Source: Flavobacteriales bacterium (GTDB taxonomy: Bacteria > Bacteroidota > Bacteroidia > Flavobacteriales > ECT2AJA-044). From it: a DNA stretch of 49,072 nt. Below, one piece after another: positions 1-49,072 of the stretch. The position numbers were made by a program, and so were the translations under genes. The DNA lies in NCBI GenBank assembly GCA_021296215.1, contig JAGWBA010000009.1, positions 1 through 49,072 of the forward strand, read 5' to 3'. How positions within the stretch are numbered: the first letter of the stretch is position 1; every line of letters begins with the position of its first letter. The notes beneath the pieces were generated by a model, which had not been told where the DNA came from, made no database searches, and was given only the letters and a program-made list of their open reading frames with translations.

Positions 1-92
1 GATACGAAACTGTTCCTCTATAGACTCCAAAAAGTATTCGCCTGATCCTGCTACTCCCCATAAAAAAGACCTGATCCTGGAAATTCGCTCTC
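1..92. other. Left-edge stretch without an assigned gene
   Basis: No complete gene is visible. A short plus-strand frame open from the window edge ends at a TGA near position 45 and could be the tail of a gene lying outside, but it is too short to identify. The 10-mer cctgatcctg occurs twice, at 41-50 and 70-79. Confidence 0.4.
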
Positions 93-398
93 TTACCGGA
101 AGCGGCCGGGAGCGGCCAGAGTAGCGGCCAGAGTGCCGAAGAAGAGTACGAAGAATACGATATACAAGCCTACGCCGATCACCATGAAGATGAGTGAGGC
201 CTTGGCCCAGTTCGCTTTGTTCGGGTTAGCCGTGTCGCCAAAGCCCCAAACGAAGAGCATGACCAGGTTTACGATCGGAACCAACATGACGAGTTGGGTG
301 ATGAGCCAATCTTTGGTCGACATGACCGGTGCGGTAGGCTCCGCATTGTGGTTCAATGAAGTTTCGGCGGTCGGGGTTGGGGTGTCTTGGATTTCCAT
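93..398 (-). CDS. Small two-helix membrane protein, unknown function
   Basis: A 101-residue protein with a polar, proline- and threonine-rich N-terminus (about residues 1-30) and two hydrophobic segments (about 31-52 and 66-92). Between the helices is a charged stretch containing WGFGDTANPNKANWAKASL, a layout typical of short Bacteroidota inner-membrane proteins of unknown role. The C-terminus contains TLAATLAA, encoded by a perfect 12-bp tandem repeat. The gene is divergent from the DUF4870 gene, about 38 bp away. The start is the ATG at 398. I do not recognise a named family, and no function is assigned. Confidence 0.6.
   Translation of the reverse strand: MEIQDTPTPTAETSLNHNAEPTAPVMSTKDWLITQLVMLVPIVNLVMLFVWGFGDTANPNKANWAKASLIFMVIGVGLYIVFFVLFFGTLAATLAAPGRFR
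111..134. repeat. 12-bp tandem duplication inside the small membrane protein gene
   Basis: The unit agcggccagagt occurs twice back to back (111-122 and 123-134), with a partial third copy (agcggccggg) at 101-110. On the minus strand it encodes TLAA twice, close to the stop codon. The reading frame is kept because the unit is a multiple of three. Confidence 0.8.
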
Positions 399-416
399 TT
401 TATTGGTTTAGATTTG
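387..416 (+). promoter_or_regulatory. Candidate Bacteroidota promoter for the DUF4870-M48 pair
   Basis: TTG at 387-389, 19 bp, then TAGATTTG at 409-416. This fits the Bacteroidota pattern of TTG near -33 and TAnnTTTG near -7. Transcription would start near 423, just before the GTG at 437. The -33 element lies within the divergent gene. Confidence 0.55.
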
Positions 417-436
417 AAGCAAGATAACTCAAATTT

Positions 437-940
437 GTGAAATTGAAAGTATTCTTACCCCTTCCACAACCCAGCGAAATCAGCAGTAAAGAGCGAGAGC
501 GAGCCATGGCTTCATACATGACCATGATGGCTTCTTTGGCGGGCGGACTCCCACTTCCGTTCTTGAATTTGTTAGCCATTTACCTGTTTCATAGGTGGGT
601 GCGAAGTACGAGTAGGTTCGTTCATTTTCACTCGCTTCAGTCAATGTGGAGTCAGGCGCCTGTGACCATATTGAACAGCATCTTACTCGTATGGACCATC
701 GTTCGGATTTTTTCGGATGATTTTCGCTTCAGCGCGACGTATCTCGGATTTTTAATACCGCTTATCGTAATCAACGTGGCCTACTTCATAATGAGTGTCG
801 TAGCGGGTATGCGAGCTTACAAAGGCCGGTTTTATTACTTTCCGGTGTTTGGTCGGTGGGCGTACGAGGTTGCTTTCGACGATCTACTTTCGATCGCTAT
901 AGAGGGCGATGAAATCGAGAATAAACCCCCTGAAGGATGA
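437..940 (+). CDS. DUF4870 (Tic20-like) membrane protein
   Basis: A 167-residue protein with about four hydrophobic segments between residues 25 and 140. The segment KERERAMASYMTMMASLAGG followed by LPLPFLNLLA matches the DUF4870/Tic20-like family as I know it; the biochemical role of that family is unclear. The start is a GTG at 437. An ATG at 506 would remove the conserved KERERAMASY stretch, and the promoter at 387-416 also favours the GTG. The stop overlaps the start of the next gene as ATGA, so the two genes are almost certainly translated together. Confidence 0.75.
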   Translation: MKLKVFLPLPQPSEISSKERERAMASYMTMMASLAGGLPLPFLNLLAIYLFHRWVRSTSRFVHFHSLQSMWSQAPVTILNSILLVWTIVRIFSDDFRFSATYLGFLIPLIVINVAYFIMSVVAGMRAYKGRFYYFPVFGRWAYEVAFDDLLSIAIEGDEIENKPPEG

Positions 941-1692
941 AATTAAATCGCAAACAACGCGACCTTATTTGGTTGGTGGGCGGGTTCACCATTTTGTGGG
1001 TACTCGGAATTTGGCTGTTCAACTACATGAAGACCTCGGAGTCGATCGACGATTGGGGAGTGGCCCAGCGCGATTCGCTGGCCCTGGGTTTGCACGAGCA
1101 AATCATGTACGAATCGGACCTGTGGGAATCCGATACCCAGCGTATTCTCGATGGCTTGATCAAGGAGCGACTCGACCCACAGGACACGCTTGAGATCTAT
1201 TGGTTGAACGACCCAATCGTGAACGCCTTTACGACGACCAACGGAAAAATCTACATGTATCGAGGATTGTGTGAAGAGCTCGGAGAGCCCGAGATGATAG
1301 CGGCGGTCACGGCCCACGAGATCGCCCATCTTCGCGAACGTCACTTTGAAAAATCGGTCCGTCGCCAACTAGGTACAACGGCCCTGTTGGTGATGCTCTC
1401 CGGCGGCGATCCGGGATTGTGGCTTCAAGTGAACGGGATCTTGTTTGAGTCGTCTTTTAGTCGTCAGCAAGAAGCAGATGCCGATACACAAGCCATGGAA
1501 ATGCTGCTTGAACACGACTTGTCGCCGACGCATTTGGGTCGAGCTTTGAGCATTACCGATGAGCGGTCAAGATCCGAGGTGAACTGGACCTTTGCTTCGA
1601 CCCACCCGAGCTCGATGGACAGGGTGAGTAAGAGTCTCAACTACGAGATTCCCGATGATTTTGAAGAAGTGCCCTTCATTTGGGGCGAATAA
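937..1692 (+). CDS. M48-family zinc metallopeptidase
   Basis: A 251-residue membrane-anchored peptidase. An N-terminal hydrophobic helix (about residues 10-30) is followed by a catalytic domain with the zinc motif HEIAH at 127-131. The likely third zinc ligand is the glutamate at 179 in SRQQEADAD, and a late STHPSSMDRV motif (221-230) is typical of the family. M48 enzymes act in protein quality control at the envelope; the substrate here cannot be told. The gene overlaps the preceding DUF4870 gene by 4 nt. All key residues are present, so it should be active. Confidence 0.88.
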   Translation: MKLNRKQRDLIWLVGGFTILWVLGIWLFNYMKTSESIDDWGVAQRDSLALGLHEQIMYESDLWESDTQRILDGLIKERLDPQDTLEIYWLNDPIVNAFTTTNGKIYMYRGLCEELGEPEMIAAVTAHEIAHLRERHFEKSVRRQLGTTALLVMLSGGDPGLWLQVNGILFESSFSRQQEADADTQAMEMLLEHDLSPTHLGRALSITDERSRSEVNWTFASTHPSSMDRVSKSLNYEIPDDFEEVPFIWGE

Positions 1693-1718
1693 CTTTGCCG
1701 CCCAACGAGAAGATGGAA

Positions 1719-4700
1719 TTAGTCGGAATTTGGTGCATCGGCCCGTAGGGCCAGAAAACATTTTACTGTAGTTTCACCGATGCCTTCGGCCCGCACATGC
1801 ACTACATACATTCCGGAAGCGACCACCCTACCGCTCTCGTTCAAGAGGTTCCACTCCTGAAAGGTCCTAGGGTTATCCTTTTGGAAGCGTTTGACGAGCG
1901 TGCCGTTGGCCGAATAGATCGAAATAACACAACGTTGTGGCAAGTTGGTGATCTTGACGCGGCGCTCGAATGAGGTGTTTTCGTATGCCGAGTAAGCGTA
2001 GTAGGGGTTGGGAACCACACGAACGATACTGAGCGCGTTCTCCGCTGTATTTTGATCCGATACAATGGTGGCCATGTCGCTGGTTTCGAATTCGTACATC
2101 GGATGAGGGCCGTTGCTGTTGTCGATCTCGAGGTCTTCGTACTCTTTGGAAACACGAAGCTTGATCGTAACATCTGTTTCGAGGAAACTGCGTCCGTTGG
2201 CTACGGTCGGAATCATGGTCCAGGTGCAGTTTTGGAAAATTCCGCGCTTGTTGACCGGGGTTGGATTCAGTAGTGCTCCGTAATACGGGTTGTCTTGTGC
2301 GTTCGGGCCTTGGTAGGGGGCTGGATCGCCCAGATATTCGGGGCCCATGACATACAGGAAGTGCTTTCCTCCAAAGGTGACTTGACCAAGGTTGTTGATA
2401 ATGGTCGCGGTTGGATTCCAAATCATGTCGTTTCCGTTTTCACCGGCTTGCCGGCTGTCTTCCGCGAACATCAGGTTGAGGCGTATTCCGCGCTCCAGGT
2501 CAATGGCATATCCAGGGAACCAGCCTCATCCTTGTCCGGTTCCGTCGGATTTATCGTCTTTTCCGACCGAGGCCGCAGAGCGCAAGTCCAGCTTTTGAAC
2601 ATCGCCTACTATGGAGTCGATATCGTTTGCCTCAAGCACGGGCACACGAGTCCAGAGATCGGTATTCGATGTGATCACAATATCCACGCTATTCAGGTCT
2701 TCGAGGCGGGTAAGTCCACGGAAGTTGCTCCAGGCCGGACCACTTCCGAAAGGTGTATTCGGGCTTACGATGTCTCCACCGGCCAAACGATACGGCACTA
2801 CCCGGCCCTGCAGCACACCTTCGTAAACTTCTTGATCATCGAGGCCAATGAAGTCAATGAAGCCGCCCGTGCTGTTGGTGCCCGAGCGGATTCAGTTGAA
2901 GGGAGAATCTCCATCGACATCCGAGACACCGGTGAGCCATGCTTTGGTGATATCACCGAACAGAATTTCTGCGTTGAGGAATCCGTTTCCTTCCGCGGGT
3001 CGGTCGCCCGGATTCTCGGCATCGACCACGCTTAGGCTCAGTCCCCAAAATTCACCGGACTCCGTTACTAGTAGTTGCTCTTTTTCTACAGCGATGCTGT
3101 TTTGACTATAGATGGTGTCCTCAGAATTGCCCCCGGGTAGGTGAACGACGTACCAGGTACTAGACGGTGTTGCGCCGTTGAAAACGATGCGGAACCTTCC
3201 GTCAGGTACTTGAAGTGGATCAACGACTTTGATCTTCACCGGGCCTGCGCCGTTTTTGTATGTAGGGTAATCGAGGGTGAATTGTTCGGCGATTGCGTGG
3301 CTCGATGCTTCGTCCGGATCGAGTATGTTTCCGCCGTTACCCGTTCCTTCAATACGCGTCAATCGGGGTCCGTCACCATATTGGGATTGTTGTACCGTAC
3401 CCACCAACTCTGGAGATTCGATGTGCGGAATGTCACTGTAAACGGAAGTGTTTAGTCTACTCGGCAGAAAAAGCCGGGTTTGGCCGTCGAGGGCCGTTGG
3501 GTCGGTCGGATTATAAGTTTTGTAGTTGTTGTGGGCATAGACCACGGCCATGTAGTAGTAGGGCTTATGGTTTACAAGGGTAGGATCACCTGTAGCGAAT
3601 TTGTCTTCGGTGATCTGAAACGATTTCTTTATTCCCTCATCGGCCGCCATTATGGTCATGTTGCGTGCAACTGTTACACCGAGGGCGGCGTCCGGCTCAT
3701 AATTGACCAATGTGGTGACCTCGTTCTTAACGTCGCATTGAGCTACGAGTCGTGCACGATCCGGGTCGTATAACTCGGCCTGAGTGACCTCGGGGTCGCG
3801 CAGTTGAAAGATCTGATAACCTTCAAAGCGATAGAGTGAATCGGGATATTGGGTGATGGTTGGGTTGACCTCCGCGTAGGATTCGTTGAAGTTATTCGAA
3901 GCTTCATCGTTACCCGGGTAAATTACGAGGGCCTGATCGAGTTCTTGAATGGCCAAGTTTGGAGCATCGGGTCCATCGAGCATTTGAAAACATCTATCGA
4001 ACAAGGCCTGAACCTGGTCATCGGCCAATCGCATTTTCTCCAGAGAGGCCAATCGACCACCTGATGGATCACGGGCCCAAACAGCCGCCTCTGTAACGGT
4101 TTGTACGCCTCCCGGAGGTAGGGTGAAAGGTCGGGCCGACATGATGAATCGTCTATCGGCCGGAGTATTTCCGGCAGTGCTTTCGGTCCGGGTGTAGTCG
4201 GGATAATCGGGATGTGAATCGCCAAAAAACATGTAGTTGGTTTCCGGGCCGGGTCCGCCCGTAGCATCGTGACCATTGGTGCCGTTGAATACCACGTGGG
4301 TACTATCTCGCCAAATAGCTTGCAGGTAATGGTAAAAGTCCCATTCATTGTTGGGCGGGCCTAAAACTGTGAAATCACCATTGTAATACATGAAACTGCT
4401 CATCGAGATGCGCTCCTCTTCCTCGTCGATTTGCCCGTCCCAGTCGTTATCGATGCCGTCGTTAGGATCGGCGAGCGGGCCACCGATGAAATCAATTCCT
4501 ATTGCGGGTAGACTTTCACCGTACCCGGTAGCCCCATCATCGATGCTATCCCCATTGTACGCGTATCCAATGCCCCGTACAACGTCACAACCTACATAGT
4601 CGTCTTGATAATTACCGAGGCCATTATCGACCCATTGGCCGAAGTACATCTGATTGAGGTTGAAAGACCCACGGTTGATCATCCGGTATCGGTAGAACGT

Positions 4701-5444
4701 GGTATTATTGACATCATCCGCCGTGACAAAGGCGAAAGCCTGTGCCTGAATTTCGAGATTCATGGCCTCACTGTTCGATTCTGTATGTCTATTCCCATTA
4801 TCATTGAACACATACCAAAGACATTGATCGCCGTATAATGCATTCTTGTCAGTGCAATCCCCGGTTCCGTCATAGAGTAAAGGGTAATCACCATTTTGAG
4901 GATCCTACCACCCATCTCCATCGGCGTCGTAAAAGGGGGCCAATTGTTCTATTCCTCCACCTGCATCAGGCCTATTTCCCGGCCAATTCATGATCGATTC
5001 CGGAATTTGTGGATTGGGTGATGTAGAATCGTTCAATGCTCGAACGTAGGCTTCGATTTCGTGCCGCTTTATCTCATAAATATCGTCGTAGGTATCGCAC
5101 CGAGTATCGAAAGTAGTACCGTCTGTGTAGTCCAGTGGGCCCGGCCAAAAGTCATTTCCGTCTTGGCGATAGGTTTGAGCGGCAACCTTCAGCTGCCCTC
5201 CGTCGTCGACCGCACCAAGCCAAAGAGCGCCAGCGAGAATGGCGTTCTTCGTAGACCCTTTTGGAACTTCGTACTTGCCTGTATTGAGGTCCCACCATTT
5301 ATCAGCTCCATTTAGGATCGTCGTTCGCCCGTTATTGATGTCGAGCGTCGCACGACCAACGGGCGGCGTGCACGGGGTTAGTGGGATTTGACTCCAAAGT
5401 AGGGTCGGGGCGAATAGTAACGCCATGAGTAGAAGTCTGGTCAT
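1719..5444 (-). pseudogene. Large secreted T9SS protein broken by three in-frame stops
   Basis: One frame runs for 1,242 codons, interrupted by TAG at 4905-4907 (codon 180), TGA at 2892-2894 (codon 851) and TGA at 2526-2528 (codon 973), with no frameshift. The N-terminus, starting at the ATG at 5444, is a signal peptide (MTRLLLMALLFAPTLLWSQ). The middle is a long beta-rich extracellular region with a calcium-type NDGIDNDWDGQIDEEEE stretch. The C-terminus is a type A T9SS sorting domain (VRVVPNPYYAYSAYE to the end). Sequence on both sides of each stop reads as continuous family sequence: DGDGW|DPQNGDYP, GDSPFN|IRSGTNSTG and GTGQG|GWFPGYAIDLE. From memory of such proteins, Tyr and Trp are likely at the first two sites. 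An internal GTG at 4811 could start a fragment, but it would have no signal peptide. Confidence 0.85.
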
Positions 5445-5579
5445 AGTAATCGTATCTGTAGCCTTGCATATGTTACAAACGAATATGTTGACTCGCAAAC
5501 AGACATTTTCCATAAATCACATATTTGGCGACTCCCAACATTTCTGGCTTTAAAGTCGAATCTTGACTAACTTCGTCGC

Positions 5580-7208
5580 ATGAAACAATACATCCACGCA
5601 TTTGCGACTCTATTGGCCCTTTGGGCCATTGTCCTGCAGAGTTCAGCTCAAGTCACCATTGATGGGGTTTTTAATGACTGGGATGGCGCAGTTGCAACCA
5701 GCGACCCGGCCGGAGATCACACGTATTTCGATCTATTGCAGACTCGCGTGTACAGCGATGCGGATTTCGTCAACTTCCAGATCCATGGAGCTCAAGATTG
5801 GCAGTTCAACAGCGAATACGGCATTACCTTATGTCTCGATCTCGATGCGGACCCCCAAACGGGTACCCCGTACGAAGGCATGGGGGCCGATCTCATCTGG
5901 CGCTTTCACCAGCGTGAAGGCACATGGAACGGACAAACCATAGAACACGGCGACGTGGGCATGTACGCGGGTCCGACCGTGACCTCGGACCGATTCGAAG
6001 TCGCCTTTGACCGCAACGGTCCACTTCAATTCGGCGATAGCATCCGCTTCGCTTGGGTGAGCATGGGAGGCGCTGACGATAAACTGCCCGACTCCGGAAG
6101 CATTGTCCACACCCTCGATAACAACAGCTTTCCGTACTCGCCGCTCGGCTTGCAACGCCTTGATCCGGCCCACCTGCGCCTGATGACTTATAATGTGGAA
6201 CACGACGGGCTCGTAGATCCTGTACTCGGCCCCAAAATAGTAACGGTAATTCAAAACGTAGCCCCCGATATCATCACCTTCAATGAACTCTGGGATACTC
6301 CGGCCGGCCAAGTGAAACAAATTTTGGACACGGCATTACCCATCGCCGGGGGATGGCACACGGATAAACTTTTTAATGGAAACGTAACGGCGAGTCGCTA
6401 TCCCATTACCCAGAGTTACCTGCTCGATCCCGAAGACCGCATCTTGGTGAGTCTGATCGGCTTGCCGGCTAGTTATCCGACCGATATCGTGGTCGCCAAC
6501 CTCCACCTCAAATGCTGCGATGCCGACGATCGCCGCCAAGAGCAGGTCGATGGCCTCGTGGCGCTTTACCGCGACTTGCAGCAAACCGGCGGAAACATCG
6601 ATGTTCCCTTTGGTACGGCTTTCGTGGTTCAAGGCGATATGAACCTCGTAGGGGACAAGCGACAGCTCGAAACCATTGTTTCGGGCGACGTGCTCGACGA
6701 AGTTACCTTCGGAACTGACTTTCTGCCCGACTGGGATGGCTCGCCATTGGCCGATAGCGCGCCGCTGCACCACACTCAGCGTCAATCGTACACCTGGCCC
6801 GGCACCGGTTCAAGCTATTATCCGGGCCGCCTCGATTACATTTTTTTTAGTGATTATGCCCTGCGGGCCGAAAAAGCCCTCGTCGTCTCCGACTCTTCTT
6901 CTTTCGCTGCTTCCGATCACCTTCCTGTGGTCGTCGATTTCAGTTGGAATCAAGTGAGCAATCGCCCGGAAGTGAGTAAACCCCAAGTCGACATCGTTCC
7001 CAATCCGGCCGCTGAGGCCGTCACCGTTAAATGGGAGAAAGGCCAAGTGCACCGGATAGAACTGCGCGATGCCCAGGGCCGTTCGCTCGGCCAATACCGG
7101 ATATCGAAAAGGCAAAAAGAAATTGAATTCGACCTGCGCAAATACTCCATCGGGAGCTATTACATTTTAGTGAATGACCGATACGGATACCCTTTGATCA
7201 AGAACTAA
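5580..7208 (+). CDS. Secreted DNase I-fold hydrolase with T9SS sorting domain
   Basis: A 542-residue exported protein. Signal peptide at 1-24; a CBM9-like beta-sandwich starting VTIDGVFNDWDG at about 25-190; an endonuclease/exonuclease/phosphatase domain at about 200-455; and a type A T9SS tail from about 470 (VDIVPNPAAEAVTV). Catalytic-type motifs of the family are present: TYNVEHDG (Asn 205), FNELWD (Glu 236), NLHLKC (307-312), QGDMN (351-355), RLDYIFF and SDHLPV (445-450). The substrate could be DNA, RNA or a phosphoester such as a phosphoinositide or sphingolipid head group; sequence alone does not decide. The gene is intact, unlike its neighbours on both sides, and its end overlaps the convergent CPBP gene by 11 nt. 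Confidence 0.85.
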   Translation: MKQYIHAFATLLALWAIVLQSSAQVTIDGVFNDWDGAVATSDPAGDHTYFDLLQTRVYSDADFVNFQIHGAQDWQFNSEYGITLCLDLDADPQTGTPYEGMGADLIWRFHQREGTWNGQTIEHGDVGMYAGPTVTSDRFEVAFDRNGPLQFGDSIRFAWVSMGGADDKLPDSGSIVHTLDNNSFPYSPLGLQRLDPAHLRLMTYNVEHDGLVDPVLGPKIVTVIQNVAPDIITFNELWDTPAGQVKQILDTALPIAGGWHTDKLFNGNVTASRYPITQSYLLDPEDRILVSLIGLPASYPTDIVVANLHLKCCDADDRRQEQVDGLVALYRDLQQTGGNIDVPFGTAFVVQGDMNLVGDKRQLETIVSGDVLDEVTFGTDFLPDWDGSPLADSAPLHHTQRQSYTWPGTGSSYYPGRLDYIFFSDYALRAEKALVVSDSSSFAASDHLPVVVDFSWNQVSNRPEVSKPQVDIVPNPAAEAVTVKWEKGQVHRIELRDAQGRSLGQYRISKRQKEIEFDLRKYSIGSYYILVNDRYGYPLIKN

Positions 7209-8095
7209 AAGGCTTTATGTCTTTTTGGATTCGGGATTTTCTATAAAACCAAAGTACGGCGGCAAAACCAAGGATAATGCCGACCGGCAGAACGACTTGG
7301 AGTGGACCTTGCTGCACGTCGCCCGTGAGTTGAATGATATCCGAACTCTCGGGACCCAAATACCTCAGGAGGTAGACAAAACTGAAGTGAAAGCCGATTC
7401 CCGTCCAAATACTGCCCGAATGGTATCGGAGGAACTGTTGGAACACGGCGAAGAAAAACATGGTGATGAGGTACCCCCCGGTAACTTGGCTGTGGCCTCC
7501 AACATATACGGAGTCAAAAAGCAGCCCTTGGATAGGTGCCGTCGCTACGGGCAACGCCACAAAAAGTAAAATGGATAGCGCTGAGGCTTTGAAGGCGTTC
7601 ATTTTCTGCAAGCCCTTTCCGTACAGGTAGCCCCGAAAGGCAAACTCTTCCGGAATGGCTTCAAAGAACAACACGATCGCAGCGCTGATCCAAAAGGACT
7701 GTGACCCCGGTATGTCTATGTTCCAAAGCACGTCGCTCCAACCGAGCAAATTGGCGACAGCTCCTGTGATCGCCAAGGGAGCTGCGATCATAAGTACTCC
7801 GGTCCCGAATTGTTTGAGCGCTCTTCTAGGTTTAACGAGGCTTAAATCGGTTCGTTTCTTGGAGATAACGCACGCCGAAAATGGCACCGATTACGACGGA
7901 GGTCATGAAGCCTGCTTTGGCGAGCTGACTCCACACCACAGAAATACCTGCATTACTCATAAAATCAGCTGCCCAGGCCCCGCCAATTAACACAACCCCG
8001 GTGGCCACCCAAACGATAACTATTCCGACGATCCGGTTTTTCACAGTACTAAAGCTTTGGTTTACAGAGTTAAGACGAAGAAATCGCCCCGGCAT
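7198..8095 (-). pseudogene. CPBP-family intramembrane protease, frameshifted
   Basis: Two overlapping frames together make one CPBP (Rce1/abortive-infection type) membrane protease of about 295 residues. The first, from the ATG at 8095, encodes the N-terminal helices and ends FGVRYLQETNRFKPR. The second continues KKRTDLSLVKPRRALKQFG and carries the glutamate motif PEEFAFRGYLYG and the FHFSF motif in later helices. Removing one C from the CC at about 7855-7862 would join them as GVRYLKKRTDLSLVKPR, so a single-base insertion explains the break. CPBP proteins cleave prenylated or other membrane peptides in some lineages; the role here is unknown. An in-frame start in the second part (position 7887) would give a protein lacking the first helices. 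Confidence 0.75.
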
Positions 8096-8134
8096 TACAC
8101 ACCCTTTACGAATTGCGTCCGTATATTTAAGCAC

Positions 8135-9775
8135 ATGAAACGATTTTTAACCCTTTTGCTCGGACTCGTGACCTGGGCGACATCAGCTACCCACATCATC
8201 GGAGGGGAAATACGCTATACCTCTTTAGGAAACGGGTTATACGACCTCGAAATGCTTGTGTATCGCGACCCTAACGGTGGTCCATTATTCGACGATCCGG
8301 CGATATTCAGTATCCGGGATGAATTCGGGGCCGAAGTGCTAACCCTCGATTTCTTTCTCGATAGTATGGACTTTGTTCCTTTGTCTGAAGATACTTGCTA
8401 CGCCAGTGGCTCCGGACTCGAAGTGGTGGTTGAACGCGGCTATTACCGCGACACCGTTTCGCTGCCCGACAGTACCAAGGGCTACGTGCTGATCTACCAG
8501 CGCTGCTGCCGTAACGCGACCATCCTGAATATTCCGAACCCGCTGACTTGGGGCGCAACGTATGCAACTCGCATTCCGGCGCGAGACGAACACATCAACA
8601 GCAATCCGCATTTTCCATCTCCTCCGCCCATCGTAGTATGTGTGAATCAGGCCTTTTACTACGATCACAGCGGTGTAGATGCCGACGGCGACTCCCTCAG
8701 CTACGCCTTCGGTCAACCGTTCACGGGAGGTAGTCAAGCCAATCCGGCCCCAGTACCCCCACCGCCTCCCTTTACGCCAATTCCTTGGGCACCGGGTTAT
8801 AGCACCAACGACTGGATCGATGCCAACCCGAATTTTGCCATTAATCCGATCACCGGTGTGATCACCGGAACACCGACCACGATAGGCCAGTACGTGACCC
8901 AAGTGAGGGTGACCGAATGGCGAAATGGCGAGAACATCAACGTTACTTGGCGCGATTTTCAGGTCAATGTGGTTCAGTGCCTTCCGTATCCGACCGCGGT
9001 CATCCTCGAGCAAAACGACTCGTGCAGCGGGCTCAATGGCACCTATATCGCGGCCGGAAACTATTTCGATGAGATCAACTGGATCCTCACGCTGCCCGAT
9101 GGTACTCAAGAACCTCTTGGGTCCGACTCGATTCTTACGCTTTCAAGACCTGACACCGGTGCGTACATTCTCACCCTGCAGGTTTCGAACGGAATATGCG
9201 GCGATACAGTGGAGTCGGAGCTCTGGTTGTACGAACCCGATATCGGGCTGGCTATTTTAGGGCCGGATTCCGTCTGTTTCCCTCAAGACCAACCCGAATG
9301 GAACATCGTGCCCAATGTGCCTGCCGAAGGATCGAGCGCGTGGTACGTCAATGGGGTCGAGCAATCTGGTTCCGTTCCGGAGCCTTCCGCCTTCTCGGCG
9401 GGATACAATCAAATCTCGTTCACCAAGAACTACAGGGGATGTTCGTGGTCCGACACCGCCGATGTTTACTGGGCCATCTGCGTGGATATTAAATCGCCAA
9501 ACGTATTCACGCCGAACGGCGATGGTGAGAACGACAATTGGTATCCGTTTTGGGAGTACGAACCCGAGCGTATCGAGATCGTGATCTTCGATCGCTGGGG
9601 CGTCAAGGTATTTGAGGGCGCTTCCGACACTCCAGATCTTTGGAAAGGGTGGAACGGTGTCAATTACTCCTCCAAGCAAGACTGCTCAGAGGGAACGTAC
9701 TATTGGGTGGTTCGAGGATTTGCCCTTGGCGAGATCTTTTCTGAAACTACCGGCTTTCTGACGCTTTTGCGGTAA
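8135..9775 (+). CDS. Type B T9SS (gliding-motility-associated C-terminal domain) protein
   Basis: A 546-residue cell-surface or secreted protein. The signal peptide begins MKRFLTLLLGLVTWATSA; the start at 8135 is chosen because it opens directly onto this peptide, while the in-frame upstream codons look like leader. The mature protein begins THIIGGEIRYTSLGNG, a common opening of type B cargo proteins. It continues through Ig-like repeats with a proline-rich stretch (APVPPPPPFTPIPW). It ends in the CHU_C/type B sorting domain: SPNVFTPNGDGENDNWYPF, then IVIFDRWGVKVFEG, WKGWNG and GTYYWVVRG. Type B domains route proteins through T9SS and commonly leave them in or near the outer surface. The gene overlaps the convergent antiporter pseudogene by 29 nt at its 3' end. 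Confidence 0.88.
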   Translation: MKRFLTLLLGLVTWATSATHIIGGEIRYTSLGNGLYDLEMLVYRDPNGGPLFDDPAIFSIRDEFGAEVLTLDFFLDSMDFVPLSEDTCYASGSGLEVVVERGYYRDTVSLPDSTKGYVLIYQRCCRNATILNIPNPLTWGATYATRIPARDEHINSNPHFPSPPPIVVCVNQAFYYDHSGVDADGDSLSYAFGQPFTGGSQANPAPVPPPPPFTPIPWAPGYSTNDWIDANPNFAINPITGVITGTPTTIGQYVTQVRVTEWRNGENINVTWRDFQVNVVQCLPYPTAVILEQNDSCSGLNGTYIAAGNYFDEINWILTLPDGTQEPLGSDSILTLSRPDTGAYILTLQVSNGICGDTVESELWLYEPDIGLAILGPDSVCFPQDQPEWNIVPNVPAEGSSAWYVNGVEQSGSVPEPSAFSAGYNQISFTKNYRGCSWSDTADVYWAICVDIKSPNVFTPNGDGENDNWYPFWEYEPERIEIVIFDRWGVKVFEGASDTPDLWKGWNGVNYSSKQDCSEGTYYWVVRGFALGEIFSETTGFLTLLR

Positions 9776-10976
9776 AGTGCTTGACCACCTTACCCACGCT
9801 CAGTCCCTGAACGATTATACTGAAGGTCACCACTACATAGGTCATCGTTAAAAAGAGGTCGCGCTCCATCTCGGCCGTTAAACTCAAGGCCAGCGCAATC
9901 CGCCCCGGGTCATTATGAGGTCCGTCCCATTCATCAGGGCCGGCCGATCCGAAAAGATGCGGATCGGTCCGTAAAGCGCAATATAGCGGGCGAGTAGACC
10001 AACATGAATAACGGCAGCTCCCAGCCACAGGTGAGTCCATTCTAGATCGAGTATCAAGAACTCCAGCCCGATCAACACGAACAAAATGGCGTTCAAGAAC
10101 ACATCGAGCAGTTCCCGGAATTTGTCGAGATTCAATTCGGTTTCGTCGGACCAAGCTCCATGACGGGCCTTGTTTCCGATGAATAGACCGGCGACCACTA
10201 TCGCGAGCGGACCACTGAAATGAAGCATCCGAGCCAATAGGTATCCGCCCATGACCAAGGCAAGCGAAAGCATCACCTCCGTTTCGTAGTGATCGACCGA
10301 ATGCATGATCCGAAATCCAATGTAGCCGAGCAACAGCCCCAATCCCATTCCGCCTCCGACTTCTTCGAGGAACAGCAGGCCTATTTCGGAAGCCGATATA
10401 TGACCGCTACCTGCCGCGATGCCAAAGATCGAAACAAAGACCACCACACCGATACCGTCGTTAAAAAGCGATTCGCCCACGATCATCGACTCCAGTTTTT
10501 TGGGAGCTCCCACCTGCCGTAAAATGCCGAGTACGGCGATAGGGTCGGTCGTACTTATGAGTGCGCCGAAAAGCAGGCAGTAAATGAATGCGACATCGAG
10601 CCCCACGAGGTTCAGAACCGAATACCAGCGCACCGACCACGAAGGTCGATATAAGCACCCCGACGGTAGCGAAACCAATAATGGGTCCGCGAAACTTTTC
10701 GAGTTGATCGAGTTTCGTGTGCAGCGCACCGGCGAAAAGCAAAAAGCTGAGCATCACGTCGAGCAGTAGATGTTCAAAATCGATTGCGGTGATCGCGGCC
10801 TCCGCTTTTTCCGGGATTCCGGGCGAAAACTGACCGATGATCAGAATGGCCAGGGTCGAGGCCAGCGCCAATGCCAGTAATCCGATCGTGCTCGGCCACT
10901 TCAAGAATCGCACGTTGATATACCCAAAGATCGCCGCAACTACGGTCAGCGCGGTCAAAATTTCAAATAACTCCAT
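9747..10976 (-). pseudogene. CPA1-type sodium/proton antiporter with two frameshifts
   Basis: Three overlapping frames form one NhaP-like cation/proton antiporter of about 410 codons. The first, from the ATG at 10976 (MELFEILTALTVVAAIFGYI), runs to STFVVGALVF. Dropping one G near 10620-10632 joins it to VLNLVGLDVAFIYCLLFGAL, which carries STTDPIAVLGILRQVGAPKK and ESLFNDGIGVVVF, the conserved antiporter core. That frame stops just after MTRGGLRWP at 9884. The final part, IALALSLTAEMERDLFLTM through IIVQGLSVGKVVKH, lies in the third frame. The conserved GGLRGG motif is incomplete at the second break. The start overlaps the end of the upstream Rieske gene by 22 nt, so the two probably formed an operon. 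Confidence 0.8.
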
Positions 10977-11326
10977 ATCGATCGCTTTACTCCGATTTCG
11001 TATTGCTCGTTGCGCCGGCGCAACGGAAAAGTTTGCACGGCCGAACACGTCCCCGATGGCTCTCGTCCGTCGGCCACCCCGAAGGTGAATTTGTGATACG
11101 GACACTCGACCCGCCCCTCGGGAGTCACCCTTCCGCCCGCTAGGGCGAAACCCTGATGCGGACAGCGATCGCGCAAGGCGAACCAGTCTCCGTTGTGGTA
11201 GGCGAGCACGATATTGCCGGCTTTTTTTTGCCTCGCGGCAAGAAGTGCTCCTTCCGCGGTCTGCCGGGCCATTTCGGCCTGCAGTTCGGGGGTGAGGGGA
11301 ATCCAGTCGAGGTCATCGTGCTTCAT
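10955..11326 (-). CDS. Small Rieske [2Fe-2S] protein
   Basis: A 123-residue soluble Rieske protein. The cluster ligands are visible: CPHQGF for the first Cys/His pair and CPYHKFTF for the second. It resembles the small Rieske ferredoxin subunits of nitrite reductase (NirD) or dioxygenase systems rather than the membrane-anchored bc1 form, because no N-terminal transmembrane helix is present. No partner oxygenase or reductase lies nearby. It sits immediately upstream of, and overlaps by 22 nt, the antiporter gene, and is divergent from the sirtuin gene with 27 bp between their starts. The role is open: an electron-transfer ferredoxin is most likely. Confidence 0.8.
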   Translation of the reverse strand: MKHDDLDWIPLTPELQAEMARQTAEGALLAARQKKAGNIVLAYHNGDWFALRDRCPHQGFALAGGRVTPEGRVECPYHKFTFGVADGREPSGTCSAVQTFPLRRRNEQYEIGVKRSIWSYLKF

Positions 11327-11353
11327 CGGACGGAAATTAAGAAATTAGAGGCG

Positions 11354-12052
11354 ATGGCCGATAAAGAACATATTGTGGTGCTCTCCGGTGCCGGAATGAG
11401 CGCCGAGAGTGGGCTCAAGACCTTTCGCGATTCGGGTGGGCTTTGGGAAGAATACGACGTTTATGAGGTGGCTACCCCTGAAGCTTGGGCTGCGGACCCT
11501 AAAAGGTGCTTCATTTCTACAATTTAAGGCGTCGGCAATTGCCGGCTTCGGAACCGAATGCCGCGCACAAAGCCTTGGTGCAGCTCGAATCGGCAGCTGA
11601 GGTCAGCATCATTACTCAGAATATTGACGATCTACAAGAACGAGCCGGGAGCTCAAGGGTGCTTCATTTGCACGGTGAGTTGCGCAAAGCGCGGAGTGTG
11701 CAAGATCCAGAGGTGGTCGTCGATGTCGAGGGGGGTGATTTGGATTGGGGTGAACCGGGTCCGGATGGGGCCCAACTGAGACCCCACGTGGTGTGGTTTG
11801 GTGAAATGGTGCCCATGATGGAACCGTCGGCGGAGTTGGTTCGGAGCGCGGATCGGCTCCTGGTGATCGGTACCAGCCTGAATGTTTATCCGGCCGCGAG
11901 CTTGGTACACGTCGTATACCCCGGCACGCCGGTACATGTTTTTGATCCGGGTTCCAATGGATCACGCTCCCGTGCGCGATGCAGAACATATTCGCGAACC
12001 CGCCGGGGTGGGCTTGCCTATTTGGGTAAAGGATTTCTTAGCAAACAGTTAG
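11354..12052 (+). pseudogene. cobB: Sirtuin-type NAD-dependent deacylase, two frameshifts
   Basis: The three parts give about 232 residues of a bacterial sirtuin. Part one (from the ATG at 11354) has GAGMSAESGLKTFRDSGGLW, the NAD-binding start, and ends EAWAADPKR. Part two has HFYNLRRRQLPASEPNAAHK, TQNIDDLQERAGS, HLHGEL with the catalytic His, LRPHVVWFGE and GTSLNVYPAASLV. Part three reads VPMDHAPVRDAEHIREPAGV to the TAG at 12050-12052. Restoring one G at about 11503 and removing one G from the ggg at about 11949 rebuilds a single protein. Zinc-binding cysteines are not seen in the usual place; this also holds for some related sirtuins. The second frame runs on into rimP, making a misleading long reading frame. 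Confidence 0.8.
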
Positions 12053-12056
12053 GCCA

Positions 12057-12087
12057 TTGTGCGGAAAATAGAATTATTGTATCTTTG
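12057..12087 (+). promoter_or_regulatory. Promoter of the rimP-nusA-infB operon
   Basis: TTG at 12057-12059, 20 bp, then TATCTTTG at 12080-12087, an exact match to the Bacteroidota TAnnTTTG -7 box. It starts right after the sirtuin stop (12050-12052). Transcription should begin near 12094, giving a leader of about 50 nt before the rimP ATG at 12148. Confidence 0.7.
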
Positions 12088-12111
12088 CGCAAGCTTAAGG
12101 GACGGATTGAT

Positions 12112-12138
12112 GAGGGGACCACAAAGTCCCCTCTTTTT
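12112..12138 (+). terminator. Hairpin plus T-run in the rimP leader (candidate attenuator)
   Basis: A perfect 8-bp stem, gaggggac at 12112-12119 and gtcccctc at 12126-12133, with a six-base loop, followed at once by TTTTT (12134-12138). It lies between the promoter and the rimP start, so it would act on the operon's own transcript. The operon encodes NusA, which affects pausing and termination, so feedback by attenuation is a reasonable inference. It could also be a plain structured leader. Confidence 0.65.
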
Positions 12139-12147
12139 GTACTGCAT

Positions 12148-12612
12148 ATGATTGACATCGAAAAAGTAAGAGAATGGGCTAGCGAGCGATGCGTCGAAAA
12201 GGAGCTTTTCCTGGTCGAATTGAGCATTACTTCGTCGAACCAGATCAAGGTGTTGGTCGACGCCATGGGGCCGGTTTCCATCGATTCATGTGTATCCGTT
12301 TCGCGAGCGATAGAAAGTCAATTGGATCGCGATGCTGAGGACTTTGAGCTGACCGTTTCGAGTGCCGGAGTGGGTAATCCTTTGAAGGTTTGGCCACAGT
12401 ACGTAAAGAATGTGGGGAGAGAGGTCAAAGTGCGGTTTCACGATGGCACAGAGATCAAAGGGATGCTGGAGAAAGCTGAAGACGACACCCTGTTCTTGCG
12501 TTGGACAAAGAAAGAAAAGGTCGAAGGGAAAAAGAAAAAACAGTCCGTGGAGTACACGGGTGAATACAAATTGGATAAAGTGGCGGAGATCAAGTTGGTG
12601 CTCCCATTTTAA
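12148..12612 (+). CDS. rimP: Ribosome maturation factor RimP
   Basis: A 154-residue RimP, the 30S maturation factor. The N-terminal alpha/beta domain begins MIDIEKVREWASERCVEKEL. The family motif VSVSRAIESQLDRDAEDFEL and the VSSAGVGNPLK turn (S-P-G-x-x-x-PL in most members, here S-A-G-V-G-N-P-L) lie mid-protein, followed by the C-terminal SH3-like domain (REVKVRFHDGTEIKGMLEKA) and a lysine-rich loop (KKEKVEGKKKKQ). The start at 12148 is chosen because the leader hairpin and promoter lie just upstream; the frame stays open further upstream only by running into the broken sirtuin. First gene of the rimP-nusA-infB operon, 11 bp before nusA. Confidence 0.92.
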   Translation: MIDIEKVREWASERCVEKELFLVELSITSSNQIKVLVDAMGPVSIDSCVSVSRAIESQLDRDAEDFELTVSSAGVGNPLKVWPQYVKNVGREVKVRFHDGTEIKGMLEKAEDDTLFLRWTKKEKVEGKKKKQSVEYTGEYKLDKVAEIKLVLPF

Positions 12613-12623
12613 AGAGGTGGACA

Positions 12624-13856
12624 ATGGAAAATTTGGCGCTGATCGAATCATTTACAGAGTTCAAGGACGATAAGAATATCGACCGTGTAACTCTGATGAG
12701 TATTTTGGAAGAAGTGTTTCGCGCGACCCTCACCAAGCATTACGGGTCTGACGAGAACTTCGACATTATCGTAAACCCCGACAAGGGTGACTTGGAGATT
12801 TGGAGAAATCGCGAAGTAGTGCCCGATGGAGAGGTGGAAGATGAGAACTCGCAGATCTCCTTATCCGATGCGCGCAAGATCGAGGAAGATTTTGAGGTCG
12901 GAGAGGAAGTTTCTGAAGAGGTGCAATTGTTCCAGTTCGGCCGTCGTGCGATCTTGGCCCTGCGTCAGAACTTGATCGCTCGAATTCATGAACACGACAA
13001 TGGTAACTTGTTCAAGCGTTATGAGGACCTAATCGGCGAGATCATCAGTGGAGAGGTTCATCATATTCGCCACCGCGAGATCATTGTTTACGACGATGAG
13101 CAGAACGAATTGATATTGTCGAAAGATCAGCAGATCCCAAGCGATTTTTGGCGCAAGGGCGATACAGTTCGCGCAGTGGTTCACGAAGTGGAATTCCGCG
13201 GTACAAAACCGTTCATCAAGTTGAGCCGTACTTCACCTAAATTCCTCGAGAAGCTCTTTGAACAAGAGATTCCTGAGGTATTCGACGGACTCATTACCGT
13301 GAAGCGCTGTGTTCGTGTTCCTGGTGAAAAAGCGAAGGTCGCCGTAGAGTCTTATGACGACCGTATTGATCCGGTTGGCGCCTGTGTAGGTATGAAAGGA
13401 TCTCGTATTCACGGAATCGTCCGCGAGTTGGGTAACGAAAATATTGACGTGATCAACTTCACGAACAATACTCAGTTGTTCATTACCCGGGCGTTGAGTC
13501 CGGCGAAGATCACCAGCATCACCATCGACGAAGACAATAAACGCGCCGAGGTGTTCTTGAAACCGGATCAGGTTTCATTGGCCATCGGTAAAGGAGGGTT
13601 CAATATTCGCCTGGCGGGTCAGTTGACGGGTTATGAGATCGACGTGTATCGCGATATCGACGAAGAGGAGGATGTTGAATTGGCAGAATTCCGCGACGAG
13701 CTTGAAGGTTGGGTCATTGAAGAGCTGAAGAATATCGGTTGCGATACAGCTCGCAGCGTACTCGAGCTTACGGTCGACGAGATCGTGAAACGAACCGAGT
13801 TGGAAGAAGAAACCGCGAAAGAGGTGCAACGCATCCTGCGCGAAGAATTTGAATAA
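12624..13856 (+). CDS. nusA: Transcription termination/antitermination factor NusA
   Basis: A 410-residue NusA, the RNA polymerase-associated factor that controls pausing, termination and antitermination. Domains in order: polymerase-binding N-terminal domain (about 1-130), S1 RNA-binding domain (about 133-200), KH1 with VGACVGMKGSRI (251-262) and KH2 with IGKGGFNIRLAGQLTGYEID (321-340). A short acidic helical tail (about 345-410) ends in one helix-hairpin-helix-like repeat (IGCDTARSVLELTVDEIVKR). The long acidic repeats of E. coli NusA are absent, as usual outside Proteobacteria. Preceded by GAGGTGG about 5 bp from the ATG and followed 21 bp later by infB. Confidence 0.96.
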   Translation: MENLALIESFTEFKDDKNIDRVTLMSILEEVFRATLTKHYGSDENFDIIVNPDKGDLEIWRNREVVPDGEVEDENSQISLSDARKIEEDFEVGEEVSEEVQLFQFGRRAILALRQNLIARIHEHDNGNLFKRYEDLIGEIISGEVHHIRHREIIVYDDEQNELILSKDQQIPSDFWRKGDTVRAVVHEVEFRGTKPFIKLSRTSPKFLEKLFEQEIPEVFDGLITVKRCVRVPGEKAKVAVESYDDRIDPVGACVGMKGSRIHGIVRELGNENIDVINFTNNTQLFITRALSPAKITSITIDEDNKRAEVFLKPDQVSLAIGKGGFNIRLAGQLTGYEIDVYRDIDEEEDVELAEFRDELEGWVIEELKNIGCDTARSVLELTVDEIVKRTELEEETAKEVQRILREEFE

Positions 13857-13877
13857 GAGAAACAGTAGGCAAGCTAT

Positions 13878-16691
13878 ATGGCTGAAGTGAAGAGTGTCCG
13901 GTTGAATAAGGTCATCAAGGAGTTAAATATTTCCCTTGATCGCGCGGCCACGTTTTTGGCAGAGCACGGTGTTGAGATCGATGCAAGGCCGAATACGAAG
14001 ATCGAAGGCGACATCTATACGATGCTCGTCGACGAATTCGATCAGGACAAGAGTAAGAAACTGAAAGCAGAGGCGATCTCCATACAGAATCAGAAGGAGA
14101 AAGAAGCCCTGCGCGCCGAGCAGGAAAAGGCTGAGGAAGAGAAGGAGAAGGAAGAGTCCGAGGAGGTCATTCGCGTCAAGGCGAGTAGGTCCGGACCTAA
14201 GACCATCGGTAAGATCGATCTCGACGGCGGCAATAAAGAAGAGACGAAAGAGGCTGAAGCGAAGGCTGAGGAGCCGGAGGATGAGGCGGCTGAAGGAGTC
14301 GTTGAGCCGAAGAAAGAAGTTAAAGCTGAAGAGCCGGTAGCTGAAGAGTCCGAGAAAGAAGAGGCCGTAGAGAAGAAAGAAGAGAAAGCGGTCGAACCGG
14401 AAGTCGCGAAAGAACAAGAGGCTCCTGAAGTCGCTGAGGAAGCTCCGGAAGAGAAGAAAGAAGCACCGGCTGCGAAAGAAGAAAAAGAGGAAAAAGCCGA
14501 GGAGGCTGAAGCCCCAGCACAGGATAAACCGGAAACAAAAGCCTCAGAAGAAGCGACGGATTCCGGAAGCATTAAAACGCAGTATCAGAAGCTCGACGGA
14601 CCGAAGTTCGTCGGGAAAAGGATCGACCTCGAGCAGTTTAAGCCGAAGAAGAAAAAAGTGGCTAGCTCGAGCGGCCCTAAAGACGATGACGGAGGCAAGA
14701 AGCGTCGACGTAAGCGTATTTCGAGCGACAATGCCGGTAAAGGACGCGTTCAGCGTCGAGGCGGCAAAAACGTTCCCAAAGCGGAGCCTACGGAGGAGGA
14801 AATCCAAAAGCAAATTAAGGAAACGCTCGATAAACTGACCAATCGAGGGAAATCCAAGTCTTCCAAGAATCGCCGCGACAAGCGCGAAGAGCACCGTGAG
14901 CGTGAGCAAATGGAAGAAGTGAAACGCGCCGAGGAGGGTTCTAAGCTGAAAGTGACGGAATTCGTTACCGTGGCGGAGCTCGCTAAGATGATGAACGTAC
15001 CTACGACCAAGGTCATTGCCTCGTGTATGGAGCTCGGTATCATGGTAACCATGAACCAGCGTCTCGATGCCGAAACCTTGAGCATCGTCGCTGAGGAATT
15101 CGGATATGAAGTTGAGTTCGTATCGGCCGATGTTCAGGAAGCTGTTCAGGAAGTGGAGGATGACCCGTCTGAATTGGAGTATCGCGCTCCGATCGTTACG
15201 GTCATGGGGCACGTTGACCACGGTAAAACATCTTTGCTCGACTACGTTCGCGACGCCAACGTTATTGCGGGTGAGTCGGGTGGAATTACACAGCATATCG
15301 GTGCCTACTCTGTTGAGTTGGAAGGTGGACAACGAATCGCCTTTATCGATACTCCGGGTCACGAGGCCTTTACGGCCATGCGTGCTCGTGGAGCTCAAGT
15401 AACGGATATCGCCATTATCGTGATCGCGGCCGATGATGCCGTGATGCCTCAAACTAAAGAGGCCATCAGTCACGCCCAAGCAGCGGGAGTGCCTATCGTA
15501 TTTGCGCTGAACAAGGTGGACCGCGAAGCGGCGAACCCCGAAAAGATCAAAGAACAATTGGCCGGAATGAACCTGGTGGTTGAGGATTGGGGTGGAAAAT
15601 ACCAAAGCCAGGAAGTATCAGCCAAGACGGGATTAAACGTGAAGGAACTCCTTGAAAAGGTGTTGCTCGAAGCGGAGATCCTCGATCTTAAAGCCAATCC
15701 AAAGCGATTGGCGAGTGGATCGGTCGTTGAGGCAACGCTCGATAAAGGACGCGGGTATACGACCACTATCTTGGTTCAGAACGGAACATTGCGCATTGGT
15801 GATTACTTGTTGGCCGGACAATACTCCGGTAAGGTGAAGGCGATGTTCGACGAAAGACAACACCCGGTAAAAGAGGCAGGACCTTCAACTCCGGTTTCCA
15901 TTCTCGGGTTGGACGGTGCCCCACAGGCGGGTGACAAGTTCAAGGTCATGACCGATGAGCGTGAAGCGAAGGATATCGCTACGAAGCGACAACAGCTTCA
16001 GCGCGAGCAGAGCATGCGTACTCAAAAGCACATTACGCTTGACGAGATTGGCCGTCGTTTGGCCATTGGAGACTTCCAGGAGCTCAATATCATCGTAAAA
16101 GGTGACGTGGATGGTTCTATTGAAGCTCTGAGCGATAGCTTGCAGAAGTTGTCGACCGAAGAAATTCAGGTAAACATCATTCACAAGGCCGTTGGTGCCG
16201 TTACCGAATCGGATGTTTTGTTGGCATCGGCTTCTGACGCTGTGATTTTAGCCTTCCAGGTTCGACCGAGCATGGGAGCGCGTAAACTGGCCGATACCGA
16301 GCAGATCGATATTCGTACGTACTCGATTATCTACGACGCCATCAACGAGATCAAAGACGCCATGGAGGGTATGTTGTCTCCGGAGTTGAAAGAAGAGATC
16401 GTTGCCAACCTCGAAATTCGCGAGACATTCAAGATCTCCAAGGTCGGAACCATTGCGGGTTGTATGGTGCTCGATGGAAAGATCCACCGAAACAACGATG
16501 TGCGCATTATTCGCGACGGCGTTGTGATCTACACAGGAAAACTCGGATCATTGAAGCGCTTCAAAGACGACGCCAAAGAAGTAGCCAAAGGGTTCGAATG
16601 TGGATTGAATATCGAGAACTTCAACGACATTAAAGTCGGTGATATCATCGAGGCGTATCAAGAGGTGGAGGTGAAGAAGACCCTTGAATAG
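13878..16691 (+). CDS. infB: Translation initiation factor IF-2
   Basis: A 937-residue IF-2, which positions initiator tRNA on the 30S subunit. A short IF2_N-like domain (about 1-55) is followed by a very long Glu/Lys/Ala-rich low-complexity region (about 70-240). A basic stretch (about 255-350) and a second IF2_N domain ([20 protein letters not shown]) come next. The GTPase domain has GHVDHGKT (444-451), DTPGHE (491-496) and NKVD (545-548); the remaining domains II to IV end [21 protein letters not shown]. The stop is TAG, which shows that TAG is a true stop in this genome. Last gene of the rimP operon; its 3' end overlaps the convergent SPOR gene by 47 nt. Confidence 0.97.
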
Positions 16692-17124
16692 AAGGGAATT
16701 CGATATCGTCGCGAACGATGAAGCAACCGCTGCAATGCTCACCCATTGCACGCATGTATCGTTCGGCCTCTAACTCGGTGCGAAAATCTCCAATTTTGGT
16801 CTTGAAATAGGGCTGTTCATACTCGACGTACACGTGTTCTGTTTGTAACAGATCCTGATAATGCGCCTTTAGTTTCACCGCCTCCTCGCGATTACCATAA
16901 TATAATTGAATACGAAAGCCATCGGTCTTGTGCCGCTTGGCTTTTATTTTTACATCGCGATCGATGAGATCGATAAGGCTTGACGACATTTTAACCGGAT
17001 ACTGATTATAATAGGTCTGTGAAGCCATGGTATCGACGGGACTCACATAATTAGTATCCTGTGCCTTTAAATAAATAGGAACAAGTAGAATCGCGCTAAA
17101 CACGATGAGCTTGCTGAGGTTCAT
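16645..17124 (-). CDS. SPOR-domain-like envelope protein
   Basis: About 159 residues from the ATG at 17124. A signal peptide ([22 protein letters not shown]) is followed by a linker and a SPOR-like domain (about 70-145) with [40 protein letters not shown] and [14 protein letters not shown] domains bind denuded peptidoglycan glycan strands; the exact role here is not known. The start is chosen at the signal peptide and is supported by a TACATTTG box just upstream; a longer version from 17190 would place a charged tail before the signal. The gene lies tail-to-tail with infB. Confidence 0.72.
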
Positions 17125-17145
17125 TATCTTGCGTTTTTGCCGCAA

Positions 17146-17153
17146 CAAATGTA
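17146..17153 (-). promoter_or_regulatory. TAnnTTTG box before the SPOR gene
   Basis: On the minus strand the sequence reads TACATTTG, the Bacteroidota -7 element, ending 22 nt before the ATG at 17124. No clear TTG is found at the matching -33 spacing, so the call rests on the -7 box and position. Confidence 0.45.
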
Positions 17154-17264
17154 GAAGAATACTTGTTGGGATTTCAGTTGTGATACTCATGCGACTCTCT
17201 ATTTAGAACGGTTATAAATTAGTGTAAAAATGAAACGCCTCTACATTAATGAAGCTAGAGTCCT

Positions 17265-17272
17265 TATTTTTG
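17265..17272 (+). promoter_or_regulatory. TAnnTTTG box of the act-cta respiratory operon
   Basis: TATTTTTG at 17265-17272 fits the -7 element, giving a start of transcription near 17279. This lies inside the longest possible actA frame and so favours the later ATG codons (17293 or 17302) as the true start. The -33 element is weak. Confidence 0.5.
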
Positions 17273-17301
17273 CGCCGAACGGAAATTCGGTGATGATTGC
17301 T

Positions 17302-18600
17302 ATGAAAAACGCCCTTCTCCCGAGGTTTGGAGCGGTATTCGCGCTCTTGATCTTAACTGCATTCACACTAATTTCTTCCACGACCATGGCCCAGGATTCG
17401 ACTGCTACTGGGGCAGAGGGGGGCGATCCGGCCGTAGGGGAGAAATTGTGGAAAGCCAATTGTGCAGCATGTCACAAAGTAGATGCCAAACTCATTGGTC
17501 CGGCACTCGGACAAGTTACTGAGAAGTACGATGAGGAATGGTTGATCGCATGGATTCGCAATAACCAAGAGTTGCGCGAAAGCGGTGATGCACAAGCTTT
17601 GGCCATTTATGAAGAGTACAACGGATTGGCCATGTCGGCCTATCCTCAATTCTCTGACGATGACATTCGTGGCCTACTGGCGTACATCGACCAGGAGTAC
17701 GCAGCGAAACAAGCTCCGGCCGTAGCCGATACTGGCGGTGGTGCCGGTGCTGCGGGTTCGGGTCAGGGTTCCGGGCCAATGGATTTAACTCCAGTGCTCA
17801 TTGGACTGGTCGTATTCCTCATCATCATCGTATTCATTCTCGTTCGCATCAAGAATCTCTTGCTCGTCATGAAGGGTGTCGAGCCGCGATCGGCGATCGA
17901 CCAATTCTTCGATCTACGTGTATATGTTGAGCGTTTCTTCGCCAACAAAAAGCTCGTGGGTTTTGCAGCCGTGATCGTATTGATCTTCGTCTTTAACGGC
18001 CTTTGGGGTTTCCTCAAAGGAATCGGAGTTGATCAGAATTATCAGCCAACACAGCCTATTGCATTCTCCCATGAGATCCATGCCGGACAAAACGAAGTGG
18101 ATTGTAATTACTGTCACAGCAGTGCCCGTCACTCCAAGTCGGCAGGGGTTCCCTCGGCCAACGTTTGTATGAACTGTCACATGTACGTGGCTGAAGGCCA
18201 GTCTGAGCAAGGAACCAAAGAGATCGAGAAGATCTATGCGGCGATCGGTTGGGACAAAAACACGCGTACCTACATAGAGGACTACGAAGAAAAGCCGATC
18301 GAATGGGTGCGTATCCACAATCTTCCAGACCTCGCATATTTCAACCACAGCCAGCACGTAGTTGCCGGGCAAGTTGAATGTCAGACTTGTCACGGACCGA
18401 TCGAAGAAATGAAAGAAGTATACCAGTACTCTGAATTGACGATGGGCTGGTGTATCAATTGTCACCGTGAAACGGAAGTCAAAATGGAGGACAATCCGTA
18501 TTACGACAAGCTTCACGAGCAGCTCGCCGAGGAGTATAAAGGCGAAAAGATCACGGTAGATAAAATCGGTGGATTGGAATGTGGCAAGTGCCACTATTAA
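17302..18600 (+). CDS. actA: Alternative complex III subunit ActA (multiheme cytochrome c)
   Basis: About 432 residues, the heme-bearing subunit of the quinol:cytochrome c oxidoreductase. A signal/anchor segment at the N-terminus is followed by a mono-heme cytochrome c domain with CAACH (54-58). Then come a Gly/Ala linker, two transmembrane segments (about 162-182 and 217-236) and a pentaheme domain with CNYCH (268-272), CMNCH (289-293), CQTCH (360-364), CINCH (384-388) and CGKCH (427-431). The extra N-terminal heme domain makes six c-type hemes in one chain. The start at 17302 is preferred over 17230 because a promoter box lies at 17265-17272 and the signal sequence begins MKNALLPRFGAVFALL; 17293 is also possible. 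First gene of the operon. Confidence 0.92.
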   Translation: MKNALLPRFGAVFALLILTAFTLISSTTMAQDSTATGAEGGDPAVGEKLWKANCAACHKVDAKLIGPALGQVTEKYDEEWLIAWIRNNQELRESGDAQALAIYEEYNGLAMSAYPQFSDDDIRGLLAYIDQEYAAKQAPAVADTGGGAGAAGSGQGSGPMDLTPVLIGLVVFLIIIVFILVRIKNLLLVMKGVEPRSAIDQFFDLRVYVERFFANKKLVGFAAVIVLIFVFNGLWGFLKGIGVDQNYQPTQPIAFSHEIHAGQNEVDCNYCHSSARHSKSAGVPSANVCMNCHMYVAEGQSEQGTKEIEKIYAAIGWDKNTRTYIEDYEEKPIEWVRIHNLPDLAYFNHSQHVVAGQVECQTCHGPIEEMKEVYQYSELTMGWCINCHRETEVKMEDNPYYDKLHEQLAEEYKGEKITVDKIGGLECGKCHY

Positions 18601-18622
18601 TCCGAGTAATCTCAATCTCAGT

Positions 18623-21600
18623 ATGGCAACAACGAAGAAATACTGGAAAGGAATTGAAGAGTTGCAGAATGATGCAGCAGTTCAAGAACTAGCCAAGAAC
18701 GAATTTCCCGAAGAGGTAGCGACGGCCGATTTTTTAGGTGACGAGAAAGTAAGCGACACCAAAACTACGCGACGTGACTTCTTAAAATTTATGGGTTTCT
18801 CAACGGCTGCGGCTACCTTGGCCGCGTGTGAAACGCCGGTTCAAAAAGTAATCCCGTACGTAGTCAAACCTGAGGAAGTTACCCCCGGAGTAGCGAATTA
18901 CTACGCAACAACGTATAGCGACGGTGAAGATTTTGCCAGTGTGCTGGTAAAAACTCGGGAGGGTCGTCCGATCAAGATTGAAACGAACAACGACGCTCCA
19001 ATGAATGGAGCAATGACATCGCGTGTTCAGGCCAGCGTCTTGAACCTTTACGATACAGCACGTTCGAAGGCTCCTATGAAAGACGGCGCAGAGATCACTT
19101 GGGCAACTGTTGACGCTGACATAAAGAAGGCCATTGCTGATGCGGAAGCCGCGGGTAAAAAAGTGATTTTCTTGACCAACTCGATCACGAGTCCATCGAT
19201 TAACGCCGTTGGAGCGGAGTTCATGACCATGCATCCGGGAGCGAGTCACGTTTCGTATGACGCCGTTTCGTATAGCGGAATCTTGGACGCACATTCAGAA
19301 GTATTTGGAAAGCGCGCATTACCATCGTACCATTTCGATAAAGCCGAAGTAGTGGTTGGCGTGGGAGCTGATTTTCTGGGAGAGCATTTGAACTTTGGAA
19401 ACTCTCGCGACTACATCAAAATGCGTGACCCACGTCATGGCAAGATGTCCCGGCACTGGCAGTTCGAAAGCAATATGTCGATCACTGGAGCGAATGCCGA
19501 TAAGCGCGTAATGGTGAAGCCGAGTGAGCAAGGAAAGGTCATCCTCTCTCTATACAACGCCTTGGCAGCAAAGAACGGGAATCCTGCCGTAGGCAGTACA
19601 AAAACCGCTTATGACGCCGATGTCAATGCCGTAGCTAATAAGCTTTGGGCTGCTCGTGGTAAGTCTTTGGTAGTGGCCGGATCGAATGACGCGGACGTTC
19701 AAAAGGTGACGATCGCGATCAATCAGATCTTGGGGAACTACGGAGCTACTTTGGATATTGATCGAGCGAATAAAACCAAGCAAGGAAATGATGCTGAGGT
19801 AGCGACATTGCTTGCTGATATGAAGGCAGGTCAGGTAGGAGTGCTCGTAATGATGGGCGTGAACCCCGTTTACAGCCACGCAATGGGTGCTGAATTTGCC
19901 GAGGCCATGAAGAAGGTCGACACGACCGCGGTCATGGATGATCGTATGACGGAGACGGCTATTTCTGCGAATTATTTGCTGCCGACGAACCACTACCTGG
20001 AAAGTTGGGATGATGCAATGCCGGTTGAAGGTTACTATACCTTAGCGCAGCCTACCATACAAAAGCTTTACGACACTAGAAGTCCTTTGGAGAACATGTT
20101 GGCTTGGACCGGAAAGGGTGCGGCCTATGATTTCATCAAGAATCATTGGGGACAGAATATCTTGGTAGCCGGGGCCGGTTCATGGAATCGGGCCGTGCAC
20201 GATGGTTTCTACGTGCAACCCCAATCGGCCGGAGAGAATACCGAGTCGAAAGAAGCCCCTGTTTTGGTTGACGTTTCGGGAGCGGCCCGCGCGATCGCTC
20301 AGCAAAAAGGTTCGGATTTAGAGCTTGAGCTCTATACGAAATCCGGATTGGGATCAGGAGCATCTGCCAACAATCCTTGGCTTCAGGAATTCCCTGATCC
20401 GATCACCCGTACGAGCTGGGATAACTACCTCACCGTTTCTCGCACGGATGTAGAAGCGATGGGATTGGTGAATGAGAATACCTCGAATGGAGCTTTGAAC
20501 GGAAGCTTAGTGAACGTAACGGTGAATGGAACTACTGTCGAGAATGTACCGGTAATGATTCAGCCCGGACAAGCACCGGGATCTGTAGGTCTCGCGCTTG
20601 GTTACGGACGTACGGCAGCCGGAATCGTAGGTAACGGAGTAGGGGTGAACGCATTCCCTCTTTACCTCAATGGAAGTACAACACAAACAGGAGTGACCAT
20701 CGAAAAGGTCGACGGAATGCACGAGTTTGCGTGTATCCAGTTGGCTCACACAATGATGGGACGCCACATTGTGAAAGAAACAACGCTTGAAGAATTCATT
20801 GCCAATCCAAGCGCCGGTAATGACGAACCTACATTTGAAACTCATGAAGGCGTAAAGCCGGCTTCTGAGGTGAACTTGTGGGAAGAGTTCGACAAGACTA
20901 CCGGCCACTGGTGGAACCTATCGATCGATTTGAATAACTGTATCGGGTGTGGTGCATGTGTGGTTGCTTGTCAAGCAGAAAACAACGTACCGGTCGTTGG
21001 TAAGGACGAGATACGCCGCTCACGCGATATGCATTGGTTGCGTATCGATCGCTATTACAGCAGTGAGATGACCAAGGATCGTGCAGAAGAGGAAGGATTA
21101 GGAGCCATTGAGATGTATGCAGCCATGGAAGATCCGGCCGATGCACCCGAAGTGGTATTCCAGCCGGTAATGTGCCAGCACTGTAACCACGCTCCTTGTG
21201 AAACGGTTTGTCCGGTAGGGGCAACGGCTCACAGCTCTGAAGGATTGAACCACATGGCCTATAACCGTTGTATCGGTACGCGCTATTGTGCGAACAACTG
21301 TCCTTACAAAGTGCGTCGATTCAACTGGTTTAACTACCCTACCTATTCTAAGTTCAATGATGTAAACCCGGCTCAGGACGAATGGGGTAAAATGGTGTTG
21401 AATCCGGATGTAACTGTACGTGCACGTGGGGTCATGGAGAAGTGTACTATGTGCTTGCAGCGCATTCAATTGGGTAAATTGGAAGCTAAACGTGAAGGTC
21501 GTCCGGTTGCGGACGGAGACTTCACGGTTGCTTGTGCAGGAGCTTGTGATACGGGAGCAATCACCTTTGGTGATGTAAATGATCCGGAGAGTCGTGTGCA

Positions 21601-21697
21601 CAAGATTCGCGAGGAGCCACGCCGCTACTATCTGTTGGAAGAGATCGGAACAAAACCTTCCGTATTCTACCAGACTAAAGTGAGAAACAAAGCCTAA
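18623..21697 (+). CDS. actB: Alternative complex III subunit ActB (molybdopterin-like/FeS protein)
   Basis: A 1,024-residue periplasm-facing subunit. A twin-arginine motif TTRRDFLKFMGF (RR at 50-51) is followed by a hydrophobic stretch ending in AAC (Cys 69), so it is exported folded and probably lipid-anchored. The large middle part resembles molybdopterin oxidoreductases; ActB as a family carries no Mo cofactor. The C-terminal third has ferredoxin-type cysteine clusters: NNCIGCGACVVAC (from about 772), CQHCNHAPCETVCPVG (from 851), CIGTRYCANNCPYK, and EKCTMC with CAGACDTGA. The start at 18623 (MATTKKYWKGIEELQND) is chosen because it matches the usual start and avoids overlapping actA. Confidence 0.94.
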   Translation: MATTKKYWKGIEELQNDAAVQELAKNEFPEEVATADFLGDEKVSDTKTTRRDFLKFMGFSTAAATLAACETPVQKVIPYVVKPEEVTPGVANYYATTYSDGEDFASVLVKTREGRPIKIETNNDAPMNGAMTSRVQASVLNLYDTARSKAPMKDGAEITWATVDADIKKAIADAEAAGKKVIFLTNSITSPSINAVGAEFMTMHPGASHVSYDAVSYSGILDAHSEVFGKRALPSYHFDKAEVVVGVGADFLGEHLNFGNSRDYIKMRDPRHGKMSRHWQFESNMSITGANADKRVMVKPSEQGKVILSLYNALAAKNGNPAVGSTKTAYDADVNAVANKLWAARGKSLVVAGSNDADVQKVTIAINQILGNYGATLDIDRANKTKQGNDAEVATLLADMKAGQVGVLVMMGVNPVYSHAMGAEFAEAMKKVDTTAVMDDRMTETAISANYLLPTNHYLESWDDAMPVEGYYTLAQPTIQKLYDTRSPLENMLAWTGKGAAYDFIKNHWGQNILVAGAGSWNRAVHDGFYVQPQSAGENTESKEAPVLVDVSGAARAIAQQKGSDLELELYTKSGLGSGASANNPWLQEFPDPITRTSWDNYLTVSRTDVEAMGLVNENTSNGALNGSLVNVTVNGTTVENVPVMIQPGQAPGSVGLALGYGRTAAGIVGNGVGVNAFPLYLNGSTTQTGVTIEKVDGMHEFACIQLAHTMMGRHIVKETTLEEFIANPSAGNDEPTFETHEGVKPASEVNLWEEFDKTTGHWWNLSIDLNNCIGCGACVVACQAENNVPVVGKDEIRRSRDMHWLRIDRYYSSEMTKDRAEEEGLGAIEMYAAMEDPADAPEVVFQPVMCQHCNHAPCETVCPVGATAHSSEGLNHMAYNRCIGTRYCANNCPYKVRRFNWFNYPTYSKFNDVNPAQDEWGKMVLNPDVTVRARGVMEKCTMCLQRIQLGKLEAKREGRPVADGDFTVACAGACDTGAITFGDVNDPESRVHKIREEPRRYYLLEEIGTKPSVFYQTKVRNKA

Positions 21698-21710
21698 ACC
21701 TATTTAGATA

Positions 21711-21716
21711 AAGGAG
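21711..21716 (+). promoter_or_regulatory. Strong Shine-Dalgarno before actC
   Basis: AAGGAG at 21711-21716 with 6 bp before the ATG at 21723. Bacteroidota genes often lack such sites, so a near-perfect one at this subunit is notable and fixes the start. Confidence 0.6.
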
Positions 21717-21722
21717 AATCTT

Positions 21723-23099
21723 ATGCATTACGAATCGCCCATACGCGAGCCACTAATTACCGGTAAGAAGTCGTACCACGACATTACCGAAGAAGTGGCT
21801 AGGCCGATCGAAACTTCTGCCGGACGTTCCTGGTGGATCGTTTTCGGGATATCAGCTGCCATGTTCCTCTGGGGAATGGGTTGCTTAGCCTATACTGTCG
21901 GTACCGGAATCGGGGTTTGGGGTCTAAACCGAACTATTGGTTGGGCCTGGGACATCACCAACTTCGTTTGGTGGGTAGGTATTGGTCACGCCGGAACATT
22001 GATCTCGGCAGTATTGCTGCTTTTCCGCCAGAAATGGCGTATGTCGATCAACCGATCTGCGGAAGCCATGACGATCTTCGCCGTTGTACAGGCAGGTCTA
22101 TTCCCCTTGTTCCACATGGGTCGTGTTTGGAATGCTTACTGGGTATTTCCTATCCCAAACAACTTTGGAAGCCTTTGGTTGAACTTCAATTCACCGCTTC
22201 TTTGGGACGTTTTCGCGATCTCGACCTACTTGTCGATTTCGTTGGTTTTCTGGTATATGGGGTTGATTCCTGATTTTGCTATGATTCGTGACCGTGCAGT
22301 GAAACCTTTCCAAAAGAAGATCTACACGGTTTTGAGTTTTGGATGGGGAGGAAAAGCGAAACACTGGCAGCGATTCGAGGAATTGTCTTTGGTGTTGGCT
22401 GGTTTGGCTACTCCGCTGGTACTTTCGGTTCACACGATCGTATCGTTTGACTTTGCCACGTCGGTGATCCCTGGATGGCACACCACTATTTTCCCTCCGT
22501 ACTTCGTTGCCGGAGCTATCTTCTCAGGGTTTGCTATGGTGCAAACCCTGCTTATCATTATGAGGAAGGTGGTCAAGATGGAGCAGTACATCACCATCCA
22601 ACACATCGAGTTGATGAACATCGTGATCATGCTCACGGGATCAATCGTGGGTATTGCCTATATCACCGAGCTCTTCATGGCATGGTATTCCGGAGTTGAG
22701 TACGAGCAATACGCCTTCTTGAACAGGGCTACAGGGCCTTATTGGTGGGCTTACTGGTCCATGATGATCTGTAACGTGATCTCACCGCAGTTGATGTGGT
22801 TTAAAAAACTTAGAACGAGTATCGTCTTTACGTTCTTCTTATCGATCATCGTAAACATCGGTATGTGGTTTGAGCGCTTCGTGATTATCGTGACCCCTCT
22901 ACACCGCGATTACCTGCCCTCGAGCTGGACTATGTTCTCTCCAACTTTTGTGGACATTGGAATTTTCATCGGTACTATCGGATTCTTCTTTGTACTCTTC
23001 CTGCTGTATGCGCGCACCTTCCCGGTTATCGCACAGGCTGAGTTGAAGATGATCTTGAAATCTTCCGGAGAGGAGCAAAAAAAGCATCACCATGAGTAA
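21723..23099 (+). CDS. actC: Alternative complex III subunit ActC (NrfD/PsrC-like quinol site)
   Basis: A 458-residue integral membrane protein of the NrfD/PsrC family with about ten hydrophobic segments. It is one of the two large membrane subunits of the complex and is thought to hold the quinol-binding site next to ActB. Visible family features are WDITNFVWWVGIGHAGTLIS in an early helix, LFPLFHMGRVWNAYWVFP, VLSVHTIVSFDFATSVIPGW and FERFVIIVTPLHRDYLPSSW. A strong ribosome-binding site fixes the start. The C-terminus is histidine-rich (KKHHHE) and overlaps actD by 8 nt, so translation is coupled. Confidence 0.95.
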   Translation: MHYESPIREPLITGKKSYHDITEEVARPIETSAGRSWWIVFGISAAMFLWGMGCLAYTVGTGIGVWGLNRTIGWAWDITNFVWWVGIGHAGTLISAVLLLFRQKWRMSINRSAEAMTIFAVVQAGLFPLFHMGRVWNAYWVFPIPNNFGSLWLNFNSPLLWDVFAISTYLSISLVFWYMGLIPDFAMIRDRAVKPFQKKIYTVLSFGWGGKAKHWQRFEELSLVLAGLATPLVLSVHTIVSFDFATSVIPGWHTTIFPPYFVAGAIFSGFAMVQTLLIIMRKVVKMEQYITIQHIELMNIVIMLTGSIVGIAYITELFMAWYSGVEYEQYAFLNRATGPYWWAYWSMMICNVISPQLMWFKKLRTSIVFTFFLSIIVNIGMWFERFVIIVTPLHRDYLPSSWTMFSPTFVDIGIFIGTIGFFFVLFLLYARTFPVIAQAELKMILKSSGEEQKKHHHE

Positions 23100-23613
23100 G
23101 AAGTTGATTCACGGTCTATACAATGACGACGATGTATTGCTTTCGGGAGTGAAGGCGCTTCGTGAAAAAGGAATTCGAATAAAAGAGGTTTATACACCAT
23201 TTCCGGTACACGGACTAGATCACGCAATGGGACTGGCGCCAACGCGCTTGTCCATTGCGGGATTCATCTACGGACTCATTGGATTGACGTTTGCCATTTC
23301 GATGATGTACTATATGATGATCGCGGATTGGCCGCAGAATATCGGGGGTAAGCCAAGCTTTACCTACCTCGCTAACATGCCTGCCTTCGTTCCTATTATG
23401 TTCGAATGTACCGTATTATTTGCCGGTCACTTGATGGTGATCACTTTTTTGGTGCGTAATGGAATGTTTCCGGGAAGCCCAAGACAAAATCCTGATGTAC
23501 GAACTACTGATGATATGTTTCTCGTGGAGATCGAGTCGGGCGGTAATGTCGACGAGATTTCAGACGCGCTAAAGTCAACAGGAGCCGTCGAGGTTAATCA
23601 AAAAGACGCTTAA
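23092..23613 (+). CDS. actD: Alternative complex III subunit ActD (DUF3341)
   Basis: A 173-residue DUF3341 protein. The N-terminal soluble part begins MSKKLIHGLYNDDDVLLSG and contains VYTPFPVHGLDHAMGL, a family hallmark. It is followed by two transmembrane helices (about 57-80 and 97-122) with KPSFTYLANMPAFVPIMFEC between or within them. ActD is a small structural subunit whose helices pack against ActC/ActF. The length matches the family. It overlaps actC and lies 3 bp before actE. Confidence 0.94.
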   Translation: MSKKLIHGLYNDDDVLLSGVKALREKGIRIKEVYTPFPVHGLDHAMGLAPTRLSIAGFIYGLIGLTFAISMMYYMMIADWPQNIGGKPSFTYLANMPAFVPIMFECTVLFAGHLMVITFLVRNGMFPGSPRQNPDVRTTDDMFLVEIESGGNVDEISDALKSTGAVEVNQKDA

Positions 23614-23616
23614 GAA

Positions 23617-24210
23617 ATGAAGTATTTGAAAACTAGTCTTTTGGGACTTGGAGCACTGGCGATCTTCTCCGTGGCGAGTACTTCATGTCAAAAGGACAAC
23701 AAAACTCCGGGCATTGAATACATGCCCGACATGTATCGGGCTGAGTCCATAGATACTTACGAGGAAAGTGATCTGTTCGCCGATGGCGTAAGCGCTTTGA
23801 AACCTGTGGAAGGAACGATTCCTCGCGGGTTCGTTCCTTACGAGTATCCTAACTCCGAAGCGGGGTACGACTCTGCAAAGACAACCCTATCCAATCCTTA
23901 CGCTATGGCCATCGCAGGTCACGAAGACGAATGGTTGGCCGAGGGCAAGGAGTTGTACGACATCTTCTGCGATCATTGCCACGGGCCTAAAGGAATGGGT
24001 CAAGGTAAATTGGTTCAAAATGAGAAGATCCTCGGTGTTCCATCGTATGATGATGCCGGACGAGCTATTACTGAAGGAAGTATTTACCACGTGATCACCT
24101 ACGGTCGCAACATCATGGGTGCACATGCTTCACAAATTACTCCGGAGGAGCGCTGGAAGATCACCAGCTATGTATTGAAGTTGAAATCAGATCTCGAATC
24201 CGGTAAATAA
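23617..24210 (+). CDS. actE: Alternative complex III subunit ActE (mono-heme cytochrome c lipoprotein)
   Basis: A 197-residue lipoprotein. The signal ends at a lipobox with Cys 24 (VASTSCQKDNK). The single c-type heme site is CDHCH at 118-122, and a likely axial methionine lies at 167 in GRNIMGAHASQI. ActE passes electrons from the complex to the terminal oxidase or a soluble cytochrome. The N-terminal third (residues 30-100) carries the conserved MPDMYRAESIDTYEE and GTIPRGFVPYEYPN stretches typical of ActE. Overlap and spacing keep it in the operon between actD (3 bp) and actF (8 bp). Confidence 0.94.
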   Translation: MKYLKTSLLGLGALAIFSVASTSCQKDNKTPGIEYMPDMYRAESIDTYEESDLFADGVSALKPVEGTIPRGFVPYEYPNSEAGYDSAKTTLSNPYAMAIAGHEDEWLAEGKELYDIFCDHCHGPKGMGQGKLVQNEKILGVPSYDDAGRAITEGSIYHVITYGRNIMGAHASQITPEERWKITSYVLKLKSDLESGK

Positions 24211-24218
24211 GAGGGGCT

Positions 24219-25634
24219 ATGTTTGAAGTACCAGCTAAACTGAAAAGACTTGCATATATCCTGATCGGGGTCGGAGTTTTGGCCTTCGCTTATGGATTTA
24301 TTGCCGACGCACATCGCGCTTGGCCTGCATTATTGGTGAATAATACTTTCTTCTTGGGAATCGCCTTGATCGGCACCTTCTTCCTGGGAATTCAATACAT
24401 CGCACAAGCGGGTTGGTCGGTTCAATTGAACCGATTGATGCAAGCTATGGGATCGTACTTGCCGATCGCGGGTGGATTCATGGTCGTGATTATCGTGGCC
24501 GGTGGAATGCACTTGCACCACATGTACCACTGGATGGACACATTTATCACGACTGAGGAAGTAACCGTCGCTGAATTGCGTGATTACGAAGCCGGAATGT
24601 CTCATGGTGACGATCATTCCGCTGAAGCACATGCCGACGATCACGGAGATATACACGGCCAAGAAGCTCACGGCGATGACCACAGTTCTGACCACGCTCC
24701 ACATGATGCGCATGGAGAGGTCGGGGAAGATCATAGTGGTGGGCACCATATGTACGCAGCAGACTATGAGGGCATGGACGGTGAAGAAGTCATCGAAAAT
24801 CCACATTGCGATTCTATCATTGCGGGAAAAACACCGTTCTTGAATTTTGGATTTTTTATTCTTCGAGCGATCATTTACCTTCTCGGTTGGATCTGGGCTA
24901 CGCGTATATTGCGCAAACTCAGCCTTCGCGAAGACGAAGTGGGTGGAATCGATAACTACCGTAAGAGCGTTAAAGTATCAGCAATATTTACTGTATTCTT
25001 TGCCGTTACAAGCTCAACTATGGCTTGGGATTGGATTATGTCGATCGACACACACTGGTTCAGTACTCTGTTCGGATGGTATGTTTTTGCATCTATGTTC
25101 GTCAGCGGATTAACTGTACTTACCATGATGGCCGTTTACTTGAAGAAGCTGGGTTACATGGATAGCCTAAACGAGAACCACATTCACGACTTAGGAAAGT
25201 TCATGTTCGCGTTCAGTGTTTTCTGGACTTATTTATGGTTCAGTCAGTTCATGCTCATCTGGTACGCTAACATTCCGGAAGAGGTAACTTACTTCATGGC
25301 TCGATTCGACAATTATAAATTGCCGTTCTTTACCGCATTGGTATTGAATTTCATTATGCCACTTCTCGTACTTATGAGTCGGGATTCGAAACGAAACTTC
25401 GGTTTCTTGATCGCCGCAGGTATCATGATCTTGTTTGGACATTGGTTGGATTTCTTCTGCATGATCACTCCGGGAACCATGGGAGAGCACTGGCATTTTG
25501 GAATCGTTGAATTGGGCGGATTTGCCGGATTTGCCGGATTGTTCATGTTGGTGGTCTTCAATACGCTTTCAAAAGTGCCATTGATTCAAAAGAATCACCC
25601 AATGCTCAAGGAAAGCGAGTTACACCATATTTAA
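24219..25634 (+). CDS. actF: Alternative complex III subunit ActF with His-rich loop
   Basis: A 471-residue membrane protein, the second NrfD-like subunit of the complex, with about ten helices. Family features include AWPALLVNNTFFLGIALIG, YLPIAGGFMVVIIVAGG, AVTSSTMAWDWIMSIDTHWF and FWTYLWFSQFMLIWYANIPE. Between the third and fourth helices (about residues 127-178) is a soluble loop with 13 histidines and many aspartates, glutamates and glycines (MSHGDDHSAEAHADDHGDIH and onward). Such a loop could bind metal ions such as copper or zinc, but that is an inference. The gene continues the operon, 15 bp before ctaC. Confidence 0.94.
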   Translation: MFEVPAKLKRLAYILIGVGVLAFAYGFIADAHRAWPALLVNNTFFLGIALIGTFFLGIQYIAQAGWSVQLNRLMQAMGSYLPIAGGFMVVIIVAGGMHLHHMYHWMDTFITTEEVTVAELRDYEAGMSHGDDHSAEAHADDHGDIHGQEAHGDDHSSDHAPHDAHGEVGEDHSGGHHMYAADYEGMDGEEVIENPHCDSIIAGKTPFLNFGFFILRAIIYLLGWIWATRILRKLSLREDEVGGIDNYRKSVKVSAIFTVFFAVTSSTMAWDWIMSIDTHWFSTLFGWYVFASMFVSGLTVLTMMAVYLKKLGYMDSLNENHIHDLGKFMFAFSVFWTYLWFSQFMLIWYANIPEEVTYFMARFDNYKLPFFTALVLNFIMPLLVLMSRDSKRNFGFLIAAGIMILFGHWLDFFCMITPGTMGEHWHFGIVELGGFAGFAGLFMLVVFNTLSKVPLIQKNHPMLKESELHHI

Positions 25635-25649
25635 TAGGATACTAGGGAT

Positions 25650-26618
25650 ATGAATCAATTATTGATAGCCTTAACAGTTGTATTGGTCGTAGCCGCCGTT
25701 GTACAGGTGATACGTATTCTCGAATTGTCTGCGGAGTTGCGCGGCGGGAATACCAACAAGGTTAACGACAAAGACAACCGCAACCAAGGAGCTTTAATGC
25801 TTCTGTTCATGATCGCTATGGTCGTGTCGTTCTTCTGGATGTGGTTTAAGTGGGAACCACTTATGTTGCCGGGAGCCTCTTCAGAGCATGGAGTGCAGAT
25901 CGACAATTTGATGGCGATCACTATGGGAATCATCATCGTAGTTTTCTTGATTACCCAGCCTTTGTTGTTCTTCTTCGCTTATCGCTATCGCGGAAAGAAA
26001 GAGAACAAGGCATCCTACGTTTCACACAATAACCGTCTGGAACTCATTTGGACCGCTATTCCAGCGATCGTACTGACCGTTTTGATCGTTTATGGTCTCA
26101 AAACCTGGTCGGGAATCGTCAATAAGGATACAAGTGATGCTCAAGTGGTAGAATTCTATGCACGCCAGTTCGACTGGACGGCTCGATTCACCGGACAGGA
26201 TGGTATGCTTGGAGAAGCAAATGTTCGCAACATCCAAGGTGCGAACATCGTAGGTATCGATATGGAAGATGAATTTGGCCAAGATGATGTTCTCGGTCGA
26301 GGGGAGATCTACCTACCGGTAGGCCAGCCCATGTTGTTCAAATTCCGTAGCCAAGACGTACTTCACTCGGCTTACTTCCCTCATTTCCGAATGCAAATGA
26401 ACTGCGTACCGGGTATGAATACGCAGTTTGCGTTTACCCCGACCAAGACCACGGATCAAATGCGACAAGAAACGGGTAATCCGGAGTTCGATTATATCCT
26501 GCTTTGTAACAAGATTTGTGGTGCAGCCCACTACAGCATGCAAATGACCATCAAGGTGGTCTCCCAAGAAGAATATGACCGCTGGATGAGCGAACAAACG
26601 CCACTGGCCAATAGTTAA
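25650..26618 (+). CDS. ctaC: Cytochrome c oxidase subunit II
   Basis: A 322-residue subunit II that receives electrons at the CuA centre. An extra N-terminal helix (about 3-23) precedes helices at about 47-66, 88-112 and 130-150 (ELIWTAIPAIVLTVLIVYGL). The periplasmic cupredoxin domain follows, with an aromatic patch (ARQFDWTARF) and the CuA ligands His 239, Cys 286, Cys 290, His 294 and Met 297 (HSAYFPHFRM and CNKICGAAHYSM). There is no fused cytochrome c domain, so the ActE or ActA cytochromes probably act as donors, perhaps within a supercomplex. It lies directly downstream of actF and 16 bp before ctaD. Confidence 0.96.
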   Translation: MNQLLIALTVVLVVAAVVQVIRILELSAELRGGNTNKVNDKDNRNQGALMLLFMIAMVVSFFWMWFKWEPLMLPGASSEHGVQIDNLMAITMGIIIVVFLITQPLLFFFAYRYRGKKENKASYVSHNNRLELIWTAIPAIVLTVLIVYGLKTWSGIVNKDTSDAQVVEFYARQFDWTARFTGQDGMLGEANVRNIQGANIVGIDMEDEFGQDDVLGRGEIYLPVGQPMLFKFRSQDVLHSAYFPHFRMQMNCVPGMNTQFAFTPTKTTDQMRQETGNPEFDYILLCNKICGAAHYSMQMTIKVVSQEEYDRWMSEQTPLANS

Positions 26619-26634
26619 AATACCGTCACTGATT

Positions 26635-28392
26635 ATGGCTCACAATCACGCACATCACGAAGAGACGTTCCTCACGAAATACGTCTTTTCGATGGACCAC
26701 AAAATGATTGCAAAGCAATTCCTGATCACGGGAATGCTCATGGGGCTCATCGGATTTGTTATGTCCGTTTTCTTCCGTTTGCAATTGGCCTGGCCAGGTG
26801 AAAGCTTCCCTATCCTCGAAACATTTTTAGGTAAATGGGCACCTGACGGGGTAATGGATCCCAATATCTACCTCGCTCTCGTCACCATTCACGGTACCAT
26901 CATGGTATTTTTCGTGCTGACCGCCGGGCTTTCAGGGACATTCTCGAACCTCCTCATTCCATTGCAGATCGGAGCCCGAGACATGGCTAGTGGATTCATT
27001 AACATGCTTTCGTACTGGTTCTTCTTCGTAAGTTCAGTGGTGATGGTCATTTCTCTGTTCGTAACGGGCGGACCCGCATCCGCAGGATGGACGATAAACC
27101 CACCTCTTTCAGCACTTCCCCAAGCGATCCCAGGATCGGGTGCCGGTATGACTTTGTGGCTCGTGAGTATGACCTTGTTCATCGCTAGCTCACTGCTCGG
27201 TGCCTTGAACTACGTAGTAACAGTGCTCAACTTGCGTACCAAAGGGATGTCCATGACGCGTCTTCCATTGACCATTTGGGCGTTCTTCGTAACCGCTATC
27301 ATTGGTATTTTGAGCTTCCCGGTTCTTTTATCGGCAGCACTCTTGTTGCTTTTCGACCGCTCCATGGGAACGAGCTTCTACCTCAGCGACATCATGATCC
27401 AGGGAGAAGTGTTGACCAACAATGGAGGTTCTCCGGTACTCTTCCAGCACCTTTTTTGGTTCCTCGGTCACCCCGAGGTATATATTGTGCTTCTTCCGGC
27501 ACTCGGAATTACCTCTGAGATCATTTCAACGAATTCGCGAAAACCGATCTTCGGTTACCGCGCTATGGTGGGCTCGATCTTGGCCATCGCTTTCCTTTCG
27601 TTCATCGTTTGGGGACACCATATGTTTGTAACGGGTATGAACCCATTCCTCGGATCCGTATTTACCTTTACGACCTTGTTGATCGCCATTCCATCTGCGG
27701 TGAAAGCGTTTAACTACATCACAACGTTATGGAAAGGAAATATCCGTTTTACACCTGCGATGCTGTTCTCGATCGGATTGGTATCTACCTTCATCTCAGG
27801 AGGTCTTACGGGATTGATCCTCGGTGACAGCGCCCTCGACATCAACGTTCACGATACCTATTTCGTTGTGGCTCACTTCCATATCGTAATGGGGCTTTCG
27901 GCCATCTTCGGGATGTTCGCCGGGGTATATCACTGGTTCCCGAAACTGTTCGGAAAAATGATGAACAAACAATTGGGATATTGGCATTTCTGGCTCACCT
28001 TCATCGGTGCTTACGGGGTGTTCTTCCCGATGCACTTCCTAGGACTTGCCGGCGTGCCACGTCGCTACTACAGCAACACCGCATTCCCGATGTTCGATAA
28101 CCTTACCGACATCAATGTGCTGGTAACTATGTTCGCCATCCTATCAGCAGTTGGACAAGCATTCTTCTTGTTCAACTTCTTATACAGCATCTTCCGCGGT
28201 AAAAAAGCCGAACAAAATCCTTGGAAATCGAATACCCTGGAATGGACTACCCCGGTAGAGCATATTCACGGTAACTGGCCAGGCGATATCCCTGAGGTTC
28301 ACCGCTGGGCATACGACTACAGCAAGCCCGGTATGGATGATGATTTTGTTCCTCAAACCGTGCCTTTACAAGAGGGTGAAGAGGTTCATTAA
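26635..28392 (+). CDS. ctaD: Cytochrome c oxidase subunit I
   Basis: A 585-residue heme-copper oxidase subunit I of the A family, the proton-pumping core. Heme a ligands are His 86 (TIHGTIMVFF) and His 416; the heme a3 ligand is His 414 (VVAHFHIVMG). CuB ligands are His 279 in GHPEVY, with the cross-linked Tyr 283, and His 328-329 in WGHHMF. About twelve transmembrane helices are present. The N-terminus is histidine-rich (MAHNHAHHEETF). Last gene of the operon; subunit III, heme A synthase and the assembly factors are not in the window. A terminator hairpin lies 27 bp downstream. Confidence 0.97.
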   Translation: MAHNHAHHEETFLTKYVFSMDHKMIAKQFLITGMLMGLIGFVMSVFFRLQLAWPGESFPILETFLGKWAPDGVMDPNIYLALVTIHGTIMVFFVLTAGLSGTFSNLLIPLQIGARDMASGFINMLSYWFFFVSSVVMVISLFVTGGPASAGWTINPPLSALPQAIPGSGAGMTLWLVSMTLFIASSLLGALNYVVTVLNLRTKGMSMTRLPLTIWAFFVTAIIGILSFPVLLSAALLLLFDRSMGTSFYLSDIMIQGEVLTNNGGSPVLFQHLFWFLGHPEVYIVLLPALGITSEIISTNSRKPIFGYRAMVGSILAIAFLSFIVWGHHMFVTGMNPFLGSVFTFTTLLIAIPSAVKAFNYITTLWKGNIRFTPAMLFSIGLVSTFISGGLTGLILGDSALDINVHDTYFVVAHFHIVMGLSAIFGMFAGVYHWFPKLFGKMMNKQLGYWHFWLTFIGAYGVFFPMHFLGLAGVPRRYYSNTAFPMFDNLTDINVLVTMFAILSAVGQAFFLFNFLYSIFRGKKAEQNPWKSNTLEWTTPVEHIHGNWPGDIPEVHRWAYDYSKPGMDDDFVPQTVPLQEGEEVH

Positions 28393-28419
28393 GTTCACAT
28401 TGTGACTAACGAATTAGCT

Positions 28420-28445
28420 CGAGTCCCGTCAATTGGCGGGACTCG
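28420..28445 (+). terminator. Terminator of the act-cta operon
   Basis: A 9-bp perfect stem, cgagtcccg at 28420-28428 and cgggactcg at 28437-28445, with an 8-base loop, followed by TTGTATTTT. It lies 27 bp after the ctaD stop. Confidence 0.75.
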
Positions 28446-28489
28446 TTGTATTTTACCAATTCGAATATGTGACTTTTGAATAATCTCGG

Positions 28490-28521
28490 TTTGTGGGGTT
28501 AGATAGGTGAACCTACATTTG
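28490..28521 (+). promoter_or_regulatory. Strong promoter in the gene-free gap before ruvB
   Basis: TTTG at 28490-28493, exactly 20 bp, then TACATTTG at 28514-28521. Both elements fit the Bacteroidota consensus. It lies after the cta terminator, so it opens a new transcript starting near 28528. Confidence 0.65.
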
Positions 28522-28527
28522 GTTCAA

Positions 28528-28657
28528 AGGTTAGGGGATTGTGTTTTTCTTTGTCTCCATCAGTTCTTTCCACTAACCGCCAGTCTAAGGATTAGTTTGG
28601 ATTAATAGATCATTCGATTGGTTGCTTCCCCTCCCACCCGGAGGGGAAGTTTTTTTT
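28528..28657 (+). ncRNA. Candidate small RNA or ruvB leader, about 125-130 nt
   Basis: The stretch has no convincing reading frame but has a promoter at its 5' end and a strong terminator at its 3' end, the arrangement expected of an independent small RNA. Internally, ggttag (28529-28534) can pair with ctaacc (28573-28578), and the 3' end is the 10-bp terminator stem. It could instead be an attenuated leader of ruvB, whose start is 47 bp further on. I cannot assign it to a known RNA family; 6S RNA was considered, but its large central bubble could not be shown. Confidence 0.4.
28625..28657 (+). terminator. Strong intrinsic terminator upstream of ruvB
   Basis: A perfect 10-bp stem, cttcccctcc at 28625-28634 and ggaggggaag at 28640-28649, with a 5-base loop and then eight T residues (28650-28657). 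It is the strongest terminator in the window. Confidence 0.85.
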
Positions 28658-28664
28658 ATGCCCT

Positions 28665-28685
28665 GCGCTTCGCACCGCGAGGCGC
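28665..28685 (+). other. GC-rich hairpin in the ruvB 5' region
   Basis: gcgcttcgc at 28665-28673 pairs with gcgaggcgc at 28677-28685 over nine positions (one G-T) around a 3-base loop. No T-run follows, so it is not a terminator. It ends 18 bp before the ruvB ATG. Confidence 0.6.
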
Positions 28686-28703
28686 GAATTTGCCTTACCT
28701 TAG

Positions 28704-29732
28704 ATGCCTATGAACGAGCATTTGGACCCGACCGGAGAGGAGTGGGGCCCCGAGGAACAGGAACTCGATCGGGCACTGAGGCCAAAGGGATTTGGTGAAT
28801 TCGCTGGTCAACGACAAGTAGTGGACAATTTAGAGGTATTCGTCGAGGCGTCGAACCGCCGGGGCGATGCTCTAGACCATGTGCTATTGCACGGACCTCC
28901 CGGTCTCGGAAAAACGACCTTGGCCCATATCATCGCAAACGAACTCGGAGTCAATATCAAAGTTGCCAGCGGACCCGTATTGGATAAGCCGGGCGACCTC
29001 GCCGGACTCCTAACCAACCTCGAAAACCGCGATGTGCTCTTCATTGATGAAGTACACCGCATGTCCTCCGTTATTGAAGAATACCTGTATTCGGCCATGG
29101 AGGATTTTAAGATCGATATCATGATCGACAGTGGGCCCAATGCCCGTACGGTACAAATCAACCTGAACCCATTCACCCTAATCGGTGCCACCACGCGAAG
29201 CGGCTTATTAACCTCTCCGCTACGGGCTCGTTTTGGGATAAACAGTCGCCTACAATACTACGATGTGGAATTATTGACCCACATCGTTCACCGTTCGGCC
29301 GATATCCTAGATGTGCCGATCACAGATGAGGCGGCTATTGAGATCGCCGTACGAAGCCGAGGAACGCCCCGTATAGCGAATGCCCTGCTTCGCCGAGTGC
29401 GCGACTTTGCGGAGGTCAAAGGAAATGGCTCCATCGACATGGCCATAGCCAAACACGGACTCGGAGCCTTACACGTCGATCAACACGGACTCGACGAAAT
29501 GGACAATCGAATTCTGTCGACGGTCATCGAGAAATTTAAAGGTGGACCGGTCGGACTCAGCACCATAGCAACGGCAGTGGGTGAAAATGCGGGCACCCTC
29601 GAAGAAGTGTACGAACCCTTCCTCATTCAGCAAGGATACCTCATGCGGACCCCCCGTGGACGACAGGTAACCGAGCTCGCGTACAAACACCTCGGCGTTA
29701 AACCCTCAGGAGATCAAAACTCGCTGTTCTGA
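28704..29732 (+). CDS. ruvB: Holliday junction branch migration helicase RuvB
   Basis: A 342-residue AAA+ motor that drives branch migration together with RuvA. Motifs: Walker A GPPGLGKT (64-71), Walker B FIDEVHR (113-119), sensor/RuvB signature [18 protein letters not shown] (161-178) with the arginine finger region, and the C-terminal winged helix ([18 protein letters not shown]). Full length for the family. The start could be 28704 or the ATG two codons later at 28710; both are possible. No ruvA or ruvC lies nearby. The stop TGA overlaps the queG start as TGATG. Confidence 0.97.
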
Positions 29733-30679
29733 TGAGCCTCCCCGATACTTCGCATCGGGCCGAGTTCATCAAGCATCAAGCCGTGAGGCTTGGATTCTTG
29801 GGCTGCGGTATATCCAGGGCGGACATTCTGGAAGAAGAGGCTCCACGGCTCGAAAAATGGCTTCAAAGCGGCATGCACGGTTCTATGTCGTACATGGAAA
29901 ACCACTTCGATAAGCGACTCGACCCGCGGAAGCTGGTTCCAGGCGCCGGATCTGTGATTTCACTGACCTTCAATTACTACACCGATCAACGGCAACACGA
30001 CCCCGATGCACCGAAGATCTCGCAATATGCCTACGGAACCGATTACCACTTTGTAATAAAGGATAAACTGAAGGAGCTATTGCACGAAATGCGGACGGAA
30101 TTCGGCGATGTCGATGGGCGCATTTTCGTCGATTCGGCTCCCGTGCTCGACAAAGCCTGGGCAATGCGCTCTGGACTCGGCTGGATGGGTAAGAACACCA
30201 ACGTCATTCACCCGAAGGAAGGTTCCTTCTTTTTTATCGCTGAGATTATTTGTGATCTCGATCTTCAGGCCGATACGCCGATGTCGGACTATTGCGGTAC
30301 GTGCACTCGGTGCATAGACGCCTGTCCGACCAACGCCATCATAGAACCCTACGTGGTCGATGGTAGCAAGTGTATTTCGCACTTCACCATTGAATTGAAG
30401 GGCGCCCTCCCGGGCGGATACGCCGACCAGTTCGATAATTGGATGTTTGGTTGTGACGTTTGTCAGGACGTGTGCCCGTGGAACAGGTTTTCAAAACCGC
30501 ACAACGAACCGGCGTTTGACCCGCACCCCAGCCTCTTGAGTATGGGAAAATCGGAGTGGCAAGAACTCACTCGAGAAACATTCAATGAAATTTTTAAGAA
30601 ATCGGCGGTAAAACGCACGAAGTACGAAGGCCTTAAACGAAATATCGCCTACCTATTCGATTCCGAGCGCCTCGATTGA
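29732..30679 (+). CDS. queG: Epoxyqueuosine reductase QueG
   Basis: A 315-residue cobalamin- and FeS-dependent enzyme that makes the last step of queuosine synthesis on tRNA. The DUF1730 N-terminal domain (about 20-150) includes the catalytic Asp 135 region ([13 protein letters not shown]) and [10 protein letters not shown]. The two [4Fe-4S] sets are [12 protein letters not shown] (188-199), then Cys 214 with [10 protein letters not shown] (241-250). The length is at the short end, ending [13 protein letters not shown]; the C-terminal HEAT-like repeat of longer homologues is absent, which is common in this phylum. Overlaps ruvB by 1 nt and the convergent phosphodiesterase gene by 27 nt. Confidence 0.95.
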
Positions 30680-31531
30680 TATACGGTCGGGATAATCGGT
30701 GATGATGCCGTCGACCCCCATCTCCAACATGACCTCAGCATCGGGGAGGTAGTTAACGGTCCACGGGATAACGCGGATACTCCTTTCGTGTAGGTATTTT
30801 ACCGTCTCTTTGTCGAGCAATTCAAAGTTCGGGCTGTACACATCCGGCTTAAAGCTCAACATCTTCAAGGCCTTTTCGGGATTGCGTTCCTTTTCGATCA
30901 ACAGCACGAGCTTCCACGAAGGATGCTCTTTGTGCGCTACTTCGAGGCTTCGCGGATCAAATGATTGCAGGAACATCTTATTTTCGAAAGGCGTCCCGTT
31001 CACGACCGAAGCGATGGCTTCGACCAAAACTTCCGGCTGAGGATGGTAAACACCATCACCTTGGGGCGTGATCTTGGTTTCGATATTCAAATAGGGAAGT
31101 GCCGGCTCATTGGATCGGCAATAAGCAATTACGGTATCCAGTACCTCCTCCAGGCTTGGCTTGTATACTGACAACTTCTTTTGCTCCGGAAATCGATCGT
31201 ATTCCGAGCTCCCACAGTCGAATGACCGCACTTCGTCGCAGGTCAAGCGGAAAATGGAGTAGTTTTCTCTATCGTCACTTAATTCCTTTCCCGCAGCATC
31301 GCGACAAATATCGGGGTTCATCCATGGCTCGTGACTTAGGATCACCACGTTGTCGGCGGTCATAACCACGTCCATTTCCAAGGTCGAAACCCCGAGTTCT
31401 AGAGCGTGAATCATGGCCGGAATAGTATTCTCGGGCATTAGACCTCTACAGCCTCGATGCCCTTGGAGATCAAACTGTGCGTGGGCGTTCATAAAAAGAA
31501 TGATCGCACTTATGATCAGACCTCCTTTCAT
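30653..31531 (-). CDS. Glycerophosphodiester phosphodiesterase family protein
   Basis: A 292-residue exported enzyme with a signal peptide ([19 protein letters not shown]) and one GDPD TIM-barrel. Catalytic-type residues are His 25 and Arg 26 ([13 protein letters not shown]), Glu 34, Glu 52 and Asp 54 (EMDVVM), and His 67 ([10 protein letters not shown]). It would cleave glycerophosphodiesters such as glycerophosphocholine in the periplasm to glycerol 3-phosphate and an alcohol. Last gene of the five-gene minus-strand operon; its start overlaps the DUF4412 gene as ATGA. Confidence 0.9.
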
Positions 31532-32316
31532 CGGGGGCCCTGGTCAATTGATTGTTCTGTATATCCACCGGGAATCGAGAAGAATTGCTCCGTAGGCGTA
31601 TAGGTTTCTATGTCCACGATATTGTCTTGTCCGGCGGGATTTCCGTAGTCGTAATCTATGGAGCGAACGGGTAGCCCCTGAATTTCCTTTTGATATAAGA
31701 AGTTGCTGTCGCCGAGGTTCGATCCCATTGATTCGGCGAACGATCCCATTAGTTCGCTGAATTCTTCGAGGCAAACAACTTCTTTTTTGCCTATTCCCAA
31801 GTCGCCGTAGCTGGCTACCCACATCTTTTTTTTCAACTCACCGTCTTCGCTCATGAGATATTCAGAGCAATCGTAGCCGTTGATGTCGCTTTCTTCACCT
31901 GTAGCTTCAATTCCGTAATCCGCTTCGATGTTGCCCATTTGTTGTTCCATCATTTTGCGGGCCATCTCTTGCTGTTCGGGCGGCATTTGAGCAATGCGCT
32001 CCTCGGCCATTTTCTTCATCTGCTCAATGCGGCCTTTCAATTCTGCGGCCACTTCCCGATCGAGTACAAAGTACTTCTTGGCGGTGTGGTCGACCATGTA
32101 CACCGTTTCAGCTTTGCGGTCGTAGATCACACTTTGTTTTGCGGACTCGCCAACACGGGTGTCCATTCTCAAGTGCTCGGAGTGAAAATAGAAGTCGGTC
32201 TTTCGCTCCACTGTAGCTCCTTTTGCGTCGGATTGCTCCATGTGAATGACGTGAAACTGCGCGTGTGTCGATAGAATGGCCCCAATGAACATCAGGGTCA
32301 ACAAGATTTTTTTCAT
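31528..32316 (-). CDS. DUF4412-like secreted protein
   Basis: About 262 residues. Signal peptide MKKILLTLMFIGAILSTHAQ, then a beta-rich region (FHVIHMEQSDAKGATVERKT, then SEHLRMDTRV, TVYMVDHTAKKYFVLD), a helical methionine-rich stretch (EQMKKMAEERIAQMPPEQQE), and a C-terminal half including YDCSEYLMSEDGELKKKMWV. This follows the DUF4412 pattern of exported beta-proteins of unknown function. The start at 32316 opens on the signal peptide; an ATG two codons upstream (32322) is also possible and would overlap the protease gene. In the LytTR operon, so probably envelope-related. Confidence 0.7.
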   Translation of the reverse strand: MKKILLTLMFIGAILSTHAQFHVIHMEQSDAKGATVERKTDFYFHSEHLRMDTRVGESAKQSVIYDRKAETVYMVDHTAKKYFVLDREVAAELKGRIEQMKKMAEERIAQMPPEQQEMARKMMEQQMGNIEADYGIEATGEESDINGYDCSEYLMSEDGELKKKMWVASYGDLGIGKKEVVCLEEFSELMGSFAESMGSNLGDSNFLYQKEIQGLPVRSIDYDYGNPAGQDNIVDIETYTPTEQFFSIPGGYTEQSIDQGPR

Positions 32317-32318
32317 GA

Positions 32319-33557
32319 TCAATTCGATTCAGATGTCCTCAATGGGTAAAGCCCTTTTTGAAGTTCTATTACTCCTTTTCCTCGAATGTCCAGGGTAAGG
32401 ATTTCGTGTTGGTCCGATGTTTCCCGAAGGTAGTCATACAGGTCGCAAATACGGCCTTTGAACTCGCCGGCGGGAATCTTACCCAAGCGCTCGACCATAT
32501 CGCCCAACTCAATACCTGCAAGCTGTGCCGGCCCACCTTCCGTTAAGCTCCTCACCTCGATACCGCGAGCGGTCCACATCATGCCCACACCAAATCCGGG
32601 CTCCAAGGGGTTTACTGAAATGGTATCGCGCTTGACCCACTGAAGTTCTTTGTCCGGGAAATAGAAGTACATGTTGTAATGGCGAAAGAGGTCGTTCCCT
32701 AGTTTTGCACCCGACCCACCCTGAACCTCCATAAGGTAATTCCAACTCGAACCATCGGCCAGAGTGAGGGTGTGGTTCGGGCTAAAATATAGGGTGTCGT
32801 TCTTTACACCGTACAGTCCAAAGGTGGTTCCGTCGAATTTTCTGAAATAGGTCCATTCGCCGGTTGTAGAATCGCGCAAGGCCTTCACCACCGATGGTGA
32901 CGCTTCCATGAAACCGTTGTACCCGGTATCCATGAGCACATGTGAAACCTCGAATCCGTTGAGGTCGATATCGATATGTGGCCGACCACCCGACAATTGA
33001 AATTCCTGAATACCTTCGTCGGACTCGGGCGGTGGAAGCCCATCTCGACTCGATGAGAAGAAGATCATCTTGCGATCGTAATCGATCATCCAGTGACATT
33101 TCTTCATCAAATTGGCACCGAGGATCCCGTCGGCTGCGATGCATCTCAAAATACTGTTTTCGTCGTATGGTACACTTACAGCGGCGTGATTGGTGAACAG
33201 GGTGTTCCCGATCAATACAGAATCGAGCATCATTATTGGAGTCGACTGCCGGTTCCCGTGGGTGTCGCCAACGCTAACGGTGGCGACTTTCTCAATGCGA
33301 TCGAGCTGTGTATTGGTTTGATTCAGAACACTGTACGATGCCCCTGTATCGAAGATCATATCCCACTTGCGACCTGTTCCGGGCACCTCGATTTGAACCA
33401 CGATGCTGCTGTACTTCCAAACGAAGGGGATGCTGTCACGAAAAGCCTCGGTGGGTGCTTTTGTTGCATCGCAGAGGCGAACGGTCTTGGAAGCCCCGCA
33501 TCCGCCCGCAAGGGCGAAAACAATAAAAGCGACAAGCAGTAGGGTGAGGCGTTTCAT
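32319..33557 (-). CDS. Aspartic-protease lipoprotein with PDZ domain
   Basis: A 412-residue lipoprotein with a lipobox at Cys 20 (LAGGC). Two retropepsin-like lobes follow, each with an Asp-Thr-Gly motif: FDTGAS (69-74) and MDTGYN (209-214). The second has Tyr instead of Ser/Ala after DTG, so it may be less conventional. A C-terminal PDZ domain (about 325-395; EVRSLTEGGPAQLAGIELGD) could bind substrate C-termini. The two-lobed arrangement is like a pepsin dimer in one chain. Periplasmic or surface-located, acting on unknown substrates. It overlaps its neighbours on both sides by 4 nt, so it is tightly coupled in the operon. Confidence 0.85.
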   Translation of the reverse strand: MKRLTLLLVAFIVFALAGGCGASKTVRLCDATKAPTEAFRDSIPFVWKYSSIVVQIEVPGTGRKWDMIFDTGASYSVLNQTNTQLDRIEKVATVSVGDTHGNRQSTPIMMLDSVLIGNTLFTNHAAVSVPYDENSILRCIAADGILGANLMKKCHWMIDYDRKMIFFSSSRDGLPPPESDEGIQEFQLSGGRPHIDIDLNGFEVSHVLMDTGYNGFMEASPSVVKALRDSTTGEWTYFRKFDGTTFGLYGVKNDTLYFSPNHTLTLADGSSWNYLMEVQGGSGAKLGNDLFRHYNMYFYFPDKELQWVKRDTISVNPLEPGFGVGMMWTARGIEVRSLTEGGPAQLAGIELGDMVERLGKIPAGEFKGRICDLYDYLRETSDQHEILTLDIRGKGVIELQKGLYPLRTSESN

Positions 33558-34633
33558 TTAACCTCAAAGGTATTGGATTCGTTGCTTTGAAGGTCAAAGA
33601 GTTGATCGTCGAATGAAGGCGGTCCAAATTGGCCGCGGGCATTGTTGGAGAACCCGTAGGGTTCGACCGGCATGCCGAACATGTTGGCGTTCATTTCTCC
33701 GTCGTCGTTCAGGTCTTGGAAAGCCGCCGCTGCGTACTGTCCGGGAGTTAGCCCCTCGAATTGGCAAACGGCCTTTCCGTCGACTACTTTGGCGACGCAT
33801 TCATCGACCTTTTCGTTCTTTTCGTTCATGAGCCTCAGGTACACGGTGCCGTCGTTCTTGTTCGAAGTCACGGTGATGGTTAGGCTGAGCTTTTTAGCCT
33901 GCGCCGGAATGGCAAAAACAGAAGAAGCGATACCGTAAGGCTGTGCGGCTTGCAGGGTCGTGGGCAGCAAGATCAAGGCACTCAGTACCGTGGCGAGCGA
34001 GAGTTTGAATACCCTGCGTTGATGCCGGGCGATCACCGGGGTAAAAAGCACGGTGGGCCAGAGCCACTGAACGAGTCCGGGTAAAAAGTCCGGGCTCGTT
34101 GCCGAGAATGCCGTTACTGCGGCGATGTACCCGCTCAGCATACCCGAAATATGAAAGCGCATCCAAGTAGCGCGGTCGTGGGGCTTTCTGATCATTCTAA
34201 AGTTCTTAGTAATTCCAAACATACCTAAAGCTCCAAAGACCAACGACAATACCCACACGAAATTTTGAGGGGAGGTCGCGTAACCGTAAATGCCGTACCC
34301 AAACAGTGCGGCGGCAAAGAGGATGGCCACGGCGTGTACCGCGTTATCGATGGCGTTGGGTCGCCCGCCCCGGTAAAAGCGAAGGGCGCGTACACCGATG
34401 AGCACGTTGTAAAAACTAAATATGCTCAACATCAACAAGAAAGGTATCCAAATGAACAGGCTATTTATAAAGGCCGTTGCCGTTGCGATTCCCATGGTTC
34501 AAACGAACACCTTCCCGATGGTCCGGTGCGAACTTTCACCCTTGCGCATGGCGAGGGCAATGGGCGCGGCGAAAAAGGGTGACGAATGACCAATGAATGT
34601 GATGAAAGGCAAGCCGATCGTGACGAGCGGCAC
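33554..34633 (-). pseudogene. DUF2306-like membrane/DUF2141 fusion with an in-frame TGA
   Basis: One frame of 360 codons from a GTG at 34633, interrupted by TGA at 34499-34501 (codon 45). Before the stop: TFIGHSSPFF, AAPIALAMRKGESSHRTIGK and VFV, the N-terminal part of a DUF2306-type heme/membrane domain. After it: TMGIATATAF and four to five helices. Then a soluble DUF2141 domain (about residues 225-360) with LSLTITVTSNKNDGTVYLRL, GLTPGQYAAAAFQDLNDDGE and FGMPVEPYGFSNNARG. Trp is likely at the stop in the family (VFVWTM). The segment from 34495 could be translated alone, losing the first helix. The join to DUF2141, preceded by what resembles a signal peptide (LATVLSALILLPTTLQA), could be a true fusion. 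In the LytTR operon. Confidence 0.72.
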
Positions 34634-34636
34634 AGT

Positions 34637-35503
34637 TTAGGGACGAACGGTATGCTCCAGGAGTTCCTTTATTTCTGGCACCTTGCGGCGCGATACGGGA
34701 ATCTCGACCCCCGATTCGCCGAAGTGGAGTTGTAGGCCTTGGCTGTTCCCCGTTACGCGATCGACCCGATCCAGATTGGCCACAAAACTGCGGTGAACCT
34801 GCTCCAAGGAAGGGTGCTCATTGAGTTGCTCCAGAAGCTCGCGCAACGTGGAGCGGAGCATTTCTTTTTGCAGCGCACCGTCCTTTTCGAAACCGACGAT
34901 GACATAGTTGCCTTCAGCCTCCAGATACAAGAGGTTTTGAGCTGGGAGTTCGAGTTGTTCGTTATCGTTCTTTCCGGAAATCACTACTGCCGAAACATCG
35001 GGCCGGGTGGGTTGCGTCGGATGAATCTGTTCGGCTTGTCCGGAGTAGCGATCGAATAATTGACGTTGCCTGATCGCGATGCCTAAAACCACCGGAAAAA
35101 GTCCGATTCCGAGCGTATACATGCAAATCTGGCCGTAGGCCGTCCAAATCAATTTCGTCGTGGTCAATAGGAGCAAATAGGCAAAATTCGCCGTGCCAAT
35201 GAACCAGATGTGATACAGAACGAAGGCGATTTCTTTTCCTGTGTTCCATTTTCGCTCGTGAAAGAAACTCGGGAGCAACTTGGGCAGAATGCCGTCGTTG
35301 AAGAGAGTTGCCAAAAAGGTTACGGCACCAAAACCCCAGAGCACGTAATCGTATTTTCGATCTACGCTATACAGCCCAAAGGGTCTGAAGAATACGAGAA
35401 ATGCGCCTACCAATAGGCCAAATATAAAGCCTTGCCGCAGTGCTTTTGCCCATCCAACATGTAATGGGTAAGGTCGCTTACAGTATCTGAGCAGGGCGTT
35501 CAT
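34637..35503 (-). CDS. Membrane-anchored LytTR transcription regulator
   Basis: A 288-residue protein. Four transmembrane helices (about 22-150) are followed by a linker and a C-terminal LytTR DNA-binding domain (about 175-285) with QNLLYLEAEGNYVIVGFEKD, LRELLEQL, HRSFVANLDRVDRV and VEIPVSRRKVPEIKELL. There is no receiver domain, so it is a membrane-bound one-component regulator that may sense an envelope or membrane signal. First gene of the operon; its stop is 4 bp from the GTG of the next gene. It probably regulates its own operon, but that is inferred. Confidence 0.88.
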   Translation of the reverse strand: MNALLRYCKRPYPLHVGWAKALRQGFIFGLLVGAFLVFFRPFGLYSVDRKYDYVLWGFGAVTFLATLFNDGILPKLLPSFFHERKWNTGKEIAFVLYHIWFIGTANFAYLLLLTTTKLIWTAYGQICMYTLGIGLFPVVLGIAIRQRQLFDRYSGQAEQIHPTQPTRPDVSAVVISGKNDNEQLELPAQNLLYLEAEGNYVIVGFEKDGALQKEMLRSTLRELLEQLNEHPSLEQVHRSFVANLDRVDRVTGNSQGLQLHFGESGVEIPVSRRKVPEIKELLEHTVRP

Positions 35504-35508
35504 GAACC

Positions 35509-35516
35509 CAAATGTA
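35509..35516 (-). promoter_or_regulatory. Possible -7 box of the LytTR operon
   Basis: TACATTTG on the minus strand, between the end of the phospholipase-D-like gene (35522) and the LytTR ATG (35503). The distance implies a very short or leaderless transcript. No -33 element is apparent, and the operon could also be read through from upstream. Confidence 0.35.
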
Positions 35517-35521
35517 ACCCT

Positions 35522-37702
35522 TTATCGGTGGATAAGGGTTTGGTATGCCGACCACCCGTTTCCGCTCAATTGGAGGATATAGGCTCCCGAGCGCAGGGCG
35601 TGATCCACCTCGACTTTTTGGTTGTCACCGGTCCATTGTACGGGCAGCTCCAGTACGAGTCGACCTTCCATGTCGTAAAGAGCCAATTGACCCTTCCCGG
35701 CGATCGGAGCGGTCAATTCGATGGCCCACTGATCAGCGATAGGATGTGGGTAAACCGTCATATCGATCACCGCCTCTTCGTCTACTCCGATTAGGCTATT
35801 GAGCAAAGCTCTCCATTCCTGGAAATACATGTCGGCCATGGCGTGATCGTATATGATGAGGGTGTTCTCGTCATTCGAATTCTCGGCCGAGCTCGACCAG
35901 TTATGTGAGCCTGCGAGGACCTTTGCCGTGGAAGTATTGTCGTAATCGATGATGATGTACTTGTGGTGCATGATACCCGGAAGGGGCCCTGCGTCAACCA
36001 CCAGTATGCCCGCATCGATGAGGTTCTGATATTCGCCTCCCTGATCGTTTACGTTCTCAATGATTCCCTCGACGTATTTTCCAAACTGGCCATTGACATC
36101 GATCAGAGCATCGGCACACTCGTCGCGAGTAAAGGCCATAACGGCAAAGTGTGCGCTGCTGCCCGTGCTTTCGATGGTCTCAACGATCTTGCCCGTGACT
36201 CCGTCGGATGGCGAAAAGTAGCTTTCGACCGACTTGCCTCCAATGATGAATTTGTGAGGGGTATTGTCGAGTTTGTCAGCTCCCCATTTCGCGTTTGCTG
36301 CATTTGGTGTGGTCGTTGTGCTTCCCCACATTTCTTCAAATTCAATATCGTAGGCTTTAGCCAAGCTTTGATCTTGAATGATGATCAAATCATTGGGGTC
36401 GTTAAACAGCTGACCCGGAGTCCAGTTAGTGGCACCGGTGATTACCCCGCTATTACTCGGGCTGTTCTTGTCGATGACGACGAATTTGTTGTGCATGATG
36501 CCCGGCACACCGTCGGGACGCTCCAACACAGGAACTGCGGCATCCAAATCGCTCAAGATCATATTGGCGTTTCCTCCTTCGTAAAGAAATCGCACGGCTA
36601 CACCGCGATTCTGTGCATCGTTAATGGCGTCGGCGATCAACTGGTTGTCGGCGTTGTAAATAGCGATATCACAGGATGCCTGCGCGCGATCGATATAGGC
36701 GGCGATGGTATCGTTAAAGAATCCGGGTAAGTGAACGGCGTCATTGCCCTGCGATACGCTGTTGTCAACGGATTGATTAAAATATACCATCATGGATCCA
36801 GAGCTGTTCGATTCAGTGGCGTATACACCTACATTACCCCAAGCTGTATCCGAGCCGTTTTCGGAATAAGGCTGAACATAGTAGATCTCACCTGGGCTAA
36901 GTCCCGTAAGAGATATGCTGTGGCTGCTCGTGCTTCCACCTTGATTGATGTCCCCCAATTCAAGAGCTTCGGTCAACCCATAACGGATGTTGGTAGATCC
37001 ATTGGAGTTCGTGGTCCATTCGAGGTCGAATCCACCCGTGCTGATATTATCTTGTTCCACTCCACTGGCGAAGAGGATCGATGAAGAGAAGATGAGGTCG
37101 GCCGAATCACGTGGCAGAAGTTGATACCCTCCAAATCCGGTGAAGGTGAATTGACTCACGATTCCGATCAGATCTAGTGCCCCAAGTGGGATTAGCTCAC
37201 CGTTCAGAGGGTGGCCGGTACGAATGTAAATGACTCCGGTATTCCCGTTTGCATCTGTGAAGTTGTATGTCCCCGTTGAAAAGGTTCCTCCCCCGTTACT
37301 GAACGTAATCCCGTTCACGCGAACGAGTTGGGCCTCCAATGGTTCGTCGATTTGTGTTACGGTTGCTAATACCGGCGTTGGAATTTGGTTTCCCGTAGAG
37401 TGAACAGTTACGCTTTGTATGGGATCAATTTCCAAAAGTCCATTGTAATCCTTGAGTGGACCGGTTACCGTGATACTGTCACCGGGGTTCACTGAAAAAG
37501 CGACAGAACCCGATCCCGGATAAGCTGGAATACCGGCCGTGGCATCCTGAATATACCGGATGATCCCGAGCTCGGCGCCATGCGTGACGATTCCGGAAAC
37601 GGTTACAACTGTACCAAGAGGTTGCTGACGAGCCGTGGCGATGTCTTGTGCAAAGACCGCAGAGCTAATGAGTAAAGCGAGTAGGAGAATTTTAGAACGC
37701 AT
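35522..37702 (-). CDS. Secreted phospholipase D-like protein with OB-fold, FN3 and T9SS tail
   Basis: A 726-residue exported protein. Signal peptide (MRSKILLLALLISSAVFAQ); an OB-fold-like domain (about 25-205); a fibronectin type III-like domain (about 215-295; EWTTNSNGSTNIRYGL, GLSPGEIYYVQPYS); a PLD domain with two HKD motifs (HNKFVVID at 404-411 and HHKYIIID at 579-586); and a T9SS tail ending YQTLIHR. Asn-rich GATNWTPG and GSHNWSSSAEN follow the HKD motifs. PLD-family enzymes cleave phosphodiesters in phospholipids or DNA; the substrate is unknown. It lies directly downstream of the TonB receptor gene, overlapping by 11 nt. Confidence 0.9.
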   Translation of the reverse strand: MRSKILLLALLISSAVFAQDIATARQQPLGTVVTVSGIVTHGAELGIIRYIQDATAGIPAYPGSGSVAFSVNPGDSITVTGPLKDYNGLLEIDPIQSVTVHSTGNQIPTPVLATVTQIDEPLEAQLVRVNGITFSNGGGTFSTGTYNFTDANGNTGVIYIRTGHPLNGELIPLGALDLIGIVSQFTFTGFGGYQLLPRDSADLIFSSSILFASGVEQDNISTGGFDLEWTTNSNGSTNIRYGLTEALELGDINQGGSTSSHSISLTGLSPGEIYYVQPYSENGSDTAWGNVGVYATESNSSGSMMVYFNQSVDNSVSQGNDAVHLPGFFNDTIAAYIDRAQASCDIAIYNADNQLIADAINDAQNRGVAVRFLYEGGNANMILSDLDAAVPVLERPDGVPGIMHNKFVVIDKNSPSNSGVITGATNWTPGQLFNDPNDLIIIQDQSLAKAYDIEFEEMWGSTTTTPNAANAKWGADKLDNTPHKFIIGGKSVESYFSPSDGVTGKIVETIESTGSSAHFAVMAFTRDECADALIDVNGQFGKYVEGIIENVNDQGGEYQNLIDAGILVVDAGPLPGIMHHKYIIIDYDNTSTAKVLAGSHNWSSSAENSNDENTLIIYDHAMADMYFQEWRALLNSLIGVDEEAVIDMTVYPHPIADQWAIELTAPIAGKGQLALYDMEGRLVLELPVQWTGDNQKVEVDHALRSGAYILQLSGNGWSAYQTLIHR

Positions 37703-40574
37703 AAGTCACAGATAAGTTGAATCGGCGTCCTTGTCCAAAAAAGACACCGGCTGAGTTTGCATTAAAGTCACTAGTGATGATGCTCAACACTCTTCCGTTG
37801 TTGTTTTGAGCGTCTGAAATGTATCGTTGATCCGGTAAATTGAGTACGGATGCGCGTAAACTCAACGATTGCTCGCCGAAAGTAAAGCGGTAACCTCCGT
37901 GCAAATCGAAGATAATGTACCCCGGTACTTGCCATGAATCACGACCCGCATTTCTTCCGTTGAGCGTGAGTGGATCGAATTCGGCATAGTATCGATCGAA
38001 GTAAGTTCCGCGAAGTCTAATATACGCACCGCGAGTGGGCTCGTATTCAAGACTGAAGCCCAACTGAGTTTGAGCCGCATCACCTACGTGAACACCTCGA
38101 GCATCGAAATAAACCACGAATTCTTCACCGGTATTTGGATGGATAACGGGATTGTTGTTGTCGTCGGTTACTCTAACGCTATCGGTCGATTGCCAGGTCC
38201 AATCCCCCAAGCTGATCAACCCTTGGAAGGTCCACTTTGGTAGAAATTCATAAGCGAAATCCAATTCTATCCCCTTGTGCACGGCATCCATACCGTTGAT
38301 GTTGGTTCTGAATAATTCATCGTCAATGATCACGGACGGTGCTTTTGTAGCAGGGCGGTTGTCCCAGCGTGTGTAGTAGCTGTTCAGGTTTACTGAAAAT
38401 TGACCCGAGCGATAAGCGTAGCCTACCTCAACGGCTTTCACGATCTCATTTTCGATATTCCGGAACTTCCGGTTGTGAAAGTCGAATACATTCTCGAATC
38501 GTGGAGCACGCGATAGATAGCCCAAGTTTCCAAAGACACTCATATGCTCGTTGATGTTGTATTTGGCTCCGGTTTTAAAGGTGAAGCTCGGGATCCACAC
38601 CCATTCAGTGGTTGCAAAGCGAGCCTCCTCTGAGTTAGTGTGATAGGTTTGACAGTCATAGACCAATGTATCGCGATATCCAATGGCCTCTTGAATGGTG
38701 GTATCACTGAGAACTAAATCCTTTTTTCGGAAATAATCGACGCGCTGGTAGCCGCTCATCGAACCCGATATATTGACAAAGGCAGCCCAGAGACCCTCTT
38801 TGTACTCGAGTTGATAAAAACCACCTCCCCACCGAACCTTGGCATCGTTGTGAGACATGATGATATCACCTTCACGCTTGACCGGAGAGGCTGCATTGGC
38901 ACTTTCATTGTCTACGTAGTAGTCACCCCCGAGCAGATCGTACACTTCTCGGTAGTGCTCACCTCGGTACGATCGGAAATCGAGTCCACCGCTATGCTCG
39001 AGTTTTTCGTTTTGATTGTAGGTAAATGTACTTACCCATCCCCACCAGAAGTGGTTGTTTATGGAGCTGCGCAGAATATCGCTCGCCTTGTGCTCCGTGT
39101 CTGAATAAGTAGAGTCAATACTGAATCGTCCAAATGCATTATCGTCGTAGATTTGCTGAAAATCTATGCGGCCGAGTTCATCACGAGCCGGCGAATCGTC
39201 CGACAAACGCGTTCCACCACCATTTCCCAGTGATAAGTACAATACGTTCGACCAGTACATCTTCTTATTTACTCGCCAGAAGTCCTTAAGGCTGAATTGA
39301 GGCTTGTGGTAGTAGTTCTTTCTTTCGGTCACCGTCTCTTCTCCATTCCGAATGGTATCACCATCTACTATGTCGTAGCGGTCTAGAACTCCCCAGTGTT
39401 GGTTGTATCGGATACTCAGGTCCTGAGCATCGGTCGTATCCACGAAATTGACCAAAGCATCATTGTAACTTTCACGATCCTCGCCGATATCAGCAAGGGC
39501 TTGGTTCAAATCTTCGTCGGAAATATCTCCTTGGTTATGTGCCACCATCACATTGTACAACTCGTCGCTTCCTTCGAATAGATTTCGACCGTACTCGGCA
39601 TCATGATCGCCGATCGACACATTCCAAAACCGCTGCGCGTGCTCCTGAGGCGCGCCGAATCCGGTTAAGCTCAAATTGTGGTTGCCGAGTTGCTTATCCA
39701 CCTTGAAGTAGTAAAACCAACCTTCGGTCCACCCGTTGTCGATCCACCCATTTCCGCGCTTGTAAGATCCAGCCACCGTGAATCCCCAACCATTATCCAA
39801 ACCCCCGGAATTGTACCCGGCCGTAGTTCTTAAAAAGCCGTTGTTCCCAACTTCCTGCTTAACCTGAAAGCTCTTCTTTTGATCGATACCTTTGGTCAAT
39901 ATGTTGATGGTACCGCCAACGGACGGAATAGCGAGTTTGGAAGCTCCCAATCCTCTTTGCACCTGCATTTTTTGCGTAATGGCGTCCAATCCGAACCAGT
40001 TCGACCAGTAAACCCATCCGTTCTCCATATCATTTACCGGAACTCCGTCGATCATTACGGCTACATTGCGCTGGCTAAAACCTCGAATATTGATTCTTGC
40101 GTCACCGTCACCACCACCCAGTTGTGTGGCGTAGATCCCCGGCGTACTGTTGAGGACCATGGGCAAATCTTGTGAAGCCAATTCACGCTGAACTTGTTTT
40201 GGGGTGATATTCGAAAAAGCGACTGGCGTTTCACGGGCAATGGCCACGTCGGCCACAACTTCGACCTCGCTCAAAGTGGTTGTTTTGAGCGACACCTTGA
40301 GATCGATGGTTTTGCCGGCAACTACGGTAACCTTTCGCTCAAAGGTTTCGTAACCCACGTAACTGAACTGTAAAGTGTATGGACCTGGAGCGAGATCAAC
40401 GCTAAAGGCCCCGTCGAAGTCGGCAGCCAACCCTTTGCCTTCGGCGTATACGATATTGGCGCCCAACAGGGTTTCTCCCGTCACCGCGTCCGTGACTACT
40501 CCTTTGACCGTTCCCGTTTGCGCCCAACCGGTGAAGCTCAATCCAATGAATAAAAAAGCGATCAAATGTTTCAT
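37692..40574 (-). CDS. TonB-dependent outer-membrane receptor with carboxypeptidase-regulatory domain
   Basis: About 960 residues. The start at 40574 opens on a signal peptide (MKHLIAFLFIGLSFTGWAQ). It is followed by a CarboxypepD_reg-like domain (about 20-100; GTVKGVVTDAVTGETLLGAN), a plug domain (about 115-230; FSQRNVAVMIDGVPVNDMEN, GLGASKLAIPSVGGTINILT), and a beta-barrel ending RRFNLSVTYAF, with the terminal Phe used by BAM. No SusD partner is found next to it, so it is not a clear polysaccharide locus. The gene downstream encodes a secreted PLD-like protein, so both may act on phospholipid or nucleic acid material. The ligand is unknown. Confidence 0.92.
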   Translation of the reverse strand: MKHLIAFLFIGLSFTGWAQTGTVKGVVTDAVTGETLLGANIVYAEGKGLAADFDGAFSVDLAPGPYTLQFSYVGYETFERKVTVVAGKTIDLKVSLKTTTLSEVEVVADVAIARETPVAFSNITPKQVQRELASQDLPMVLNSTPGIYATQLGGGDGDARINIRGFSQRNVAVMIDGVPVNDMENGWVYWSNWFGLDAITQKMQVQRGLGASKLAIPSVGGTINILTKGIDQKKSFQVKQEVGNNGFLRTTAGYNSGGLDNGWGFTVAGSYKRGNGWIDNGWTEGWFYYFKVDKQLGNHNLSLTGFGAPQEHAQRFWNVSIGDHDAEYGRNLFEGSDELYNVMVAHNQGDISDEDLNQALADIGEDRESYNDALVNFVDTTDAQDLSIRYNQHWGVLDRYDIVDGDTIRNGEETVTERKNYYHKPQFSLKDFWRVNKKMYWSNVLYLSLGNGGGTRLSDDSPARDELGRIDFQQIYDDNAFGRFSIDSTYSDTEHKASDILRSSINNHFWWGWVSTFTYNQNEKLEHSGGLDFRSYRGEHYREVYDLLGGDYYVDNESANAASPVKREGDIIMSHNDAKVRWGGGFYQLEYKEGLWAAFVNISGSMSGYQRVDYFRKKDLVLSDTTIQEAIGYRDTLVYDCQTYHTNSEEARFATTEWVWIPSFTFKTGAKYNINEHMSVFGNLGYLSRAPRFENVFDFHNRKFRNIENEIVKAVEVGYAYRSGQFSVNLNSYYTRWDNRPATKAPSVIIDDELFRTNINGMDAVHKGIELDFAYEFLPKWTFQGLISLGDWTWQSTDSVRVTDDNNNPVIHPNTGEEFVVYFDARGVHVGDAAQTQLGFSLEYEPTRGAYIRLRGTYFDRYYAEFDPLTLNGRNAGRDSWQVPGYIIFDLHGGYRFTFGEQSLSLRASVLNLPDQRYISDAQNNNGRVLSIITSDFNANSAGVFFGQGRRFNLSVTYAF

Positions 40575-40583
40575 GTACCAAAG

Positions 40584-40620
40584 ACAAAAAAAGCTAGCTG
40601 GAGTCAATCCGGCTAGCTTT
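40584..40620 (-). terminator. Terminator of the lamin-tail protein gene
   Basis: A 12-bp stem formed by 40590-40601 and 40609-40620 (aaagctagctgg with ccggctagcttt, one G-T pair), loop agtcaat. On the minus strand it is followed by a run of T residues. It lies after the stop at 40641 and only 10 bp before the TonB receptor start, leaving little room for a separate promoter. Confidence 0.8.
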
Positions 40621-40640
40621 GAATTAAGAGGTAATCCTCA

Positions 40641-41570
40641 TCATTGAAGAATGAATTTCTTGGTAACCGTTTCACCGTTACTCAATCGAACCTGAACGAA
40701 ATAAACGCCTGGCTTCCCCTTCAATCCGGTGAGGGTAACGAATTTATCCGGCGAGAAAATTCGACCTGCCGCAATTTGCTGACCCACCAACGAGTAAACC
40801 TCATACGATTCCATGCGCTCAGAAGCACTCAAGGTAATTGAGGATCCGGATTTGGCCGGATTTGGATACAAGCTCAAGCCGGCTTTTTGGTATTCCGCCA
40901 AACTCACGTAATTAGGGTCACACGTGCAGCCGTGAGCACCAAGATATTCCCAAGTATCTTCGGGAAGTGAGTCGTATTCTACTGCCGGATTAAACAATGA
41001 TGGATTATTCGTAATACCGTCTTCAACATTGGCCTTACGGATCAAGGTATGGTTTCTCGTCCACCAGCGTCCGCCATTCGCATCTGTAAAGTTGGCGGCA
41101 GTATCTGTGGTCCAAGCATCACCCGGATCTTCACCTACTTTTCCGAAAATGTCGATGATGTTCGCACCTTTTTCAATGGTCAAAGCATCGTCTCCATTGA
41201 AATAGCAAGGAGCCGGGTAGTCGTTATCGAGAATATCGGCCATGGCCTGAAGTGCGGGGTCAGCGGGCGGTGAAGTTGATCCACCTCCGAGGTCCACTGT
41301 GTCGGTTTGTCCATTGACCACAACAACTACATCGTATGGCTGAATCATACCCGACAACTGCAATACGTCCGGATTCGATGTTCCCCCGTTCGAGTAGCGC
41401 TTGAGTGTATACTGGCTGAGGTTGATAGGGTTAGCGGTCGGATTATAGATCTCGACTGCTTTGCTGTTTCCGGAACCTTCTACGTATTCCGAAAAGAAAA
41501 CGTCGCTACACTGCGCCTGAACCGCAGCTACTGAAGCAACAAAAAGGAGAGAGAATAGTGCTTTCTTCAT
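40641..41570 (-). CDS. Lamin-tail-domain protein with T9SS sorting domain
   Basis: A 309-residue exported protein. Signal peptide MKKALFSLLFVASVAAVQAQ, then an LTD immunoglobulin-like domain (about 20-150) with VFFSEYVEGSGNSKAVEIYN and YFNGDDALTIEKG, and a region with cysteines (GAHGCTCDPNY). The type A T9SS tail (about 225-309) has SLYPNPAKSGSSITLSASE and VYFVQVRLSNGETVTKKFIL. LTD proteins in this phylum are surface or secreted and often accompany nucleases; the role is unknown. An -7 box and terminator delimit it as a single-gene transcription unit. Confidence 0.87.
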   Translation of the reverse strand: MKKALFSLLFVASVAAVQAQCSDVFFSEYVEGSGNSKAVEIYNPTANPINLSQYTLKRYSNGGTSNPDVLQLSGMIQPYDVVVVVNGQTDTVDLGGGSTSPPADPALQAMADILDNDYPAPCYFNGDDALTIEKGANIIDIFGKVGEDPGDAWTTDTAANFTDANGGRWWTRNHTLIRKANVEDGITNNPSLFNPAVEYDSLPEDTWEYLGAHGCTCDPNYVSLAEYQKAGLSLYPNPAKSGSSITLSASERMESYEVYSLVGQQIAAGRIFSPDKFVTLTGLKGKPGVYFVQVRLSNGETVTKKFILQ

Positions 41571-41590
41571 ATATCACAACTTTATGTGTG

Positions 41591-41598
41591 CAAAGATA
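41591..41598 (-). promoter_or_regulatory. TAnnTTTG box before the lamin-tail gene
   Basis: TATCTTTG on the minus strand, 21 bp before the ATG at 41570. The matching -33 TTG is not obvious, so the call rests on the -7 box and position. Confidence 0.5.
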
Positions 41599-41650
41599 AG
41601 ATCGCTAACCACTTATCGGTTCGCGGCTAATATTATGCTAAAGTTAAGTT

Positions 41651-42889
41651 CTAGCGCTTAATAAAACTAGTGCTCGAGGTCCCATCCTCCGAAACGATCC
41701 AATATCTTCCTGATGGTAAATGCGCGATATCCGGTCTCTTTGTGCCTTGCGGCACGATGAACTTCTCCACCATTGCGCCTCTACTGTCGACCATGAGATA
41801 TACCCCGGGGGCCGTTTCAAGCTCAATTTTATCGGCGGCAGGGTTGGGGAATAGGCTCAAAGGCTCGCGACCTTGCTCCGCGACACCTACAGTGGAGCCG
41901 TATCGGTCTTCACCCCATTGACTGTTGTCGATCTCCAATTCCACGAGGTATCCTTCTACGAGCACATTGTACATAATTTGCCCGTTGGTGGCGTCCACCG
42001 TGATCAGTCTCGTATTATATGCGGAGTCGACTGCCTGAAAAATAAAGGTCGAGGTGGCCTGATCGTACACCGAGGCGCCTGGGGTTAGTCCTATGATCCC
42101 GGGGACTGTATCGAGAATGTTAAAAGTATTCGCCGCTAAATCGTAGTCGACGAACGCGATAAAACCGTTGTTGTTGTCGCGATACAACCCGTATAGCTTG
42201 CCGGTGTTGTGATCGTATTCCCACTCGTTGAAAAAGGTTCCCGAGACATTTGGAAGAATAGGGTTCTGAAGTATCGCTCCCGTAAGCACGTCAATGACGT
42301 ACATGCGGTTCTGATTAGCGGTGTCGATCGCCTGAAAAATGATGTTCGAACTATCCGAGTTATAGGTCGAACCTCCGGCTACTACGTAGTTAATTTGAGG
42401 ATACTGATACAATTGGGTAACCAGTGCAGAAGTGGTATTCACGGCGAGCAAACGCAATCCGTACTGTGGTGGAACCGTTGTTGAATCGGTGATGTAGCCT
42501 CCGAGTCCGAAGAGTTTTTGCTGCTGCAGGTCATATTGATATTCATTTACCGTTTCGGTCAATGCAGGAGTATTGGTCGCAATACCCGACGCGACGTCTA
42601 CTTTGAATACCCGGGGAGTGTTGCCATTGCTCAAGTCTGGATCCGAAAAAATATACTCGCGGTTCGCTTGGTCAAATGTAGATGACCCCAATACCACGGC
42701 GTTTACATTGGCAATGCTGTTGATGTTCAACGGTAGTCCGGTAGTGTGATCCATGCGGGCCAAGGGAATGGTAGTTGTATTGTTCCACGGACCATTGCCG
42801 GCTCGGAAAATAGCATAAAGTTGGAGCTATTGTGCCCATCCTGCCGAAAGGCAGAGGAAAACGAAGAGGGGGGAATAAAAATGTTTCAT
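41651..42889 (-). pseudogene. T9SS protein broken by TAG right after its signal peptide
   Basis: One frame of 413 codons from the ATG at 42889. The signal peptide MKHFYSPLFVFLCLSAGWAQ is followed at once by TAG at 42827-42829 (codon 21). The frame then continues without shift: LQLYAIFRAGNGPWNN, NSIANVNAVVLGSSTFDQAN, repeated beta-propeller-like units (ASVYDQATSTFIFQAVDSAY and similar), and a T9SS tail with SLFPNPAADKIELETAPGVY and PSGRYWIVSEDGTSSTSFIK. A TTG at 42763 could start a truncated product without a signal. CAG to TAG is one possible origin; the missing residue cannot be told from sequence alone. The repeats may form a propeller, but no enzyme motif is seen. Confidence 0.78.
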
Positions 42890-42894
42890 TTACC

Positions 42895-42902
42895 TATTTT
42901 TG
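42895..42902 (+). promoter_or_regulatory. TAnnTTTG box before the glycosyltransferase gene
   Basis: TATTTTTG at 42895-42902, 17 bp before the TTG start at 42920, fits the -7 element. It lies in the divergent gap next to the broken T9SS gene. The -33 element is weak. Confidence 0.5.
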
Positions 42903-42919
42903 TGCGCTAACTCAGAATT

Positions 42920-43657
42920 TTGACGAATGCTTTAGTTACCATACCGACGTACAATGAGGCGGATAATATTCGCACCATCATTGCAGCTGTTTTTGGACTC
43001 GATAAAGGGTATCACATGCTGATCGTAGACGATGGTTCACCGGACGGAACCGGAGATATCGTCGAGGAATTGCAAGATACTTACCCCGATAAGCTACACC
43101 TAATACGCAGAACGGGTAAAAATGGTTTGGGAACGGCCTATTTGGCGGCATTTCGATGGGCTTTGGAGCGCGATTACACACATGTCTTTGAGATGGACGC
43201 CGATTTTTCACACGATCCCAAGGACCTTCCTCGCCTGCTCGAAGCGTGCACCGATAAAGGTGCAGATGTTGCTATTGGTTCGCGTTATGTAAAAGGGGTG
43301 AATGTTGTGAACTGGCCCATGAGTCGCGTATTGCTTTCTTACTTCGCATCGAAATACGTACGCTTCGTTACTGGTTTGCCCGTGGCAGATAGCACGGCCG
43401 GATTCAAATGCTACCGGCGGGAAGTCCTAGAGACGGTGAAGCTGAATAAAATTCGATTCGTAGGTTATGCTTTCCAGATCGAAATGAAGTTCACAGCATG
43501 GAAATGTGGGTTTGAGATCGCCGAAGTTCCGGTCATATTCACGGAACGTAAATTCGGAGAATCAAAAATGAGCAGTGGAATTTTCACCGAAGCTATCTTC
43601 GGTGTAATTTCGATGAAGACCGGGAGTTGGTTTAAAAAGTACCCGCAGAAAAAGTAA
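42920..43657 (+). CDS. Polyprenol-phosphate mannosyltransferase-like GT2 enzyme
   Basis: A 245-residue family 2 glycosyltransferase similar to dolichol-phosphate mannose synthase. Features: VTIPTYNEADNIRTII at the N-terminus, VDDGSPDGT (36-44), EMDADFSH (91-98, the catalytic DAD) and GADVAIGSRYVKGVNVVNWP. It lacks C-terminal membrane helices, like the soluble type. It would attach a sugar (mannose is usual) to polyprenyl phosphate as a donor for envelope or protein glycosylation. The start is a TTG at 42920; no ATG or GTG is available in frame nearby. Two bp before dihydroorotase; its protein ends KKYPQKK. Confidence 0.85.
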   Translation: MTNALVTIPTYNEADNIRTIIAAVFGLDKGYHMLIVDDGSPDGTGDIVEELQDTYPDKLHLIRRTGKNGLGTAYLAAFRWALERDYTHVFEMDADFSHDPKDLPRLLEACTDKGADVAIGSRYVKGVNVVNWPMSRVLLSYFASKYVRFVTGLPVADSTAGFKCYRREVLETVKLNKIRFVGYAFQIEMKFTAWKCGFEIAEVPVIFTERKFGESKMSSGIFTEAIFGVISMKTGSWFKKYPQKK

Positions 43658-43659
43658 CT

Positions 43660-45000
43660 ATGAAGATTCTACTCAAGAACGCCCGAATGATCAATGAAGG
43701 AGCCATTAAAGAAGGCGATTTGTTGATCAAAGGTGACCGCATAGAACGTATTGACGACAATATCTCTCCGCAGCATGGCGATGTGCGTGTCGTTGATCTC
43801 GAGGGTCGATACCTCATGCCCGGAGTGATCGACGACCAAGTGCATTTCAGGGAGCCCGGACTTACTCATAAGGGCGACATCGCATCGGAATCACGAGCTG
43901 CTGTGGCCGGGGGCATTACCTCGTACATGGAGCAGCCCAATACCAAGCCGGCGGCTTTGACCCAAGAGCTTCTCGAAGAAAAGTATCAGCGCGCCGCGCA
44001 GGTATCGCTCGCGAATTTCAGCTTTAACATGGGAGTGAGCGAGGATAATATCGACGAGGTTCTCAAGACGCACCCCAAAAGGGTCGCCGGAATCAAGGTC
44101 TTCATGGGTTCGAGCACCGGAAACATGCTTGTCGAAGATGAAAAGGTGCTCAATCGATTGTTCGCCGAAGCACCTACATTGATCATTGCGCACTGTGAAG
44201 ATGAGGCGACCATCAAGGCCAATCTCGAAAGGGCCAAGGAAACCTATGGTGAAAAGATCCCCTTTAATCAGCACTCGATAATACGCAGCGAGGAGGCGTG
44301 TTATAAATCGAGCAGCTATGCGATCAAGCTCGCTAAGAAGCACGGAACCGGATTGCACGTTTTTCACCTGAGCACGGCAAAAGAAGCAGCTCAGTTCAGC
44401 AATAGCATCCCGCTTGCCAAGAAAAAGATTACCTCGGAGGTTTGTATCCACCACTTGTGGTTTTCCGATAAAGACTACGACGAAAATGGTGCTTTCATTA
44501 AGTGGAATCCGGCCGTTAAAACGGCCACCGATCGCGAGGGCTTGTGGAAAGCACTTTTGAACGACCGTATCGATGTGGTCGCCACAGATCACGCTCCTCA
44601 TACCTTGGAGGAAAAGTCGAACTCTTATTTGCAGGCCCCTTCAGGTGGTCCTTTGGTTCAACACGCACTGGTGGCCATGTTGGAGCATCACCACAAGGGG
44701 CGCATTTCCTTGGAGAAGATCGTCGAAAAAATGTGTCATAATCCGGCCATTCTCTTCAGAATTCAAGAACGCGGATATCTGCGCGAGGGCTACAAGGCCG
44801 ATCTGTGTGTGTTCGATCTCTCGAATCCCTGGACGGTCAATCAGGAAAACATTCTGTACAAATGCGGCTGGTCTCCTTTCGAAGGAAATACTTTCCGCGC
44901 TCGCGTGATTCACACCTTTGTCAATGGACAGTGGGTATACCGCAACGGCACCATCGATGAATCGGCCCGCGGCGAGCGTCTACTTTTCGACCGTGATTGA
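43660..45000 (+). CDS. pyrC: Dihydroorotase
   Basis: A 446-residue amidohydrolase that closes the pyrimidine ring (carbamoyl-aspartate to dihydroorotate). Metal ligands: Lys 146 (GIKVFMGSS), His 178 (IIAHCEDE), His 236 (LHVFHLSTA), Asp 310 (VVATDHAPHT). The first motif reads DDQVHFREPG (58-67), with Gln 60 where most dihydroorotases have the first His of HxH. From memory this is usual in related flavobacteria, so it is probably still active. The stop overlaps the DUF4296 GTG by 8 nt. Confidence 0.92.
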   Translation: MKILLKNARMINEGAIKEGDLLIKGDRIERIDDNISPQHGDVRVVDLEGRYLMPGVIDDQVHFREPGLTHKGDIASESRAAVAGGITSYMEQPNTKPAALTQELLEEKYQRAAQVSLANFSFNMGVSEDNIDEVLKTHPKRVAGIKVFMGSSTGNMLVEDEKVLNRLFAEAPTLIIAHCEDEATIKANLERAKETYGEKIPFNQHSIIRSEEACYKSSSYAIKLAKKHGTGLHVFHLSTAKEAAQFSNSIPLAKKKITSEVCIHHLWFSDKDYDENGAFIKWNPAVKTATDREGLWKALLNDRIDVVATDHAPHTLEEKSNSYLQAPSGGPLVQHALVAMLEHHHKGRISLEKIVEKMCHNPAILFRIQERGYLREGYKADLCVFDLSNPWTVNQENILYKCGWSPFEGNTFRARVIHTFVNGQWVYRNGTIDESARGERLLFDRD

Positions 45001-45376
45001 TCTCAACGGCATAAAGTGCTTTCTCGTTAAACCGATCGCGATTGGTTTTTCAATCGCGCTTATCGCCGCCGCTTGTGCGCGCGAAAAACGTCCAAGCGAT
45101 GTCTTCGATCAAAAGCGAATGGTCGAGATCATGGTCGATGTGCACTTGGCCGAAGGTGCCGAGAAAACCGATCTGCTCACCACCGATAGCGTGCGCATCT
45201 CTGAGAAAGCCCTTTGCAAGCACGTCTTCAAAAAACACGGAATCACGGAAGAGGAGTACAACCGGTCGTTTACCTGGTACAGCGAGCACCTCGAAGAGTT
45301 TGACGAAGTATACGTCAAGGTAATCGAAAAGCTCAATCAAATGGAAGCGGCGCGGCAACAGCTGCGTAACCGTTGA
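44993..45376 (+). CDS. DUF4296 lipoprotein
   Basis: About 127 residues from the GTG at 44993, which overlaps the dihydroorotase stop by 8 nt. A hydrophobic signal with a lipobox (ALIAAAC) is followed by a helical domain: FDQKRMVEIMVDVHLAEGAE, SEKALCKHVFKKHGITEEEY, RSFTWYSEHLEEFDEVYVKV. This matches DUF4296, often next to dihydroorotase in this group; its function is unknown. The start codon is inferred, since no ATG lies close and the longer frame runs through the dihydroorotase coding sequence. Confidence 0.78.
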   Translation: MIDLNGIKCFLVKPIAIGFSIALIAAACAREKRPSDVFDQKRMVEIMVDVHLAEGAEKTDLLTTDSVRISEKALCKHVFKKHGITEEEYNRSFTWYSEHLEEFDEVYVKVIEKLNQMEAARQQLRNR

Positions 45377-45379
45377 GCG

Positions 45380-46384
45380 CTATTCTATTGGAAAATGCTT
45401 TGCCGTTTCTTGAATAGTACGGCCTAGCGGCCGGAAACGGAAGTCAAGCGCTCGCTCCAACTTTTCACTACTGTAATAGACCTTTTGCTGTGCGGTTCGC
45501 GCAGTTTCTTTGGTCACCATGGGCGAACCGCCCATGAGTCTGGACCGTAGCCATTCGGCTCGCCAAACAATGCTTCCAAGCCATTTTGGCGTATTTCGAT
45601 GAGGTGGCTTAACCCCAAGCGCTTCAGCGATCATCGTGAATACCTCGCGGTACGATCTATTCTCGGCCGATACTGCGAATCGCTCGTTCACAATATCGCT
45701 GTTAGCGAGTTGTACCAGAGCAGAGGCTACGTCTCGAACGTCTACGAAACCGTTTATTCCTTCCGAGTAAAAAGAGAATCCATTCGCGATACTCGAGAAT
45801 ACCTTTGAAGAGCCCGCTTCCCAAAATCCGGGACCAAGGATGAGGCTCGGGTTCACCATAACGGCCGGTAAGCTCTCCTGTGTGCCCTTCCAAACTTGTT
45901 GCTCGGCCGCATACTTAGAAATAGCATACTGCGAGTTGGCCGGGCCCGATTTCCAAACGTTTTTTTCATTGATGGCCGTTTCGTCATCGACTCTTCCTAA
46001 TGAGGCCACAGAGCTCACATAGGCCAATTTCTTTACACCTGCGCTCAAGGCAGTATGAACGATGTTGGCTGTTCCTTCTTCGTTGATCTTGAATAGGCGG
46101 TCGCGGTCACGAGCATCAAAACTGACCAAGGCGGCACAATGGTATACCAGCTCTACATCTTTCATAACATCTTCAAGAATGCCCAAGTCGTGCAAATTGC
46201 CCTCTATCCATTCGATCCGTTGAAACAGTTCCTCCGGTTCGTTTGAGTAGAAACCAAAAACTTCCAAAACATGATTTCGGCGTTCCTCGGATCTATATAG
46301 CGCACGGATAGGTTGGGACCGTTGAGCCAATTCAAACAATAAGTGACTACCCACCAAACCCGTACCGCCTGTGACGAAAATCAT
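45380..46384 (-). CDS. NAD-dependent epimerase/dehydratase (extended SDR)
   Basis: A 334-residue SDR. The nucleotide-binding motif TGGTGLVGSH (5-14) opens the protein, followed by YHCAALVSF, AYVSSVASLG and the catalytic Tyr-Lys pair YAISK (153-157). The C-terminal substrate-binding part includes GFVDVRDVASALVQLAN. Relatives act on nucleotide sugars or flavonoid- and steroid-like substrates; the substrate here cannot be assigned. Convergent with the DUF4296 gene (3 bp) and divergent from tyrS. Confidence 0.85.
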   Translation of the reverse strand: MIFVTGGTGLVGSHLLFELAQRSQPIRALYRSEERRNHVLEVFGFYSNEPEELFQRIEWIEGNLHDLGILEDVMKDVELVYHCAALVSFDARDRDRLFKINEEGTANIVHTALSAGVKKLAYVSSVASLGRVDDETAINEKNVWKSGPANSQYAISKYAAEQQVWKGTQESLPAVMVNPSLILGPGFWEAGSSKVFSSIANGFSFYSEGINGFVDVRDVASALVQLANSDIVNERFAVSAENRSYREVFTMIAEALGVKPPHRNTPKWLGSIVWRAEWLRSRLMGGSPMVTKETARTAQQKVYYSSEKLERALDFRFRPLGRTIQETAKHFPIE

Positions 46385-46399
46385 GCGACTAAATTACAT

Positions 46400-46407
46400 T
46401 AAATTTG
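46400..46407 (+). promoter_or_regulatory. TAnnTTTG box of tyrS
   Basis: TAAATTTG at 46400-46407, 19 bp before the ATG at 46427, fits the Bacteroidota -7 element. It lies in the divergent gap between the epimerase and tyrS genes. No clear -33 TTG is present. Confidence 0.5.
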
Positions 46408-46426
46408 CGCACTAAATAGTCCGGAA

Positions 46427-47698
46427 ATGAGCACCTTTATTGAAGAATTGAAGTGGCGTGGGATGATCCACGACGTTATGCCCGGAACCGACGAAGCCCT
46501 TGAAACCATGGGGCGATACGGTTACGTTGGATTTGATCCGACCGCGGAGTCACTCCATATCGGCAACATGGTACCTATTATGCTGCTCACTCATTTTCAG
46601 CGGGCCGGACACCGCCCCATCGCCCTGGTGGGAGGTGCCACGGGGATGGTCGGGGACCCTTCCGGTAAAAAAGCGGAGCGCCGGTTACTCAGTGAAGATG
46701 TACTTCAGCGCAATATCGCCGGGGTACGGGCTCAGCTCGAGAAATTCCTCGATTTCGAGGGCGAGAACGCGGCTCAAATCGTGAACAACTACCATTGGTT
46801 CAAGGATTTCAGTCTTCTAGGATTTTTGAGAGATGTCGGAAAACACCTGACCATCAACTACATGCTGGCCAAGGATTCTGTGAAGTCTCGCCTCGATTCG
46901 GGCTTATCGTTCACCGAATTCAGCTATCAGTTGATTCAAGGGTACGACTTCTACCACCTCAAGCGAGAAAAAGATTGTATCCTCCAGATGGGCGGCTCTG
47001 ATCAGTGGGGTAATATCACGGCTGGTACAGAGCTCATTCGTCGAATGGATGCCGGTGAGGCCTTCGCCTTGACCTGTCCCTTGATCACCAAGGCAGACGA
47101 ATCCAAATTCGGAAAATCGGAAGGAGGAAATATTTGGCTCGATCCAAAAATGACCTCGCCATACAAGTTTTACCAATACTGGCTCAATGCGGCGGATGAG
47201 GACGTTCCCAAATGGATGCGGATCTTCAGCTTGAAGAGCCGTGAGGAGATTGAGAGCTTGGAAGCCGAACATGCCGAGGCTCCTCATTTGAGAGTGCTTC
47301 AAGTGGCCTTGGCCGAGGAGTTGACCGCTCGTGTGCATTCTGAAGAGGAACTGGAAAAAGCGAAGTCCGCTTCTCAGATCCTCTTTGGTAAGGCGACCAA
47401 GGAAGCACTTGTTGCATTGGACGAAGAAACGTTGCTCAGCGTATTTGAAGGAGTTCCTCAATTCGACATCGATCGCGGTGCACTCAACGACGTGAATATC
47501 GTTGATCTGTTAGCTGAAGTTACCGGCGTGTTTGCATCAAAAGGAGAGGCTCGGCGCATGCTTAAGTCGAACGCTGTTTCATTAAACAAGGAAAAGGTCT
47601 CAGATACAGTAACCGTAAGTTCTAAGGACCTTTTGAACGACCGCTACTTATTGGTTCAAAAGGGTAAAAAGAACTACTTCTTGTTGGTGGTAAAGTAA
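46427..47698 (+). CDS. tyrS: Tyrosyl-tRNA synthetase
   Basis: A 423-residue class I synthetase. The HIGH-type motif is HIGN (44-47) in [13 protein letters not shown]; the KMSKS-type motif is KFGKS (227-231). Tyrosine-site residues appear in [13 protein letters not shown]. The C-terminal S4 RNA-binding domain (about 355-423) has [20 protein letters not shown]. Full length for the bacterial TyrRS family. Own promoter, single-gene unit followed by the broken GNAT gene. Confidence 0.97.
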
Positions 47699-47756
47699 AA
47701 CCCGATGCTTTACTCCAACCTTTAGATCGCCGACCGAGATGAAAGATCCTTACGCT

Positions 47757-48052
47757 ATGTCAATTCGAGAAGCGACCGAAGGTGACATCCGGCGCATTCA
47801 ATTCATTCGAGGAATTGTAGAGGAGAACATCCTGTCTGACCCAGCTTTGGTTACCGATGAGGATTGTCGGATTTTTTAACCGAACGGGGTAAAGGTTGGG
47901 TAGCCATAGTGAACGATGAAATAGTTGGGTTTGCTATCGGGGATCTACGGGAGAACAACATTTGGGCTTTGTTTCTTCATCCCAACTTCGAAAAAAGGGG
48001 AATTGGGAAAGAATTGCACGATGTCATGCTGAGTTGGTATTTCGAGCAAGGA
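47757..48052 (+). pseudogene. GNAT acetyltransferase, frameshifted and truncated
   Basis: Part one from the ATG at 47757: IREATEGDIRRIQFIRGIVE and ENILSDPALVTDED. It stops at TAA (47877-47879). Part two, shifted by one base, continues SDFLTERGKGWVAIVNDEIV, GFAIGDLRENNIWALFLHP and the acetyl-CoA loop FEKRGIGKELHDVM, then LSWYFEQ. Restoring one base near 47864 joins them. After about 48050 no frame encodes the usual last third of a GNAT fold, so the gene also lost its C-terminus. An upstream in-frame ATG at 47739 is possible. The substrate is unknown. Confidence 0.72.
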
Positions 48053-48125
48053 CTCGAACCAAAGCTCTACACCCCTTGTCAGTACTGGCTTTTACGCTAT
48101 TTCAAAGACCCTTTGTGTCTGTTTT
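48045..48125 (-). other. Possible tRNA-like fragment at the GNAT break
   Basis: On the minus strand GGTTCGAGTCC (48050-48060) is a canonical T-arm core, preceded upstream by CTGACAA, which could be an anticodon loop (GAC), and by GAAATAGC. However, the anticodon and T stems do not pair, and the acceptor ends do not match. It may be a worn tRNA piece left by recombination or a chance resemblance. Confidence 0.18.
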
Positions 48126-48159
48126 GTTCCTCTTTTTCAAAGATACGAAATCGTTTGAA

Positions 48160-49072
48160 TCACTCCTTCACGAACCTCTTGGACTCATTTCCAATCCTCA
48201 AGATATACGTCCCTGCCAGCAACCCCGACACGTTTATTTCGTCTTCTATGGTGCCTTTAAGGACTAATCTACCAAGTAGGTCCGTATACTTCGTATTTAT
48301 CTTCATCAATCCCTTCAACACGGAGAACGTCTGCTACGGGGTTTGGAAAGATCTTGATGCCAGCAGAGTTCACGATCTCGCCATTTCCAACGGGCAAAAC
48401 GGTACTAATAACTATATCATCTATCGAAATCATATTATCCGCATCTGAATTATGAATAAATGCTATATGGATTTGTAGATTTTCGTAAGGGGATAGGTCA
48501 ACACGGTTTTCTATTTGTTCACCTACCATTTTTGTTGAATCCCGCTGAGGACTAGACGGAAGTCCGGTACCATCAAATCCATGAACGAATCCGTAGCTAT
48601 ACTCAAACCAATTATACTGAGGAATTGGGCTTATTCCCAAACTGTCGGCGCTAAGCCCTATAAATTGACTTGCACGGAAAACAGTATCCGTAAAACTTGA
48701 TATTTGATTGTCAGTAGTGGAAACCACCACGCAGTAACCGTCAACATTCTTTGGGGTTTGGAATGGTGCAGACTTCCGGGTTAACAATGGAGAATACGGA
48801 GTGATGGGCAAATCAATTCTTGGAGAAATAAAGTAATTAAGATTACCGGGCTGGGCAGCGGTGAGCATCGAACTTGAAGCAAATACTAAATTATTGGGAT
48901 TTGCATTTGAAAACTCTGATGTAATAAACCACTCCTGTGGCCTGCCATTGGCATCGGCCAAACCGTCGGAGTCATAGTTCACCCAATACGGATCATTATT
49001 TCCTGAAGGTTGACCTGAAATAATTAACGAGGTATCCGGCCCATTAAAATCCATCAAGAGCAAAGTGTCTTG
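48160..49072 (-). pseudogene. T9SS protein, partial at the window edge, one frameshift
   Basis: The N-terminus lies beyond the right edge. Visible is a beta-rich extracellular region resembling choice-of-anchor-J-type domains (DTLLLMDFNGPDTSLI, LNYFISPRIDLP, VDGYCVVVSTTDNQ, ISIDDIVIST) and the start of a T9SS tail (GIKIFPNPVADVLRVEGIDE). The frame ends at TAG 48269-48271 after YEVYGPTW. Deleting one T at 48274-48275 gives YEVYGPTGRLVLKG and a normal tail ending LAGTYILRIGNESKRFVKE at TGA 48160-48162. Base composition seems somewhat more AT-rich than the rest. Confidence 0.8.

Follow-up and report, generated by a model that had tools for sequence, protein, structure and literature searches.

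The window analysed here, the whole stretch of 49,072 nt, corresponds to contig C9 of a draft genome of 2.53 Mb in 135 contigs (G000), which by promoter signature, gene content and relatives is presumably of Flavobacteriales type within the Bacteroidota, and carries, all on the plus strand, the end of ctaD with the terminator of the cta operon, a promoter, a putative small RNA (RNA1) with an intrinsic terminator of its own, and ruvB. These features are collected in Table 1 along with their conservation in G001, the only other genome of the genus in the comparison set, in which RNA1 lies at the same position between ctaD and ruvB. A GC-rich hairpin was also seen between the RNA1 terminator and the -7-like box of ruvB (window 28664-28686), and by eye G001 has a hairpin of partly different sequence at the matching position. 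ruvB itself is nearly leaderless in appearance (window 28696-28710), its -7-like box lying 6 nt before the ATG, and relatives show this layout too.

Table 1. Features of the ctaD-ruvB interval, in window coordinates, and their counterparts in G001.
Feature	Position	Strand	Remarks
ctaD end	28392	+	
cta operon terminator (upstream insulation)	28420..28445	+	11 pairs, 8 GC; 17/26 identical in G001, hairpin there too
-33 box TTTG	28490..28493	+	from sequence; identical in G001
-7 box TACATTTG	28514..28521	+	from sequence; 8/8 identical in G001
Predicted small RNA RNA1 (ends approximate)	28527..28657	+	111/133 identical to G001; fold z -3.2
Hairpin 1, GGUUAG...CUAACC stem with inner helix	28529..28578	+	pairing kept through two A-U/G-C changes
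Module A, open loop UUUUCUUUGUCUCCAUCAGUU in hairpin 1	28545..28565	+	21/21 identical in G001
Hairpin 2, GCCAGUC...GAUUGGU	28579..28622	+	40/44 identical in G001
Module B, AGUUUGG(A/G)UUAAUAGAUCA in hairpin 2	28594..28612	+	antisense to several mRNA leaders and to a loop in another small RNA
RNA1 intrinsic terminator with T run	28624..28657	+	hairpin 28624-28650, 11 pairs, 7 GC, then T's
ruvB -7-like box TACCTTAG	28696..28703	+	8/8 identical in G001; similar layout in relatives, by eye
ruvB	28710..29732	+	PF05496, PF17864, PF05491; start MNE(H/N)L common to relatives

The promoter proposed in the earlier note, TTTG followed after 20 nt by TACATTTG, was found at 28490-28521 and belongs to the TTTG/TAnnTTTG type, which is described in PMC7366714 as the housekeeping promoter type of the phylum. 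The motif alone is no proof, since shuffled windows average 0.63 matches to the pattern TTTGN{17,21}TANNTTTG, which has a single match in the window. The two boxes are identical between G000 and G001 at all 12 positions while the spacer is identical at only 9 of 20, and this is the pattern expected of a real promoter. As to the terminator, the earlier note is justified in ranking it as the strongest of the window provided that the T run is taken into account; the ranking does not stand by stem alone, because two further terminator-type matches also have 11 pairs. One is that of the cta operon, which is richer in GC (8 vs 7) and is followed by a weaker run of T's; the other lies on the minus strand at 26428-26400 and has 4 GC pairs. 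The 125-130 nt free of reading frames that had been supposed between these signals agree with a predicted transcript of ~131 nt in which no ORF is conserved: the mechanical ORFs that overlap 28490-28703 number six (21-58 aa), those of the equivalent region of G001 four (21-40 aa), and none of them is conserved along its length. In a TTG-started pair (31 and 27 aa) the first six residues are common to both genomes because the conserved terminator hairpin encodes them. RNA1, as a predicted transcript, would combine its own promoter, an intrinsic terminator and the lack of a conserved ORF, by which trans-encoded sRNAs are recognized.

When set against 200 dinucleotide shuffles, the segment 28527-28659 folded better than 199 (z -3.2), and the predicted structure of RNA1 consists of three separate stem-loops, hairpin 1, hairpin 2 and the terminator. 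Helix 1 contains two pairs that are compensatory between G000 and G001, a weak signal given that it comes from two sequences and that 134 of 500 shuffles were as good. The loop of hairpin 1, module A, is pyrimidine-rich and is predicted to be largely open (mean unpaired probability 0.82 and 0.91 in the two genomes); module B in hairpin 2 is predicted to be half unpaired (0.50 and 0.56), and at one position G000 carries an A where G001 has a G.

Four-fold synonymous sites are saturated between the two genomes: ruvB retains identity at 49 of 155 of them and the aligned part of ctaD at 66 of 211. Compared with this level of ~32%, 111 of the 133 columns of RNA1 are identical, and such a high identity over a saturated synonymous background argues for a selected small RNA. 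By this comparison, promoter, structure and sequence of RNA1 are under strong selection in the genus. The independent small RNA proposed by the earlier note is borne out by the conservation of promoter, structure and terminator and by the purifying selection seen relative to the saturated synonymous sites; RNA1 is, on the sequence evidence, very probably a selected and independent small RNA.

Compared with relatives, as the earlier note had suggested, RNA1 proved to be kept in G001 and was not found in the other genomes of the order that were searched. A DNA search of 60 genomes, the own one included, returned RNA1 in the own genome and in G001 only. A covariance model built from the two RNA1 sequences was run over 395 genomes of the order, again with the own genome included, and matched 9 of them at E ≤ 0.05, the two genus members with 160 and 161 bits and the next best with 28.8 bits; all seven other matches were read and look like terminators or chance, leaving RNA1 in 2 of the 395 genomes. 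An exact-pattern scan of a collection of 84,980 species genomes, from which records very near the window were possibly left out, gave 5 matches in open frames that we read as chance. Rfam gave no match at gathering scores over the whole window, and a loose search of the RNA1 region gave matches at chance level only. RNA1 would accordingly be a small RNA known to date from this genus alone.

In order to look for partners, a pattern complementary to module B (ATCTATTAANCCAAACT), set from hairpin 2 before any partner had been seen, was searched with up to 2 mismatches on both strands of both whole genomes. Besides the 2 self matches, G000 and G001 together contained 9 sites, all of them located in sense in non-coding RNAs or mRNA leaders: two in a second small RNA (RNA2), two in a third (RNA3), two in front of proS, and one each before three genes that we label secA (G001), secB (G000) and secC (G001). 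The number of near-matches is not clearly raised over the reversed pattern (with self matches included, 5 vs 9 in G000 and 6 vs 0 in G001, together 11 vs 9); it is their location that stands out. When 300 composition-matched shuffled patterns were run over 800 kb of G001, 17 of 96 matches were non-coding and 4 of 96 were in sense and at most 35 nt ahead of a start, as compared to 9/9 non-coding or leader sites and 5/9 sense leaders for the real set in both whole genomes, or 6/6 and 4/6 if counted by independent locus.

The module-B sites in mRNAs span 3-28 nt before the start codons of two T9SS-sorted proteins, of proS and of one more gene. The two proS sites, one in each genome, end 3-4 nt before the start codon; the best model for the partial protein is TIGR00408, with a score below the model cut-off. 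In G000 the secA and secB products carry a T9SS type A sorting domain (TIGR04183). The secA site was retrieved in G001, and the leader of the G000 ortholog has the same TATTAACCCAAACTAAA; the secB site was retrieved in G000. The gene in the corresponding position of G001 encodes a different protein body, and its leader ranked first for module B in a set of 299 genes, the first 400 kb sample of that genome. The secC gene, of G001, encodes a product with a signal-like N-terminus; its site lies 7-24 nt ahead of the start and overlaps the last two codons and the stop of the preceding gene. For proS, secA and secB the sites are present in G000 as well as in G001, but these are two genomes only, with an A-C mismatch in G000, and the conservation of the sites may reflect shared ancestry. 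The mismatch affects the pairing with secA, RNA2 and RNA3, all three of which keep CCC, so that three of the G000 pairings are weakened. Leaders in general showed no clear module-B enrichment in the G001 sample. Genes of T9SS type reached score 22 in 3 of 12 cases, as compared to 8 of 287 others, in the first 400 kb sample of G001, and in 1 of 10 as compared to 14 of 289 in a second, independent sample, both samples having been rescored with a definition of T9SS-like that was tightened after the first. A wider T9SS regulon was rejected, the enrichment of the first sample being gone in the second, and for this reason we claim only the named module-B sites.

RNA2 (L208:1431-1562, on contig C44 of G000) follows a gene that we take to be pheT and occurs at the same place in G001 (L207, about 2831.7 kb on C1). 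It is a conserved intergenic RNA with a promoter-like box, two hairpins and a terminator, identical at 126 of 133 positions between the genomes, and Rfam gives no credible match for it. Its module-B site is contained in a 24-nt loop that is predicted to be unpaired with a probability of 0.9. RNA1 and RNA2 are perfectly complementary over 19 nt in G001, and in G000 they form 18 of the 19 pairs, with one G-U and one A-C mismatch; shuffled RNA2 reached this pairing score in 0 and 1 of 400 trials. The pair thus shows the long, conserved complementarity of a sponge pair. The energies of the whole-RNA duplexes did not beat shuffles, 94 and 155 of 500 being at least as good, and were uninformative, probably owing to the dominance of the terminators. 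RNA3 (about 1470-1690 in L212 and L211, on C48 of G000 and at about 1294.3 kb on C1 of G001) lies beside a presumed gcvP and has its own terminator; its core is identical at 163 of 164 positions despite the saturated synonymous sites. Rfam gave nothing credible for it, and ARAGORN called neither a tRNA nor a tmRNA; RNA3 has the look of a so far undescribed RNA that is conserved at a housekeeping level. Its pairing with RNA1 was equalled by 1 of 400 shuffles in G001 and by 98 of 400 in G000, where it is no better than chance.

Taken together, RNA1 is probably a small RNA of ~131 nt that is transcribed on its own, consists of two pairing modules and a terminator, and acts in trans by base pairing; it seems likely that this pairing proceeds through module B. 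According to this model, hairpin 2 would open and pair with UAUUAACCCAAACU-type sites that a few mRNAs carry in their leaders, 3-28 nt upstream of the start codon, and this pairing would block translation or alter the stability of the mRNA. RNA2, whose 24-nt loop carries the same UAUUAACCCAAACU-type site, would titrate RNA1; we regard its role as a decoy or partner as possible, short of an even chance.

The roles could also be reversed, RNA1 itself being the decoy, with a hairpin 2 that mimics the mRNA targets of RNA2 and RNA3, and these two being the regulators with UAUUAACCCAAACU as their seed. The motif of RNA2 is placed in an open loop, as is typical of a seed, and RNA2 is more conserved than RNA1. 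The leaders that we found, however, have the motif in sense orientation, just as RNA2 and RNA3 do, and hence are complementary to RNA1 and not to RNA2; the leader search covered both strands, albeit with one pattern only. We consider this reversal of roles unlikely.

Somewhat further down in probability is the explanation that the leader motif serves another role, as the site of an RNA-binding protein or as a translation enhancer, and that its complement in RNA1 is coincidental, or else that RNA1 works via a protein or via module A. It would fit with the A-C mismatch in G000 and with the fact that module A, for which few sites stand out, is the most conserved part of RNA1. Against it, we estimate that chance alone would not be expected to give 2.8 Mb a perfect complement of 19 nt; moreover, the module-B sites show a strong bias for non-coding, sense and leader positions.

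Module A was scanned in the same two genomes with several patterns, each set against its reverse and with self matches included. Three scans exceeded the reversed pattern little or not at all (12 vs 16 in G000 and 27 vs 20 in G001; 30 vs 30 and 43 vs 46; 7 vs 5 and 21 vs 17), and the only raised one gave 10 vs 2 in G000 and 18 vs 10 in G001, or 26 vs 12 without self matches, with most of its sites in coding frames. Among the loci compared between the genomes (29 of G000 and 51 of G001, a part of all matches), two sites coincided at orthologous positions, one at the gldG-DUF4340 junction and one in the promoter that comF has in common with a coiled-coil gene. At the former, where the end of gldG (TIGR03521) precedes a DUF4340 gene (PF14238), the site is identical to the perfect module-A complement at 18 of 21 positions, with one G-U in addition, and would pair with module A at -23.8 kcal/mol in both genomes. 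It is part of a 41-nt block that is identical in the two genomes (L120:1486-1526; minus strand of L129) and that directly precedes the DUF4340 start at position 1528 of L120. In 28 relatives without RNA1, whose gldG loci were fetched out of 50 genomes with a match among the 60, the best match at this locus was at most 14 of 21. The site falls in coding sequence, so that protein constraint may explain its conservation, and we keep the gldG-DUF4340 junction as a candidate, if rather doubtful, target of module A.

The second coincidence concerns a divergent promoter (around position 1500 of L060 and L059, minus strand) between a gene that we take to be comF and a gene for a coiled-coil membrane protein beginning with MSDxSNRNNRIIII.... 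Promoter, leader and coding start are here almost identical in G000 and G001, even at synonymous sites, and the region holds CTTTGTCGCCATCAGT, which resembles module A on the same strand. This orientation is that of the coiled-coil gene; for comF the site lies 42-57 nt upstream of the assumed start and would be a target only if comF transcription began further up. The site was set aside.

If all elements were joined, RNA1 would be the centre of a genus-specific circuit in which its antisense hairpin silences a few leaders, including those of T9SS-exported proteins, RNA2 and perhaps RNA3 act as decoys, and module A, through its 21-nt loop and the gldG-DUF4340 junction, ties in the gldG gliding operon. 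As a whole this scheme is speculative, and we would rather bet against it in its complete form.

The other possibility left by the earlier note, a regulated ruvB leader, is not supported. In this case polymerase would start at 28527 and the RNA1 terminator would act as an attenuator deciding on ruvB expression, in line with the common strand and with a terminator directly before the gene. The ruvB start was placed at 28710 and not at 28704, because MNE(H/N)L is common to relatives and G001 has no ATG matching 28704. It is preceded at 6 nt by the conserved TACCTTAG box, located after the RNA1 terminator, and the same layout occurs in relatives without RNA1; a -33 box was not identified for ruvB. 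Since ruvB has a -7-like box of its own, RNA1 is probably not its leader. Furthermore, among the best 30 ruvB loci from the 60 genomes two are those of the genus members, and the core motif is absent from the 260 nt preceding the gene in all of the other 28, of which L019 has a promoter-type match there; several of these 28 have a ctaD-like end upstream of ruvB. An unsystematic look at the predicted folds showed no obvious antiterminator. An attenuator of ruvB is, on these grounds, very improbable.

That RNA1 might be the 6S RNA of the genus, whose gene seemed missing as the Rfam model 6S-Flavo (RF01685) finds nothing in either genus member even at E ≤ 1, can be dismissed almost with certainty, since the gap between zapA and rny of both genomes holds an RNA with the hallmarks of 6S and RNA1 forms three separate hairpins and not one long closing stem. 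At this threshold the model matched 14 of 20 genomes, all below the family cut-off, with both genus members among the 6 without a match. Of the 10 matches of relatives that were fetched, 10/10 are followed by an RNase Y-like gene and at least 7 are preceded by a ZapA-like one (presumably rny and zapA, as judged from their sequences). The RNA in the zapA-rny gap of G000 and G001 is identical at 190 of 203 columns and, having the same hallmarks as the 6S RNA of the relatives, was taken as the 6S candidate instead of RNA1. It is located at about 1255-1465 of L085 and in L086 (minus strand) and is missed by the 6S-Flavo model. RNA1 as 6S (RF01685, RF00013) gave no covariance match, either with Rfam on the window and region or with RF01685 on the genomes, and it is not upstream of rny; the two have in common that they are flavobacterial small RNAs of similar length, and they differ in locus, structure and sequence.

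RNA1 is a predicted trans-acting small RNA in a phylum in which few small RNAs have known targets. It brings a short list of testable partners from two genomes with saturated synonymous sites, together with an apparent partner RNA, and this partner network, which we infer from those two genomes, lifts it above plain annotation; the partner set would make it possible to decide whether circuits of an sRNA and a decoy act on exported proteins in the phylum. A full-text literature search returned no title or opening of an abstract describing RNA1. A formal parallel for RNA1 and RNA2 is offered by sRNA sponges, in which two small RNAs have a long mutual complementarity, and the two RNAs share this property, with RNA2 as the presumed titrating partner. 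Rfp18 of Flavobacterium psychrophilum is described in PMC9723704 as a genus-conserved sRNA with a stem-loop predicted to pair with several metalloprotease mRNAs. RNA1, which was not found in the other genomes of the order that were sampled, is likened to it by description, as a flavobacterial genus-conserved sRNA that would address several predicted mRNA partners through one stem-loop. In Bacteroides thetaiotaomicron, GibS, in 2020 called the phylum's first trans-encoded sRNA for which mRNA targets had been identified, is reported in PMC7366714 as a genus-conserved intergenic sRNA of 145 nt with its own promoter and terminator that pairs with translation initiation regions. As far as that account goes, the seed of GibS is a single-stranded 5′ end, whereas the modules of RNA1 are inside two hairpins, and the promoter motif of GibS is non-canonical, whereas that of RNA1 is of the TTTG/TAnnTTTG type. 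The two are set side by side by description and not by sequence, RNA1 having no credible Rfam match; in this sense RNA1 resembles GibS in its intergenic location, similar length, own promoter, terminator and conservation in the genus, and, if it acts as proposed, also in pairing with initiation regions.
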